Shown piece by piece: positions 1 through 51,594 of a stretch of DNA of 51,594 bases (positions are counted from its first letter, which is position 1; each line of letters begins with the position of its first letter). The notes below the pieces were generated by a model, which was not told the DNA's origin, did not search any database, and saw only the letters and a program-made list of their open reading frames with translations. Source of the stretch: a virus; the IMG/VR virus record IMGVR_UViG_3300048834_000016, positions 1 through 51,594 of that record; one strand, written 5' to 3'. The position numbers were made by a program, and so were the translations under genes.

Positions 1-126
1 CGAAAGGTTCATTACGAATAGTCCACATACGATCTACAATAGTAATCATACGATCAGACTGATATTCATCAGAATCTAGATTATGAATGTCTCCATAGAA
101 CTCTAGAATTTCAACATATCCGCTTT
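1..126. repeat. Terminal direct repeat, left copy
   Basis: These 126 bases recur exactly at 51461-51586. The copies part at base 127. A repeat near the usual maximum assembly k-mer length points to circular assembly closure rather than to biological terminal repeats. Joining the copies gives a 51,460-bp circle and restores one portal reading frame. Confidence 0.95.
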
Positions 127-886
127 GAAGGTATTCAAAATAGTTACCAAAACCATCTACTTGAAATCCCTCTTCCTTATCAGCATCCTCAGTACCATAA
201 GCATTCATATGTTTCATAAGCTTTGCTCTATTACTAAGAGCTTTAGCAAGATACATATTCTCAGGTTGTTCTTGAGACATTTTAACAAGCTCTCCAATAG
301 TCTTAAGAGAGCGTACAATCTTAAAACTGTCTTGGAAAGTAGAAGCAATAGGGTTGAAGATAATGTCTAAAGGGCTAATACGACGAATACGTGGTCCAAT
401 ATATCGGGGAACCTTTTCTCCCTTGTAATTGGTAGCGTAGGAAGCCTCGTAATCGACCGTAGAGAAGGCATTTCCATAATCAACATAGTCATATACCAGT
501 TTACTAATTTCGGTCCTAAAATGGCTTTCTCGTGTCTTGTTAGACATGTATGCTTCAATTGTTTCAACCTTAATTTTAGAAGCATCGTTTTTAGAATAGG
601 CTTCCCATTTCAACCATTCATCATTAGGGAATAGTGCAGAAATATAGTTAGAATGAAGATTATCTCTAATCTGACATAATTTTGGAAGTGTCGTGCTGTT
701 CTTCCAAGGAAGTCCGCTATTAGTTGTAGTGGTTGTATCTGTTGCAAATATATAGTTACGTAATTCTTTCCAATCTTCAATCTTAGTTTTACGTTGTGAA
801 TTATACGTATGCCATGTGTTTGCAATATATTTTGCAACATTGTCTCTTCCGAAAGCAGACGAAATCTCTAAAGGCTTCTTAGCCAT
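1..886 (-). CDS. Portal (head-tail connector) protein, N-terminal half, split by the window edge
   Basis: The reading frame starts at ATG 886 (MAKKPLEISSAF), behind an AAGGAG ribosome site 8 bases downstream of the terminase stop, and is open to base 1. It continues in frame from 51460 down to the stop at 50592, giving about 584 residues on the circle. Portals form the 12-subunit ring at the packaging vertex that docks terminase and later the tail. Length and position (directly after the large terminase and before scaffold and capsid) fit T7-type portals. The family call rests on context and general sequence character, such as the conserved-looking RRISPLDIIFNP stretch. The gene looks intact once the genome is circularised. 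Confidence 0.85.
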   Translation of the reverse strand, partial: MAKKPLEISSAFGRDNVAKYIANTWHTYNSQRKTKIEDWKELRNYIFATDTTTTTNSGLPWKNSTTLPKLCQIRDNLHSNYISALFPNDEWLKWEAYSKNDASKIKVETIEAYMSNKTRESHFRTEISKLVYDYVDYGNAFSTVDYEASYATNYKGEKVPRYIGPRIRRISPLDIIFNPIASTFQDSFKIVRSLKTIGELVKMSQEQPENMYLAKALSNRAKLMKHMNAYGTEDADKEEGFQVDGFGNYFEYLQSGYVEILEFYGDIHNLDSDEYQSDRMITIVDRMWTIRNEPF

Positions 887-894
887 AGTTCTCC

Positions 895-2502
895 TTAATA
901 CCTAATCCCACCAAATCGTGGGTGGAACTGAATAATGTTACTGGTGCTCTTACCTTCAGAGCTTTTACGTCGAGGTTTTATAGCAATTTCTACTGCACTT
1001 GCTAATGCATCTTTAATGTCATCGTGTGATGGTCTAGCCAAGATAAGCTCTTCTTCAAGAAGATCAGTATAACCCCCTTTAAAATGCCATATATGTTGAT
1101 TATCATAACGATGCTCTAGAGCCGATGCAATACGTTCTTGTTTAGTACCTTCATTACGTGTAGGACGGTGTTCATCAATAGATAGGGGCAAGCCTTCTTC
1201 ACGAAGCTTATCTTTCAAATCTCTAACAATAACAGCCTGAGCTACTGTAACTTCTGCTCTTAGCTTTTTGAATTCCCACTTAGAATGCAATATAGCTATT
1301 CGTTTGAAATATTCAGAAATCTTATCACTCTTGAATACATCTAGATCAAGGACGTATATGAAACCGTCTTCATCCATTCCTATAACAACAATAGCTGTGT
1401 TATCTGATTTCTTACTTAAGCTGAAAGCAAAGTCAATAGCTGCATATACGTTCAATACTTTATTTCTATACATCCAACGACCATCAGACTGTCGTAAGAA
1501 TTTCTTATCATAGTATTGAAACTTTTCTCTTGAAATTCTATTACTGCCTGGATCATTAGGATCATTATAATATTGAGCGTAAAACTGCACACGATCCGAA
1601 TACTCTGCCCTAATACGTGAAAGCACTTGAGAATCAAAGCCAAAGAACTTCTTATCAGTACGCATTGTTTTAGGCCACAAGAAAATACCTTCTTGCTCTA
1701 CAGCATACTCTTTGATTTCCCATACAGGCTTACGAGTAGTAATATTTCCATCTAAATCATATACATCATATTCTTGAGATTTCCATACTGCATATACATC
1801 CGATGGATGATAACGTGTTCCACAAGCCATTGTAAATCCACCAGCATTACGAATAGAAGTAAATTGACTACTCTTCTTCATAACACTATCTCGCCCATCT
1901 TCAGTGTAAGCGTTCTCAGGGACAACCAAGTCATCTGCAATAATAATGTCTGCGTGCCATCCAGTGGTGTTAGTTGTCAATCCAGCCGTAGATACTGTAG
2001 CATCTCGAATACCCTCTTCCTTACGTTTTAAGTGATCAATAGAGAACTTTCTCTGATTCCATTTCTCACGTTTACCTTCTTGAGGATTAATATATTCAGG
2101 AAAATATCGTTGATATACAGAGCTGGAAAGAATATTCTGAATAGCATAGAGCTGTGTCTCAGCTAATTCCGCTGTGGCAGATACGTATAATACAGTTACT
2201 TCTGGATGACGAGTGATAATCCATGCAGCCCATGTAGCCACCTTATGGCTCTTTAAATGGGCACGTGGGAGCATAATAAGCTTATTGCTAGTTAGGTCCT
2301 CACCTTGACCATAGAGGCTGTAATCCTGCATCCATTGGAAAAGTTCTTTATGAATATCTCCATACATGTACCCAGGATTAACAAGCTTTGCAAAGAAGAA
2401 GAGATCGGTGAGAGCGGTTTCTCTAATTTGCTTGGCCTCTTCAGGCATTTTCTCTAGCTTCTTCTTAGCCTCTACTCTCCACAATTCTTCTTCTTTACTC
2501 AT
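895..2502 (-). CDS. terL: Terminase large subunit (packaging ATPase and nuclease)
   Basis: This 535-residue protein is the DNA-packaging motor. The N-terminal ATPase shows a Walker A-like LPRAHLKSHK at about residues 78-87 and a Walker B DIIIADDL at about 185-191. The C-terminal RNase H-like nuclease shows the first catalytic aspartate in YAAIDFAFS near residue 357 and a late acidic motif HDDIKDALA near 495. Length is normal for T7-like and related terminases. Its start codon overlaps the small-subunit stop as TAATG, so translation is probably coupled. The portal gene follows 8 bases later. Confidence 0.95.
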   Translation of the reverse strand: MSKEEELWRVEAKKKLEKMPEEAKQIRETALTDLFFFAKLVNPGYMYGDIHKELFQWMQDYSLYGQGEDLTSNKLIMLPRAHLKSHKVATWAAWIITRHPEVTVLYVSATAELAETQLYAIQNILSSSVYQRYFPEYINPQEGKREKWNQRKFSIDHLKRKEEGIRDATVSTAGLTTNTTGWHADIIIADDLVVPENAYTEDGRDSVMKKSSQFTSIRNAGGFTMACGTRYHPSDVYAVWKSQEYDVYDLDGNITTRKPVWEIKEYAVEQEGIFLWPKTMRTDKKFFGFDSQVLSRIRAEYSDRVQFYAQYYNDPNDPGSNRISREKFQYYDKKFLRQSDGRWMYRNKVLNVYAAIDFAFSLSKKSDNTAIVVIGMDEDGFIYVLDLDVFKSDKISEYFKRIAILHSKWEFKKLRAEVTVAQAVIVRDLKDKLREEGLPLSIDEHRPTRNEGTKQERIASALEHRYDNQHIWHFKGGYTDLLEEELILARPSHDDIKDALASAVEIAIKPRRKSSEGKSTSNIIQFHPRFGGIRY

Positions 2503-3002
2503 TACTTACCTTGATTAGCGAACATACGCACAACGTCTCCGCTATATTCATTATCAATACGTGCTTGAACTTTCTTCTCATGCTCAACATCAGCCTTAGA
2601 AGGACGTCCTGCACCCCTAGTTGACCATCCCCTATCTGCTACCCATTTAGCAGCCTGGAAGTGGCCTTTCTTGGCTTCCTGGATGGCATCCATAATAGCT
2701 TGAGAGCGAAGCTTAACTTCTAGTTCGTCTCTCCACTCTTGGATGTGTCTAAAGATAACCTTGTTTTCACACATTCTCTGCCAATGTGACCACCCTAATA
2801 GGTGTTCTTTAGCGAAAGAGTACTCTGTAGGATCAGAGCATTCCAAATACAAGCGCTTAAGGGAGGGATAAACCCTCCCATTGTGCTCGTGATCTTCATC
2901 CTTCAGTGTGAAACAAGCTTCTGTGCCATAGCCTAGTTCAAGAAATAGAGATTGTGTTCTCATCTTTCCCATACTATCGCGCATAACTTCTTGTTTATTC
3001 AT
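2502..3002 (-). CDS. terS: Terminase small subunit (DNA recognition)
   Basis: This 166-residue protein lies directly upstream of the large terminase and overlaps it by TAATG. Small terminases bind the packaging site and hand DNA to the large subunit. The sequence is rich in charged helices, with a basic, linker-like segment (RGAGRPSKADVEHEKK) near residue 130, a pattern I know from podophage small terminases. The start has no good Shine-Dalgarno sequence; an ATTATACTA block at 3018-3026 (TAGTATAAT on the coding strand) lies 15 bases upstream. The call rests on position, size and family resemblance. Confidence 0.8.
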   Translation of the reverse strand: MNKQEVMRDSMGKMRTQSLFLELGYGTEACFTLKDEDHEHNGRVYPSLKRLYLECSDPTEYSFAKEHLLGWSHWQRMCENKVIFRHIQEWRDELEVKLRSQAIMDAIQEAKKGHFQAAKWVADRGWSTRGAGRPSKADVEHEKKVQARIDNEYSGDVVRMFANQGK

Positions 3003-3017
3003 TATTATTTAATCTAA

Positions 3018-3026
3018 ATTATACTA
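3018..3026 (-). promoter_or_regulatory. TAGTATAAT motif upstream of small terminase
   Basis: On the coding strand this reads TAGTATAAT, which contains a perfect -10 hexamer, 15 bases before the ATG. The same 9-mer lies 12 bases before the holin start at 9985-9993. There is no TTGACA at the usual distance. It could be a late promoter read by the phage sigma factor, but the implied leader is very short. Confidence 0.25.
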
Positions 3027-3053
3027 TAGACCTCAGCGTGATTGTGTAGTCGC

Positions 3054-3671
3054 TCATGCCTCACTCCTCACGTTGTATGCAAGTTTCGCTGTAGTTGTCT
3101 GCGTGACAACTGCAGTCATGTAAACTGTAAAACTGCGCTTGAATACGAGCCCTTGGTGCTGCCTCGCGGCTAGATTTAGAAAGTTTGTAGTGTCGCCGTA
3201 GTAAGCAGGTGATCCGATATACAAGGCGGCATTCGCTGTCGCCATCGTTAGCGTCTCATCGGAGACAGTTCTGCCGTCAACAATAACTTCGACCCTGAAT
3301 GTTCCCGTTGCTCCTTTGTATGCGGCCAAGTAATCTATAACTCCGCGTCCACTGATGGATAAGACTTGTGTACGTACTCCGACAGCAAGCGTGCCATGGG
3401 CTACGGTTGTCGCCCCATAAAACGACGCCCCTACTACGCCGAGCAGTGGTGGTGGTGGCAATGCCGCTGTCCGCACGTAGCTACGGGCCACGTAGTTCGT
3501 GATGTCGTCCGCTGGGTCCGTTGTGCCACCTCCGGTAGCGGTGATGCGCTCGTAGTCCTCGTTGTCTGCAGGACTCTTTACTATTTCGTTCTTCTTGACG
3601 GTCATCCCGCTGACCCATGTGCGCTTCTTTAGTCCAAGGATTGCGCTGTAAGCTGCTGCGATAAGTGACAT
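3054..3671 (-). CDS. Putative tail or virion-associated protein, unknown function
   Basis: This 205-residue protein sits between the fibre-like genes and terminase in the late operon. The first 25 residues are compatible with a short anchoring helix, followed by a proline stretch (ALPPPPLLG) and Thr/Ala-rich beta-type sequence. I recognise no catalytic motif. Its DNA is clearly richer in G+C than its neighbours, with codons such as GCC, GTC and CGC common, suggesting acquisition from a GC-rich genome. Only 3 bases separate its start from the fibre stop. A structural role is inferred from position. Confidence 0.6.
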   Translation of the reverse strand: MSLIAAAYSAILGLKKRTWVSGMTVKKNEIVKSPADNEDYERITATGGGTTDPADDITNYVARSYVRTAALPPPPLLGVVGASFYGATTVAHGTLAVGVRTQVLSISGRGVIDYLAAYKGATGTFRVEVIVDGRTVSDETLTMATANAALYIGSPAYYGDTTNFLNLAARQHQGLVFKRSFTVYMTAVVTQTTTAKLAYNVRSEA

Positions 3672-3674
3672 AAA

Positions 3675-4496
3675 TTAAACCTCCGATGCGGTCATACCTG
3701 TGAGCACGCCGCTTGTATATGAATATGTTTCAGTTCTCGTCAGAGAACCAACAGGCCACGAAATAGTATTAATCGACCCGTCTGCATTATATGCAAATGT
3801 TTTTACAAGACCGTCTTCAGTGGTCGTAGCGACCGATCCATCACCATTATATGTAATGGAAAGAGAATCAATGACAGGCGTAGTGCCAGTAACGGAAATA
3901 TTTCCAGAACCGAGAACACTTGTTCCATTAATGGTTTTAATGTTAGTACCACTAACTAACGTATCTTGTTTATTAGCTAACGCAGATAGTTGTGCATATC
4001 TTGCATCACCCCTCGCATCAGTGTGATATTGTGTGTGGTCGTCATCAGACAATCCTGTTAGAGCACCATGATCTGTTACACCACCTCCTCCAGAGATTAC
4101 AATATCCCCACTTCCTAGAACGCTTGTTCCATTAACTGTCTTAATGTTCGTTCCACTGACAAGAGTGTCTTGTTTATTAGAAAGAGCGTTTGCTGTAGCT
4201 GTACTGACAGGTTTATCAGCATCTGCTGTATTGTCTACGTTACCAAGACCCACTTCACCTTTGGTGTGAGAGTGAGATGAAGGGGGGTATGTTGCAGGTT
4301 TATCTGTAATACCGGTCCAAGGAGCTGTCTCTGCTGCATCAACAATCCCGTTATTATTAGGATCGTAAACAGTTTTAAGCATGTCTCCAATCCCTACCCC
4401 CGCTGTTAAAATAGCTTCAACAGTATTTAAGGCATCTGTAAGTGTCGTTCCACTTACCCCTGACTTGTTCTGAATTTGATTTGTTGTAGGTTTCAT
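3675..4496 (-). CDS. Tail-fibre-like protein with internal repeats and a YD-repeat-like end
   Basis: This 273-residue protein carries motifs common in tail fibres: SHSHTKGEVGLGNVDNTADA near residue 75 and a glycine-rich linker. A module beginning NKQDTLVSGTNIKT and running through NGTSVLGSG occurs twice, near residues 108 and 180, and the duplication is visible in the DNA. The C-terminus (ITYNGDGSVATTTEDG, FAYNADGSINTISW) resembles YD/RHS-type beta repeats. It overlaps the stop of the upstream esterase spike by 4 bases (ATGA), so the two are probably made together. A host-surface binding accessory role is inferred. Confidence 0.75.
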   Translation of the reverse strand: MKPTTNQIQNKSGVSGTTLTDALNTVEAILTAGVGIGDMLKTVYDPNNNGIVDAAETAPWTGITDKPATYPPSSHSHTKGEVGLGNVDNTADADKPVSTATANALSNKQDTLVSGTNIKTVNGTSVLGSGDIVISGGGGVTDHGALTGLSDDDHTQYHTDARGDARYAQLSALANKQDTLVSGTNIKTINGTSVLGSGNISVTGTTPVIDSLSITYNGDGSVATTTEDGLVKTFAYNADGSINTISWPVGSLTRTETYSYTSGVLTGMTASEV

Positions 4497-6649
4497 GTTA
4501 TAATATTGAATGAGAAATTACTGATTCCGATAGTAGCTCCGTATGAAGCTCCATTAGCTGTTGTTTCGATACAACCTGTTGAGCTTGGGTCAACGAAATA
4601 GCCAATAGCTCCAAGTAAGAATCTATGCGAGCCTGACCAATCCCATCCCCAAGAGACAGTAGAGCCTGTCAGCACACTCCCTGATGTAGATGTTCCATTG
4701 AAAATATCAATCTCCATCTTCTCACCATAAGTTCCAGAACGATAACCTGCTCGCAGTCTTACAGTGAAAATCTTATTCACTAAAGGATCAAAACCATAAC
4801 CTAAACTTGTAAGTCCAGCCCCGGCCCCAGGGAACCAATGTTCAGAATAGATTTGACCATTACGTAAGAGAGTGAAACCTCTAGCTTGATCGAACAAAGG
4901 TTGTCCATGTCTAACAATTTGTCCGCAATGATCTCTTGTTCCTCCCGAGTAGACACTAGAATCACCAACAGGGTCAAAAGCAAACACTATATGACCATCT
5001 GATCGAGTCATTGTATTGAAGAAATTAGTCGTATCTAGCGTCATAATGATTTCCATATATGCCGTATTGACTGAACTGGTTTTTACTTCAGAATATAAGA
5101 ACTCTAGATCATTACGTGTAAATGTAAGATCACTAGGGAAAGCGCTTCCAGTGGAAGAATCTGTAACTGTTACTGTGGATGCTGTTTTTACAATTGGACC
5201 TCCGATACTTCCAGTACGAAGATTCAGAATTATTGTTTCCAATCCTTCTGTAGTCAAGTCACTAGAAAGGGTTCTAACAATTGTACCGGAGTCTCCAGTA
5301 ATCGTCACTGAACCATTATTCTGTCCATCAGTAAAATCACTTCCTGTGGTAGTGCCTGAATTGCTCCAGTACAGTGTACCGCTTCCGATTCCCGTAGTTG
5401 TAATTGTATATGTTACTGAGGACCCTTCGTTAACAGACGTAATACTTGGAGAAATTGCATAGGAAGTAGTTATGGGACTTAACGTAATCCATCCAGTATT
5501 GGTTGCATTACGGATTGATACTCCGCTAGGACCACCTGTCTTATCTATCCATCCTGTATTATCTGCGTTTCTGATCTTGAATACGGACGCAGTAGTTACA
5601 TTGATCCATCCAGTATTAGCTGCATTACGTACTTTCATTGTACCTGACGTATCAGGAATAACCACAGGAGGGCTAGATAATGAAGCTACATAAGATGCTG
5701 CATTATAGTACCCATCACCTGTCATGTGATAAATATCATTCCAGTCTGAGATGGAGACATTACCTGCAATATCAGCAAATACTCTATTAGGTTTAGCGGC
5801 TGCTAAAGCTGCTAACCGTCCATTCATAACATCGGATGAAGCAAGTCCATTGAAAGCTGTAGGAGCGAGGCCGCACACGATTAGCTTATTTGATGGAGAA
5901 TTCCAGGTCTTAGATTCCATATAAGTCATCGCTGCTTCAAACTCTGTTTCGTATCGAGAGTTATAATCAGCATCTGATTCACCTTGCCACCATAAGGTCA
6001 TATCAATCTTAGATGCACCAACTGCTGCAAGAGCAGGAGGGATATTGTCATCCATGATTTTAACAAACTTTGGTTGGAATTCTACTTGCACTGTTGCATC
6101 AAGTGACCCTGTTCCTGAAATATACGTTACCGGAATAATAGCAGAATCAGTAGACCACGTATGTGCAGCAGAGATTTGATACTTATACGATACAGCTCCA
6201 CTCTTCAACCATATATGCTCGCCGACATTTAAGTAAGCAGCGGCATAAGGACGTCTAACGCCTAGTACATCAACATTACTGAGTGTAATAGATGTCGTTA
6301 ATTCCGGTGAAGCATTTAATGTGATGTTACCGTATCCAGCAGCTCCTCTGTTCCAGAAACCCCCTCCTACCCAGTATAGAATGTCCTTAGCACCGCGAGC
6401 AGCTTTAATCAGATATACATCTAGATCAGGTCTAGCTACTGCAACATTACTAGCATAGCATTCGGAAATCCCTGCAAGCGTACTGTCAATAGCAACGAAA
6501 GCAGTACCGATACTTGTATCACTTCCTGGATCATTATTCCAAACCTTTGCTCTAGCATTAGGTGTCCAGGTCTTAGGCATTTTCAGGGCAATATTTGATT
6601 GCCCTGTTGCTAGAATTACATACGGAGTTCCCATTACGGTTGTACCCAA
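4493..6649 (-). CDS. Tail spike with SGNH-type esterase domain and Calx-beta domain
   Basis: This 718-residue modular protein begins with an SGNH/GDSL-like hydrolase. The block I serine motif is ILATGQSN near residues 12-19, the QGES block is WWQGESDAD near 218, and a candidate Asp/His end is DWNDIYHMTGDG near 304. That pattern is typical of carbohydrate O-acetylesterases. Three short repeats of the form RNA-x-NTGWI follow (about residues 340-395), then a Calx-beta-like domain (SVNEGSSVTYTI, TEGLETIILNL), then a C-terminal beta-sandwich-like region. I infer that it deacetylates the host surface polysaccharide while mounted on the tail, beside the lyase-fold spike encoded just upstream. Confidence 0.8.
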   Translation of the reverse strand: MGTTVMGTPYVILATGQSNIALKMPKTWTPNARAKVWNNDPGSDTSIGTAFVAIDSTLAGISECYASNVAVARPDLDVYLIKAARGAKDILYWVGGGFWNRGAAGYGNITLNASPELTTSITLSNVDVLGVRRPYAAAYLNVGEHIWLKSGAVSYKYQISAAHTWSTDSAIIPVTYISGTGSLDATVQVEFQPKFVKIMDDNIPPALAAVGASKIDMTLWWQGESDADYNSRYETEFEAAMTYMESKTWNSPSNKLIVCGLAPTAFNGLASSDVMNGRLAALAAAKPNRVFADIAGNVSISDWNDIYHMTGDGYYNAASYVASLSSPPVVIPDTSGTMKVRNAANTGWINVTTASVFKIRNADNTGWIDKTGGPSGVSIRNATNTGWITLSPITTSYAISPSITSVNEGSSVTYTITTTGIGSGTLYWSNSGTTTGSDFTDGQNNGSVTITGDSGTIVRTLSSDLTTEGLETIILNLRTGSIGGPIVKTASTVTVTDSSTGSAFPSDLTFTRNDLEFLYSEVKTSSVNTAYMEIIMTLDTTNFFNTMTRSDGHIVFAFDPVGDSSVYSGGTRDHCGQIVRHGQPLFDQARGFTLLRNGQIYSEHWFPGAGAGLTSLGYGFDPLVNKIFTVRLRAGYRSGTYGEKMEIDIFNGTSTSGSVLTGSTVSWGWDWSGSHRFLLGAIGYFVDPSSTGCIETTANGASYGATIGISNFSFNIIT

Positions 6650-8835
6650 ATAAGATTAGGATATGGACTGCCCGGTTCCGAAGAACTAACAATTGTACCC
6701 GCACCTTGCTCATATGCACTTCTAACCATTACGCCAGATTGTGTGCAATTACGGAAACAATTGCTATGGTTAATCCAATCCATAACAGCATTAGTGCGAT
6801 AAGCATCTAACAACGAAGTGGATTTATTATAGCTTTCAAAACGATTACCAATCACCCTGGCAGAAGAAGCGTTAGAAACTTCTAGCAAGCGTTGAGAACC
6901 GTGACTAACACCTTGTAAGAAAAGACAATCGTAAAAACCCATGTCTTGAGCGCTTAGAGGATAGGTACCATTGACATAACCATCAATATATACAAGAGGT
7001 TGTGTGGCTCCAGAGATATAGTTTACGAACTCACAGTTATGAGCAGTAAATCCTGTACCACGTACACCAACTGGATACCCGCTAGGACGCCCGTAAACAG
7101 CGCATCCAGAGATGTTAGGAGCTACATATCCAGATACAGCGCTGAACCTACTGGAAGCAACAGAAGCAGCTCCGAAGTAGGTGTTAATGGCTTTAGACCA
7201 ATTTGACCCAGATAAGAACAAAGGAACATCACAATAGTCCAGAAGACATGAATCAATCGTAAGCCACATATGTTCATCAGCAATAATACCATAGGTACAT
7301 ACTGCCCATTCACATCCGACAAACTTCATATTCTCCCCACCAGCCCGGTTAGTCTCTGTAGCATGTTTAGTGATGTATACACCAACCCCTGCCATATTCT
7401 GCCATCGACAAACTGTAAAGACTCCGTTATTACAACCTTCTAAACGAATACCATTAACACTGTTATTGAATTCACAATTTACCAATTGGAACCCAATCAT
7501 ATGCTGACAAAGTACACCGCTGTGACCGAAGAATTTACAATTGATTAAATCAAATGTACTGAGGAAACTAGGTTGTTGTACTGTTGAGAGTTTCAGTGCA
7601 TAATCCGAAGTGGTACTTTGAAAGTTAATACCCCTAGCGCTAAAGAAATCACTTGTTGGAGTGAGGGGCGAAGACGTATCTGCTGATGTTGGGAAAGACG
7701 GTTCATGGTAGGTAAGTGTACCTTTAAGCGTAGAGTTACCTGTACCAATTAACATCAACCTACCCGATTGAGTACCAAGGGAGCTGATTACATATACCCC
7801 ATCAGGAAAGAACAAGCTCTTATTTGCAGCTTGTGCAGCAGTAATTGCTGATTGAATAGCTGTTGAATCGTTTGTTACACCATCGCCTACGGCACCGTAT
7901 TTCTTAACATTTAGATAGTCAGCAGGCTCACCGGTGATTGTAATATCACTACCGGATACACCTACGGTGCTATTTATGAAATTAAAACTAGATACGGCAG
8001 ATGTTTTAAGAACTCCTGCTTCGGATACTGGAATAGAAGCGCTACCTCCACCGCCTGAGGACGTAATAGTAATACTGTCCGAATCACTAGAGAGGCTTAC
8101 ATTAGCACCTGCTTTAAGTTTTTTAAATGATAAATTACCTGCAGTCGCAGATGCAAATACACCTTCTCCAGAGGAACCTAGGTTACTACCGTTAGCATTA
8201 GCAGCCACTCCACTAATCAACACTTCGTTTTCAGAAGGTGTAATCGTTATATTAGTGCCAGCCTTCAATGTTTTAAAGGTGAGATTATCACTAACCTTCT
8301 GCTTATAAACTGCAACCCCTGTACCTACATTAGAAGCTGTAATGCTTGAGGATGAACCAGAGCTTCCACCTGTAACAGCAACGGAGGAGATTGTAATAAT
8401 ATCTCCAGCATCAACTCCGGTATTTAACGTAACTACATTAGTTGATGTCTCTACGTATTCGGTTTGTGACAGTAATACGCCGTTCCTGTGTACGACAATA
8501 GAATCAGAGCCTGGCACGTAAGTGCTAGAAACCGTAAATACGGTTTGACCAGCAACCGCTGTAAACTCTTCTCGTTCAGGTCCTTGCAAGAGTTCATCAG
8601 GATCTCCAAACAGGTCTTTAAGACGAAGCGGTTCACCACCAGTAGTAGGCTTACCTAGATTATAAATATGACGACTATTGGCATCAATATCTGTTTGGAG
8701 ATTATTAGGAATGTTATCTACGTTTACACGATGAAGGAGTTCCTCATTAATAACACGTTCTAATGTTTGAAAATTATTATTTATCTTAACGAGATTATAT
8801 CCACTCGTTACATCATTTAGATTTATTTCGCTCAT
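6634..8835 (-). CDS. Tail spike with pectin-lyase-like beta-helix
   Basis: This 733-residue protein starts with a short particle-binding head (INLNDVTSGYNLVKINNNFQ) of the kind that mounts spikes on podovirus tails. Two or three beta repeats follow (NLTFKTLKAGTNITI, NLSFKKLKAGANVSL, residues about 180-260). From about residue 300 the classic beta-helix entry motif appears (VKKYGAVGDGVTNDSTAIQS). Such right-handed helices usually bind and cleave O-antigen or capsule. It is the first gene after the lysis cassette; its start overlaps the Rz end and its end overlaps the esterase spike, so the block is translationally linked. Confidence 0.88.
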   Translation of the reverse strand: MSEINLNDVTSGYNLVKINNNFQTLERVINEELLHRVNVDNIPNNLQTDIDANSRHIYNLGKPTTGGEPLRLKDLFGDPDELLQGPEREEFTAVAGQTVFTVSSTYVPGSDSIVVHRNGVLLSQTEYVETSTNVVTLNTGVDAGDIITISSVAVTGGSSGSSSSITASNVGTGVAVYKQKVSDNLTFKTLKAGTNITITPSENEVLISGVAANANGSNLGSSGEGVFASATAGNLSFKKLKAGANVSLSSDSDSITITSSGGGGSASIPVSEAGVLKTSAVSSFNFINSTVGVSGSDITITGEPADYLNVKKYGAVGDGVTNDSTAIQSAITAAQAANKSLFFPDGVYVISSLGTQSGRLMLIGTGNSTLKGTLTYHEPSFPTSADTSSPLTPTSDFFSARGINFQSTTSDYALKLSTVQQPSFLSTFDLINCKFFGHSGVLCQHMIGFQLVNCEFNNSVNGIRLEGCNNGVFTVCRWQNMAGVGVYITKHATETNRAGGENMKFVGCEWAVCTYGIIADEHMWLTIDSCLLDYCDVPLFLSGSNWSKAINTYFGAASVASSRFSAVSGYVAPNISGCAVYGRPSGYPVGVRGTGFTAHNCEFVNYISGATQPLVYIDGYVNGTYPLSAQDMGFYDCLFLQGVSHGSQRLLEVSNASSARVIGNRFESYNKSTSLLDAYRTNAVMDWINHSNCFRNCTQSGVMVRSAYEQGAGTIVSSSEPGSPYPNLIWVQP

Positions 8836-9280
8836 CTAGTTTCTTTCTTACTTGTTCATATTGTTCGTAATAGTAGTTTCTTTCAATGAGGACTCTTTCT
8901 GCTCTGGCAGCTTCCCCAATAAGAAACTCTCCATCTTCTCTATAAAGCTCTGCTCCTGTACAGGCTCTTTCAATTGAGGGATTGTCACGATAGACTGTGA
9001 TGTACTTACGTGAGGGCCTGTTGCGCAGCTTGCTACGAAGATCGTTAGCAGTAGTGTTAAGATTTTGAATCTCTTCATTCTTCATCTCTTCTAATTTAAG
9101 AACTCCTGTAAGAATAGCTTTTTCAGTTTCATCATTCTTCTTTATAAGCTCTTGTTGTTCTTTATTCCATTTAGCGTTATTAGACTCTACAGCACTATTT
9201 ACTAGAGATATGTGTACGTACACACCTATAACCGTAATAACGCCTATAATAGCCCATTTAATCCAATTTAGCATCCCCAT
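8813..9280 (-). CDS. Rz: Rz-like inner-membrane spanin
   Basis: This 155-residue protein has one N-terminal transmembrane segment (about residues 8-27) followed by a long charged coiled-coil-like periplasmic region (KWNKEQQELIKKNDETEKA), the standard layout of i-spanins that help fuse inner and outer membranes in the last step of lysis. The lipoprotein partner is embedded in another frame within it. Its start overlaps the endolysin end by 23 bases and its end overlaps the spike start. Either ATG at codon 1 or codon 3 could be used. Confidence 0.88.
   Translation of the reverse strand: MGMLNWIKWAIIGVITVIGVYVHISLVNSAVESNNAKWNKEQQELIKKNDETEKAILTGVLKLEEMKNEEIQNLNTTANDLRSKLRNRPSRKYITVYRDNPSIERACTGAELYREDGEFLIGEAARAERVLIERNYYYEQYEQVRKKLDERNKSK
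8848..9078 (-). CDS. Rz1: Rz1-like outer-membrane spanin lipoprotein, fully nested in Rz
   Basis: This 76-residue ORF lies wholly inside Rz in a different frame. It has a lipoprotein signal (MKRFKILTLLLTIFVASC) with the lipobox ending at Cys18, followed by a short periplasmic part ending in a charged tail. Nested lipoprotein ORFs inside Rz genes are a well-known two-component spanin design. The lipobox argues strongly that this is real coding sequence rather than an overlapping shadow. Confidence 0.85.
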   Translation of the reverse strand: MKRFKILTLLLTIFVASCATGPHVSTSQSIVTIPQLKEPVQEQSFIEKMESFLLGKLPEQKESSLKETTITNNMNK

Positions 9281-9773
9281 CTCCTAGACACATCTTGGCT
9301 TCATACATCCGTCTATTATACAGCCCCTGTACAAACTTCCATTCACCATTCTTCTTTACATAGCTCCATACAGGCTTACCACTAGGAGCTTTATACATAG
9401 CATAACAAGCTTCTGTATATCTTCCTTCGTTATAAAGCTTTGCTGTCCTACTAGAACAAAATCCACTAACACCTATGTTATAGGCCATTAACGTAAATGC
9501 ATCATGTGTGTGTTGTTGTAAAGGCTTAGTAATACACTTCAATACACCATTACTATGTGTAGTAAGTTCTTTACGAAGAAAGGCATTACATTCTTCTACA
9601 CTGTATTTCTTATTGAACACAATATCTTTACCAGTGTACCCTTGACACACTGTAGGAATCCCTGCTATGTCGTAATAAGCATAATACCTAGTACCTTCCC
9701 ATAAAGCAGCACTACTTACTAACGAAGCTGTTACTACACCTACAAGCCATTTGTTATTCTGTATTATTGACAT
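9258..9773 (-). CDS. SAR-type endolysin (lysozyme-like muramidase, GH24)
   Basis: This 171-residue peptidoglycan hydrolase begins with a hydrophobic but weak signal-anchor-release segment (about residues 9-24, Gly/Ala/Ser-rich), directly followed by the catalytic core. Glu26, Asp35 and Thr41 have the same spacing as the E-D-T triad of phage P21-type lysozymes (WEGTRYYAYYD, then GIPT). The protein can therefore be exported by the host Sec system and released later. Several cysteines could regulate it by disulfide exchange. It follows the holin with a 20-base overlap. Confidence 0.92.
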   Translation of the reverse strand: MSIIQNNKWLVGVVTASLVSSAALWEGTRYYAYYDIAGIPTVCQGYTGKDIVFNKKYSVEECNAFLRKELTTHSNGVLKCITKPLQQHTHDAFTLMAYNIGVSGFCSSRTAKLYNEGRYTEACYAMYKAPSGKPVWSYVKKNGEWKFVQGLYNRRMYEAKMCLGDGDAKLD

Positions 9774-9972
9774 CTTTACCTCTAAACTTATTCACCATTG
9801 CTGCAATGGCATTATAAGCTTTAGGGATTTTCTCAATAATAATCAATATTGATACTACAGCAGATAGAATCAAAATCCATTGCTCTAATGGAATACCAAA
9901 CAAACCTAAAGCTGCTGGACCAAGTGCTGTCGCAACCTTAGCACTTTCTGGAATTCTTTCATAAATTTCCAT
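9754..9972 (-). CDS. Holin or pinholin
   Basis: This 72-residue protein heads the late leftward operon. It has two predicted membrane helices (about residues 11-26, Ala/Gly-rich, and 32-47, Ile/Leu-rich) and a basic then polar C-terminus (MVNKFRGKDVNNTE). Because the following endolysin has a signal-anchor-release segment, a small-hole holin that only depolarises the membrane would suffice. The start is preceded by AGGAAAGG. I assign it by topology, size and neighbourhood; no specific holin family was recognised. Confidence 0.82.
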   Translation of the reverse strand: MEIYERIPESAKVATALGPAALGLFGIPLEQWILILSAVVSILIIIEKIPKAYNAIAAMVNKFRGKDVNNTE

Positions 9973-9984
9973 ATTACCTTTCCT

Positions 9985-9993
9985 ATTATACTA
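9985..9993 (-). promoter_or_regulatory. TAGTATAAT motif upstream of the lysis operon
   Basis: Read leftwards this is TAGTATAAT, identical to the 9-mer before the small terminase. It lies 12 bases before the holin start codon and overlaps the approach to its ribosome site, so if it is a -10 box the leader would be only a few bases long. It may be coincidental. Confidence 0.25.
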
Positions 9994-10055
9994 AAACGTA
10001 TATTCACTTCGTTCATATACATCCTCTCAGTGCCCGAAGGGCGTGTTAGCACATG

Positions 10056-10091
10056 CTTGAGCATACTCTTGAGAATATACTTAAGTATATA
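10056..10091. repeat. Iteron cluster 1: three tandem 12-bp repeats
   Basis: The units are CTTGAGCATACT, CTTGAGAATATA and CTTAAGTATATA, with no spacer. Together with cluster 2 the consensus is about CTTGAGAATATA. Tandem 12-bp spacing puts successive sites on roughly the same face of DNA, as in replication-initiator or regulator arrays. Confidence 0.85.
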
Positions 10092-10196
10092 CAAAGGGAA
10101 GAAAAACCTATTATTCTTCAATGTTGTAATTTCTTGTAGAAATTTAGAAGCTGCAATGCATACTAGTACAAGTACCCCTACACCCCTACTATACCT

Positions 10197-10232
10197 CTTG
10201 AGTATATCCTTGAGAATATACTTGAGAATTAT
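10197..10232. repeat. Iteron cluster 2: three tandem 12-bp repeats
   Basis: The units are CTTGAGTATATC, CTTGAGAATATA and CTTGAGAATTAT. The middle unit is identical to the middle unit of cluster 1. The clusters have the same orientation and their starts are 141 bp apart. Confidence 0.85.
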
Positions 10233-10301
10233 TCTTATTACTATTGCTGAATGATAATGAGAATTGGTTGCAATACCCCCTCTCAATGATTTTCATTTAG
10301 T

Positions 10302-10332
10302 CTGTGCATATCCTGTGCATATCTTATCCACA
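10302..10332 (+). other. Candidate replication origin core: 11-bp tandem repeat plus DnaA box
   Basis: CTGTGCATATC occurs twice in direct tandem (10302-10312 and 10313-10323), immediately followed by TTATCCACA at 10324-10332, a perfect match to the bacterial DnaA-box consensus. The surroundings are AT-rich and lie between divergent transcription units, where phage origins often sit. Origin function is inferred. Confidence 0.55.
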
Positions 10333-10516
10333 ACTTATCAACCAACACTGGTTACAAACCCGCATGGATGCTAGCGATTGTCTCTAGACGCCTTCGGCAT
10401 TACATATATATGCGAGTGACAACGAGCGCATGCGAAGCATCCTATAAACACTGTATGTAATTGCATATATACATGGTGCGGCATAGCATGCTATATTCTC
10501 CCTTGTGTTGGATGTC

Positions 10517-10536
10517 GTGTTGCTTATATGCAACAC
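10517..10536. promoter_or_regulatory. Operator-like palindrome upstream of the first early promoter
   Basis: GTGTTGC, 6 bases, then GCAACAC form a perfect 7-bp dyad ending 13 bp upstream of the -35 hexamer at 10550. Its size and place suit a dimeric regulator. No obvious phage regulator gene was recognised, so a host protein or a DNA structure is equally possible. Confidence 0.4.
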
Positions 10537-10549
10537 ATGAATTTGGGGG

Positions 10550-10578
10550 TTGACAATCCTTTTGTTCTATGCTCTAAT
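10550..10578 (+). promoter_or_regulatory. Strong sigma70-type promoter P1
   Basis: A perfect -35 TTGACA (10550-10555), a 17-bp spacer and -10 TCTAAT (10573-10578) read rightwards. Transcription would begin near 10585, about 30 bases before the first boxA-like site. Confidence 0.8.
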
Positions 10579-10613
10579 ACATTCATGCATCGGGTCATCG
10601 TGCCTTGTGCATA

Positions 10614-10627
10614 GGCTCTTTAACAAT
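10614..10627 (+). promoter_or_regulatory. boxA-like antitermination site 1
   Basis: GGCTCTTTAACAAT closely matches the boxA of proteobacterial rRNA leaders (TGCTCTTTAACA), which binds NusB and S10 in RNA. It lies in the presumed leader of P1 and abuts the 5' strand of a 12-bp long-range stem. Confidence 0.6.
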
Positions 10628-10757
10628 GTAGCGTGTGTGTCTAGCGTTGCTTACGTCGTGCGGTGCGGTTACCCGGTAAGGCTGACAATGCACAAGCTCT
10701 AGCCCTTGAATGTGGCATCAATAGAGCTTGACAGTGACAACAAATACACGCTACATT
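10625..10757 (+). ncRNA. Predicted structured RNA 1, closed by a 12-bp stem
   Basis: AATGTAGCGTGT (10625-10636) is perfectly complementary to ACACGCTACATT (10746-10757). Inside lie a second perfect 9-bp stem, CAAGCTCTA (10693-10701) with TAGAGCTTG (10722-10730), and a possible CTTAC/GTAAG hairpin. This gives a multibranched RNA of about 133 bases placed just after boxA, resembling the boxA-then-processing-stem order of rRNA precursors. No ORF explains the conservation of pairing. Confidence 0.55.
10728..10757 (+). promoter_or_regulatory. Probable sigma70-type promoter P2
   Basis: A perfect TTGACA (10728-10733) is followed after 18 bp by TACATT (10752-10757). It overlaps the 3' strand of structured RNA 1 and would start a transcript near 10764 that enters the second boxA-like module. 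Confidence 0.5.
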
Positions 10758-10812
10758 AGAGCCATTCGTTAGCTATACATCGTGATAGCTGACAGGGCAT
10801 ACATGTTATGCC

Positions 10813-10826
10813 GCCCTTTAACAATT
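10813..10826 (+). promoter_or_regulatory. boxA-like antitermination site 2
   Basis: GCCCTTTAACAATT matches the rRNA boxA core. As at site 1, it directly precedes one strand of a long-range inverted repeat. Confidence 0.5.
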
Positions 10827-11050
10827 AGACTGTGTGAATAGGTGCAACAATTGATTGCCCTATTCCGTTACACCCTACCTTATGCGAAAACCGCAGGGAT
10901 ATGCACGTACATAGGATGCTATGCGTGTGTGTCTTGTGCCTGAGTATGCGGACAGGACGGGTTATAGAATGGAATAGATCAACAATCAATACATGGCCTA
11001 TGGAAATCCGCTAGATATTCTCGAACCGGTGATTAATTACAGCACAGTCT
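10827..11050 (+). ncRNA. Predicted structured RNA 2
   Basis: AGACTGTG (10827-10834) pairs with CACAGTCT (11043-11050). Nested hairpins include GAATAGG (10836-10842) with CCTATTC (10859-10865) and TGCG/CGCA at 10883-10895. The closing stem is shorter than in RNA 1, so the fold is less certain, but the order boxA then closing stem is repeated. Confidence 0.4.
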
Positions 11051-11055
11051 TATTT

Positions 11056-11070
11056 GTTCGTTAACAATTC
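11056..11070 (+). promoter_or_regulatory. boxA-like site 3
   Basis: GTTCGTTAACAATTC is a third, weaker match to the boxA core, 243 bases after the second and directly after the end of structured RNA 2. Confidence 0.4.
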
Positions 11071-11082
11071 ATCATTCTGAAA

Positions 11083-11162
11083 ATCATCTAGTCCAATGGG
11101 CCTCGATTAATAGATGATAGCATCACCCGCTAATACATTCCCTAGCATCCTATAATGTATTA
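11083..11162 (+). ncRNA. Two strong hairpins downstream of boxA 3
   Basis: ATCATCTA (11083-11090) pairs with TAGATGAT (11111-11118), and TAATACATT (11131-11139) with TAATGTATTA's last nine bases (11154-11162). Both stems are perfect. Neither has a following U-tract, so they do not look like terminators. They may be the folded part of a third module without a closing stem. Confidence 0.4.
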
Positions 11163-11206
11163 TGGCGTTAGCTATTGTCCTTTGATTGATTCACCGGCGG
11201 GGATGG

Positions 11207-11235
11207 TTGACAGAATGGTTTTCTTAGTGCATAAT
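11207..11235 (+). promoter_or_regulatory. Strong sigma70-type promoter P3 of the early operon
   Basis: TTGACA (11207-11212), a 17-bp spacer and CATAAT (11230-11235) read rightwards. The transcript would start near 11242, about 36 bases upstream of the first early ORF. It is probably used by unmodified host polymerase at once after infection. Confidence 0.8.
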
Positions 11236-11277
11236 TTAACCATGTTCTAAGCAAACTGTTCTGAAAAGGAAATTAAA

Positions 11278-11406
11278 ATGGAATACTACTTCTTCAACGA
11301 TGATGCACCAGAATACAATCAACGTATGGATAACATTCGCAATTCATACATAGGATGGATTGACGGTGCATTAGTTTGTACACTTGAATTGTTGCCAAAG
11401 GAATAA
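11278..11406 (+). CDS. Small early protein (42 residues), unknown
   Basis: The first ORF after promoter P3 starts at ATG 11278 behind AAAAGGAAA and ends at 11406. The product starts MEYYFFNDDAPEYNQ and ends LELLPKE, and is acidic with several aromatic residues. Small acidic proteins made first by phages often bind and inhibit host enzymes, but nothing here identifies a target. Spacing from the promoter and a good ribosome site are the main evidence for coding. Confidence 0.65.
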   Translation: MEYYFFNDDAPEYNQRMDNIRNSYIGWIDGALVCTLELLPKE

Positions 11407-11488
11407 CTCACAACAAATGGTTCTATAATAAGAGCCATTGATTGTGCGCTATTGCACAGCTATGCCTTATTAGGTAAAGGAGAATATC

Positions 11489-12052
11489 ATGGCGTTTGAT
11501 AAAAATGTATTTGAAGGTAAGTTTAAGGTCAGCATGGGCAAGCTGGCACAAGGGGAAAAGACTGTTCGTGAGGAATTGAATTGGGCTAGTCGTGCTGTGC
11601 TGGAAGCCCTGCATTCCACGGAGAATATCGGTTATGTCAATCAATTGATTGGTGTTCTTACGCCTGTCAATCGTAAGGCTGCCATTGTTTTCTTCAAGCA
11701 TTTTGGTGGCTTCCATTATGACGATGCCACTGCCATGTTCACAAAGAAAAGCAAAAAGCGTTACGATCAAGCGCATCGAGATGCTATTGCATTCTTGCAA
11801 GACCCGAATAACAATATGTTTAGCTGGGCACAGCGTCATATTGAAATTGAGCAAAAACCTTTTGATCCGACATCATTCAAACGTGGTTTTAAGAACTACA
11901 TTGCGAAGCATTTGCAACAAGCGAAAGATAATGGCCTTGACCAGAAGGAATTGCTTGCCATTATGTTCGAAGCCGGTGTTGAAGTTGATGCCATTGTGGA
12001 TGTTATGGCTAAGGCAGGCATGGTTGATGTGAAGGAAGCCGAACAAGAATAA
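11489..12052 (+). CDS. Early protein of unknown function (187 residues)
   Basis: It starts at ATG 11489 behind AAAGGAGAATATC, one of the best ribosome sites in the window. The product begins MAFDKNVFEGKFKVSMGKL and looks like an all-alpha soluble protein with basic patches (KKSKKRYDQAHRD) and an acidic end (DVKEAEQE). No catalytic motif is evident. It lies between the early promoter and the first terminator, so it is probably among the most abundant early products. Its codon use seems somewhat richer in GCC and GGC than downstream genes. Confidence 0.85.
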   Translation: MAFDKNVFEGKFKVSMGKLAQGEKTVREELNWASRAVLEALHSTENIGYVNQLIGVLTPVNRKAAIVFFKHFGGFHYDDATAMFTKKSKKRYDQAHRDAIAFLQDPNNNMFSWAQRHIEIEQKPFDPTSFKRGFKNYIAKHLQQAKDNGLDQKELLAIMFEAGVEVDAIVDVMAKAGMVDVKEAEQE

Positions 12053-12120
12053 GCGACAGTTTCGCATATACATTGTAAACAGTGTATATGCTAGGCGATG
12101 TTGCCTACTGGAGAATTAAC

Positions 12121-12324
12121 ATGCAAACTCATACCATCGTGCGTCCTGTTGCTAACGCCCTTATCAATGCCTTTGTGGCTTATGGGAAGAATGATACGCC
12201 AATCACCAATGCCATTGATAAGGCGTGGCATGCTGGCCAGCACAAGGCCAAGCGTAATAATTGGAATGCTAGTTTGTCCTTCAAGACTGCCCAAAAGTTG
12301 AAGGCTCAAGGTATTCTAGTGTAA
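12121..12324 (+). CDS. Small early protein (67 residues), unknown
   Basis: The start at 12121 (MQTHTIVRPVANALINAF) follows GGAG 10 bases upstream; a longer frame upstream has no ribosome site. The product is basic and probably helical, and ends FKTAQKLKAQGILV. It is the last gene before a strong terminator at 12350, completing a three-gene immediate-early unit. Function unknown. Confidence 0.75.
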   Translation: MQTHTIVRPVANALINAFVAYGKNDTPITNAIDKAWHAGQHKAKRNNWNASLSFKTAQKLKAQGILV

Positions 12325-12349
12325 CGTATACACATTTTAAATAAATAAT

Positions 12350-12380
12350 AGCCCCTAGATGTAAAAGTCTAGGGGCTTTT
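12350..12380 (+). terminator. Intrinsic terminator after the immediate-early genes
   Basis: AGCCCCTAGA, an 8-base loop and TCTAGGGGCT form a perfect 10-bp stem followed by TTTT. Transcripts from P1-P3 should stop here unless antiterminated, which may be what the boxA-like sites are for. Confidence 0.9.
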
Positions 12381-12411
12381 ACTCGTCTTCACTTTTTCAC
12401 ATAGGTACTAT

Positions 12412-12600
12412 ATGCGTCACAGCTCCATTGTTGTTCTCGATAATTCCATACGCAATTGTTGGTATGGTCAAGGGGAATTTGGTCTAAGTGCTGGATTACA
12501 GGCTAGTGCAAATATGAAAAAGAAACGTGATAGCTCAGACAAGGTGAAGTGGCAGGCTGGAGTTGTTTCCAAGATGTCTATCCCTAGTTCTTTATTCTGA
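12412..12600 (+). CDS. Doubtful small ORF (62 residues)
   Basis: An ORF starting MRHSSIVVLDNSIRNCWYG runs from ATG 12412, just past the terminator. There is no clear ribosome site and no recognisable domain, and the product is basic with a lysine cluster (NMKKKRDSSDK). It fills part of a 419-bp gap otherwise holding only the terminator and AT-rich sequence, so I list it with low confidence. Confidence 0.35.
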   Translation: MRHSSIVVLDNSIRNCWYGQGEFGLSAGLQASANMKKKRDSSDKVKWQAGVVSKMSIPSSLF

Positions 12601-12743
12601 TAAGGGAGAGTATATTATAGAATAATATAATATATCGAAACCTACGTTCCTCTCTCACATTCGTTCGTTCGTCTCTCCGCCGTTTCTATACTTACGTAGA
12701 GAACTAACCCGAAATTCACTCACTTTTAGCCAAAAGAATTCAA
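12601..12743 (+). promoter_or_regulatory. AT-rich spacer with -10-like TATAAT and a TTCG tetranucleotide run
   Basis: The spacer contains TATAAT at 12626-12631 without a good -35 hexamer, then a CATTCGTTCGTTCGTC run near 12660. A related ACGTTCGTTCATTCGTTC run lies beside the late tRNAs at about 50273. It is a plausible delayed-early promoter region, but the evidence is thin. Confidence 0.3.
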
Positions 12744-13910
12744 ATGATTGCACTCACAATAGAGAATCGTAAAGTTGGAATGAAAGTTGTTATCAATCCT
12801 GAAAAGATAGAACATTATATAGAAAGATTTACTGAAGGTAAGCTATATATTATTGAAAACTTTAATGGACAATGTATCTATATTCGTGACGATAATAATG
12901 ATCTACGAGTAATGTATACGTATCGTTTTTATATCTATGAGGAACCTGTTGAAATGATTAAGGTAAATGATTACGTTAAGCGTAAAGATGGTGTTGAAGG
13001 AGTTGTTATCAACATCTATCCCTCTGGTTTGATTCGTCTTAGCACGAAGAAGGGTACGTATAAGAAGGATGGATTCATTAAGACTGTTCCTCCTGTTGAT
13101 GTACCTGTAGTTGATTATGCTTTACTTGATAAACTTGCAATTGGCAGTGGACAAGGTGTTTGTTCTTACGTTGTTGTTGGCAAGGATGATGTTAAGTATT
13201 TTGCACGTAATCAAGCATGTGCTTCTTCCCTCGGAGCGTATGGTGTTATTACTAAAAATAAGATTAAAACTATTGGGTTTAATATCTCTAGATATCTAGA
13301 CCGTGTAGGGGATTACAAAAAGGAATTTAATTCATTCCTCAAATATGTTGTATTTGAAAGCCCTTGGTCTAAGTATTACGTGAAGGATACTATTGAGAAT
13401 ATTCTTAAAAAGGGAATCTTTCTGGATGTAAACCATCCTCACAGCCATGTTGTAGCTGCGCATATTGCACTACGTATCGGATATGAGCACAGCAGCAGTC
13501 GTCTGAAAGTATTTCAAGAAGCTATTGATCAAGGATTTTCCGGTCATGTGGCTTTCATTGTCTCTCAGTCCACTTACCTAAATCCTGATAATGTCCTGAA
13601 GGCATTGGATAACAACGGTTGGCACCATTGCATGAGCAGTCAACACTCTGTTAATGATATTGTCTCCTTTTTCAAGAATGGTTACAAGGAGAGCGAGGAA
13701 CCTCATACTTCTGAAGGTCTTAAACGATATTCAATTCAAGAGAGTATTGGAGTGCAAGAGGGTAATGAAGAAAGTGTATTTAATCTTCTGAATTCTGATG
13801 TTATTAACTCTTATATACCTGGTGCATTTGGACAGAAACCTAAGATTATCAAGGGTTCATTTGAAGTGGCAGTAGCTAAGGCGTGTACGCTTATTGCCTC
13901 TAAGTTCTAA
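12744..13910 (+). CDS. Protein of unknown function (388 residues)
   Basis: The start at 12744 (MIALTIENRKVGMKVVIN) opens the long delayed-early block. The N-terminal 110 residues suggest two small beta-barrel-like repeats (KVGMKVVIN... and MIKVNDYVKRKDGVEGVVIN...), each like an SH3/KOW-type barrel. The central part (residues about 180-300) is helical and ends in a His-rich stretch (GWHHCMSSQHS). I recognise no enzyme signature. It ends 6 bases before a tRNA-Leu gene, so its transcript probably continues through the tRNA cluster. Confidence 0.8.
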   Translation: MIALTIENRKVGMKVVINPEKIEHYIERFTEGKLYIIENFNGQCIYIRDDNNDLRVMYTYRFYIYEEPVEMIKVNDYVKRKDGVEGVVINIYPSGLIRLSTKKGTYKKDGFIKTVPPVDVPVVDYALLDKLAIGSGQGVCSYVVVGKDDVKYFARNQACASSLGAYGVITKNKIKTIGFNISRYLDRVGDYKKEFNSFLKYVVFESPWSKYYVKDTIENILKKGIFLDVNHPHSHVVAAHIALRIGYEHSSSRLKVFQEAIDQGFSGHVAFIVSQSTYLNPDNVLKALDNNGWHHCMSSQHSVNDIVSFFKNGYKESEEPHTSEGLKRYSIQESIGVQEGNEESVFNLLNSDVINSYIPGAFGQKPKIIKGSFEVAVAKACTLIASKF

Positions 13911-13916
13911 ACAATA

Positions 13917-14001
13917 GCGAGAGTGGTGGAATTGGCAGACACACCAGATTTAAAATCTGACGACGTAAGTTGTACGGGTTCGACTCCCGTCTCTCGCACC
14001 A
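13917..14001 (+). tRNA. tRNA-Leu (anticodon TAA), CCA encoded
   Basis: The acceptor GCGAGAG pairs with CTCTCGC, followed by ACCA. The anticodon loop TTTAAAA gives TAA, reading TTA. A long variable arm fits tRNA-Leu. TTA is rare in GC-rich hosts, so it probably supports AT-rich phage genes. Confidence 0.95.
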
Positions 14002-14032
14002 ATTCATTAACAGTAAGAAAGAAAGAGCTATC

Positions 14033-14668
14033 ATGTCTAAGAAATGTTACATCGTTGGCGGTGGTTTTGGTGATTACGAACGTTTGTTCCAGGAGCTTGG
14101 ATTTACCATTGAACCTAGCGTACTTAATGATAAGCTGGAACCAGTTGATTTGATTGTGTTCACTGGTGGTGAAGATGTAACTCCTAGCTTGTACGGTGCT
14201 AAGGATCACCCAACGACATTCAATAATATCCGCCGTGATGCTATTGAACAGCAAATCTTCACTAATGCCGTGTTTAACAACATCCCTATGGTGGGTATCT
14301 GTCGTGGAGGGCAGTTCCTTAATGTTATGTCTGGAGGGGCTATGTATCAGCATGTCCAAGGACATACACACTCCCATTCAATTACAGACGCTACAACAGG
14401 CGAAGTGGTGTACGTGTCATCTACCCATCACCAAATGATGAAACCCTCCTCTAAGGGCGTTCTGGTGGCTTCTAGCACCATTGGAGGGGAACGTGAATGG
14501 TTTGAAGGTGATGTATTCATGCGTGATGTGTCTAATCAGGACATTGAAGTGGTGTATTACGAAGAAACTAAGTGTCTCTGCTTCCAGCCTCATCCAGAAT
14601 TCTATGGAGCTGAATATGAGGGTATGAAGATGTATTTCAAATCTCTGTTGGAGCGTTTCTTCGGATAA
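14033..14668 (+). CDS. Class I glutamine amidotransferase-like hydrolase (peptidase C26 type)
   Basis: This 211-residue protein has a full triad: nucleophile Cys90 in GICRGGQF, and His187 with Glu189 in CFQPHPEF. The early FTGGEDVTPSLYG motif and the overall order match gamma-glutamyl hydrolases of the C26 family, such as PuuD, which cut gamma-glutamyl bonds. The start at 14033 is the first Met, with GAAAGAG upstream; a longer frame would run through the tRNA-Leu. It stands at the head of the amidoligase cassette, so it may release or recycle the gamma-linked product or its donor. The substrate is unknown. Confidence 0.88.
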   Translation: MSKKCYIVGGGFGDYERLFQELGFTIEPSVLNDKLEPVDLIVFTGGEDVTPSLYGAKDHPTTFNNIRRDAIEQQIFTNAVFNNIPMVGICRGGQFLNVMSGGAMYQHVQGHTHSHSITDATTGEVVYVSSTHHQMMKPSSKGVLVASSTIGGEREWFEGDVFMRDVSNQDIEVVYYEETKCLCFQPHPEFYGAEYEGMKMYFKSLLERFFG

Positions 14669-14678
14669 ATTATAATTA

Positions 14679-14752
14679 GGACGTTAGCTCAACGGTAGAG
14701 CAGAGAACTCATAATTCTTTGGTTAGGGGTTCGATTCCCTTACGTCCTACCA
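14679..14752 (+). tRNA. tRNA with anticodon CAT (Met, or Ile2 if modified), CCA encoded
   Basis: GGACGTT pairs with ACGTCCT (one G-T), followed by ACCA. The anticodon loop is CTCATAA. Elongator Met and lysidine-modified Ile2 cannot be told apart by eye; an Ile2 would read ATA, which is rare in GC-rich hosts. The 3' half overlaps the end of the opposite-strand HNH ORF. Confidence 0.92.
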
Positions 14753-15087
14753 ATTCATTGTGTATTTCTTTATGACAATTTGAACATAATAATACACATT
14801 TATCTAACTCTTCTGTAATAGAGTTCCAAGACCTTAATCTTAATTTCCTCCAATCGAAATCCTTACCTTCAGGATTAACATGATGAAATTCTAAGGCTCC
14901 ATAATATTTATTGTATCCGCAAGATATGCAACAACCTCCTTTATATTGTATGGCTTCTAATTTACGATTTTTCCATCTATCAATCTGATACTGTAACAAG
15001 CATTTTTTACAATAAGATTGGTAACGGTTTTCTGATTTTCTAAAATAAAAATCAGATTTATCTTTATCTTCTTTACAATTACTACAT
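14709..15087 (-). CDS. Free-standing HNH endonuclease between two tRNA genes
   Basis: The start at 15087 (MKCSNCKEDKDKSDF) gives 126 residues with paired zinc ligands (CSNC, CKKC, CISC) and an HNH core (ALEFHHVNPEGKDF then LLCSNCHKEIH). It is on the strand opposite to all its neighbours. Its natural end is about HNEL; the last dozen residues (VGRKGIEPLTKEL) are simply the antisense of tRNA-Met. The start lies 5 bases from tRNA-Arg. This position suggests a homing-type mobile gene that settled between two tRNAs. Confidence 0.85.
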
Positions 15088-15092
15088 TTCAT

Positions 15093-15167
15093 ATGGGTGT
15101 CGTATAATGGAAAATACATCGATCTTCTAAATCGAGAATCTAGGTTCAATTCCTAGCATCCATACCA
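15093..15167 (+). tRNA. tRNA-Arg (anticodon TCT), CCA encoded
   Basis: ATGGGTG pairs with CATCCAT, then ACCA. The stem TCGAT/ATCGA encloses CTTCTAA with anticodon TCT, reading AGA, a codon rare in GC-rich proteobacteria. Confidence 0.93.
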
Positions 15168-15260
15168 TTAACTCCTATAATTTATAGGATTAACCAAAAC
15201 ATTCTAAACAATACAGTACAACTGGTGAAATTACCAGGTACGGATAATGGAGATTTTATT

Positions 15261-16556
15261 ATTTGTGGAATCGTAGGTGTAGCTGGTAAAATTACCATTA
15301 AAGAAGAACGTGTCCTTAAAACTCTTCTTATTCTTGATACTCTGAGGGGTATTGACAGTACAGGCGTTGCTGTTGTGCCACGTATCGGAAATGTTAAAGT
15401 GACAAAGGAACTAGGTAACGCTTATAGTCTCCTAGATACCAAGTCATATGATAAAGTAATGATGGGGGCACACAGAGCTATCATAGGTCATAATCGTTTT
15501 GCAACACAAGGTAGTGTCTCTAAACGTAATGCTCACCCTTTTGATTTTGACGGTATTGTTGGAGTGCATAATGGGACATTGAAGAACAAATATAAGCTGC
15601 TTGATTCTAAAGATTTTGATGTAGATAGTGAAAACCTGTATCACCACATCAATCAAAAGGGATTACGTGATGCAATTAATGTTATCAGCGGTGCTTGGGC
15701 TCTAGTGTGGTGGGATAAATTTGAAGAGAGTATTAATTTCCTCCGTAACGAAGAACGTCCACTATATCTCACTCGTAGTGTAGGTGGAGAAACGTTGTTC
15801 TGGGCTTCTGAACTGTGGATGCTTCAAGTAGCGTGTTCACGAGAAGATATTAATATTGAACAACCTGTCATCCTTCAAACAGATATGCATCACAGCATCC
15901 GTATTGATGATACGGGTAAAATGGATAAGGTGGTAGTGACTCCGATGGAAGCAAAAAAGCTCCCGGAAATCACGAACCACCCTTTTTATCAGAATGGGAC
16001 CTATGGTAATCACCATAAGCGTAATGTTCTTCAACTTCCTAATAAGGATTCATCAAAAAACAACGGGGTGGTTCCCGAAACAGCCTTCAAAGTAAAACAC
16101 TTGAAAGTTGGTTACGAAAACTCAAAGAACGCTTCGCTTGAAGTGAAGGGTTATGGTACTGACTCTTTCGGAGCTACATATTATATCTGTGAAGACATTG
16201 AGAATGTCAATCTAGATGTACGTTTGTATTACAATTCTCGTGGAAATAGTAAAGAGAATGTAGGAACTAAAATCACATGTGATATTGGTGAACTCAAAAT
16301 ATCTGTAAAAGATGGTAGTTATTACAAAGTTGTAGCTTCCTCCGTAAAAGTTATTGAAGATAAACCGGCTAAACACACCTATCGTACTAGTCGTGGTGGG
16401 GATGTAGATTATAATACATGGATGGGGATTCACGGTACGTGTGACTGTTGTGGTGGTAATGTATTTCCATCTGAACAATACAAGTTTACGAAGGATCATG
16501 GGATTATTTGTGAATCTTGTGCTGAAGATAAAGAACTTGTAAGTATGTTTTGTTAA
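15261..16556 (+). CDS. Class II glutamine amidotransferase with C-terminal zinc ribbon; ATT start
   Basis: Class II GATases need Cys right after the initiator Met. Here the only fit is ATT at 15261 followed by TGT, giving MCGIVGVAG, with GGAG 8 bases upstream; the in-frame GTG at 15225 would bury the catalytic Cys behind 13 residues. Other core motifs are present: RGIDSTG (29-35), GHNRFATQG (76-84), NAHP (90-93) and GVHNGTLKN (101-109), as in GlmS and PurF N-domains. The last 70 residues hold a four-Cys cluster (CDCC, then CESC). It probably supplies ammonia from glutamine to the neighbouring ligases. No acceptor domain such as SIS or a synthetase is visible in the remaining 200 residues. Confidence 0.88.
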   Translation: MCGIVGVAGKITIKEERVLKTLLILDTLRGIDSTGVAVVPRIGNVKVTKELGNAYSLLDTKSYDKVMMGAHRAIIGHNRFATQGSVSKRNAHPFDFDGIVGVHNGTLKNKYKLLDSKDFDVDSENLYHHINQKGLRDAINVISGAWALVWWDKFEESINFLRNEERPLYLTRSVGGETLFWASELWMLQVACSREDINIEQPVILQTDMHHSIRIDDTGKMDKVVVTPMEAKKLPEITNHPFYQNGTYGNHHKRNVLQLPNKDSSKNNGVVPETAFKVKHLKVGYENSKNASLEVKGYGTDSFGATYYICEDIENVNLDVRLYYNSRGNSKENVGTKITCDIGELKISVKDGSYYKVVASSVKVIEDKPAKHTYRTSRGGDVDYNTWMGIHGTCDCCGGNVFPSEQYKFTKDHGIICESCAEDKELVSMFC

Positions 16557-16566
16557 TGGAAGGTAT

Positions 16567-16908
16567 ATGAAATACTCTATTCAAGATATGAAAGAAGAAT
16601 TTGACGTGGAAGAAATTCCAGGTTGGTGTGCTTCTTCTAAGGTATCGGGCGTGTCAGATAAGCATGTTCCATACCTCTCTTATAGAACTTTTATGGCTTT
16701 TCTTCAGGAGAGGGACAAGGACGCATCTGTATTTACAATCTCAGTTAATGAGAAAGAAGTAGCTCTTATCGAATTTCTTACTAAAAATAAGTGGATTCAA
16801 GGGCCGTGGTTTAGAAATTGGGGCCATAAAGGTCGTAAGACTTGTATGTTTTTTAAACAAGTTTCTAAGGCTAGTTTCATCAAGGCCGGTGGTCGGCCAT
16901 TCGATTAA
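16567..16908 (+). CDS. Unknown small protein in the amidoligase cassette (113 residues)
   Basis: The ORF begins MKYSIQDMKEEFDVEEIPGW 10 bases after the GATase stop, with GGAAGG just upstream. It is a mixed alpha/beta, mildly basic protein with a Trp-rich patch (NKWIQGPWFRNWGHKGRK). No known domain is recognised. Its place between GATase and the first ligase suggests co-expression; it could be a carrier, substrate or regulator of the cassette, but that is speculation. Confidence 0.75.
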   Translation: MKYSIQDMKEEFDVEEIPGWCASSKVSGVSDKHVPYLSYRTFMAFLQERDKDASVFTISVNEKEVALIEFLTKNKWIQGPWFRNWGHKGRKTCMFFKQVSKASFIKAGGRPFD

Positions 16909-16930
16909 TCATTTATATTAGGAGAATATC

Positions 16931-17722
16931 ATGGAATTTCTTATCGGTTGTGATCCCGAAGTGTTTGTTAAGCGTAATGGTGTATTTAAATCTGCTCATG
17001 GTTTGATTAAGGGGGATAAGAAGAATCCTCAGAAGGTTAATAAGGGAGCTGTCCAAGTGGACGGCATGGCGTTGGAATTCAATATTGATCCTGCTGCTAG
17101 TGAGGATGAATTCTGTATCAATGTTCAGGAAGTGTACAGTATTCTGTGTAAGATGGTACCTGAATATGAAGTTGTGGCTACTCCTGTAGCTCATTTTGAT
17201 CTTTCCTATCTAAAGGAGCAACCGAAGGAAGCTCTTGAGCTTGGTTGTGATCCCGATTTTAACGCATGGAATGGCAGGGCTAACGATCGTCCTGATGGTG
17301 ATCGTCCCATGCGTACTGCCTCTGGTCATGTGCATATTGGTTGGGCTGATAAGCACGATATTAATGATCCAACACATCAAGCTATGGGTAAGGAAGCTGC
17401 CAAGCAAATGGATTTCTTCTTGGGACTCCCTAGTTTGATGTATGATGATGACAAGGAGCGTCGTGAAATGTATGGTAAGGCTGGTGCCTGCCGATTCAAA
17501 CCTTATGGTGTTGAATATCGCACACTATCTAATGCATGGCTAAAGAGTGAGAAACTTATGCGTTGGGTTTTCCGTAATGCACAAGTAGGTATGCATAAGC
17601 TGGCTAATGGTGAAAATCTCGCTAGTAAATACGGAGATATTCAAGCTATCATTAATACTTCTGATAAGAAGGAAGCTATGAAGATTATCAACAAAGAAGG
17701 AATTGAGATTTGCTATGGCTGA
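16931..17722 (+). CDS. COOH-NH2 ligase type 2 (glutamine-synthetase-fold amidoligase)
   Basis: This 263-residue protein matches the phage amidoligase family first noted in phiEco32-like phages. Visible markers are GCDPEVFV (residues 6-13), VDGMALEFNIDPA (about 42-54), RTASGHVHIGW (about 124-134) and GVEYRTLSNAW (about 190-200), the acidic and Arg/His residues expected to bind ATP-Mg and acyl phosphate. The family is predicted to join a carboxylate to an amine in ATP-dependent fashion. It has a strong ribosome site (AGGAGAATATC). It overlaps the next gene by 8 bases. Confidence 0.88.
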   Translation: MEFLIGCDPEVFVKRNGVFKSAHGLIKGDKKNPQKVNKGAVQVDGMALEFNIDPAASEDEFCINVQEVYSILCKMVPEYEVVATPVAHFDLSYLKEQPKEALELGCDPDFNAWNGRANDRPDGDRPMRTASGHVHIGWADKHDINDPTHQAMGKEAAKQMDFFLGLPSLMYDDDKERREMYGKAGACRFKPYGVEYRTLSNAWLKSEKLMRWVFRNAQVGMHKLANGENLASKYGDIQAIINTSDKKEAMKIINKEGIEICYG

Positions 17723-18341
17723 AATGAACGAACGTGACATTCAACGTGACATTGTTGGTACGTTGATGAATGTTAAAGACACCCTAGGATTTATTCGTTC
17801 TGTACAAGATCTAGAGGAAGACGGTATTGCTGTACGTTATCTCGATGTAAAGGATAATAATATCAAGGGCTGTAAGTTTTCCTTAGACACTATTAAACCC
17901 ATCAATGGACGTATCGGAATGATTAACGATGGTAATGGGGGCGTGTATTACACTATCCGTAACCCTAGTCGTAAGATGATTATCGGGATGAACTGGAGTA
18001 ATTCCAGTCTTATCACAGTGACACGTTCTAATTCTGAATATGATTTTGAGGATGTTCGTAACTTCCGTAATAAAGGATGGATTGATGCGTTTAATAACTC
18101 ATATCCTACCCTTTCTAAAGCCTTAGCACTTGCTAAGAAGTATGAAAGCGGCTGTGCATTTGATAAGCAGTTTGCTGTTGACTGTGAAGGGCATATTTAT
18201 TACAAGGCGGAAGGGATTGTTGGCGTTCTTAGTGGTAAATATAAAACAGTAAAGAACATCTCTTGGCTCCCTGGTAAAGAACACCTAGCAATTATTTTGG
18301 AAAATGATTATGAAAAAACTGTACGAACTTTTCAACCTTAA
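17715..18341 (+). CDS. Unknown protein between the two amidoligases (208 residues)
   Basis: The start at 17715 (MAEMNERDIQRDIVGTLMN) overlaps the end of the first ligase; a second Met at codon 4 is possible. The protein has a beta-rich middle (IAVRYLDVKDNNIKGCKF, VYYTIRNPSRKMIIGMNW) and a C-terminal helical part. No catalytic motif was recognised. Its end overlaps the start of the second amidoligase, so all three are probably translated in coupled fashion and may act together. Confidence 0.8.
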   Translation: MAEMNERDIQRDIVGTLMNVKDTLGFIRSVQDLEEDGIAVRYLDVKDNNIKGCKFSLDTIKPINGRIGMINDGNGGVYYTIRNPSRKMIIGMNWSNSSLITVTRSNSEYDFEDVRNFRNKGWIDAFNNSYPTLSKALALAKKYESGCAFDKQFAVDCEGHIYYKAEGIVGVLSGKYKTVKNISWLPGKEHLAIILENDYEKTVRTFQP

Positions 18342-19260
18342 GCAAACTGCTGGTGATGTTGGTATTGAAATTGAATGTGAAGGAAATAATCTAAACCCTG
18401 TCAACGTAAATGGTTGGAAAACCGTTGATGATAATTCTCTTCGTGGAGATTTTCCCCACTCTCGTTGTGAGTGGGTGCTGAATAAGCCTATTGATGTGGA
18501 AGATGTGCTACCAGCTATGCAATGGTTGGAAGATAGTCAACGAGCTGCTCATCCGGCATTCTCTTTCCGTACTAGCGTTCATGTTCACGTTAATGTTCAA
18601 CAACTAACTGTTAATCAGATTGTAAATATGGCATACACATATTTCATCTGTGAAACAGTTATGATGAATTATTGTGCACCACATCGCCGAGGCAATCGTT
18701 TCTGTTTGCGAATGGAAGATGCAGAAGGTATTCAGAAATTCTTTACCAAGCTAATCTCTTATCAAGAAAATCATTGGTATATTCTAAATCCTAATGATTC
18801 TGTTCGTTACGCTGCCCTTAATTTTGAGGCTATGTGGAAGTATGGAAGTATTGAATTTCGTGGATTAGAAGGTACACTGTCTCCTGAGAAGATTAATAAT
18901 TGGGCTAGTGCATTGGTGATGATTCGTGAGTTTGCTAAACGATTTGATAATCTACAACAGATTCATGATTTCTTTGTTAAGAGCAGCCCTAATATGTTCT
19001 TGGACAATGTGCTTGGTGGTTATTCTGAAGCATTTAAATATGATGGATTTGCTCAGGATTTGCGTAAAGGTTTTTCTCTTACGATTGACTTCCCTTATGC
19101 ATTCAAGAAAGAGGCCGATATTCCTGTAGCTAAACCTGCCCTTGTTGAGCGTATTCGTAGGGTGGCCCAAGCTAATCCTAGAAATATTCTAAGACCTGTT
19201 GTAAATTTCAATAATATTATTTTTGATGAGGTAGGTGACCATAACCTTTTTCAACGGTAA
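18310..19260 (+). CDS. Second amidoligase (Amidoligase_2-like, glutamine-synthetase fold)
   Basis: The protein of about 316 residues shows the family order: DVGIEIECEG near residue 16, a histidine strand FRTSVHVHVNVQQL near 89, and YGSIEFRGLEG near 180, with the acidic, His and Arg residues in the positions expected for the glutamine-synthetase fold. I chose ATG 18310 (MKKLYELF) because GGA lies about 9 bases upstream; ATG 18304 is also possible. Together with the first ligase and the ATP-grasp gene it forms a predicted peptide- or amide-making set whose product is unknown. Confidence 0.85.
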   Translation: MKKLYELFNLKQTAGDVGIEIECEGNNLNPVNVNGWKTVDDNSLRGDFPHSRCEWVLNKPIDVEDVLPAMQWLEDSQRAAHPAFSFRTSVHVHVNVQQLTVNQIVNMAYTYFICETVMMNYCAPHRRGNRFCLRMEDAEGIQKFFTKLISYQENHWYILNPNDSVRYAALNFEAMWKYGSIEFRGLEGTLSPEKINNWASALVMIREFAKRFDNLQQIHDFFVKSSPNMFLDNVLGGYSEAFKYDGFAQDLRKGFSLTIDFPYAFKKEADIPVAKPALVERIRRVAQANPRNILRPVVNFNNIIFDEVGDHNLFQR

Positions 19261-19264
19261 ATAT

Positions 19265-20005
19265 ATGAAACTCTATCCATACAATCAAGGCAGTAAGTCT
19301 GCCAAAGCTCTTGCTCAATCTCTTGGTATCAAGCGTATCAAGCATGAAGGTAAACGTCTACAAGTACTAGGAGGTCTGATTAATTGGGGCTCCTCTGGTT
19401 TTGTACGTAACATCGCACATGATGGTGTGTTCAATTCACCTGACTGTGTAGCTGTAGCAGTAAACAAGCTACAAGCGTTTAAAGCACTAGATGGCCATGT
19501 TAGTATTCCTGAATGGACAGAGAGCCCTGTAGAGGCTTCTAAGTGGCTTGCTGAGGGTGTTACTGTTATTGCTCGTACTAAACTTACAGGACACAGCGGA
19601 GAAGGTATTATTATTGTAGAGGAGGAGGGAGAGATTCCTCCTGCCCCTCTATATGTTAAATATATCCCGAAGACTGAGGAATATCGTCTCCACGTATTTC
19701 GTGACAAGGTGTTCTTTATCCAACAGAAGAAACGTAATAAGGACATTCCTGACGACAAAGTTAATTGGAAGGTACGTAATCATGGTAATGGCTTCATCTA
19801 CGCTCACAAGGATGTAGTGGAAAACAGGATTGCTAAGATTTGTGCTATCATGTCTATTAAGACACTAGGCTTGGACTTTGGTGCTGTTGATATGATTTAT
19901 AATAAAAAGCAAGATAGGTTCTACGTACTGGAGGTTAATACGGCTTGCGGTCTTGAAGGTACCACTCTTGAAAAGTATGTTGAAGTGTTTAAGGAATTTG
20001 TATGA
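19265..20005 (+). CDS. ATP-grasp ligase of the amidoligase cassette
   Basis: This 246-residue protein has the ATP-grasp pattern: a glycine loop KLTGHSGEGIIIVEEE near residues 109-124, a YVKYIPKTEEYRLHVFRDKV strand pair near 135-154, and the metal-binding end DFGAVDMIYN ... VLEVNTACGLEGT near 208-238. Such enzymes activate carboxylates as acyl phosphates and add an amino group. The start at 19265 is the first ATG after the preceding stop. It overlaps the next ORF by ATGA. It is the third independent amide-bond enzyme in this cluster. Confidence 0.88.
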   Translation: MKLYPYNQGSKSAKALAQSLGIKRIKHEGKRLQVLGGLINWGSSGFVRNIAHDGVFNSPDCVAVAVNKLQAFKALDGHVSIPEWTESPVEASKWLAEGVTVIARTKLTGHSGEGIIIVEEEGEIPPAPLYVKYIPKTEEYRLHVFRDKVFFIQQKKRNKDIPDDKVNWKVRNHGNGFIYAHKDVVENRIAKICAIMSIKTLGLDFGAVDMIYNKKQDRFYVLEVNTACGLEGTTLEKYVEVFKEFV

Positions 20006-20211
20006 GCGTTGTTCTTAAAAAACTTCCATACAGAGTATGGGTGAATCAACCAAGCATTTACCAACCCTATCATAAACATCACGGTCGTATAGGACTGCTA
20101 GTTGAAAGAGAGAACGGAGAAGTCATTATATATTTCTTCACTAATAGTTTAAATTCAGATACCATGTCTATGCACATTTCCTTAAACGCAGTTTCAAAAT
20201 CATTTGTATGA
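20002..20211 (+). CDS. Small unknown protein (69 residues)
   Basis: This ORF overlaps the ATP-grasp stop (ATGA) and begins MSVVLKKLPYRVWVNQPS. It looks like a small beta-rich, basic protein that could fold as a barrel (HGRIGLLVERENGEVIIYFF). It ends overlapping the next small gene. Coupling to the ATP-grasp gene suggests joint production; function is unknown. Confidence 0.7.
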   Translation: MSVVLKKLPYRVWVNQPSIYQPYHKHHGRIGLLVERENGEVIIYFFTNSLNSDTMSMHISLNAVSKSFV

Positions 20212-20381
20212 AAAAGTCTCATATTTGGGCAGTTTATTTTGACATTCCTGATGACAAGTTAGGTTGGTGCAGAGGGTATACAGGACTAACCAAAGATATA
20301 GCAAGAAAATATGTAAAGGAAGGTAGAATTATATACCCAAGATCTAAGTGGAGAATTGTTAAGGAATATGTATATGTATAA
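20208..20381 (+). CDS. Small unknown protein (57 residues)
   Basis: The ORF starts at ATG 20208, overlapping the previous stop by ATGA, and codes for MKKSHIWAVYFDIPDDKLGW and on to WRIVKEYVYV. The product is basic with several Trp and Tyr. It is the last AT-rich gene before the GC-rich block and overlaps that block's first ORF by 8 bases. Function unknown. Confidence 0.65.
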   Translation: MKKSHIWAVYFDIPDDKLGWCRGYTGLTKDIARKYVKEGRIIYPRSKWRIVKEYVYV

Positions 20382-20742
20382 TCAACAGGAGAGAGCACAG
20401 GCAGCGCCTGCCGCTGTGGCGGCGCCGAGCGGGTACGGCCCGAAGGTGACCGTTAAGCGCAGGTGCTCCGACTGCAAAGCATGCAATTCGGAAAGCTATG
20501 CCGTGCAGGGTGACAGCGGGCATTACGTCTACTGTGAACATCCATCATTGCCAGAGCGCAAATACATAGGCGACACCAATTGGAATACACCTCATTGGTG
20601 CCCGGTCTCCGCGCCTACCACCCAGCCAGAACTCCAGCCCTCGCCCGCAGCGCAGGGGGGTGCGCCGGAGTCGGAGTATCGGCGCGGTTACCGCCACGGG
20701 TACGAGCAGCGCGATGCTGAAGTGCGGGGAGCCTTGGCATGA
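20374..20742 (+). CDS. Chimeric ORF: phage start fused to a GC-rich foreign zinc-finger-like protein
   Basis: ATG 20374 has AAGGA 8 bases upstream. The first codons are AT-rich and phage-like (MYNQQERAQ), then near base 20390 the DNA turns abruptly GC-rich and the protein becomes Ala/Pro-rich (AAPAAVAAPSGYG). A Cys cluster follows (CSDCKAC near residue 33, a later Cys in YCEHPS, and WCPV), suggesting metal binding, then a tail EYRRGYRHGYEQRD. It seems that the recombination joined a native ribosome site and start to a foreign gene. Function unknown. Confidence 0.7.
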   Translation: MYNQQERAQAAPAAVAAPSGYGPKVTVKRRCSDCKACNSESYAVQGDSGHYVYCEHPSLPERKYIGDTNWNTPHWCPVSAPTTQPELQPSPAAQGGAPESEYRRGYRHGYEQRDAEVRGALA

Positions 20743-20984
20743 CCGCACAAATTTTTATCGCCCTATTTGGCGTCACTGCGGTATTCCTTTCGCAGTCAGC
20801 ATTTGCTGTACGGCGTCGCTGGGCGTCCGTATTTGGCTTGCTCGGCCAGCCTTTCTGGTTTTACTCAGCGTGGGAGACGCAGCAGTGGGGGATTTTCACT
20901 CTCTGCTTCCTTTACACGATTTCGTGGTCCAAGGGATTCCACACCAACTGGATCGCCGCCCGCGCAGCACAGGAGGGCAAGTGA
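20739..20984 (+). CDS. Small membrane protein of the GC-rich block (81 residues)
   Basis: It overlaps the preceding stop (ATGA). The product starts MTAQIFIALFGVTAVFLSQ and has two or three hydrophobic segments (about residues 3-20, 30-45, 50-62), with a polar end WIAARAAQEGK. Similar small membrane ORFs are common among accessory genes of phages and prophages in GC-rich Betaproteobacteria; that resemblance is from memory. The role is unknown. Confidence 0.75.
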   Translation: MTAQIFIALFGVTAVFLSQSAFAVRRRWASVFGLLGQPFWFYSAWETQQWGIFTLCFLYTISWSKGFHTNWIAARAAQEGK

Positions 20985-21157
20985 TCAGAATCGCCATCAC
21001 TGCACTTCTCGGAGTCGCCCTGATGTATGCGTTGTTCGCCTTCATCCTGTGGGATTTTGACCCGTACACATGGGGCTTAGGAGGCAGATATTTATTTGCG
21101 ATCTTTGCAACCATAGCCGCTTGCGCCTCAGCAGCAATACTGAAGGGAATTCCATGA
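20981..21157 (+). CDS. Small membrane protein of the GC-rich block (58 residues), GTG start
   Basis: GTG 20981 overlaps the preceding stop (GTGA) and has GGAGGG just upstream. The product has two membrane segments (about residues 3-23 and 37-54) separated by a short loop DFDPYTWGLGG. It ends by ATGA overlap with the next gene. Tight overlaps throughout the block show that it was imported as a piece of one operon. Confidence 0.7.
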   Translation: MIRIAITALLGVALMYALFAFILWDFDPYTWGLGGRYLFAIFATIAACASAAILKGIP

Positions 21158-21588
21158 CCACTGACACCCAACCCCTGGCGCCAACAGACGTCGAACTGAT
21201 GGATCTAGCACACGAATGTGAACTGGACGCTATCGAATTTGGCCGCGCAGCCCTCGCAAAGTGGGGTACACCTGTAGGGGCGGGAGAAGTGGTGGCGTGT
21301 GGAAATTGCGGCGGGACTGGATGGATGGTGCGCGACCCTGACATCGGCACCGATCAGGAGTGTTTTGTGTGCAACGGTGAGTGCTATTCAGAGTCAGTCA
21401 CCCCGCAGCCCACACTGGTGCAGGCCGGGGCGGTTCCGCTGACGCCAGATCAAGTTGTGGAAATCGCAGACGCAGCCCACCGCGAATACGACCGACTTGT
21501 TTCTTCGGGCCAATGTGCTCCGCGATGGTCGGCGGTATTCGCGCACTTGCTTGAGATACACCACGGAATCAAAGGAGGCCAGTCATGA
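21154..21588 (+). CDS. Zinc-ribbon protein of the GC-rich block (144 residues)
   Basis: The start at 21154 (MTTDTQPLAPTDVELMD) overlaps the preceding stop; longer upstream frames lack ribosome sites. The middle has a DnaJ-like double CxxC arrangement (CGNCGGTGW, then CFVCNGEC) that probably binds zinc. A helical C-terminus (VEIADAAHREYDRLVSSG) follows. Its last codons GIKGGQS contain AAAGGAGG, the ribosome site of the next gene. The protein is presumably a regulatory or accessory protein of its donor; function is unknown. Confidence 0.75.
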   Translation: MTTDTQPLAPTDVELMDLAHECELDAIEFGRAALAKWGTPVGAGEVVACGNCGGTGWMVRDPDIGTDQECFVCNGECYSESVTPQPTLVQAGAVPLTPDQVVEIADAAHREYDRLVSSGQCAPRWSAVFAHLLEIHHGIKGGQS

Positions 21589-21977
21589 CTGACTATGAGT
21601 TGTTGGGATGCGTTGCGGAAGCTATGCACAATTTGAAAGACCCAAACTTTTGCAACTACTCAGTGGTAGATGGGAAAACGGGTGTTTGTCTTGATCTAGG
21701 CTTCCGCAGAGGGGCTATCACTTCCTACTGGAACCCGCTCACCAATGACGGAGACGCGCTGCGGATGGTTTGCGATCTTGGTCTTCGCGTATTTCCGATT
21801 GCAAGGACACAATCTGGTGCTGCATGTAGTGCTGTTTGCTCCGTTACAAGCGAGCGATTATCAGAAGTTGCTGACGCATCGCTTGACACTTACACCGCCA
21901 CCCGCCGTGCCATCGTTCTAGCTGCTGCGGAGATTGGGAAGCGAATCAAAGGAGGTCAGCATGGCGTCAGTCATTAG
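21585..21977 (+). CDS. NinX/DUF2591-like protein of the GC-rich block (130 residues)
   Basis: The protein begins MTDYELLGCVAEAMHN, and its middle (ITSYWNPLTNDGDALRMVCD) resembles the DUF2591/NinX-type proteins of many phages of GC-rich hosts: WNPLTNDGDALRL is the typical core. Base composition drifts towards the phage average in the second half. The end RIKGGQHGVSH includes AAAGGAGG, the ribosome site for a following gene whose start codon survives but whose body is missing. Confidence 0.75.
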   Translation: MTDYELLGCVAEAMHNLKDPNFCNYSVVDGKTGVCLDLGFRRGAITSYWNPLTNDGDALRMVCDLGLRVFPIARTQSGAACSAVCSVTSERLSEVADASLDTYTATRRAIVLAAAEIGKRIKGGQHGVSH

Positions 21978-21990
21978 GAGAAACACATGA
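21961..21990 (+). pseudogene. Truncated start of a foreign gene at the right edge of the GC-rich block
   Basis: ATG 21961 follows an ideal AAAGGAGG at 21949-21956 but codes for only 9 residues (MASVIRRNT) before a stop, because the sequence returns to AT-rich phage DNA near 21975. This is what remains when an operon fragment is joined inside a gene. Confidence 0.5.
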
Positions 21991-22166
21991 ATGAAGATCA
22001 ATGGGAGAAAATTGATTGTAATAAGGCTCTTGATGCTCTTATAGACGCATATCATTTCAAATCTGAAAGTGGAAAGAATTATCTGATTAATTTCATTAAG
22101 GATGTGGAACTAATTAAACGTTCTCAAGTCAAACAGGTTCCAGCTTTGTTTAAGAAGGAGAATTAA
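21987..22166 (+). CDS. Small unknown protein before primase (59 residues)
   Basis: ATG 21987 follows AGGAGAAACAC. The product starts MNEDQWEKIDCNKALDALID and ends VPALFKKEN, a soluble helical protein with AT-rich phage codons, so native rather than part of the imported block. Its end, AAGAAGGAGAATTAA, carries the ribosome site for the primase-helicase, implying coupled translation. Function unknown. Confidence 0.7.
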   Translation: MNEDQWEKIDCNKALDALIDAYHFKSESGKNYLINFIKDVELIKRSQVKQVPALFKKEN

Positions 22167-22167
22167 T

Positions 22168-23814
22168 ATATCTAAATGTGTTGAAAAGATTCGACACTCC
22201 TGTGGTTCTTACGCCCTTCAGGTTTTTCAGCAAGATGATGGAACATTTGATGGCTTTTGCTTTGCTTGTGGCAAACATGAGGCCAATCCATACGCTGACA
22301 AGCCTGAGGGGTATGCGCCTAGAGTGCCGTTCAAATCTCCTGAACAAATTGAACAGGAGATTAAAGAGATTGGAGAATATAAAACTGTAGATCTTCCAGA
22401 CCGTAAGCTTAAGAAGCAATATCTAGAATACTTTGGTGTTCGTATTGGTCTGAATGAAGAAGACGGAATAACTCCACATAGTCATTACTATCCCTATTAC
22501 AAGAACGGGGAGTTGGTGGCTTATAAATGCCGCATCATCGAAAATAAGAAGATGTGGGCTGTTGGTTCTACGAAGGACGTTGACCTGTTCGGATGGAATC
22601 AAGCAATCAATGCTGGTGGTAAAAAGCTCTTTGTAACCGAAGGAGAGCTTGATGCTATAGCATTGTTTCAGATTATGAAAGAGCAAAATAAAGGCACTCA
22701 ATATGCAGACCTCAATCCTGCTATTGTTTCGCTGACCCATGGTGCAGGGGGCGCCTCTAAGCAGCTAAGTAAATTTCTTCCAGAAATTCGGAAGCATTTT
22801 AAGGAAATCATCCTTGTCTTTGACATGGACGAGCCAGGCAAGCTGGCCGTAGAATCTGTACTAAAGATCATTCCTGATGCTCTAGTTGCTTCTCTACCAG
22901 AGAAAGATGCTAATGATTGTCTAATTGCCGGAAAGAGCAAGGCTTGTTATAACGCTTGTCAGTTTAATGCACAGAAACCTAAAAACACCCGCTTGGTTAG
23001 TGGAAATGATTTACACGAAAAAGCCAAAGAACCTCCTAAATATGGAGTTACGTGGCCGTGGAAACACATCACTAATTCTACACGAGGTATTCGACTTGGA
23101 GAGACAATTTACATTGGCGCAGGACAGAAACAAGGTAAGAGTGAAGTAGTTAATACTCTCACTGCTCATTTCATTCGTGAACACGGGTGGAAGGTGTTCC
23201 TAGTTAAGCCTGAAGAATCCAATAACAAGACTTACAAACTCGTTGCAGGAAAAATTGCTGGAAAGATTTTCCACGATCCTAACATTCCATTTGATGAAAA
23301 GGAATACAACAAAGCCGGGGATGTGCTTAAAGATAAGCTATATATGCTTAACCTTTATCAGCATGTAGGCTGGGAAACTCTTAAGAATGATATTCGTGTA
23401 GCAGCCGCAGAAGGATGTAGGGCTGTTATGATTGATCCTATTACAAACCTCACTAATGGTATGGAGGCTTCAGCAGCTAATGTTAAATTGCAAGAGATTG
23501 CTCAAGAGCTTTCTGCTCTGGCACTTGATCTCAACGTGGTTATATTTATCTTTTGTCACCTTCGCAATCCTGATTCCGGCCCACCTCACGAACGTGGAGG
23601 TGAAGTTCTCAGCTCGCAGTTTGCAGGTAGTCGTGCTATGGCTCGTAGCTGCAACCTTATGCTGGGGTTGGAAGGAAATCGTGACCCAAATCTGTCACCA
23701 GAAGAACGAAACATGCGAACACTAGTTCTATTGGAAGATCGTGAATTTGGAGAGACAGGTAGATTTAAGCTTTATTGGGACAAATCTACAGGATTGTTCA
23801 ATGAAATTGGTTAA
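22168..23814 (+). CDS. DNA primase-helicase (T7 gp4-like), apparent ATA start
   Basis: The product of about 548 residues unites a primase zinc motif (CGS near residue 12, CFAC at 31-34), a Toprim domain (VTEGELDA near 156-163, VFDMDEPG near 217-224) and a RecA-like hexameric helicase (Walker A GAGQKQGKS near 317, VMIDPITNL as Walker B). No ATG, GTG or TTG lies upstream of the zinc motif in frame. AAGGAG at 22155-22160 points to ATA 22168 as start, 7 bases on; a GTG start at 22324 would remove the zinc domain. It unwinds DNA and primes the lagging strand with the adjacent polymerase. Confidence 0.92.
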   Translation: MSKCVEKIRHSCGSYALQVFQQDDGTFDGFCFACGKHEANPYADKPEGYAPRVPFKSPEQIEQEIKEIGEYKTVDLPDRKLKKQYLEYFGVRIGLNEEDGITPHSHYYPYYKNGELVAYKCRIIENKKMWAVGSTKDVDLFGWNQAINAGGKKLFVTEGELDAIALFQIMKEQNKGTQYADLNPAIVSLTHGAGGASKQLSKFLPEIRKHFKEIILVFDMDEPGKLAVESVLKIIPDALVASLPEKDANDCLIAGKSKACYNACQFNAQKPKNTRLVSGNDLHEKAKEPPKYGVTWPWKHITNSTRGIRLGETIYIGAGQKQGKSEVVNTLTAHFIREHGWKVFLVKPEESNNKTYKLVAGKIAGKIFHDPNIPFDEKEYNKAGDVLKDKLYMLNLYQHVGWETLKNDIRVAAAEGCRAVMIDPITNLTNGMEASAANVKLQEIAQELSALALDLNVVIFIFCHLRNPDSGPPHERGGEVLSSQFAGSRAMARSCNLMLGLEGNRDPNLSPEERNMRTLVLLEDREFGETGRFKLYWDKSTGLFNEIG

Positions 23815-23838
23815 TAATATTAAGAAAGGGGGTTAACC

Positions 23839-24312
23839 ATTCTCCCACTAATTGAAGAGCATTACAGGAACAATTACACTAAGCTTGTGAAGAAGATGGG
23901 CTTTCGTACTGGAAGTTTATGGGCTGGGGAGGATGTTGTTCAAGCAGCATATGAACGAGCTATTAAATATCATCGTCAGTTCTCTAAAGAAGAGTTTGCT
24001 AAATGGTTTAGTATTGTATTGAATAATGCATTACGTGATTATATGTCTGAGGAACGTGGATATGTCCCTAATACTGGAGATGAAGAAGAGCCAGAAGAAG
24101 GATGTCCTCACTATCCCAAACAAATTACTAGAGAGATTCTTATTCGTATCGATAAGAAGCCTCAAGAGCAGCGTGAGATTTTGATGTTATATTTTAAACA
24201 AAAATATTCAGCAAAGGATATTGCAAACATTACAAATCATACGTATGCAAAGAGCTATCATATCATTGAACGTTTTCGTAGTGAATTAAAAGAGGTATAT
24301 CGTGACTCATGA
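23839..24312 (+). CDS. ECF-like sigma factor, apparent ATT start
   Basis: This 157-residue protein has a sigma region 2-like N-terminal part (AGEDVVQAAYERAIKYHRQF) and a region 4 helix-turn-helix (QREILMLYFKQKYSAKDIAN ... HIIERFRSELKEVY), the compact ECF layout. The characteristic beginning LPLIEEHYRNNYTKLVKKMG is preceded by ATT at 23839 with AAAGGGGG 6 bases upstream; the next ATG (codon 20) would delete the first helix. As no phage RNA polymerase is encoded, it probably redirects host polymerase to late leftward promoters, as the sigma of phiEco32 does. Confidence 0.82.
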   Translation: MLPLIEEHYRNNYTKLVKKMGFRTGSLWAGEDVVQAAYERAIKYHRQFSKEEFAKWFSIVLNNALRDYMSEERGYVPNTGDEEEPEEGCPHYPKQITREILIRIDKKPQEQREILMLYFKQKYSAKDIANITNHTYAKSYHIIERFRSELKEVYRDS

Positions 24313-24652
24313 CGAACTTGTAGAGAAATATCCTAAAATTTTAGGTGTACAGGGATACCCTGGAGTTGGTAAGGGGTGGTTACCTCTTATTGATGCTTTA
24401 TGTGAATGGCTTCAGTTCAATACTGATAAGAATTCTCACATAGAACACTATGCCCATCAAGTTAAAGCTGTCCAAATTAAAGAGAAATTCGGAGGACTTA
24501 GCTTCTACGTAGATGGTGCATCGGATGTTCAATATGCAGCCATTTCCTTTGCTGAAAGCATGTCACATCATATATGTGAAGATTGCGGAGCTCCTGGTAA
24601 AACAAGAGGAGACGGATGGATTAGAACTGTATGTGACGAGCACGCTGAATGA
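24302..24652 (+). CDS. Conserved-type phage protein with zinc-finger-like end (116 residues), GTG start
   Basis: GTG 24302 overlaps the sigma gene by 11 bases, with GAGG 7 bases upstream. The protein includes GVGKGWLPLIDALCEWLQ near residues 22-39, KEKFGGLSFYVDGAS near 61 and a C-terminal CEDCGAPGKTRGDGWIR. I know this architecture as a widespread phage protein of unknown function. GVGKG is not part of a proper P-loop. It overlaps the polymerase start by ATGA. Confidence 0.78.
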   Translation: MTHDELVEKYPKILGVQGYPGVGKGWLPLIDALCEWLQFNTDKNSHIEHYAHQVKAVQIKEKFGGLSFYVDGASDVQYAAISFAESMSHHICEDCGAPGKTRGDGWIRTVCDEHAE

Positions 24653-26529
24653 GAATCGGGGTGTTCGATTTGGAAGCTAACGGATTCCTAAGACAAGCAA
24701 CTAAAGTGCATTGCGGAGCTGTAAAGGTCAAGGGCGGACAAATCAAACAGTTTCGACCTCATCAAATTAAAGAACTCCTTTCATATCTGGATACGTTTGA
24801 TGTACTTATTGCACATAATGGAATTGGTTATGATTTTCCTCTATTAGAGAAGCTGTATGGATGGAAGTTTAAGGGTAAAATTGTTGACTCTTTAATTATG
24901 AGTCGTCTATTAAATCCAAAACGGATTGTTCCTTTCAACTGTCCTAATAAGAAATGTGGGCCTCATTCTATTGAGGCATGGGGATATAGAGTAGGACGAG
25001 GAAAGCCTGAACATAACGATTGGGAGAATTTCTCAGAAGATATGATGCATCGTTGTACAGAAGATACAGAAATTCTGGAACTTGTATATGATGCATTGAT
25101 AGAAGAGTCTAAAGGAGGCACTTGGCGTAATGCGTTCCTTCTTTCTTTCGAGCTATTTACATGGCTTCAGAAGCAAGAGGAATATGGTTGGTTAGTAGAT
25201 AAGAACCATATGAATTTCTGTGTTCATCAACTTACAAAGTGGATTGAACGTATAGATAGAGCTATTACTCCACGTCTTCCATTAATTATTGAAATTGAAG
25301 AAACAAAGAAAGAAGGTGTTTATAATTACATCCGAAAACCGTTCCTCAAGAATGGGAATTACTCGCAAAGCGTTCTTGATTGGTATGATTACACTGGTAT
25401 TAATATCAACTCTCAGCCCGTTGTTGGTTGTTTTAGTCGTATCTCTTTTAGGCACACTAACTTAAACTCTAATGATGAAACTAAAAACTTCCTATTATCC
25501 ATTGGATGGGAACCACTTGAATGGAACACTAGCGATAGGGGGGACAGAACAAGTCCTAAATTATCGAAAGACGATCCTTTTGAAGGAATTGAAGGGAAAC
25601 TTGGAAAGCTTGTTGCAAGAAGGGTGCAATGCAGACAACGCCGTAGCGTTATTGAGGGTTTACTTGGTCTTATTCGAGAAGATGGCAGAATTTCAAGCGT
25701 TGTTAACACACTTGCAGTCACAGGCAGAGCAACTCATAGAAACATCGTCAACATCCCAAAAGCCTCTAGCTTCTACGGGAAACAAATGCGAGCAATATTT
25801 TCCTCGGGAGACGGATTCGTCTTGGTTGGAACGGACTCAGCAGGAAACCAATTAAGACAGCTTGCTGGTCGTATGAACAATCCTGTTTATACTAAGGCGT
25901 TAATTGAAGGTAAAAAAGAGGATGGTAGTGACAATCATAGTCTCACCAGAGATATTGGAGAGCTCGAATCAAGGGACATTGCAAAGAATGTCATGTACTG
26001 TCTCCTTTTCGGAGGAGGAGATGTTAAGCTTGCTAAGACGGCTAAGAAACCAACGGGATCAGGAGCTGATCTTAGAGCTAAGCTCTACCGTGGTTTAGAT
26101 GGACTCGGTACTTTAATGGAAAGTCTTACAAAAGAATGGAAGGAAACAGCAAAACAAAGATTTAATGCTAAGTTTAATCGAATGGAATATTTCGATGGAA
26201 TTATTACAGGGTTAGATGGACGGCCTATTAAGGTCCCTAGTGAACACCAACTTCTAGTGTACCTTCTTCAATCTGATGAAGCAATACATATGAGTAAGGC
26301 ATATTGTCTATTAAATCAACGGCTTTCTGAGAAATATCAATGGGGGGTTGATTATGGTGTTGTCTGTTTTTATCACGATGAATACACTATCGAATGTAAG
26401 GAAGAAATAGCAGAAGATGTTAAGCGTATCTCTGAGGAATGTATCAGGGATGCTGGAGAGTTTTATAAAATCTCTTGCCCACACGCCGGAGAAGGCGCTA
26501 TTGGCAAGAACTGGTACTCTATTCACTAA
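24649..26529 (+). CDS. Family A DNA polymerase with proofreading exonuclease (T7-like)
   Basis: This 626-residue replicative polymerase starts with a DnaQ-type 3'-5' exonuclease (Asp7 and Glu9 in VFDLEANG; AHNGIGYDFPLLEKL near residue 55; a later TEDTEILEL). The polymerase domain shows motif A GTDSAGNQLRQLA near 390, motif B RDIAKNVMYCLLFGGG near 440 and motif C VCFYHDEYTIEC near 575. It is shorter than T7 gp5 (704) but complete in motifs. The ATGA overlap with the preceding gene shows coupling. Confidence 0.95.
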   Translation: MRIGVFDLEANGFLRQATKVHCGAVKVKGGQIKQFRPHQIKELLSYLDTFDVLIAHNGIGYDFPLLEKLYGWKFKGKIVDSLIMSRLLNPKRIVPFNCPNKKCGPHSIEAWGYRVGRGKPEHNDWENFSEDMMHRCTEDTEILELVYDALIEESKGGTWRNAFLLSFELFTWLQKQEEYGWLVDKNHMNFCVHQLTKWIERIDRAITPRLPLIIEIEETKKEGVYNYIRKPFLKNGNYSQSVLDWYDYTGININSQPVVGCFSRISFRHTNLNSNDETKNFLLSIGWEPLEWNTSDRGDRTSPKLSKDDPFEGIEGKLGKLVARRVQCRQRRSVIEGLLGLIREDGRISSVVNTLAVTGRATHRNIVNIPKASSFYGKQMRAIFSSGDGFVLVGTDSAGNQLRQLAGRMNNPVYTKALIEGKKEDGSDNHSLTRDIGELESRDIAKNVMYCLLFGGGDVKLAKTAKKPTGSGADLRAKLYRGLDGLGTLMESLTKEWKETAKQRFNAKFNRMEYFDGIITGLDGRPIKVPSEHQLLVYLLQSDEAIHMSKAYCLLNQRLSEKYQWGVDYGVVCFYHDEYTIECKEEIAEDVKRISEECIRDAGEFYKISCPHAGEGAIGKNWYSIH

Positions 26530-26537
26530 GGAATAAT

Positions 26538-26753
26538 ATGTTGACATTTAAGAAAGAAAAGACTGTAGATTCTATTCTCACCGCGTTCAATACGATGGTA
26601 CAAGAACTGGTAACTATTCAGGCTCAGAAGTCACAGGAAGCCTCTAATATCCGTGATGAAGCAGCAGCCTTGCTGACTAAGGCTAACGTAGCAGATGCAG
26701 AAGCTAAACGTGCTCATAATGTTGCAGATAAGCTCAATCAAATCATTAACTAA
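26538..26753 (+). CDS. Small coiled-coil protein (71 residues)
   Basis: ATG 26538 follows AAGGAATAAT. The product (MLTFKKEKTVDSILTAFN ...) has a long Ala/Lys/Glu-rich heptad-like helix (SNIRDEAAALLTKANVADAE), so it is probably an oligomeric coiled coil. It sits directly after DNA polymerase and before the SSB-like gene, suggesting an accessory part of replication, but no function can be read from the sequence. Confidence 0.75.
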   Translation: MLTFKKEKTVDSILTAFNTMVQELVTIQAQKSQEASNIRDEAAALLTKANVADAEAKRAHNVADKLNQIIN

Positions 26754-26761
26754 GGAATAAC

Positions 26762-26830
26762 ATGTTCAAGACATTTAATGGTTGGAAGAAGGTGGGCCGT
26801 TTTGTCAAGAAGACTATTGAAATTCGTTAA
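26762..26830 (+). CDS. Micro-ORF for a 22-residue cationic peptide
   Basis: ATG 26762 follows AAGGAATAAC, nearly identical to the leader of the preceding gene, and is spaced regularly between two genes. The peptide begins MFKTFNGWKKVGRFVKK and ends TIEIR, with six lysines and two arginines in an amphipathic pattern. Regular spacing and an own ribosome site argue that it is made. It may bind membrane, nucleic acid or an acidic partner. Confidence 0.5.
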   Translation: MFKTFNGWKKVGRFVKKTIEIR

Positions 26831-26841
26831 TAAGGAAATAT

Positions 26842-27024
26842 ATGGAAGAAGTTAAACAAGATATTGAAATTCGTTTTCGTGATGGAGAAGGCGTCTTCAA
26901 ATTTGAAAACATTCAAGGTTATCAACTAGGCAGCGGATTTCTAGGTGTTATTACCGCAGATGGTACTATGAACATCTACCCTTCTGACCTCATCTTCTCT
27001 GCAACCATCACCCCTAAGGAGTAA
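26842..27024 (+). CDS. Small unknown protein (60 residues)
   Basis: ATG 26842 follows AAGGAAATAT. The product starts MEEVKQDIEIRFRDGEGVFK and is acidic and probably all-beta. It stands 7 bases before the SSB-like gene, so co-expression with replication genes is clear. No domain recognised. Confidence 0.72.
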   Translation: MEEVKQDIEIRFRDGEGVFKFENIQGYQLGSGFLGVITADGTMNIYPSDLIFSATITPKE

Positions 27025-27031
27025 TAAATAT

Positions 27032-27721
27032 ATGGCACTAAACATTAAGAAAGTTTCTAATAACAACAAGGCTCGTGTTGAACAAAAGAATATTGAACCT
27101 GGAACCTATCCTGGTCGTCTTGTTCAGATTATTGATATGGGCTTGCAAGCTCAACGTGCTTTCCAAGGGAAGGACAAGCCTCCTGCACAAGAGGTGATGC
27201 TTACGTATGAGCTTGTTGATGAGTTTATGAAGGACGAGAAGGGGATTGATATTATTGATAAGCCTCGCTGGATTAGTGAAACACTCCCTTTCTATGGACT
27301 CCATGCAGACAAGGCTAAGAGCACTCAGCGTTATTTAGCTCTCGATCCTAAGCAGGAGTTTGAAGGTGACTTCTCTCGTACTATTGACACCCCTGTTAAC
27401 GTAACTATTGTTAACAACATCTCTGGTGAGAAGGTGTATGACAATATTGCAACCATCTCTACTATGCGTCCTCGTGATGCTCAGAGCTGTCCAGAGCTAG
27501 TTAACAACCCCAAGGTGTTTGACTTGGACAATCCTGATATGGAAGTGTTTAATGCCCTTCCTGAGTGGATTCAAACTAAGATTAAGGGTAATCTGAAATA
27601 TGAAGGTAGTACGCTTCAGAAGCTGGCTAGTGGGACGAAGGAGGAAAGTCCAAAAACTCCTGAGCCTGAAATCCAGGACGATGAAGGTCAACCAGCTAAA
27701 GATGACAATGCTCCCTACTGA
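27032..27721 (+). CDS. Probable single-stranded DNA-binding protein
   Basis: The 229-residue protein has an OB-fold-like beta-rich core (EPGTYPGRLVQIIDMG near residue 22, VNVTIVNNISGEKVYDN near 125) and a flexible, strongly acidic C-terminus (EPEIQDDEGQPAKDD) ending in an aromatic residue. That tail is the hallmark of T7 gp2.5-like and other phage SSBs, which use it to contact polymerase and helicase. Its place between polymerase and exonuclease supports the call. It resembles the DUF669-like group, but I could not confirm the family. Confidence 0.72.
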   Translation: MALNIKKVSNNNKARVEQKNIEPGTYPGRLVQIIDMGLQAQRAFQGKDKPPAQEVMLTYELVDEFMKDEKGIDIIDKPRWISETLPFYGLHADKAKSTQRYLALDPKQEFEGDFSRTIDTPVNVTIVNNISGEKVYDNIATISTMRPRDAQSCPELVNNPKVFDLDNPDMEVFNALPEWIQTKIKGNLKYEGSTLQKLASGTKEESPKTPEPEIQDDEGQPAKDDNAPY

Positions 27722-28596
27722 TGCAGCCTCTAATCGACGCTGATGTGTTGAGGTATGAAATTGGATTTGCTGCTGAAGCGGGATGGCAATCTCCTGGATT
27801 TCCATCATTTGACTATGTAGCAGAGCTTCTAGATAACAAAATTAGGAACATATGTGCCGTGGTAGGAGCTACGGCACCTCCTATCTTGTATCTAACTGGT
27901 AAGTCTAATTTCAGATATGCTATTGCCACACGTACCCCTTACAAGGAACGTGTTGGTAATAAGCCTTGGCACTATAAAAACTTAACAGCTTATATGAAGG
28001 CTGTCTATGACGTTCGTATGCAAGAGGGCTTGGAAGCGGACGATCTAATGTCAATTGAGCAAACTAGAAGGGAGAGACTTCTTAATGGAAACCCTTTATA
28101 CTCAGGTCCAACAGTACGAAGCATCATCTGTACAAGAGATAAGGATTTGTTTAATTTTCCTGGATGGAAATACTCTTGGGAACTAGGTAATCAGGTTGAG
28201 AGAGGACCCTTATATGTAGATGAAATAGGCTCTATATTCCTATCTGCTGACAATAAGAAATTATCTGGATATGGTGGTTTATTTTTCTATGCACAATGTC
28301 TAATGGGGGATTCCGTAGATTCTATACCCGGACTCCCTAAATGTGGACCTAAGAAGTCTTATGATGCATTATTTGGAATAACACGGATAAAAGATGCCTA
28401 TAATCAGGTTTTAGGTATGTATAAGGAAGCTTTCAATGAGGATGCTGAAAAAGAACTCACAGAGCAAGCTAGACTGCTTCATATGACACGTTATGTTGAA
28501 GGCCGTAAAATAGAGTTATGGGTGCCACCTGAAGTTGATTATAAGGATATGTATGACATTGACACAGGGACGATTGAAAGAACTCCTCTCTTATAA
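27721..28596 (+). CDS. 5'-3' exonuclease (FEN-like; primer removal or DNA degradation)
   Basis: This 291-residue protein has the acidic clusters of the PIN/FEN family: LIDADVLRYEIG at the N-terminus, GLEADDLMS near 102, CTRDKDLFNFPG near 140 and the helix-hairpin-helix region MGDSVDSIPGLPKCGPKK near 198-216. It corresponds to T7 gp6-type exonucleases. The start overlaps the SSB-like stop (TGATG), and the last 44 bases overlap an HNH gene. Confidence 0.9.
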   Translation: MQPLIDADVLRYEIGFAAEAGWQSPGFPSFDYVAELLDNKIRNICAVVGATAPPILYLTGKSNFRYAIATRTPYKERVGNKPWHYKNLTAYMKAVYDVRMQEGLEADDLMSIEQTRRERLLNGNPLYSGPTVRSIICTRDKDLFNFPGWKYSWELGNQVERGPLYVDEIGSIFLSADNKKLSGYGGLFFYAQCLMGDSVDSIPGLPKCGPKKSYDALFGITRIKDAYNQVLGMYKEAFNEDAEKELTEQARLLHMTRYVEGRKIELWVPPEVDYKDMYDIDTGTIERTPLL

Positions 28597-29041
28597 TAAA
28601 GAGACAGGGGAGTTTATTAGGATTAAAAATGTAGGGAGCAGGAAAGAAGGAGAGAGTCCTGGATATTATATTTCAGGGTATTTATATATTTGTATTGATT
28701 GTAAATCGTATCCAGCACATAGGTTAGCATTCTTATATGAGAATGGGGAATATCCAGATAGTGATGTAGATCATATAAACATGGTTCGTAATGACAATCG
28801 TTTTGTAAATCTACGCATTGCTACTAGACGTCAAAATATGCTGAATACCTCCAGTCATAAAGATTCAAATACAGGTATTAAAAATGTTTTCTATAGAAAA
28901 GATACTGATATGTACTGTGTTAGAGCTACAGTAAATGGAAGATATAGGAGTTTTGGATGCTTTAAAGATAAAGAACTTGCTGAATTAGTTTCAATTTATA
29001 TTAGGGAGAAATATCACGGAGAATATGCCAGACATTCCTAA
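28553..29041 (+). CDS. HNH homing endonuclease with AP2-like DNA-binding end
   Basis: ATG 28553 (MTLTQGRLKELLSYNKETG) follows AAGGA and lies inside the exonuclease gene. The HNH core is VDHINMVRNDNRFVNLRIAT near residues 72-91, and the C-terminal part (GIKNVFYRKDTDMYCVRATV) is typical of the AP2-type DNA-binding repeat. Free-standing enzymes of this kind spread by cutting relatives that lack them. The overlap with the exonuclease end suggests a late arrival. Confidence 0.88.
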   Translation: MTLTQGRLKELLSYNKETGEFIRIKNVGSRKEGESPGYYISGYLYICIDCKSYPAHRLAFLYENGEYPDSDVDHINMVRNDNRFVNLRIATRRQNMLNTSSHKDSNTGIKNVFYRKDTDMYCVRATVNGRYRSFGCFKDKELAELVSIYIREKYHGEYARHS

Positions 29042-29420
29042 AAGATACAATAATGGAGAATGGACACAAGCACGAATGAATTCATTCATAAAGAGTGCAT
29101 TACGTAGTGCTAGTCAGAGATGGCCTCCTAAATACAAAGTGTTATCTGATTCATATAGGCTTACTAAGATTAACGAGAAAACTGGTCGTATGGCCAAGCA
29201 TTACGAATGTAATCGTTGTAAGGAATTATTTCCTTTAAAAGATGTAGAAGTTAATCATATCATTCCTATAGTTCCAATTAGCGGGTTTGATAATTGGGAC
29301 GGAGTTATCCAGCGTCTATTCTGTGAGAAAGAAGGAATGGAAACATTGTGCAAACCTTGTCATAAAATAATTACAAAGGAAGAAAATGAATCAAGAGCAT
29401 CAAGAAAATCAAGCGAATGA
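29025..29420 (+). CDS. Second HNH nuclease (131 residues), possible resolvase-like
   Basis: The protein begins MPDIPKRYNNGEWTQARMNS and has a treble-clef HNH pattern: CNRCKELFP near residue 63, VNHIIPI near 76 and CKPCHKIITKEEN near 112. This type is common in podophage replication operons, where a structure-specific endonuclease (endonuclease VII/I role) is otherwise expected, so it may be a core gene rather than a mobile one. It overlaps its neighbours on both sides. Confidence 0.82.
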   Translation: MPDIPKRYNNGEWTQARMNSFIKSALRSASQRWPPKYKVLSDSYRLTKINEKTGRMAKHYECNRCKELFPLKDVEVNHIIPIVPISGFDNWDGVIQRLFCEKEGMETLCKPCHKIITKEENESRASRKSSE

Positions 29421-29658
29421 ATACAAGGGTTTTGGTTTGTTCAATGACATTGAAGACTATGAACTGAGGGCTCGTAATCGAGCAGTGGTTCTAAGTAATA
29501 TGGCTGAAGACTATACTAATAAAACGAAAAAGATTAATGCTAAAGGTGCTTCTCTTATTCTAGGATATTTTATGCAGATTCCTTTGGAAGAGCGTAATAT
29601 TGTTAAAGAGAAGTTTGCTGAAACTATGTTATCGAAGGGGTATATCCTTGCAGCCTAA
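29386..29658 (+). CDS. Unknown protein (90 residues)
   Basis: ATG 29386 has AAGGAAG just upstream and overlaps the HNH gene by 35 bases. The product (MNQEHQENQANEYKGFGLFN) is mainly helical and charged and ends MLSKGYILAA. No motif recognised. Its end overlaps the next gene by 11 bases. Confidence 0.72.
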   Translation: MNQEHQENQANEYKGFGLFNDIEDYELRARNRAVVLSNMAEDYTNKTKKINAKGASLILGYFMQIPLEERNIVKEKFAETMLSKGYILAA

Positions 29659-29953
29659 GAGCTTAGATGCAGCTTACGAGAGAAAGGCTCTACAGGAGGG
29701 ATGGAAATTTTCTCCTGTATTCCCTGAGAATATGGAGTGGGGAGAACCTCCTCCAATTCCTAATAACAAGCCCAGCATCCACGACTTAGTGATTGAGGAT
29801 ATGCATAGTCGTAAAGAGATGGGTTTGAAGAAATATGGAACTATTCTTCAAGCAGATAATGGTCGTAATGCGTTAAAGGATGCATACGAAGAAGTGCTAG
29901 ACCTTGCTATGTATCTGAAACAAAAACTGGAGGAAGAACGTGAAGCAAAGTGA
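29648..29953 (+). CDS. MazG/dNTP-diphosphohydrolase-like protein (101 residues), TTG start
   Basis: TTG 29648 has AAGGGG 7 bases upstream and gives MQPKSLDAAYERKALQEGW. The segment IHDLVIEDMHSRKEMGLKKY, then NGRNALKDAYEEVLDLAMYL, fits small helical phage proteins often annotated as dATP/dGTP diphosphohydrolases of the MazG superfamily (Glu and Asp residues in a two-helix metal site). A nucleotide-pool role suits its place directly before ThyX. The family call is from memory. Confidence 0.6.
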   Translation: MQPKSLDAAYERKALQEGWKFSPVFPENMEWGEPPPIPNNKPSIHDLVIEDMHSRKEMGLKKYGTILQADNGRNALKDAYEEVLDLAMYLKQKLEEEREAK

Positions 29954-30680
29954 TATTGGAGTAACACTAATTGACCACATGGGCACGGACCTATCCGTTG
30001 TAAATGCAGCACGAGTTAGTTTTCATAAGGAATCTGAATGGGGAACTCATGAAGTTTATGATGATGGATTCACAGAGTATGCTATTAGGGGGATTCTTAA
30101 ACCATCAGATGTAAAACTGATTAAATATCTCGCCAAGCATAAGCACTTCTCTCCTTTCAATCACAGCTTCATCACTATGCGTGTTAAGGCTCCTATTTTC
30201 GTTGCTAGACAGCTTGTTAAACACAAATTCCTTCCGTGGAATGAGGTGAGTAGGCGTTATGTAGATGAGGAGCCTGAATTCTATTATCCTGGTTATAACA
30301 AATTTAGACTTAAGGCAGATAATGTAAAACAAGGCAGTAGTGAAGAGCTGACGGACGAACCATCAATTGTCTTATCTTATCAGCAAGATACATGGTACTC
30401 TAACGATGAGTTTAATTTTGAAGATATGTGTGACGCAGCTCTGAAATACTACCAAGCAATGCTACATAAGGGAATCTGTGCTGAACAAGCACGTATGATT
30501 CTTCCTCAAAACATGATGACCGAATGGATTTGGAGCGGAACTCTCGGTGCGTGGTGTGATATGCTCAGGCTCCGACTGGACCCACATACTCAATATGAAT
30601 CACGTATTGTAGCTCAAAAGGCTCGTGCATTGATTGAACCTATTTTCCCTGTTTCTGTAAAGGCCCTACTTGATGACTAA
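29940..30680 (+). CDS. thyX: Flavin-dependent thymidylate synthase ThyX, GTG start
   Basis: This 246-residue enzyme makes dTMP from dUMP using FAD and methylene-tetrahydrofolate. The ThyX signature appears as KHKFLPWNEVSRRY at about residues 93-106 (consensus RHRxxSxNExSxRY, with Lys for Arg at the first position and Pro-Trp in the middle), and the upstream HFSPFNHSFITMRV block and the later WIWSGTLGAWCDMLRLR are typical. GTG 29940 has GGAGGAAG upstream and overlaps the previous gene by 14 bases. Confidence 0.93.
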   Translation: MKQSDIGVTLIDHMGTDLSVVNAARVSFHKESEWGTHEVYDDGFTEYAIRGILKPSDVKLIKYLAKHKHFSPFNHSFITMRVKAPIFVARQLVKHKFLPWNEVSRRYVDEEPEFYYPGYNKFRLKADNVKQGSSEELTDEPSIVLSYQQDTWYSNDEFNFEDMCDAALKYYQAMLHKGICAEQARMILPQNMMTEWIWSGTLGAWCDMLRLRLDPHTQYESRIVAQKARALIEPIFPVSVKALLDD

Positions 30681-31437
30681 ACACTTCGTCCTACCTGATG
30701 TACAAGCCCGTCCTGGAGACGATTTCACTTTCCTTCGTAAGATTGGACAATACATTGCTGATAAACAGCCAGATGTTATTGTCTGTCTAGGGGATTTTGC
30801 AGACATGCCGTCTCTAAGTTCCTATGACATAGGTAAGAGGCAATATGAAGGAAGGCGCTATCATCTTGATAAGCAAATTACTATTGAGGCAATGTCATCT
30901 TTAATGAGGCCAATTGATGCCCTACAGCGTTCACAACGTCGTAATAAAAAGAAGGTGTATACCCCACGAATGGTACTAACTCTTGGTAATCATGAGAATC
31001 GTATCAATCGTGCTGTAGATAATGACCCTAAGTTGGAAGGACTTATTAGTGTTGATGATCTTGGATATTCTGGTTTTGACTGGGAAGTATTTCCTTTTCT
31101 GGATGTTGTGGTTATTGATGATATTGCTTATAGTCATTACTTTCCCACTGGTATTGCTGGACGACCTGCTACTACGGCCAATGCGCAATTGGGTAAGAGG
31201 CACATGTCGTGCGTTGCGGGTCACCAACAAGGACTCCAGATTGCTACAGCACATCGTGCGGATGGTAGGCGACTGACAGGTATTATTGCTGGGAGCTGTT
31301 ATGAACACAATGAAGACTACCTTGGACCTCAAGGGAACAAGCATTGGAGAGGCTGCCTAATGTTCCATGAGGTTAATGATGGTCAATTTGATCTCATGCC
31401 AATTTCTCTTGATTATTTAAATAAACGATACGAATGA
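30673..31437 (+). CDS. Calcineurin-like metallophosphoesterase
   Basis: ATG 30673 overlaps the thyX stop. The 254-residue protein has the dinuclear metal motifs in order: LPDVQARP near residue 7 (Asp, Gln in place of the usual His), CLGDFADMP near 38, TLGNHENRIN near 103 and VAGHQQGLQ near 179. Phage members act on DNA ends, nucleotides or phosphoproteins; the replication and nucleotide context does not settle which. Confidence 0.85.
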   Translation: MTKHFVLPDVQARPGDDFTFLRKIGQYIADKQPDVIVCLGDFADMPSLSSYDIGKRQYEGRRYHLDKQITIEAMSSLMRPIDALQRSQRRNKKKVYTPRMVLTLGNHENRINRAVDNDPKLEGLISVDDLGYSGFDWEVFPFLDVVVIDDIAYSHYFPTGIAGRPATTANAQLGKRHMSCVAGHQQGLQIATAHRADGRRLTGIIAGSCYEHNEDYLGPQGNKHWRGCLMFHEVNDGQFDLMPISLDYLNKRYE

Positions 31438-31751
31438 TTCATACACTAAACGATTACCAAGCTAAAGCACTCTCTTTCCGTCTTCCCTCTGCAACATCAG
31501 ACTATGCTCTCTTTAATCTCTCTGGAGAGGTGGGAGAGCTTCATTCTCTTATAGCTAAAGCTATTAGAGATGGTGCTAAGTTTGATTTTGAGCTACAGGT
31601 AAAGAAGGAGCTAGGAGATGTGCTGTGGTGTCTAGCTGCTGTTGCGGCTGACTATGGTTTCACTCTTTCTGACATTGCTAATAGTAATATTTTAAAACTA
31701 GAAAGTCGTTCTAATCGAGGAGTCCTGTCTGGTAGCGGTGATAATCGATAA
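31434..31751 (+). CDS. MazG-like nucleotide pyrophosphohydrolase (105 residues)
   Basis: ATG 31434 overlaps the preceding stop (ATGA). The motifs LFNLSGEVGELHSLIAKAIR (residues 26-45) and KKELGDVLWCLAAVAADYGF (about 56-75) carry the ExxE and ExxD metal ligands of the MazG/dUTPase-like all-alpha family, which hydrolyse NTPs to NMPs. It sits directly before ribonucleotide reductase, suggesting control of nucleotide pools or of (p)ppGpp-related signals. Confidence 0.85.
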   Translation: MIHTLNDYQAKALSFRLPSATSDYALFNLSGEVGELHSLIAKAIRDGAKFDFELQVKKELGDVLWCLAAVAADYGFTLSDIANSNILKLESRSNRGVLSGSGDNR

Positions 31752-31766
31752 TTATAAAGGAAATTA

Positions 31767-32849
31767 ATGGAACAGAATATTCAATCTCTTCGCTCTCAAC
31801 TCTTGATGCGACGAACATATAATCGTACTAAGAATCAAGATGGTACAATATTTGAATCCTTCGAGGAAACAGTGAATCGTGTAATTGACCATCAAGGCTG
31901 GTTGTGGACACGTTCAAACAATAAGCCGCTTGATAACGCACAGAAAGAAGAACTACGTGAATTACGACAGCTCATGCTCGAACGGAAAGTGCTCATGTCG
32001 GGACGTACACTCTGGTTGGGAGGTACTGAAGTTGCTAAGCGACGGGAGGCATCTCAATTCAACTGCTCGTACACTAACGTGGAAACAGTGTATGATGTTG
32101 TGGACATATTGTGGCTCCTTATGCAAGGTTGCGGTGTTGGCTTCCGTCCTATCGTTGGTCAACTTACTGGCTTCCAAAATCCGATCAAAGAACTAGAAAT
32201 TATTCGTTCTTCTCGTACATCTAAGGACGGTGCTCAGAATAATACTGAGATGTATGATCCTTCCACTGGTGTTTGGACAATTCAAATTGGAGATAGTGCA
32301 GAAGCTTGGAGTAAGAGCATTGGTAAGCTGATGGCTCATAAGTATCCTGCTTCTAAGCTGGTTCTAGACTTCTCTCAGATTCGTCCAGCGGGGGAGCGTC
32401 TTAAGGGGTATGGATGGATTTCTTCTGGAGACGCTTCCTTAGCAAAGGCATATGAGAACATTTATAGAATTCTTAATCGCAGGGCTGGCAGCCTTCTTAG
32501 TCGTATTGATCTTCTTGATATTGTCAATTGGCTCGGTACTGTACTCTCTTCTCGTAGGTCTGCTGAGATTGCGCTATTTGAATACGGAGAGGATGAATGG
32601 CCGGAATTCACGGTAGCTAAGAAAGGTATTCATAAAGATAATAATGTACAACGTTTCCAAAGTAACAATAGCTTGCTGTTTAAGCATAAGCCCTCCAAGC
32701 AAGAATTGGAACACATTCTTCAACTCGTGGTTGATTCAGGTGGCTCTGAACCCGGATTTATTAATGGAGCAGCAGCCGTTAAGCGTGCTCCTTGGTTTAA
32801 GGGAGTCAATCCGTGTGCCGAAATTCTACTCGGTAACAAAAGTTTCTGT
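31767..32849 (+). CDS. nrdJ: Class II (B12-dependent) ribonucleotide reductase, exon 1
   Basis: Exon 1 codes for residues 1-361 of a 661-residue enzyme that reduces ribonucleotides with an adenosylcobalamin radical. Cys100 in QFNCSYTN is the first redox Cys and Cys350 in NPCAEI the thiyl-radical Cys. Cys361 in NKSFC, 11 residues on as in the Lactobacillus enzyme (Cys408/Cys419), is the second redox Cys. The exon ends exactly after the Cys361 codon. No small radical subunit gene (nrdB) is present, which fits class II. Unspliced, translation would stop after 7 intron codons, at 32873. Confidence 0.93.
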
Positions 32850-33620
32850 CTGAGTGGCAGCATTACAGAGTAATCTGTATTGAAAACTTCTCTAAAAACG
32901 GTGAACCTCTCTAATTGAGACAATACCGTGCTAATTCCTTAAGGAACTGTGTAACGACTATGGATAAAAAAGAAATCACTAAGAAAATGGCATTTCTCTG
33001 CATGTCTGATGCAGGGTTGACAATGCATAAAGGTTGTATTAATGCGTCATTCCACCTTACCATGTGTAAGGAGAATAATGATATGGCGGATTATGCAAAA
33101 GCTCTCCTAGATGAGTTAAAAATTGGGTATCGTTATCACGAGTGTGATAAATACTTCCACCTTAACAGTAAGGTACACCCCTTCCTAACTGTGTTGTGGG
33201 AACGTATCTATCAAGATGGAAGACGCGTTCCTAGTCCACACGATTTTAAACTGTTGGATTGGGAAGCTGTTGCTGTTATGTATATGTGTGATGGTAATAT
33301 ACAGAGGGCAGGTAAACGATGGTATCCAATGATTAATATGTGTAAGTGGTCTTATGCTGAACTGTGTTGGGTAAAACATCAGTTTAAAGAGAAGATCGGA
33401 TTAGACATAAACATCTATAAGTGTGGTAAGTATTGGCGTGTAGGTGTTCCTGCGCACCATTGCGATATGTTTTTCGAAAACATTAAACCATATATGCTTA
33501 AGAGCTTTGATTATAAAATGGCATCCGTACGAGAAGCCCCTTAAAGGGTGGTGATATAGTCTGTTCTATATGGTGACATATAGAGATAAGTAGAAATAGC
33601 TTATCCTTGTAACAATAAAG
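32850..33620 (+). ncRNA. Group I self-splicing intron in nrdJ
   Basis: Joining 32849 to 33621 restores the conserved NKSFC-NLSEVDVAKF. Exon 1 ends in T and the intron ends in G, as group I introns require. P1 can form between CTGT (exon end) plus C and GGCAG at 32856-32860, with a T-G wobble at the splice site. Core-like elements are a Q-like segment near 32910-32940 (ACAATACCGTGCTAATTC), an R-like GTGTAACGACTA near 32949-32960 and an S-like GGTGATATAGTC near 33550-33562. Length is 771 bases, including the endonuclease ORF. Confidence 0.88.
32960..33544 (+). CDS. Intron-encoded LAGLIDADG homing endonuclease
   Basis: ATG 32960 lies within the intron core (the ATG overlaps the R-like element). 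The 194-residue protein has two degenerate LAGLIDADG helices, KMAFLCMSDAG near residues 9-19 and EAVAVMYMCDGN near 103-114, in the layout of single-chain homing nucleases. It would cut intronless nrdJ alleles at the insertion point. It might also act as a splicing maturase. The ORF ends 76 bases before the 3' splice site. Confidence 0.82.
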   Translation: MDKKEITKKMAFLCMSDAGLTMHKGCINASFHLTMCKENNDMADYAKALLDELKIGYRYHECDKYFHLNSKVHPFLTVLWERIYQDGRRVPSPHDFKLLDWEAVAVMYMCDGNIQRAGKRWYPMINMCKWSYAELCWVKHQFKEKIGLDINIYKCGKYWRVGVPAHHCDMFFENIKPYMLKSFDYKMASVREAP

Positions 33621-34523
33621 AACTTAAGTGAGGTTGATGTTGCAAAATTCCGTGGAGATTCTGCTGGACTCCGCCGAGCTATCCACTTGGCTGCTAGGGC
33701 GAACTATCGACAAACTTGTGTTAATCTTCGCGACGGCATTCTGCAAGAGGCATGGCATCTCAATAACGAGTTTCTTCGACTCTGTGGAGTGGGGCTTACA
33801 GGTATCGTCAGACGGCCAGACCTCTCTCCTTACGATTACACCGAGCTACAACGAACAGCTACAGCCGGAGCTTATTCAATGGCTGACGAATTTGGGACTC
33901 CGCGTCCTAAGAACGTCACCACCATTAAGCCCTCTGGAACCCTGAGTAAGATTATGGATACTACTGAGGGTGTTCATAAACCTCTTGGTAAATACATTTT
34001 CAACAATGTGAACTTTGGTAAGTTTGATCCTCTTGTGCCTCTGTGTCGTGCAGCAGGTTATAAGGTGGTTGATAATCCAAATGATCCAGAAGCAGTTCTT
34101 ATCACGTTTCCTGTTAAGTGGGAGGATGTTCCATTCGATAAGATTGTTAAGAACAATCAAGAGATGGAAGTTAATCTTGAGAGTGCAATCTCTCAATTGG
34201 AACGATACAAGATGTTGATGGAGAATTGGTGTCAACAGAATGTATCTGCAACTATTAGTTATTCAAAGGAAGAAGTAAATGGCATTGTGGAGTGGCTTTA
34301 TCATAATTGGGATAGTTATGTCGGAGTATCTTTCCTGTTTCGGACTGATCCCACTAAATCTGCTAAAGACCTCGGATACGACTACCTCCCCCAAGAAGTA
34401 GTTACTAGGGAGGTTTATGAAGCTTACGCAGCTAATATTCAGCCTATCGACCTAGAAGCATCTAACGATATTGATGCTCCTCTGGAAGATGATTGTACAA
34501 CGGGCTCTTGCCCTATTCGTTAA
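33621..34523 (+). CDS. nrdJ: Class II ribonucleotide reductase, exon 2
   Basis: Exon 2 codes for residues 362-661, starting NLSEVDVAKFRGD. It includes the barrel segments RQTCVNLRDGI and NVTTIKPSGTLSKIMDTTEG (the phosphate-binding loop region) and ends DDCTTGSCPIR, whose two cysteines (653 and 658) form the C-terminal thiol pair that re-reduces the active site. A glutaredoxin gene follows 9 bases later as the probable electron donor. Confidence 0.93.
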   Translation, partial: NLSEVDVAKFRGDSAGLRRAIHLAARANYRQTCVNLRDGILQEAWHLNNEFLRLCGVGLTGIVRRPDLSPYDYTELQRTATAGAYSMADEFGTPRPKNVTTIKPSGTLSKIMDTTEGVHKPLGKYIFNNVNFGKFDPLVPLCRAAGYKVVDNPNDPEAVLITFPVKWEDVPFDKIVKNNQEMEVNLESAISQLERYKMLMENWCQQNVSATISYSKEEVNGIVEWLYHNWDSYVGVSFLFRTDPTKSAKDLGYDYLPQEVVTREVYEAYAANIQPIDLEASNDIDAPLEDDCTTGSCPIR

Positions 34524-34532
34524 GAAAGAAAG

Positions 34533-34715
34533 ATGAAACGAGTATTCACTACGCCTTCGTGTAAGGCATGTAAATTGCTTATTAAAGAATATGAACTTGA
34601 AGGTATGCTTGAAGGTCAAGACTTCGAGAAGATAGAGATTGGTAAGGATATTACCATCGAAGAGTTTAAAGCTCTCTATCCTTCTGTTCGTTCTGTTCCC
34701 TACGTAGTGGAATAA
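34533..34715 (+). CDS. Glutaredoxin-like protein (60 residues)
   Basis: MKRVFTTPSCKACKLLIKEY shows the CxxC active site (Cys10, Cys13), and SVRSVPYVVE shows the cis-proline loop (VP) of the thioredoxin fold. It is short, so a minimal glutaredoxin such as NrdH. Directly following nrdJ, it most likely feeds electrons to the reductase's C-terminal thiols. It is the last gene of the rightward unit. Confidence 0.88.
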   Translation: MKRVFTTPSCKACKLLIKEYELEGMLEGQDFEKIEIGKDITIEEFKALYPSVRSVPYVVE

Positions 34716-34724
34716 GCAAAAGAA

Positions 34725-34755
34725 AAGCCCCGGTCCTGTTAAGGATACGGGGCTT
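34725..34755. terminator. Bidirectional terminator between converging operons
   Basis: AAGCCCCG (34725-34732) pairs with CGGGGCTT (34748-34755), with an inner TCCT/AGGA extension. A-rich sequence on the left and T-containing sequence on the right let it work for both the rightward early and the leftward late transcripts. Confidence 0.85.
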
Positions 34756-34760
34756 AATAA

Positions 34761-35441
34761 TTAATGTTCGTAAGCTAGAATAATGTCTCTACACAGCTTA
34801 CTACGAACAATATCTTGTGGCATAAATTCAATCACTTCAATCTCTGGAATATATTTCAGTCGTTGAATAGTAGCATTCAATCCAGAGTCAGGAATATCTA
34901 CCTGCCTACTGTCTCCTGAGAAGATAACCTTCGTCCCCTCCCCAATACGGGTGAGGAGAAGCTTAAATTCCTTCTCTGTCATATTCTGACATTCATCGAC
35001 TAGCACGATGGCATTGTCAAACGTAGCACCTCTCATATAGCCTAGAGGCTTCGCTGCAATCTTCTCCCTCTTTTTAAGAAGTTCATAATGTGTCTTACCA
35101 AACACTCTGGTAAACACACCATCAAAAGGCTCCAGGTACGGAGCATATTTCTCCTCAAGCTCTCCAGGAAGAAACCCCATAGAGCGTGTAGCCTCCACAT
35201 TAGGGCGTGTAACAATAATCTGTTCAACTTCACGATAGAATAGCTTCTCTGCAGCGTACATAGCAGCTACATACGTCTTACCTGTTCCAGCACTCCCTAC
35301 ACCAAACACTACATCACTTCGTTCGATAGCCTCAAGATAAAGTTGTTGAGCTAGGTTCTTAGGCTCTACAGCTTCAAACCCTCTAATATATTCAACATTC
35401 TGATCTTGCACTTGCCGTTTACGTGCTAGTTTGCTTGCCAT
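34761..35441 (-). CDS. phoH: PhoH-like P-loop ATPase
   Basis: The 226-residue protein has the Walker A GVGSAGTGKTYVAA at about residues 47-60, Walker B AIVLVDECQNMTEKE at about 145-159 and the sensor-like KVIFSGDSRQVD near 168-179. PhoH proteins are predicted RNA helicase or nucleoside-triphosphatase proteins, common in phages, with uncertain roles in phosphate stress or RNA metabolism. It is the last gene of the late leftward operon. Confidence 0.9.
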   Translation of the reverse strand: MASKLARKRQVQDQNVEYIRGFEAVEPKNLAQQLYLEAIERSDVVFGVGSAGTGKTYVAAMYAAEKLFYREVEQIIVTRPNVEATRSMGFLPGELEEKYAPYLEPFDGVFTRVFGKTHYELLKKREKIAAKPLGYMRGATFDNAIVLVDECQNMTEKEFKLLLTRIGEGTKVIFSGDSRQVDIPDSGLNATIQRLKYIPEIEVIEFMPQDIVRSKLCRDIILAYEH

Positions 35442-35454
35442 TATATTCCTTTAG

Positions 35455-35730
35455 TTATTTCTTCTTTTTACGAGGATCGTGTTGATTCATTGCACGATTC
35501 TTACTTGCTGACATAACCTGGGTGTTTCCCTTTTTATTATTACGTGGATTGGAATCACGATGGTCAATATCTTTACCATCTCCTTTACGAACTTTTCCAT
35601 CTCGCATAGCTTCACTTCTAGCAGAATTCCTAGATGCCCTATCCTTCTTACTAGAGGGTTTGGAATTATACGCTCGTTGACGAATACTATCGGCTGTAGC
35701 GTTCTTTTTAAATTCACCTTTCTTTGGCAT
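35455..35730 (-). CDS. Very basic small protein with HNH-like remnant (91 residues)
   Basis: MPKKGEFKKNATADSIRQRA through to HDPRKKKK is about one third Lys and Arg. The segment KDIDHRDSNPRNNKKGN looks like the DH..N...N core of HNH proteins, but no zinc ligands are present. I know similar basic proteins in podophage virion operons. It might bind DNA or RNA, perhaps packaged, but the function is unknown. It overlaps its neighbour's stop by one base. Confidence 0.72.
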   Translation of the reverse strand: MPKKGEFKKNATADSIRQRAYNSKPSSKKDRASRNSARSEAMRDGKVRKGDGKDIDHRDSNPRNNKKGNTQVMSASKNRAMNQHDPRKKKK

Positions 35731-36149
35731 TATTTACCTCCTCTCATCTTAACCAGTTTTACTCGCTCTTCTTCCAAAATTTTCCTAGCTTCTTTAGAAA
35801 GACCTTTACGTGAAAGTTCTTCATCCAACATTGCGAGATTAGCATCACTCTTTTCAAACATATCAGAACGAGCTTGTTCATCAGGAGAAAGAATACCTTG
35901 CCCTCTCATAGATTTTTCAGTAGGATAGAGGGGCTTATTAAGGGCCTCAGGAGGCTCAGGAAGGGGTGTTTTAGGAGAAGGAGCTACCTTACCATTGTCT
36001 GGCTTAAAGAACGTTCTAACCTCCTCAAATAGCATTTCCCATGGAGGCTTCTTTATAACTTCTTGTTTAGGTTCTTGAGGAGGAGGAACCGAAGATCCTC
36101 CGCTCTTAATCACCTCATCAACAGACATCTCCCAAGGCATCTTACTCAT
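35730..36149 (-). CDS. Unknown virion-region protein with duplicated PWEM motif (139 residues)
   Basis: I prefer ATG 36149 (MSKMPWEMSVDEVIK), since GGAG lies 6 bases upstream; ATG 36161 would add four residues. The motif PWEMSVDEV near residue 5 is repeated as PWEMLFEEV near 37, separated by a proline-rich linker. A second proline-rich linker (SPKTPLPEPPEALNKP) and a charged helical end follow. Repeated short linear motifs in disordered sequence suggest a multivalent binder, perhaps of the internal virion proteins encoded upstream. Confidence 0.68.
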   Translation of the reverse strand: MSKMPWEMSVDEVIKSGGSSVPPPQEPKQEVIKKPPWEMLFEEVRTFFKPDNGKVAPSPKTPLPEPPEALNKPLYPTEKSMRGQGILSPDEQARSDMFEKSDANLAMLDEELSRKGLSKEARKILEEERVKLVKMRGGK

Positions 36150-37977
36150 TGTTGTCTCCAACCTTTGTGTAATTAGCCTTGTCCTTCCAGCTTCCTTGTC
36201 CGTTATACTTATATCCGTTAATAATAGTGCCAGGACGAACAGGGAACAACTTAGGAAGAATCTCGTATTTCTTCTCTTCCCAATACTTAGCAGGTTCTTT
36301 ACCTTCCAAGTTAGCTCCGAGAGAGATGAGCTTATTAACAGCTTTAGATGTTTTATTCAAATCATTAAGAGCCTTTCGTTGAGCACTCGTCATAGCTTGA
36401 TTAGTAGAATAATCAGGAAGATTGAAAGACACGCTTGTTCCATCAAATGTGGTTTGCAGCTTATCCATATCAAGCTTCTCATCCTTCAGTACGAGACGTG
36501 GAGAATTACTTCCTGGATCTTTAACATATTCAGAACGAGTAGTGACAATCCCTTCAAGGCTTTCTCCAATAGTTTGTACAGCGGGTTGTAGGTAGTGAAG
36601 TTGAAACACTTGTTTAGCAGGTTCAATCTCCGAAGGGGAGAGTTTGTTTTCTCTAGCAAACTTACCGTATTCAGGAGAAGAGAAATAATCTACTGCTGAC
36701 TGTAACTGCTTAGGATCGAGACCGTCTTCATATTGGAGCTTACCAAGTTGCTTCAGATAATTACGAATAGAATTAGACAGTTCCTGTTTTGTTCCATTTG
36801 TATCTTTAGCAGTTCCATTGTTATACAACTGCGTGTTCTTCTTCAACACTTCCAACGTAGGCTTGTCCTCTGGAGTACCTGTAATTTGAGGAACAATCCC
36901 TACCTGACCTGGAGCTTTATTAAGCTGATCTAGTGTGTCAACAAGTTTAGGAGCTGTTCCTGTGAGTCTCATAACGAGATCAGGAGCATTACCGAACAAC
37001 TGAGACACTGCCACCCTATTAGCTACACCGGGTTGATTCAAAGCAGCAAGCTTAGTTTTATAAATCACAGAATCATATTGATCCTTAACTGTCTTAGCTT
37101 CAGAAGCAGGGTCAATAGCTGCTAGGGCAGCCTTCTTCGTTTCATCAAACAAACCCCGATACATACTGGCAAGTTCAGGATTGAGACCTGCAATACCATT
37201 AATCGACTGTTCCACCTTAGTGAATTGTTGGTTCAATGACAATGCAGCTTGTTGAGGATTAAGTTCTCCATTTTGAATACGCATACGATAGTCATCTGCT
37301 GCTGAGAAGAACATATCAATGTTATTATTAGCTAGATCATTTAGAAGGGTCAACGAAGAATTCTTACGTTCAATATCTGCCACTTCTCTTGAATATCTTC
37401 CAGATGCTCTATTAGCTTCTTCCTTAGCATTTAATCTACGAAATGTAGCATCTGCTTGCTCTTGAGCTTGAAAGTTACGAATATACGCATCCTGAGCATC
37501 CTTACCCATATTAGGATCAACAGGCATTGCTCCAGAAGACTGAGCCTTCTTAATCAAGTCATTACGCATGTCAGCTTCTGTCTTGATTCGTTCTTGAGCT
37601 TCTCCAATCTGAGAGAATCCCTTAAACGCTGTAGCTACGGATGATAGCTCTTTCTCCAGTTCTGGATAAGAACCCATAAATTTATTGAATAGAATTCTAG
37701 AACGTCGTACAGCAGCGTCTCCAGCAAGTCCACCAGATTCAATAGCATCATTAATACTCTGCTGTTGCCTAGAATAGTCTTTAATGATACTACCCTTAAG
37801 AGCCTCGGCCTTACTCTTTTTATCTAGTTCTAATCCTTTTTGAAAGATATTAAGAAATCCAGAAATATTCTCAGCAACACCATTATCCAGAGGCATAGTT
37901 GTTGCTGGTTGAAGAACAGAAGTCCCTGCCCCTTGAGGAGCAGAGAGTTCTGTGGCTTGAATACCAAACTCAGCCAT
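36142..37977 (-). CDS. Internal virion protein (T7 gp15-like position)
   Basis: The 611-residue protein (MAEFGIQATELSAPQGAG) is nearly all helical, with low Cys and Trp and many Gln/Asn/Lys. In T7-like phages the protein at this place is gp15, part of the ejectosome tube that spans the periplasm during DNA entry. Order (gp14-like, then a giant protein, then this) is slightly different from T7, where gp15 precedes gp16. Sequence similarity by eye is low, so the call rests mainly on size, composition and neighbourhood. Confidence 0.7.
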   Translation of the reverse strand: MAEFGIQATELSAPQGAGTSVLQPATTMPLDNGVAENISGFLNIFQKGLELDKKSKAEALKGSIIKDYSRQQQSINDAIESGGLAGDAAVRRSRILFNKFMGSYPELEKELSSVATAFKGFSQIGEAQERIKTEADMRNDLIKKAQSSGAMPVDPNMGKDAQDAYIRNFQAQEQADATFRRLNAKEEANRASGRYSREVADIERKNSSLTLLNDLANNNIDMFFSAADDYRMRIQNGELNPQQAALSLNQQFTKVEQSINGIAGLNPELASMYRGLFDETKKAALAAIDPASEAKTVKDQYDSVIYKTKLAALNQPGVANRVAVSQLFGNAPDLVMRLTGTAPKLVDTLDQLNKAPGQVGIVPQITGTPEDKPTLEVLKKNTQLYNNGTAKDTNGTKQELSNSIRNYLKQLGKLQYEDGLDPKQLQSAVDYFSSPEYGKFARENKLSPSEIEPAKQVFQLHYLQPAVQTIGESLEGIVTTRSEYVKDPGSNSPRLVLKDEKLDMDKLQTTFDGTSVSFNLPDYSTNQAMTSAQRKALNDLNKTSKAVNKLISLGANLEGKEPAKYWEEKKYEILPKLFPVRPGTIINGYKYNGQGSWKDKANYTKVGDNNE

Positions 37978-40900
37978 TATTTAACTTCCTTTTCTTGTCT
38001 GTACTTTTTCGCATCTTCTAAGACACGAATAGCACGTTGCTTGTCATCTTCAGAGAATGGGCCAAGCTTAATTTTACTTATTGTATCTTCGATACCTGGA
38101 ATATTAGAAGACTTGATGATACGTGTAAGAATTTGTTGGTCAGGGTCTTGAATAACAAATCCAAGCTCTCTCTGAATAATCTTCTGAGCTTCCGAATCGT
38201 ATTCATATTTACTAAGCATAAACTGAGCAACAGCATTAAGCTGATCTAAATCAGTAGCCCCCTTCTCCCACGAGCTTTGATAATAACGAAGGGTATCCTT
38301 AAAGGCTGATTTAACTTCATCTTCATGGTTTTTCTTCGTATCAGAAACCTTCTTTGACATTTCAAACAACTGTTTCTGACTCATCCCACCAAATCCAAGA
38401 ACTTGAGCAAATGCTTCTACAGCATGCTCCATGTCCCCCGTAGGCTTACCATATGCATCGAAACGCTTATACGTCTCAAGCATTAGGTGAGCTTTATACG
38501 CATTATTCCATCCAGAGCTAATCTTAGCTATTTCGTTCAATGCATGCATAAACGAATCAGGGGTTTCACCTACTGGCTTGGCAACACCCATAAATCTCAT
38601 AGCTGACCCCATTGCATTTCTAACACGTCCTTGTTCAGAGAATAAGAGCTGTCCAGCAGGACTACTCATCATCATCTTTTGCAAACCACCTGTGTAGAAG
38701 GAATGGAGCATCTCAGCCCATCCCATATAGTCATATGGAGCTAACGAAGAGAAATCTATATGAATATCTTCTTTACCAGTTAGGTCTCGAAACATAGTAT
38801 TCAGAGAATAAGCTTCCATCCCTTCTGTTAGAATTTCTCTAGCTGTCTTATTCTCAGGGAGAATATCTGTTCCAAATACTTTCTCTGCAAGAGCATTAAC
38901 CATAAGCACTGGAGGACCCCAGAGTATAACATCTCCAGCTAAAAGACGGGCTCTTTCCACTCCTGTAAGTTTCCTATTGAAAGATTGAAGGAAGGCTTTA
39001 TGAGGCACCTGAAGGAATTGCAAGAAGAATGCTGAAGATGTTTGATTATATGGCATATCTCCAGCGAAATTCATTTCGTAGGAAATAGCTCTTGCCTCAC
39101 TCATCATTGCAGCTTTAACATCAGCGCTGTCTACATTAGCTCCATTACGAACATATTTATCGTACACAGCAGCCATATGCATAAGCATGTTACCTTTTTC
39201 ACCTTGATCAAAACCAATCTTACGCATCACTTCAAATGTTTTAGAAGCAGCTTTAGTTGGAAGGCTTCGAGCTTCAGCAGCATCAATCAATGTACTACGA
39301 ACCAGATTCTGTTTATCAACAGCATCCATCACACCACTATCTTCAATAAAGCGAACAAAAGAACTCTTATTGTATGCAGCTCGTGGACGACCATCTACAA
39401 CATACGTTAAGAATTCAGCAGGTAGTGAAATGATATTACCATTAGCCCAAGAAATAGGATTATAAGCAAATGTTCTAACAGCTTGATGCATCTGAACCAT
39501 AGCTTGTCTAATAGGATTAGCAGCAATTGTGGCTGTGAATACAGCTTGCTTCATACCCCCTGTAGGACTTACTCTAGCAGCTTCACCAAACCCACGTTGT
39601 ATCTTTCCGAGTCCTAATTCACCAGACTTCTCTGCCATAGCGTACATAAACTGCTTATAGAACTCGTCCATACCATTTATGTATCCATTCTCCAGATGAT
39701 GAAGGTAAGCCCAATTGGTACGAGCATCAGCAACTTCTTTAATCACTTGACCACCCTTCTCACCAATCTCGCTTATACTTCTAGGCCAGATTCGTCCACC
39801 CATTCCATCTGATTTAAACAAGTGACCAAATTGCTGCATCACTCGTGCTTTACCTGTTTCGATAACAGGACGAGTAATAGCTTGGCCAGCAATGCTCTTA
39901 GCAGACTTCATAGCAGATGTAACAGGGCTCTCAACAATCTCCATTCCTCCGAGTAAATTATTACCAGTAGCAACTTCTAGAGCCTTTCCACGATAGCGTT
40001 GTGCAATACGTCCTCTTGCACTTTCAATGTCAAACCATTCATCACTTCCTCTACGAAGCATACGATCATCAGCACGATGAGAATACACCTCTCCAGAAGT
40101 AGCGTTATGATTAGCTCGCTTTACATATGATTCTGCTTCTACAGAATCCTTGCCAACAGCAACAGCTTTTGTAATCTTTACACCATTAGCATCTGTAAAC
40201 GTCTTATCAATGAATCGTGGCTTGTCATAATGAACAGTGAAATATCCTTCACGGTAATTTAGCACCATGTCAGAATCTCTAAACTTACGAGCATATTCAG
40301 AAGGTGTGTTACGAATAACCATATGGGTTACAGTGTCTTGACCAATCTGAACTGGACGACGGTATTGATTGATTGCTCCTCCTTTATCATACAACTCATC
40401 AATTTCTTGACGAGTAAACAGCCTTACTTGACCTATAGCAGGATCATATAAGTTGTTTTGATTGTACAAATTAGAGTTCTTCGCCATAGGCTTCACATGG
40501 AATTCATCTGAAGCGTTACGGAACAGCATATATCCTTGTTCATTATACTGACGAATAACATCAGCATTCTCAAGATAGAACTGCCCATCCCAGAAATCTC
40601 TGAAAGATTTAACAGCATCAATCTCTTCATCAGACATTCCTCTAGTAAGTTTCATATCTGCCATATCCATCTTCATGCCTTTGATATTGGCTTCAAACAG
40701 ATATTCATCAACACGTTTCTGTGCTTCTTTAGGAAGCTTCACATATTGGTCAGAGTATTTAGCTGCTTCATCCAGAAGAATCTTTTCGAGCTTTGCAGAA
40801 TAGTCTTGAGCTGCTGTCTGTGCTCGTGTAATCTTAGGATCAATACGAGAAGCTGCATCTGCAAGATAGGAAGATATACCTCCTTGAAGTTTAAATGAGA

Positions 40901-43112
40901 ATGGGAGTCTATCTAAGAAATTAAGCTTTGTAGTGATTCCTTCAAACCGTACAGGATTGGTAGGATCAACCACATCCCCTGTAGTGAATTTATGTTCAGA
41001 TTCAATACGAATCATGTAGGAGCCAGGAACATCCTTAACGTCTTCTAATTTTACAGGAACATAGTCTAAACCATCGTTCTTAAGAATCTTCACTTCTTCT
41101 GGGAGAATACCATACTTACTAAGAGCATAAGTAGCTTGACTTACAGCATCTTGAGCATTAGACCATGCACCTTCTGGCTTTCCATATACAGCAGATATTT
41201 TAACAGAGCCTCCATCAGCCTTGAACGAAGTATTGAAACCTCCCATGCTTTCGTGGAGAACAAGCCCTTTAGCAGATTGAAAATCATTAACAATGTTTCC
41301 ACGTATAGCAGCTTTCTCCATAGGGGTGAAATCAATACGTCCAATCTTACTCATGAACTCATATGCTCGTTCTGGAATCATTCCTTGACGAATACTACGT
41401 TGAATATCTACAGGCTCTGCTGCCACCTTTCCGCTATCTGTAACAGCTTTGGGAAACACATCTTGTGCCAGTGCATCTTGTTTAGTGGAATTAGCTACAC
41501 CTTCGGCTACAGCTTCATCTCCTTCAAAAATAGCTTTGAAACTATCTCTTGCCTTTTCAGGGTTGGACTGTTTAATCGTAGAATGAGGAGATAATGGATG
41601 AGATTGTCCCAGAGGAGAATTGAGATTGATTCGTTCAACCATATCTGCAACAGGGCTCTTCTTAATAAACATCTCAGTATTGTTCTTCTTGAGAGTAGCA
41701 ATCTGTTTCTCAATTTCAGCAACACGCTGTATGACAGTAGAGGCTTCTTTATTAGTAGTCAACTGCTCATCTATACGACCAATCTTAGCATTCAGATCAT
41801 TTTCTAGATTAGTGAAAATAGATTCAGCTTGCTTCTTAGCTTCTTTAGACGTAATCTTATTAGCTTCTTGAAGTCTCTTAGCAATATCAGATTTAGAACC
41901 TTCTGACTTGAAATTAGCAACAAGAGCTTCTCTTTCGGACTTAAGATTGGCTACTTCACCCTTATCAAGTGTGTTAGAAGCCTTCCCTAATAGCTGTGCT
42001 TTCTCTGCTTCAAGATCGCTAATACGCTTATCATATGCTCCAGCAGTAGGCTTACCTGTTACTGTTGCTAGATCATCTCCCTGTATTCCAACAGGCTTAT
42101 TAACAACTGGTTGTACAGTAGGTTGTTCGTAAGAAGTTTTATTAACTACAGGAACCGTTTCCTCTACACTCTTTACCGCTTTACCAGCTTTAGCAACTCC
42201 TTTAACAGAGCGTACTGTAAAACCGAGCCCTACAACATCCAGGAGACCAGAAAGATTATCCAACCACACATCGGTATTGGAATAACCTCCTTCATCTAAG
42301 AGCTGTTGAGCACGTTGCCATTCTTGAAAATCATTATCAGACATAAGCACTCCGCTGCTGTCTTTCAGATTCGTAAGAATGTTACGTGTCATTTCTTCCC
42401 GTGCTGCTGGAGGAAGGTTCTCAAGCTTTTGACGACGAGACATAACATCTGAGCCTGGAAGGGCAAATGCTTTAAAAATCTCTCCAGCAGTTCCACCAGC
42501 TCCAGCACGCTCTCTAGCTACTGCAATGTTATTACCAAAAGGCATAACCCACAAAGCAGCCATCTCACCAACTGTCTCTACACCAGCTCCTTTTAGATTT
42601 GCCATATGAGAGTTAATCAAAGCTTGACGTTGTGTACGTTCTTGATTAATCTCATTGAGAGCTTTAGATGTAGCATTGATACGTGCATCTTCTTCATCAG
42701 GACGTTCGCCCTCACTTGTCTGAGATGCAAGATTATTATGCATAATCGCAGAAGTCTCTTTAAGAGCAGGGTTGAGCTTAAGCTGAGAAATAGCTTGCTT
42801 CTTTTGTTCATATGGTACAGCAGGATCAGCAAGAATATTCATCAGAGTTTTCTGATCTTGTTCCTGAACAGTATTTACCACGCGATCTTGAAGCGCTTGT
42901 GTATAAGAAGAATCTCCATTCTCAGACTCGGCCATCATAATCTGATAATTCTCTAGGGCTTTATCAGGCTCAGATGTAAGAGCTACAGTAGCCGCTCTGT
43001 TACGTATAGCAGATTTTGGAGGGTCAATAGTTCCAAGAGATGTACCCTTGACCATATCATCTAGAGAAATAGGGTATGCCTCTACCCCAATCAGATCATT
43101 TAGTTCGCTCAT
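37977..43112 (-). CDS. Giant internal virion protein (1711 residues, T7 gp16-like role)
   Basis: This is the largest gene in the window. The product starts MSELNDLIGVEAYPISLDDM, contains long helical and coiled-coil segments (about residues 330-460), a hydrophobic patch near 185-200 and a C-terminal half with many amphipathic helices. It occupies the place of T7 gp16, which enters the host envelope with the DNA. I see no lysozyme or transglycosylase motif at the N-terminus, unlike T7 gp16. Start and stop overlap neighbours by one base. Confidence 0.75.
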   Translation of the reverse strand: MSELNDLIGVEAYPISLDDMVKGTSLGTIDPPKSAIRNRAATVALTSEPDKALENYQIMMAESENGDSSYTQALQDRVVNTVQEQDQKTLMNILADPAVPYEQKKQAISQLKLNPALKETSAIMHNNLASQTSEGERPDEEDARINATSKALNEINQERTQRQALINSHMANLKGAGVETVGEMAALWVMPFGNNIAVARERAGAGGTAGEIFKAFALPGSDVMSRRQKLENLPPAAREEMTRNILTNLKDSSGVLMSDNDFQEWQRAQQLLDEGGYSNTDVWLDNLSGLLDVVGLGFTVRSVKGVAKAGKAVKSVEETVPVVNKTSYEQPTVQPVVNKPVGIQGDDLATVTGKPTAGAYDKRISDLEAEKAQLLGKASNTLDKGEVANLKSEREALVANFKSEGSKSDIAKRLQEANKITSKEAKKQAESIFTNLENDLNAKIGRIDEQLTTNKEASTVIQRVAEIEKQIATLKKNNTEMFIKKSPVADMVERINLNSPLGQSHPLSPHSTIKQSNPEKARDSFKAIFEGDEAVAEGVANSTKQDALAQDVFPKAVTDSGKVAAEPVDIQRSIRQGMIPERAYEFMSKIGRIDFTPMEKAAIRGNIVNDFQSAKGLVLHESMGGFNTSFKADGGSVKISAVYGKPEGAWSNAQDAVSQATYALSKYGILPEEVKILKNDGLDYVPVKLEDVKDVPGSYMIRIESEHKFTTGDVVDPTNPVRFEGITTKLNFLDRLPFSFKLQGGISSYLADAASRIDPKITRAQTAAQDYSAKLEKILLDEAAKYSDQYVKLPKEAQKRVDEYLFEANIKGMKMDMADMKLTRGMSDEEIDAVKSFRDFWDGQFYLENADVIRQYNEQGYMLFRNASDEFHVKPMAKNSNLYNQNNLYDPAIGQVRLFTRQEIDELYDKGGAINQYRRPVQIGQDTVTHMVIRNTPSEYARKFRDSDMVLNYREGYFTVHYDKPRFIDKTFTDANGVKITKAVAVGKDSVEAESYVKRANHNATSGEVYSHRADDRMLRRGSDEWFDIESARGRIAQRYRGKALEVATGNNLLGGMEIVESPVTSAMKSAKSIAGQAITRPVIETGKARVMQQFGHLFKSDGMGGRIWPRSISEIGEKGGQVIKEVADARTNWAYLHHLENGYINGMDEFYKQFMYAMAEKSGELGLGKIQRGFGEAARVSPTGGMKQAVFTATIAANPIRQAMVQMHQAVRTFAYNPISWANGNIISLPAEFLTYVVDGRPRAAYNKSSFVRFIEDSGVMDAVDKQNLVRSTLIDAAEARSLPTKAASKTFEVMRKIGFDQGEKGNMLMHMAAVYDKYVRNGANVDSADVKAAMMSEARAISYEMNFAGDMPYNQTSSAFFLQFLQVPHKAFLQSFNRKLTGVERARLLAGDVILWGPPVLMVNALAEKVFGTDILPENKTAREILTEGMEAYSLNTMFRDLTGKEDIHIDFSSLAPYDYMGWAEMLHSFYTGGLQKMMMSSPAGQLLFSEQGRVRNAMGSAMRFMGVAKPVGETPDSFMHALNEIAKISSGWNNAYKAHLMLETYKRFDAYGKPTGDMEHAVEAFAQVLGFGGMSQKQLFEMSKKVSDTKKNHEDEVKSAFKDTLRYYQSSWEKGATDLDQLNAVAQFMLSKYEYDSEAQKIIQRELGFVIQDPDQQILTRIIKSSNIPGIEDTISKIKLGPFSEDDKQRAIRVLEDAKKYRQEKEVK

Positions 43113-43603
43113 TATTGATTTGGAAAAGATTGATTAATTAAAGGACCTTGTAGATTATTAGGAGTATCAAAAATACTATTAGCAAATTGTGCTGCACCTG
43201 GAACCATCTGTCCTATAGTTGACAATGTTCTAGCAGACCCTGCAGCATTTGCAATGTCTTGTTGAGTCGTGCTCATTAAACTGGAAAGATTGGCTGAATT
43301 AGCATTACTTCCAATACCTGCAGACAGATTTGTCGCTAGTCCTCCGATAGCACCTAGCTCTCCAGAACTTCCAGCAACCCCTGTATTCTCAGACGACTGA
43401 AGAATACGTGCTCTACGAATACGTTCTTCTCTAATTTGTTTACGACGCTCTTCCATTTGAGCAGATTTGTTCTGCGCATTCTGGATGTTTCTTGCTTCTT
43501 TTTGTCCACTTCGTGCTCTTATGTTCTGAGCAATACCAGCAACACCTGCTACAATAGATGTACCTGCTGCTATTTGTGTTAAGAGAGCTGCTTCAATTCC
43601 CAT
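43112..43603 (-). CDS. Internal virion protein (T7 gp14-like)
   Basis: The 163-residue protein has a hydrophobic Ala/Gly-rich N-terminus (LLTQIAAGTSIVAGVAGIAQ), a strongly charged middle helix (QMEERRKQIREERIRRARIL) and an Ala/Ser/Gly-rich end. This is the typical pattern of gp14-like proteins, which form the outer-membrane part of the ejection channel. It overlaps both its neighbours and precedes the giant protein. Confidence 0.8.
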   Translation of the reverse strand: MGIEAALLTQIAAGTSIVAGVAGIAQNIRARSGQKEARNIQNAQNKSAQMEERRKQIREERIRRARILQSSENTGVAGSSGELGAIGGLATNLSAGIGSNANSANLSSLMSTTQQDIANAAGSARTLSTIGQMVPGAAQFANSIFDTPNNLQGPLINQSFPNQ

Positions 43604-43872
43604 TTAAACACCTTATATTCATTAACCATACCTATGTATTCCCCATTAAATATTCGCGCTAATTTAGGGCTTTTAGGGGCTCCTATGATGGTATTAATAT
43701 TCTTCTCTCTACATTCATTACAAAATGAATTGAATACAGAGAACATCCTTCGTAATACAGAAGGTTTTACATTATATATTTCACAATGCACTACAACCTC
43801 CTCCCCAATTAACTCGTAATCGAGGAAGAAGTCCCCATCCTTGTAGTAGGTTTTACGTAACACTGTTTCCAT
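43579..43872 (-). CDS. Unknown protein (97 residues) between tail tube and core genes
   Basis: METVLRKTYYKDGDFFLDYE begins an alpha/beta protein that resembles a shortened acetyltransferase-like fold (KSPKLARIFNGEYIGMVNE), a type I recall near tail genes of podophages, but no acetyl-CoA loop is clear. It overlaps gp12-like by 20 bases and gp14-like by 25 bases. Function unknown. Confidence 0.68.
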   Translation of the reverse strand: METVLRKTYYKDGDFFLDYELIGEEVVVHCEIYNVKPSVLRRMFSVFNSFCNECREKNINTIIGAPKSPKLARIFNGEYIGMVNEYKVFKWELKQLS

Positions 43873-46135
43873 TTAGGTTGATGTTCCATCCTACAATACG
43901 ACAATCTTTCTCAGGTTCTGTACTGAAATGCAAAGATAATGCCCTACCTTGTCCACGAAGCTTGCTCTTCGTAGTGATTAGTTCAAATCCTGTATCATAA
44001 CTATCTCCTGAATTGTCAACTAAGTATCCTCTACGATAACGGTAAACCTGTTGTGAAGGTCCCCATTTCTTAGAATTGACACTATTAGACCATTCCCATT
44101 GTGAGCGCATTAAACAACCAGATACGTTAATAGGGTTCATTTCAGAATCTACCCCATTCTCTGTACGATACATATGCACTGTTACATAAGGAACTTGTTT
44201 ATCTACAGAAGAATCTCCTGCTGTGATAGCTCCTGTTAACAGATGGGCAGTAGCATCAATACCTACTCCGTCTCTACTATACCAATCTTTAAATTTACCA
44301 TTCCAATAATGTCCAAATGTGAATTTAGGGAATTCAAGAGGAGCTTCTTGTATCATTAGATATTTCACACTAGATTTTGAAGGCATACGTTCTAGATAGG
44401 GAACGGTTACAACATTTAGTCCAGAATTAACAATGTCATCACCAGATACTACGTTGTTATATAGTTCCTGATATTGAACTGTAGCTGTTGGAAAAAGCCC
44501 ACGTATAGAACACCCTGGAGGATTACTAACAGTATATGGATAAAATGCTGGAACAGTTATATCAAGAATAAGCTCTTTGATTTCACTCTGAACACCTTGA
44601 TCATCTTGCTCATAGTACATCCATCTAACAACTTTAGATACATCATCGTATATCCCTGCTGATACAGCTTTAGCTTTCTCAGAGACATTTGAATAAAACG
44701 TATTAATTATGTTATCAGAAATACACGTATCTATAATATCCCCTGTTTGAGTTATAGATATTGAACGTATTCCATTAGCTCCCCAATATAAAGTAGAATC
44801 TGACGTCTTAACAATACTAGACCTAGACACACACCCTACATCACTTAACTGTTTAACCTTATTATTAGTGGCTGAGAATCCATAATCCGATCCACCAGAA
44901 ATAACCCATGTACCGTTAGAACCTATAACAATTAAACTAGAACCAATATTAGACATTCCGATAATTTCAGAAGCTCCTGAAATCTTAATGAATCCTCCAT
45001 CGGTATCTACAATATCATTACCTTCTCTAGATGTTGGATCGCCCTCTTGATAACATTTACCTAAATCATTAGGGCTGTTAACCAGTTGTGAATACAGAAT
45101 ATAGTTAGAAAGTCTCGGGCTGCGAATATCACCGCCTAAAACTTCTCCGCTGAATCCTGCATAGAAAACTCGTCCTGCGAATTCATATACAGCAGTTGCT
45201 CCTCCTGGAGTGGTGTCTTGTTTTGCTGTAAACGAAGAAAGATACATTTGAGGAAAACGTGCTTTGTTATTCTCAATAGCCTGAGTTCTAGAAGGTCCTC
45301 GGCGTAATGCATCAATAATGAAATAACCCTTAGCTGCTGAAGGTGTGGCACCCAGCATCTCGCCCCAAGCATTGGTACGAATATATTCGTAAGGTTCCTC
45401 CCCTGGACGCATTGTCATAGCTGTCCAAACTTCTTCAGACGAAGAAGGGAGCCTCATATAGTATGTGGAATAGTACCCAATAACATCAAAGAACTTACCT
45501 GGACCTCCACCATCCATACGTCTAGGAATACCCCAAGATTGATTATACAGGTTATAGAAGTGTTCTGCTGGAGCGTCTTGAGGAGGATGATAATATGGAT
45601 CGGAATCTGTAGGAGCATATGATACACCCCACAAATCTCTTACTTTTAAACTAAAATATTCAGCAGAAAATGTACCTGTTAAATTATCATATTTAACCCT
45701 AGCTAATGAAGGATTGCCGGTGGCTACAATCAGATCACCATCTATAGATGCGAACGAATACTTCTCAATCAGATTACCAACGTCATAACGCCCTACATAA
45801 CCGTCCCGGGATAGGGAGTCTTTTTGCATATCAAAAAAGTTAAGAGCGTAACCCATCTGAACAACTAAAAAATCCTTACCATTAATACCGCTTACATTAT
45901 TCCATATAAACGTATTAATTGCCCCTTGTACACCGAAAGGAGGTCCTGGAAGAATATTTACAGCATAATCATTTTCATAATCCATTCCAAGACGTCGTTG
46001 TCGAACTCCTGTACGTAAAAGTTCAAAATTTTCTTCTGACAATGATGCATTAGGAGGAAAATTTAGAGGGCTTGCTTCTGTTACAAGACCTTTAATGAAG
46101 TTGCTTACTTCAGATTTTACTGATTTCTTTGTCAT
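43853..46135 (-). CDS. Tail tubular protein B / nozzle (T7 gp12-like)
   Basis: The 760-residue protein carries the clear family opening FIKGLVTEASPLNFPPNASL followed by RTGVRQRRLGMDYE. This protein forms the nozzle of the short tail below the adaptor ring. Length fits T7 gp12 (794). The remaining sequence is beta-rich, as expected for the propeller of the nozzle. It overlaps the small gene upstream by 26 bases. Confidence 0.92.
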   Translation of the reverse strand: MTKKSVKSEVSNFIKGLVTEASPLNFPPNASLSEENFELLRTGVRQRRLGMDYENDYAVNILPGPPFGVQGAINTFIWNNVSGINGKDFLVVQMGYALNFFDMQKDSLSRDGYVGRYDVGNLIEKYSFASIDGDLIVATGNPSLARVKYDNLTGTFSAEYFSLKVRDLWGVSYAPTDSDPYYHPPQDAPAEHFYNLYNQSWGIPRRMDGGGPGKFFDVIGYYSTYYMRLPSSSEEVWTAMTMRPGEEPYEYIRTNAWGEMLGATPSAAKGYFIIDALRRGPSRTQAIENNKARFPQMYLSSFTAKQDTTPGGATAVYEFAGRVFYAGFSGEVLGGDIRSPRLSNYILYSQLVNSPNDLGKCYQEGDPTSREGNDIVDTDGGFIKISGASEIIGMSNIGSSLIVIGSNGTWVISGGSDYGFSATNNKVKQLSDVGCVSRSSIVKTSDSTLYWGANGIRSISITQTGDIIDTCISDNIINTFYSNVSEKAKAVSAGIYDDVSKVVRWMYYEQDDQGVQSEIKELILDITVPAFYPYTVSNPPGCSIRGLFPTATVQYQELYNNVVSGDDIVNSGLNVVTVPYLERMPSKSSVKYLMIQEAPLEFPKFTFGHYWNGKFKDWYSRDGVGIDATAHLLTGAITAGDSSVDKQVPYVTVHMYRTENGVDSEMNPINVSGCLMRSQWEWSNSVNSKKWGPSQQVYRYRRGYLVDNSGDSYDTGFELITTKSKLRGQGRALSLHFSTEPEKDCRIVGWNINLNGNSVT

Positions 46136-46316
46136 CGGTCTTTACATTCTTTTGTTTTAGAGCAATGTACATATCAACAATTTGTTTAGCAACCCCTGTA
46201 GAAGTAAAAAGACCTGTCATAACTTGAGGTATCTTACCACCTTGGCCTGCCGTAGCAATTGAATAACATTTAGCTGCTCCTTGAGCAGGAGTAATAAGAT
46301 ACCCTTTATATTCCAT
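46110..46316 (-). CDS. Small unknown protein (68 residues) between tail tube genes
   Basis: MEYKGYLITPAQGAAKCYSI has a beta hairpin-like start and a helical end. Its start overlaps the adaptor stop (TAATG) and its end overlaps the nozzle gene. The small size and tight coupling suggest a virion or assembly accessory; no family was recognised. Confidence 0.68.
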   Translation of the reverse strand: MEYKGYLITPAQGAAKCYSIATAGQGGKIPQVMTGLFTSTGVAKQIVDMYIALKQKNVKTDDKEISKI

Positions 46317-47071
46317 TATCGATTACCTTTACGTCCATAGTTAGGATAACGGATACCTCCTTTAGCACTCCATGCGCTTTGAGATAACCATCTTTGCTGT
46401 CTAGCAGCTTTCTGTTCTACTTTTTGATTAACCATCTGTTTTACAGATACAAACGCTGTACTCTTAGCTTCTGCTAACAGAGCCGGGAATACCTCATCAG
46501 GAATATCTGGAATGAATGTATCTTCATGCGCCCATGTTGGGAAGATATAGCCATAGCATTGAGTCTTAGATGATTGAAGTGTGTCATCAACAGCTTGATC
46601 ATACGAATCTGTTACGATGTACTCATCATCGAATGAAGTCCAATACGTAGGAGCAATGTTATTTTTAATTAAAAGCTTGCTTCCGCTGAAATCAATCACT
46701 GTAGACACTGTTGCATCTTTACTGTTCCTATTTGAAATGTATTGAAGGAACTCGTCTGGATACTTATATATGATAGCTTTTAGTTCAATCTTACCCTCTT
46801 CAGAATCTTGACATTCATATTTAAAGAACTCAAGTTCTTTTATCCTAGGAGGAAGCCTTAGATAATTGGGCTTGTTCAAATCCCCTACATGAGAGAATTG
46901 GAATAGTTTACGAAGATGAGGCCAATTACGTTTAGAGATAATTTCAAAATAAGCAGTTTTTACAATCTGAGCAATTTGTTCAGACTCTACTGTATCTGTA
47001 ATACTGTTAACAGCATCGGAATCAATCTCATTGAGAATGTCTTGAACAATCTCTAAAAGATTCATCTTCAT
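46316..47071 (-). CDS. Tail tubular protein A / head-tail adaptor (T7 gp11-like)
   Basis: The protein of about 251 residues begins MKMNLLEIVQDILNEIDSDA, with the typical following EQIAQIVKTAYFEIISKRNW, the helix hairpin of gp11-like gatekeepers that attach the nozzle to the portal. The end (QKAARQQRWLSQSAWSAKGG) is also typical. Start by TAATG overlap with the upstream gene; a second Met at codon 3 is possible. Confidence 0.88.
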   Translation of the reverse strand: MKMNLLEIVQDILNEIDSDAVNSITDTVESEQIAQIVKTAYFEIISKRNWPHLRKLFQFSHVGDLNKPNYLRLPPRIKELEFFKYECQDSEEGKIELKAIIYKYPDEFLQYISNRNSKDATVSTVIDFSGSKLLIKNNIAPTYWTSFDDEYIVTDSYDQAVDDTLQSSKTQCYGYIFPTWAHEDTFIPDIPDEVFPALLAEAKSTAFVSVKQMVNQKVEQKAARQQRWLSQSAWSAKGGIRYPNYGRKGNR

Positions 47072-47751
47072 TAGGTAGCTCTCCGAAGATCAAGAGTTAG
47101 ATTTGCGTTTCGGATTACAAGGTTTCCAGCAGCACTAGAGGCTACGAATAGTTGAACATAATCCCCAACATTCAAAGTAACAAGCCCAAACGCATTGAGG
47201 TTACCAGAATCACCTGTAGAATTAGACTTTGTGACTGTTGTTCTAGGAGACCATGTAGTTCCGTTGATCTTGAAACGTGCTCCTACTAGAGACGTATTAG
47301 AAGGGTATCCAGAGATATTAGCCCAGAACCGAACATCATAAACGCCTGTTACGGGTGCAATAAGTCTCTCTACACTAAAAGTAATTCCAAACAAACTTTC
47401 CCCATTCCATGGGGCACCTGCTCCTGTAAAAAGGACATAATCAGATACGTCTTGGAGGGTTGCATCTGCGGCTGCTCCAATTACAAAATTATTAGAATTA
47501 TTCGTAATACCCATAACACCGTATGCATTAAGTGTCTTAGCTACAAATCCGTTAGATCCATCAGATAGGAACACTTTATTTGCTGTTCCTCCATCTCCAG
47601 TTAGTCCTTGAAAATTAGAACTTTTAATTTTATCCCATGTACCGCTGGCTGCTCCGTTAGAAACATAAACTTGATTGATTGCTGCAACAGAAATACCTTT
47701 AGGTTCGTGAAGCTGTGATTCTGGAATATCTTTATGTTGAATATTTGACAT
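47071..47751 (-). CDS. Virion surface fibre-like or decoration protein (226 residues)
   Basis: The N-terminus (HKDIPESQLHEPKGISVA) is a short attachment motif seen in phage head-fibre and tail proteins. The C-terminal half (VYDVRFWANISGYPSNTSLV, FGLVTLNVGDYVQLFVASS) looks like a C1q/TNF-type jelly-roll, which commonly trimerises and binds surfaces. It is the first gene after the terminator downstream of capsid genes. A capsid or neck fibre role is inferred. Confidence 0.75.
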   Translation of the reverse strand: MSNIQHKDIPESQLHEPKGISVAAINQVYVSNGAASGTWDKIKSSNFQGLTGDGGTANKVFLSDGSNGFVAKTLNAYGVMGITNNSNNFVIGAAADATLQDVSDYVLFTGAGAPWNGESLFGITFSVERLIAPVTGVYDVRFWANISGYPSNTSLVGARFKINGTTWSPRTTVTKSNSTGDSGNLNAFGLVTLNVGDYVQLFVASSAAGNLVIRNANLTLDLRRAT

Positions 47752-47765
47752 TCATTTCTCCAATG

Positions 47766-47790
47766 AAAAAGGGAGCACTAAGCTCCCTTT
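47766..47790 (-). terminator. Intrinsic terminator after the capsid genes
   Basis: Leftward, AAAGGGAGC, loop TTAGT and GCTCCCTTT form a perfect 9-bp stem that runs into TTTTT. It ends most transcripts coming through scaffold, capsid and decoration genes, which would raise capsid output relative to the tail genes beyond. Confidence 0.88.
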
Positions 47791-47794
47791 AAGT

Positions 47795-48265
47795 TTAGAC
47801 CTTAGTCTTGTTTACGAACTCAAGGAGCAAAGTAGCCTTACCTTGTGTAGCCGTAACAGTACCTGTCACCGCCTTAGCAACCTTCTCAGCAGCCGAAGTA
47901 CCTGTAGTTGATGCAGTCGCCCACGTACCAATTGCTACAGCAGACACGTCCTTAGTTCCAATAGTTTCAAGTTGTGTTTCTGTGAGCACAACACCATTAG
48001 TACCAGGAGCTGTACCACCTACAGCAACAGTTCCAGCAGCGGAGACAGCAAAAGCCTCATCCACACGCAGAATAGCGCTCTTCAGAAGTGCACCCTTAGG
48101 AATAACAACAGGAGGCATAAATGCACTGTTGAGTGATTCACCAGTCAGTGTAATAGAATACGAACGGGTACTTCCGTCAGTAGTTTCACTACCGATAGTT
48201 CCACCCGTGGTACGTTGACCATAGTGGTTATACACGCCGATACCTGCGGAATTTTCAAAAGCCAT
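47795..48265 (-). CDS. Capsid-associated (decoration-type) protein (156 residues)
   Basis: MAFENSAGIGVYNHYGQRTT begins a Thr/Ala/Val/Gly-rich, almost Cys-free beta protein ending LLLEFVNKTKV. It directly follows the major capsid gene with an excellent ribosome site (AGGAG) and precedes a terminator, the usual place of a head decoration protein produced in amounts similar to capsid. Codons are of the strongly expressed kind. Confidence 0.75.
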   Translation of the reverse strand: MAFENSAGIGVYNHYGQRTTGGTIGSETTDGSTRSYSITLTGESLNSAFMPPVVIPKGALLKSAILRVDEAFAVSAAGTVAVGGTAPGTNGVVLTETQLETIGTKDVSAVAIGTWATASTTGTSAAEKVAKAVTGTVTATQGKATLLLEFVNKTKV

Positions 48266-48278
48266 ATTCTTCTCCTAA

Positions 48279-49232
48279 TTAGATATTAACAGCAGAAGTA
48301 ATGACGATACCCAGAGTATCAACACGTTGCGTACCAAGACCCCAACGGCACGAAGTTACAAACTCGTCACGACGCAGGTCCTTATTACGTTCACCTTCCA
48401 CCTTGGGCATACGACGCCATGCACCCATAATAGGTTTGGTATTGTCGTCAGCCACACACATAAACACGTTAGCAACAGCATTCGACACCGAGGTCGTACC
48501 ATCACTAAATGTACCCTTATCCAGACGGTTAGACGAGATGATATTCCAACCATACAGATTCATCAAGAACGTATGATCACGATCAAAACCATTCTCAAGA
48601 ATACGCTGACCGAAAGGAGTTACATCACGATTTACAGAAACCAGACGATCCATAGTAGCACCAACCACAGGATCAACAATAGCAATACGTCCAGCCATTG
48701 GAACATTAGCCTTGTCAAATGCAAGCTTCATCTTGATGAAGTGATCCAGCAGGATAGTGTTTTCACTACCAGAAGTTGCTACGGCAGAAGCAATACGATG
48801 AGCAAATCCATTAACCAGATTAGCATTAGCATTGGTCTGGGCAGTGTTACACTTCTTCAGGAAACGTGTTTCAAACACTTCTTGAATTGCACGAGTGGAT
48901 TCGCTAGAGCGAGCACTCATTAGAGCTTCAACTTGAGCACCATCTTCACGGAGTTCATCAGTAACATACCAAGCATCACCAACGTAGTCAGTAATAGTCA
49001 GAGTCACTTCACCCGATTCAATAGGTGTGTAATCGAACGGAACTTCTTCAGCACCGTCTTGAATGGTTACAGAGCCGACAGTCTTAATATGAAGAGTCGA
49101 ACCAGAACCGAAATCCGAGACATTACGATAGAATGTACCGGGAAGCATACCATCCTGCAGATTACGCAGAATAAACGCGCTATACTGTTCTGCTTCGATG
49201 AATGCTGTGCTATTAGCACGATTTTGAGACAT
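48279..49232 (-). CDS. Major capsid protein
   Basis: The 317-residue protein fits HK97-fold podovirus capsids: an N-terminal helix (NSTAFIEAEQYSAFILRNLQ), a beta-rich E-loop region (TLHIKTVGSVTIQDGAEEV), a spine helix (SARSSESTRAIQEVFETRFL) and a P-domain segment near 230. It follows a scaffold-like gene and precedes a decoration-like gene. Its codons are optimised for expression (GGT, GAA, CGT). Confidence 0.88.
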   Translation of the reverse strand: MSQNRANSTAFIEAEQYSAFILRNLQDGMLPGTFYRNVSDFGSGSTLHIKTVGSVTIQDGAEEVPFDYTPIESGEVTLTITDYVGDAWYVTDELREDGAQVEALMSARSSESTRAIQEVFETRFLKKCNTAQTNANANLVNGFAHRIASAVATSGSENTILLDHFIKMKLAFDKANVPMAGRIAIVDPVVGATMDRLVSVNRDVTPFGQRILENGFDRDHTFLMNLYGWNIISSNRLDKGTFSDGTTSVSNAVANVFMCVADDNTKPIMGAWRRMPKVEGERNKDLRRDEFVTSCRWGLGTQRVDTLGIVITSAVNI

Positions 49233-49241
49233 TTAAAATCC

Positions 49242-50042
49242 TTATTTAAAATATTTGAAATACACAGAAGGTTTAGTCAAATCATCGATAGACATACCTT
49301 TTTCATGCAACTCATCAATCATTTTTCTAGATGACACACTCTCTTGCATAATATCTTGAGCAGTGGCACCGACTTCTAATTTACGACTGTTTCGTGCGAT
49401 GAATGTTTCTTGATTAGGCGTAAGCTGTGAAGTATTGATACTTGAAACATTTGGACTATTGGTTTGTTTGATTGTTTCTGTAATACCGATAATCTTCAGA
49501 GCAGCCTGTGGAGTACGTGCAGCCAAAGCATTCATTTCAGCTTTAGAGAGGCCAATCTCTTGAGCTTTTGAATAAAAAACTTCTTCAGCCTTTTCCCCGA
49601 ATGCGCCTCTCACCTTATTGACAACACTTTGCAAATTATCTTTAGCAACTTGCTCTTGCTGTCTACGAGTGAGCGTTTGTTCTACCAACTGTGTTACAGA
49701 CTCTTCGTTTAACGAGCTAACAGTGGTGGCTGTTTCGTCATTCTTTTGAGTAAGTTGAAATAGTGTACGTTCAAGTTCAGATACCTTATCAGCAACAGGG
49801 CGCAGAGAATCTCGTTCTTGTTCAATCTGGCTTTTCTCTGTCTTTAGAGTTTGGATAAATCCTTGAGCGTTTTGCAGACCAATAAGCGCATCCTTAACAG
49901 TCTTATATTTCGGTTCTCCATTCTCATTCTTAATTTGATTAAGCAAGTCTGCAAAATCACTAGAGGTAGAAGGAAGAGCTGGTGTGTTTTCAGGGGTCAC
50001 CTGAGTGTTTTGATTATTTTCAAAAATGGACTGGTCAGCCAT
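49242..50042 (-). CDS. Scaffolding protein
   Basis: The 266-residue protein is acidic at the N-terminus, has a long coiled coil (about residues 65-125, IQTLKTEKSQIEQERDSLRP) and ends in a basic, aromatic segment (SIDDLTKPSVYFKYFK) that could bind capsid subunits, as in T7 gp9-type and other scaffolds. It directly precedes the capsid gene, 9 bases apart. Confidence 0.87.
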   Translation of the reverse strand: MADQSIFENNQNTQVTPENTPALPSTSSDFADLLNQIKNENGEPKYKTVKDALIGLQNAQGFIQTLKTEKSQIEQERDSLRPVADKVSELERTLFQLTQKNDETATTVSSLNEESVTQLVEQTLTRRQQEQVAKDNLQSVVNKVRGAFGEKAEEVFYSKAQEIGLSKAEMNALAARTPQAALKIIGITETIKQTNSPNVSSINTSQLTPNQETFIARNSRKLEVGATAQDIMQESVSSRKMIDELHEKGMSIDDLTKPSVYFKYFK

Positions 50043-50070
50043 TAATATGAATTCCTATACGTATAAAAAT

Positions 50071-50147
50071 TGGTTCCGCCTATCTGACTTGAACAGATGA
50101 CCTCTCGCTTACAAGACGAGTGCTACTACCAACTGAGCTAAGACGGA
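50071..50147 (-). tRNA. tRNA-Thr (anticodon TGT), CCA encoded
   Basis: TCCGTCT pairs with AGGCGGA (one wobble), followed by ACCA. The anticodon arm CTCGT-CTTGTAA-GCGAG gives TGT, reading ACA. It lies in the late operon, so it is made when capsid is. Confidence 0.93.
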
Positions 50148-50153
50148 AAATAT

Positions 50154-50227
50154 TGGAGCAGATTATCAGAATTGAACTGATACCTCTTACTTGGAAGGAA
50201 AGAATTCTACCACTAAACTAAATCTGC
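50154..50227 (-). tRNA. tRNA-Gly (anticodon TCC), CCA encoded
   Basis: GCAGATT pairs perfectly with AATCTGC, followed by TCCA. The anticodon loop is CTTCCAA (TCC, reading GGA). The anticodon stem has one T-T mismatch. It is 6 bases upstream of tRNA-Thr in the same transcript. Confidence 0.9.
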
Positions 50228-50337
50228 TAATGTTCAATGTATATTCTTAAGGGTCACTCACTCACTCACTTTACGTTCGTTCATTCGTTCCCTCTTAAGT
50301 ATTTACTAAGTAAGTATGAACTTAACCCTTTTTTTGA
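50228..50337. repeat. Short-repeat spacer upstream of the late tRNAs
   Basis: The spacer contains a TCACTCACTCACTCACT run near 50253, an ACGTTCGTTCATTCGTTC run near 50273 and TTAAGTATTTACTAAGTAAG near 50294. Flanking CTTAAG copies could pair. No gene or clear terminator is seen; it may hold tRNA processing sites. Confidence 0.5.
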
Positions 50338-50595
50338 CTACTTTTCTCCAACATCATTAGAAATTAGTGAAATTACTTCATTTAAAGCTCTTTCATATCC
50401 TAATGCGTCTGCTTGATAGAACGCCCAAGAGGGCGATTCGTATGATGTTTTAGCCATTACTTCGTTACGTTTACTCGTAATTCTTTCGTTTAAGATTGCC
50501 GTTAGGCGTTCTCTTACAAGAGCAGAGGATTTAAAGTTTCCTCTAATCTCCTCTGCAAGTTCTTTATTTACGTTTACAATCCATGTCTTTTTCAT
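50338..50595 (-). CDS. Small protein between portal and scaffold (85 residues)
   Basis: MKKTWIVNVNKELAEEIRGN starts by ATGA overlap with the portal stop. The helical body contains a pattern known from portal-adjacent podophage genes (SYESPSWAFYQADALGYERA). Function unknown; an assembly role is inferred from place. Confidence 0.72.
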   Translation of the reverse strand: MKKTWIVNVNKELAEEIRGNFKSSALVRERLTAILNERITSKRNEVMAKTSYESPSWAFYQADALGYERALNEVISLISNDVGEK

Positions 50596-51586
50596 TTAGC
50601 CATATCCGTTCCAATAGACTGTTCAACTTGTAAATCTTCGCTAGTTTGTTGTACCATTCGTTGAGTTTCAGCTTGTTCGTCAATACCGATATTAGGACGA
50701 AACAACGAATAACGAGAGAATCCAAGAACATCTTCAACCATCTTGGCAAGTTGTTTGCTACTCGTATGAGGAGCAATTTGTTGCCAAATAGGTGTATTAG
50801 CAAGTCCTGTAAGATTCTGAACGATTTGAGCTTGAGCAGCAAAATGCCTAGCTCCAATTGGACGAAGTACACCAGAAGCAGTAATATCTTCTTTAGTAAT
50901 CTCCATAAAGCGTTCAGCACCTAGATCGTTATCAAGAACTCTAATCCAATCAGTGCTATCCATAGATCGACGAGACTTTTCAAGCATAGCGTTAAGAGAG
51001 GGTTCTAGAAGTTCAATTTCAAACGTAGTAAGCTTCTCTTGGAAGATGCGTCCTGCTGCATTCTGTAATTCTTGCACTTCAAACTTCGTCTTTTCACCTG
51101 GAGAACGAATACCCATTGCTTCACGAGGAGCACCTGCATACTGTTCCATTCGCATTTCAAGACGATCAATGTTATTATCTGCTTGAATAACCCATTGAGC
51201 ATTCCGTGCTAGTTCTGTTACTTCACCATTATCGTCAATATGAATCTGCTCTGCAGGGCCGTACACAAACTCATTAACATCTCCCTTAATAACGATAGGA
51301 GGTAGAATAGCTAAGTCCATAGCATCTGCTTTAAGATTCTCTAGATGATCCATCCTATACTGCATTCCAACCAGATTATCTAGTGGACCCATTGCCCAAA
51401 GATTATCGGGCCTTGTACGCCATCCTACGTGGTAAATAGGGGCATGTCCAAGCCAGTTGTCGAAAGGTTCATTACGAATAGTCCACATACGATCTACAAT
51501 AGTAATCATACGATCAGACTGATATTCATCAGAATCTAGATTATGAATGTCTCCATAGAACTCTAGAATTTCAACATATCCGCTTT
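50592..51586 (-). CDS. Portal protein, C-terminal part (runs off the right edge)
   Basis: This is the rest of the portal gene started at 886; the two parts are in the same frame when 51460 is joined to base 1. It includes the wing and crown region (EQIHIDDNGEVTELARNAQW, RSPGEKTKFEVQELQNAAGR) typical of T7-type portals, and ends EQSIGTDMAK. Bases 51461-51586 duplicate 1-126. The stop overlaps the next gene by ATGA. Confidence 0.88.
51461..51586. repeat. Terminal direct repeat, right copy
   Basis: Exact copy of bases 1-126, marking circular closure of the assembly. Confidence 0.95.
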
Positions 51587-51594
51587 AGATCGGA
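51587..51594. other. Probable sequencing adapter remnant
   Basis: The final AGATCGGA equals the first 8 bases of the common Illumina adapter and departs from the sequence expected after base 126 (GAAGGTAT). It should not be treated as phage DNA. Confidence 0.85.

Follow-up and report, generated by a model that had tools for sequence, protein, structure and literature searches.

Phage T7 carries a fixed terminal repetition, and its concatemer junction has short repeat arrays nearby. These arrays are of a 7-bp CCTAAAG type, and T7 supplies its own RNA polymerase. Bacterial and plasmid origins are marked by arrays of DnaA boxes, in which TTATCCACA boxes stand in tandem at about one helical turn. 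The pac site of phage SPP1 is organized as pacL-pacC-pacR, where the small terminase subunit (TerS, gp1) binds pacL and pacR and recruits the large subunit (TerL) to cut pacC between them (PMC6316719; PMC4737164). Published direct terminal repeats (DTRs) of Zobellviridae span 74-138 bp (PMC9960094).

The DNA analysed here, termed the window, is the whole 51,594-nucleotide viral contig IMGVR_UViG_3300048834_000016. The gap between its divergent operons resembles the DTR regions of the Zobellviridae phages O4, phiRIO-1, and VpV262 in gene layout, in the gap itself, and in the core of the cut site (a variant in VpV262). Its predicted repeat of ~116 bp, the termini of which are derived by comparison, is also alike in length. 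Unlike the window, these three phages have neither CTYRAG triplets nor a perfect DnaA box in the gap. SPP1, compared by description, likewise has a terminase cut flanked by repeats; however, it packages by the headful mechanism and its site lies in the TerS gene region, whereas the window is predicted to have fixed end repeats and an intergenic site. T7, also compared by description, shares a fixed terminal repeat with adjacent short-repeat arrays and differs from the window in the type of array and in its polymerase. The tandem TTATCCACA boxes at about one helical turn recall bacterial and plasmid origins, but the analysis recognised neither an initiator gene nor an unwinding element, and most relatives have no such boxes.

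The region is probably, at roughly 75%, a concatemer junction at which a linear phage genome carrying a short DTR is cut and its packaging begins. The initial annotation had proposed a replication origin in which the 12-bp repeats act as iterons. A packaging or terminus role for the repeats is much more likely, because they flank, at a near-fixed distance, the site corresponding to the physical genome end of O4, phiRIO-1, and (as a variant) VpV262. The argument is comparative. It draws on where relatives have their genome end, on the conservation of the core and of a second site, and on the repeats, which keep a near-fixed offset and vary together on the left and right. Use of the same cut by the window phage and binding of the repeats by terminase are extrapolated from these.

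Terminus core and predicted terminal repeat

The window appears to represent a Zobellviridae-type phage by its homologous terminase and common gene order. TerL is ~70% identical to that of CW02, PA11, and O4, and the order of genes agrees with Zobellviridae phages: late genes leftward, early genes rightward, amidoligase genes, primase/helicase, a sigma factor (PHROG 1740, 5e-16), and PolA. Among the window proteins scanned, a subset of the open reading frames (ORFs), no RNA polymerase was found. The gap lies between divergent operons, as first annotated; the last leftward (late) ORF begins at 9972, and clear rightward (early) ORFs first appear at ~11278 and 11489. Megablast of positions 9000-12000 against phage records returned no match, and an Rfam search of the gap gave a chance-level match only. 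Elsewhere, at 31767-34523, a LAGLIDADG-type ORF separates the two ORFs of a split ribonucleotide reductase, an arrangement that suggests an intron or intein-like insertion.

The two CTTGAG triplets of the window enclose the core AATTT-N5-AG..A...GCTGCAA/TGCAT...CCCC..CCCC, where the slash denotes the cut. The core marks the start of the DTR in O4 (74 bp) and phiRIO-1 (121 bp); in VpV262 (DTR of 138 bp) a recognisable variant takes its place. The end repeat of O4 is exact, starting at GGGTCAA/TGCACC and ending at GGTGTA/TTGCAC. The annotated repeat of phiRIO-1 has identical copies and starts at AGAAATGTTAGAGGTGCTA/TGCACC, also given as GAGGTGCTA/TGCACC; the VpV262 variant reads AGAAATATTCGAGGTGTG/TCTCC, also given as GAGGTGTG/TCTCC. 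Termini of phiRIO-1 and CW02 were taken from record annotation and sequence only. Because the same core lies between its triplets, the DTR of the window is predicted at ~10157-10272 (Table 1).

A degenerate core pattern retrieved 56 viral stretches, leaving 52 distinct regions after dereplication, the window and named phages included; 46 of the 51 non-window loci encode homologues of window proteins. Over these regions the mean best-match score of the second site is 9.79 against 8.62 +/- 0.10 in shuffles (~12 sd above). This enrichment is a group-level statistic, and the site in the window matches 10 of 13 positions. Both marks of a Zobellviridae-type DTR junction are thereby recognisable in the window, the core at the predicted repeat start and the second site at the other end. 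The distance from the repeat to the first early gene is ~1.0 kb, as in phiRIO-1 and VpV262, and one relative's contig (L044) terminates exactly at GGGGTGTA. In Klebsiella phage Klyazma, the same gap contains a repeat of 711 bp, verified by Sanger sequencing (PMC9960094). Its late-side boundary falls at ~+83, some 8 bp beyond the second site and not at the first cut, so the terminus rule is not uniform.

The window contig is a circular assembly. Its ends (1-126 and 51461-51594) consist of a 126-bp overlap followed by 8 bases, AGATCGGA, that resemble the start of an Illumina adapter; the contig end was rejected as a genome terminus and is considered an assembly artefact. In the right flanks of several relatives, the words TGAGAAT/ATTCTCA are over-represented immediately within or beyond the terminal repeat; in the window they occur at about 10221-10265. 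They slightly resemble half-sites of an iron-regulator box and could be part of the repeat, a host-factor site, or chance.

Table 1. Positions of junction, terminase, and early-leader features in the window.
Feature	Position	Strand	Remark
Large terminase subunit (TerL)	895..2502	-	homology
Candidate small terminase subunit, 166 aa	2502..3002	-	directly upstream of TerL; proposed repeat binder
Repeat cluster 1, units CTTGAGCATACT CTTGAGAATATA CTTAAGTATATA	10056..10091		late side (left), outside predicted terminal repeat
Conserved terminus core AATTTCTTGTAGAAATTTAGAAGCTGCAA/TGCATAC	10128..10163	+	predicted cut 10156/10157; aligns with DTR starts of O4, phiRIO-1, VpV262 (variant)
Predicted DTR, about 116-117 bp	10157..10272		by homology
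C-rich block ACCCCTACACCCCT	10174..10187	+	just within predicted terminal repeat; kept in most relatives
Repeat cluster 2, units CTTGAGTATATC CTTGAGAATATA CTTGAGAATTAT	10197..10232		inside predicted terminal repeat
Second palindrome-like site GTTGCAATACCCC	10267..10279	+	predicted right end of terminal repeat
DnaA-like box TGTGCATAT, one mismatch	10303..10311	-	within first CTGTGCATATC
DnaA-like box TGTGCATAT, one mismatch	10314..10322	-	within second CTGTGCATATC
Perfect DnaA box TTATCCACA	10324..10332	+	only copy in window
Promoter-like TTGACA-17-TCTAAT, TG before -10	10550..10578	+	read by eye; candidate first early promoter
boxA 1 GCTCTTTAACAAT	10615..10627	+	sequence
boxA 2 GCCCTTTAACAAT	10813..10825	+	sequence
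boxA-like 3 GTTCGTTAACAAT	11056..11068	+	sequence

DnaA boxes and leader elements on the early side

Just past the terminal repeat are DnaA-like sites, which would be an element of their own on the early side. As first annotated, the 11-mer CTGTGCATATC is doubled, at 10302 and 10313; like the perfect box beside it, it occurs nowhere else in the window. Since the 11-mer contains TGTGCATAT, an inverted DnaA box with one mismatch, three DnaA-like sites fall within 30 bp, the densest such cluster of the window. Across the regions, TTATCCACA on either strand is found 18 times in 49,862 bases of right (early) flank, across 11 regions, compared with a mean of 0.6 and a maximum of 6 for permuted 9-mers. 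Its density elsewhere in the same loci is 0.013 per kb, ~28 times lower than in the early flank, and the left (late-side) flanks have none. Significant clusters (p <= 0.005) occur in 11 of 51 right flanks versus 0 of 52 left flanks, and the tandem spacing of 11 bp recurs in the window, L045, L053, and L059.

A cluster of DnaA boxes beyond chance is present on the early side, and host DnaA likely binds there. What had been noted as a DnaA element is a real feature, but its density does not by itself establish that replication starts at it; the sites could still mark such a start. Among the early ORFs scanned, again a subset, no initiator gene was recognised. The open-access literature searched yielded no report of DnaA boxes in phages of this kind.

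The boxes might instead act as a sponge, with many genome copies titrating DnaA, or regulate the early promoter through DnaA bound ~200 bp upstream. Either role would involve only the DnaA sites and could coexist with a packaging role for the repeats. The boxes of the window do follow the terminal repeat and precede the first promoter-like site, and their number and spacing differ among phages, as such roles would allow. However, one to four boxes per genome is low for titration early in infection, and this explanation is rather unlikely overall.

Downstream, the 1-kb early leader of the window contains repeated boxA elements (TCTTTAACAAT), one exact copy and two variants. In the right flanks of the regions, boxA-type TCTTTAACA is the top enriched 9-mer of an unbiased count, with 27 sense copies versus 1 antisense in 17 of 52 regions. 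About 10 copies sit 50-80 bp downstream of the promoter-like word TTGAC[AT]. These words resemble the boxA of rRNA operons, described in one account as bound by NusB and NusE (PMC4807359). Antitermination by host Nus factors through the leader boxA would be a guess from this likeness. Hairpin words also lie on either side of the junction (10032-10042 and 10390-10398), UUCG-looped in each outgoing transcript, GCCCGAAGGGC on the left and GCCTTCGGC on the right; the latter recurs in the right flanks of 14 relatives.

The 12-bp repeats and their possible readers

Two triplets of 12-bp repeats with starts 141 bp apart had been described, and both are present. The six CTYRAG-type units start at 10056, 10068, and 10080 and at 10197, 10209, and 10221, which places them at -101, -89, and -77 and at +40, +52, and +64 from the predicted cut. 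The clusters are the best two 3x12-bp tandem runs of the entire window, and 5000 simulated gaps produced no such triplet. Their reported common orientation holds in the letters, but it means less than it seems because CTYRAG is a palindrome-type word and one window copy reads CTTAAG.

Across the regions, the repeats are likewise placed with respect to the cut. CTYRAG occurs on both sides in 13 of 52 regions, and 12 of these 13 have their first copy on the right between +37 and +41, with further copies at ~12-bp steps. Overall, 39 copies lie at -130 to -45 and 31 at +36 to +66, compared with a background of 8 in -400 to -140 and 23 across +200 to +1300; none lies from -40 to +20. Left and right sides use the identical variant (orientation) in 13/13 regions, 8 with CTTGAG and 5 with CTCAAG, barring two CTTAAG copies, and there is no mixed case. 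The chance of such a split if the sides were independent is 1 in 1287 by our arithmetic, which ignores relatedness. The two clusters therefore probably share a single reader. Not all relatives carry such repeats, given that 39 of 52 regions are without CTYRAG on both sides. When regions without CTYRAG were tested for other repeat families by shared words, nothing emerged; the six of 52 regions with p < 0.05 were all CTYRAG cases, so no lineage-specific repeats are claimed elsewhere.

Terminase is a plausible reader, given that its cut anchors both clusters. In the proposed mechanism, terminase would recognise the junction and cut GCTGCAA/TGCAT, with a second cut at a similar site near 10272, and the ~116-bp stretch between the cuts would end up as the repeat at either end of the genome. 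Flanking the first cut, the two CTYRAG arrays would most likely be bound by the small subunit, or by a different protein of packaging or end processing, and the bound small subunit would position the large one. TerS is the somewhat favoured binder. The candidate TerS gene product matches PHROG 8035 (4e-60), a family of unknown function, and weakly the TerS family PHROG 4102 (0.0015); its predicted fold (pLDDT 77) had no PDB match in a fold search. Counting against TerS as the reader, the DNA-binding domain of phage SF6 TerS has little preference for pac repeats (PMC4737164).

A dimeric regulator might instead bind each repeat as a dyad (CTYRAG, e.g., ATATACTTAAGTATAT) near a late promoter; late-gene regulation was the alternative raised in the initial annotation. 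The near-palindromic words spaced 12 bp apart, the position of cluster 1 at 84 bp upstream of the first late ORF, a one-mismatch copy at 50240 (-) ahead of the scaffold/capsid genes, and the phage-encoded sigma factor would all suit late-operon operators. This role is nevertheless doubtful: one cluster falls within the predicted terminal repeat and keeps a near-constant offset from the cut, triplet arrays are found nowhere else in the window, and it is the left cluster whose distance varies while that of the right cluster, nearest the cut, is constant.

An origin of the kind first proposed, with an initiator recognising the repeats as iterons and host DnaA opening the DNA at the neighbouring boxes, is improbable; the early-side enrichment and 11-bp tandem spacing of DnaA boxes would fit it, but the CTYRAG repeats track the terminase cut and not the boxes (L018, L002, and L038 have repeats without a perfect box, and L045, L059, and L071 the reverse), and ~40 of 51 regions have no significant DnaA cluster. 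The cumulative GC skew does reach its minimum at this gap, as an origin would predict; it is set aside as evidence because skew follows gene direction and is fully confounded with the divergence of the operons.

Genome ends and replication start

The packaging-junction reading would provide a sequence rule for genome ends in a phage family, consisting of the core, the second site, and, in a subset, the flanking arrays. With such a rule, termini would be predictable in metagenomic genomes without read data. More speculatively, a subset of lytic T7-supergroup podoviruses without their own RNA polymerase may use host DnaA to start replication at the array beside the genome end, which is unlikely on the present comparison. 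If true, origin, terminal repeat, and packaging signal would be one block. The recurrence of DnaA boxes beside genome ends turns the start of replication without a phage RNA polymerase into a directly testable question.
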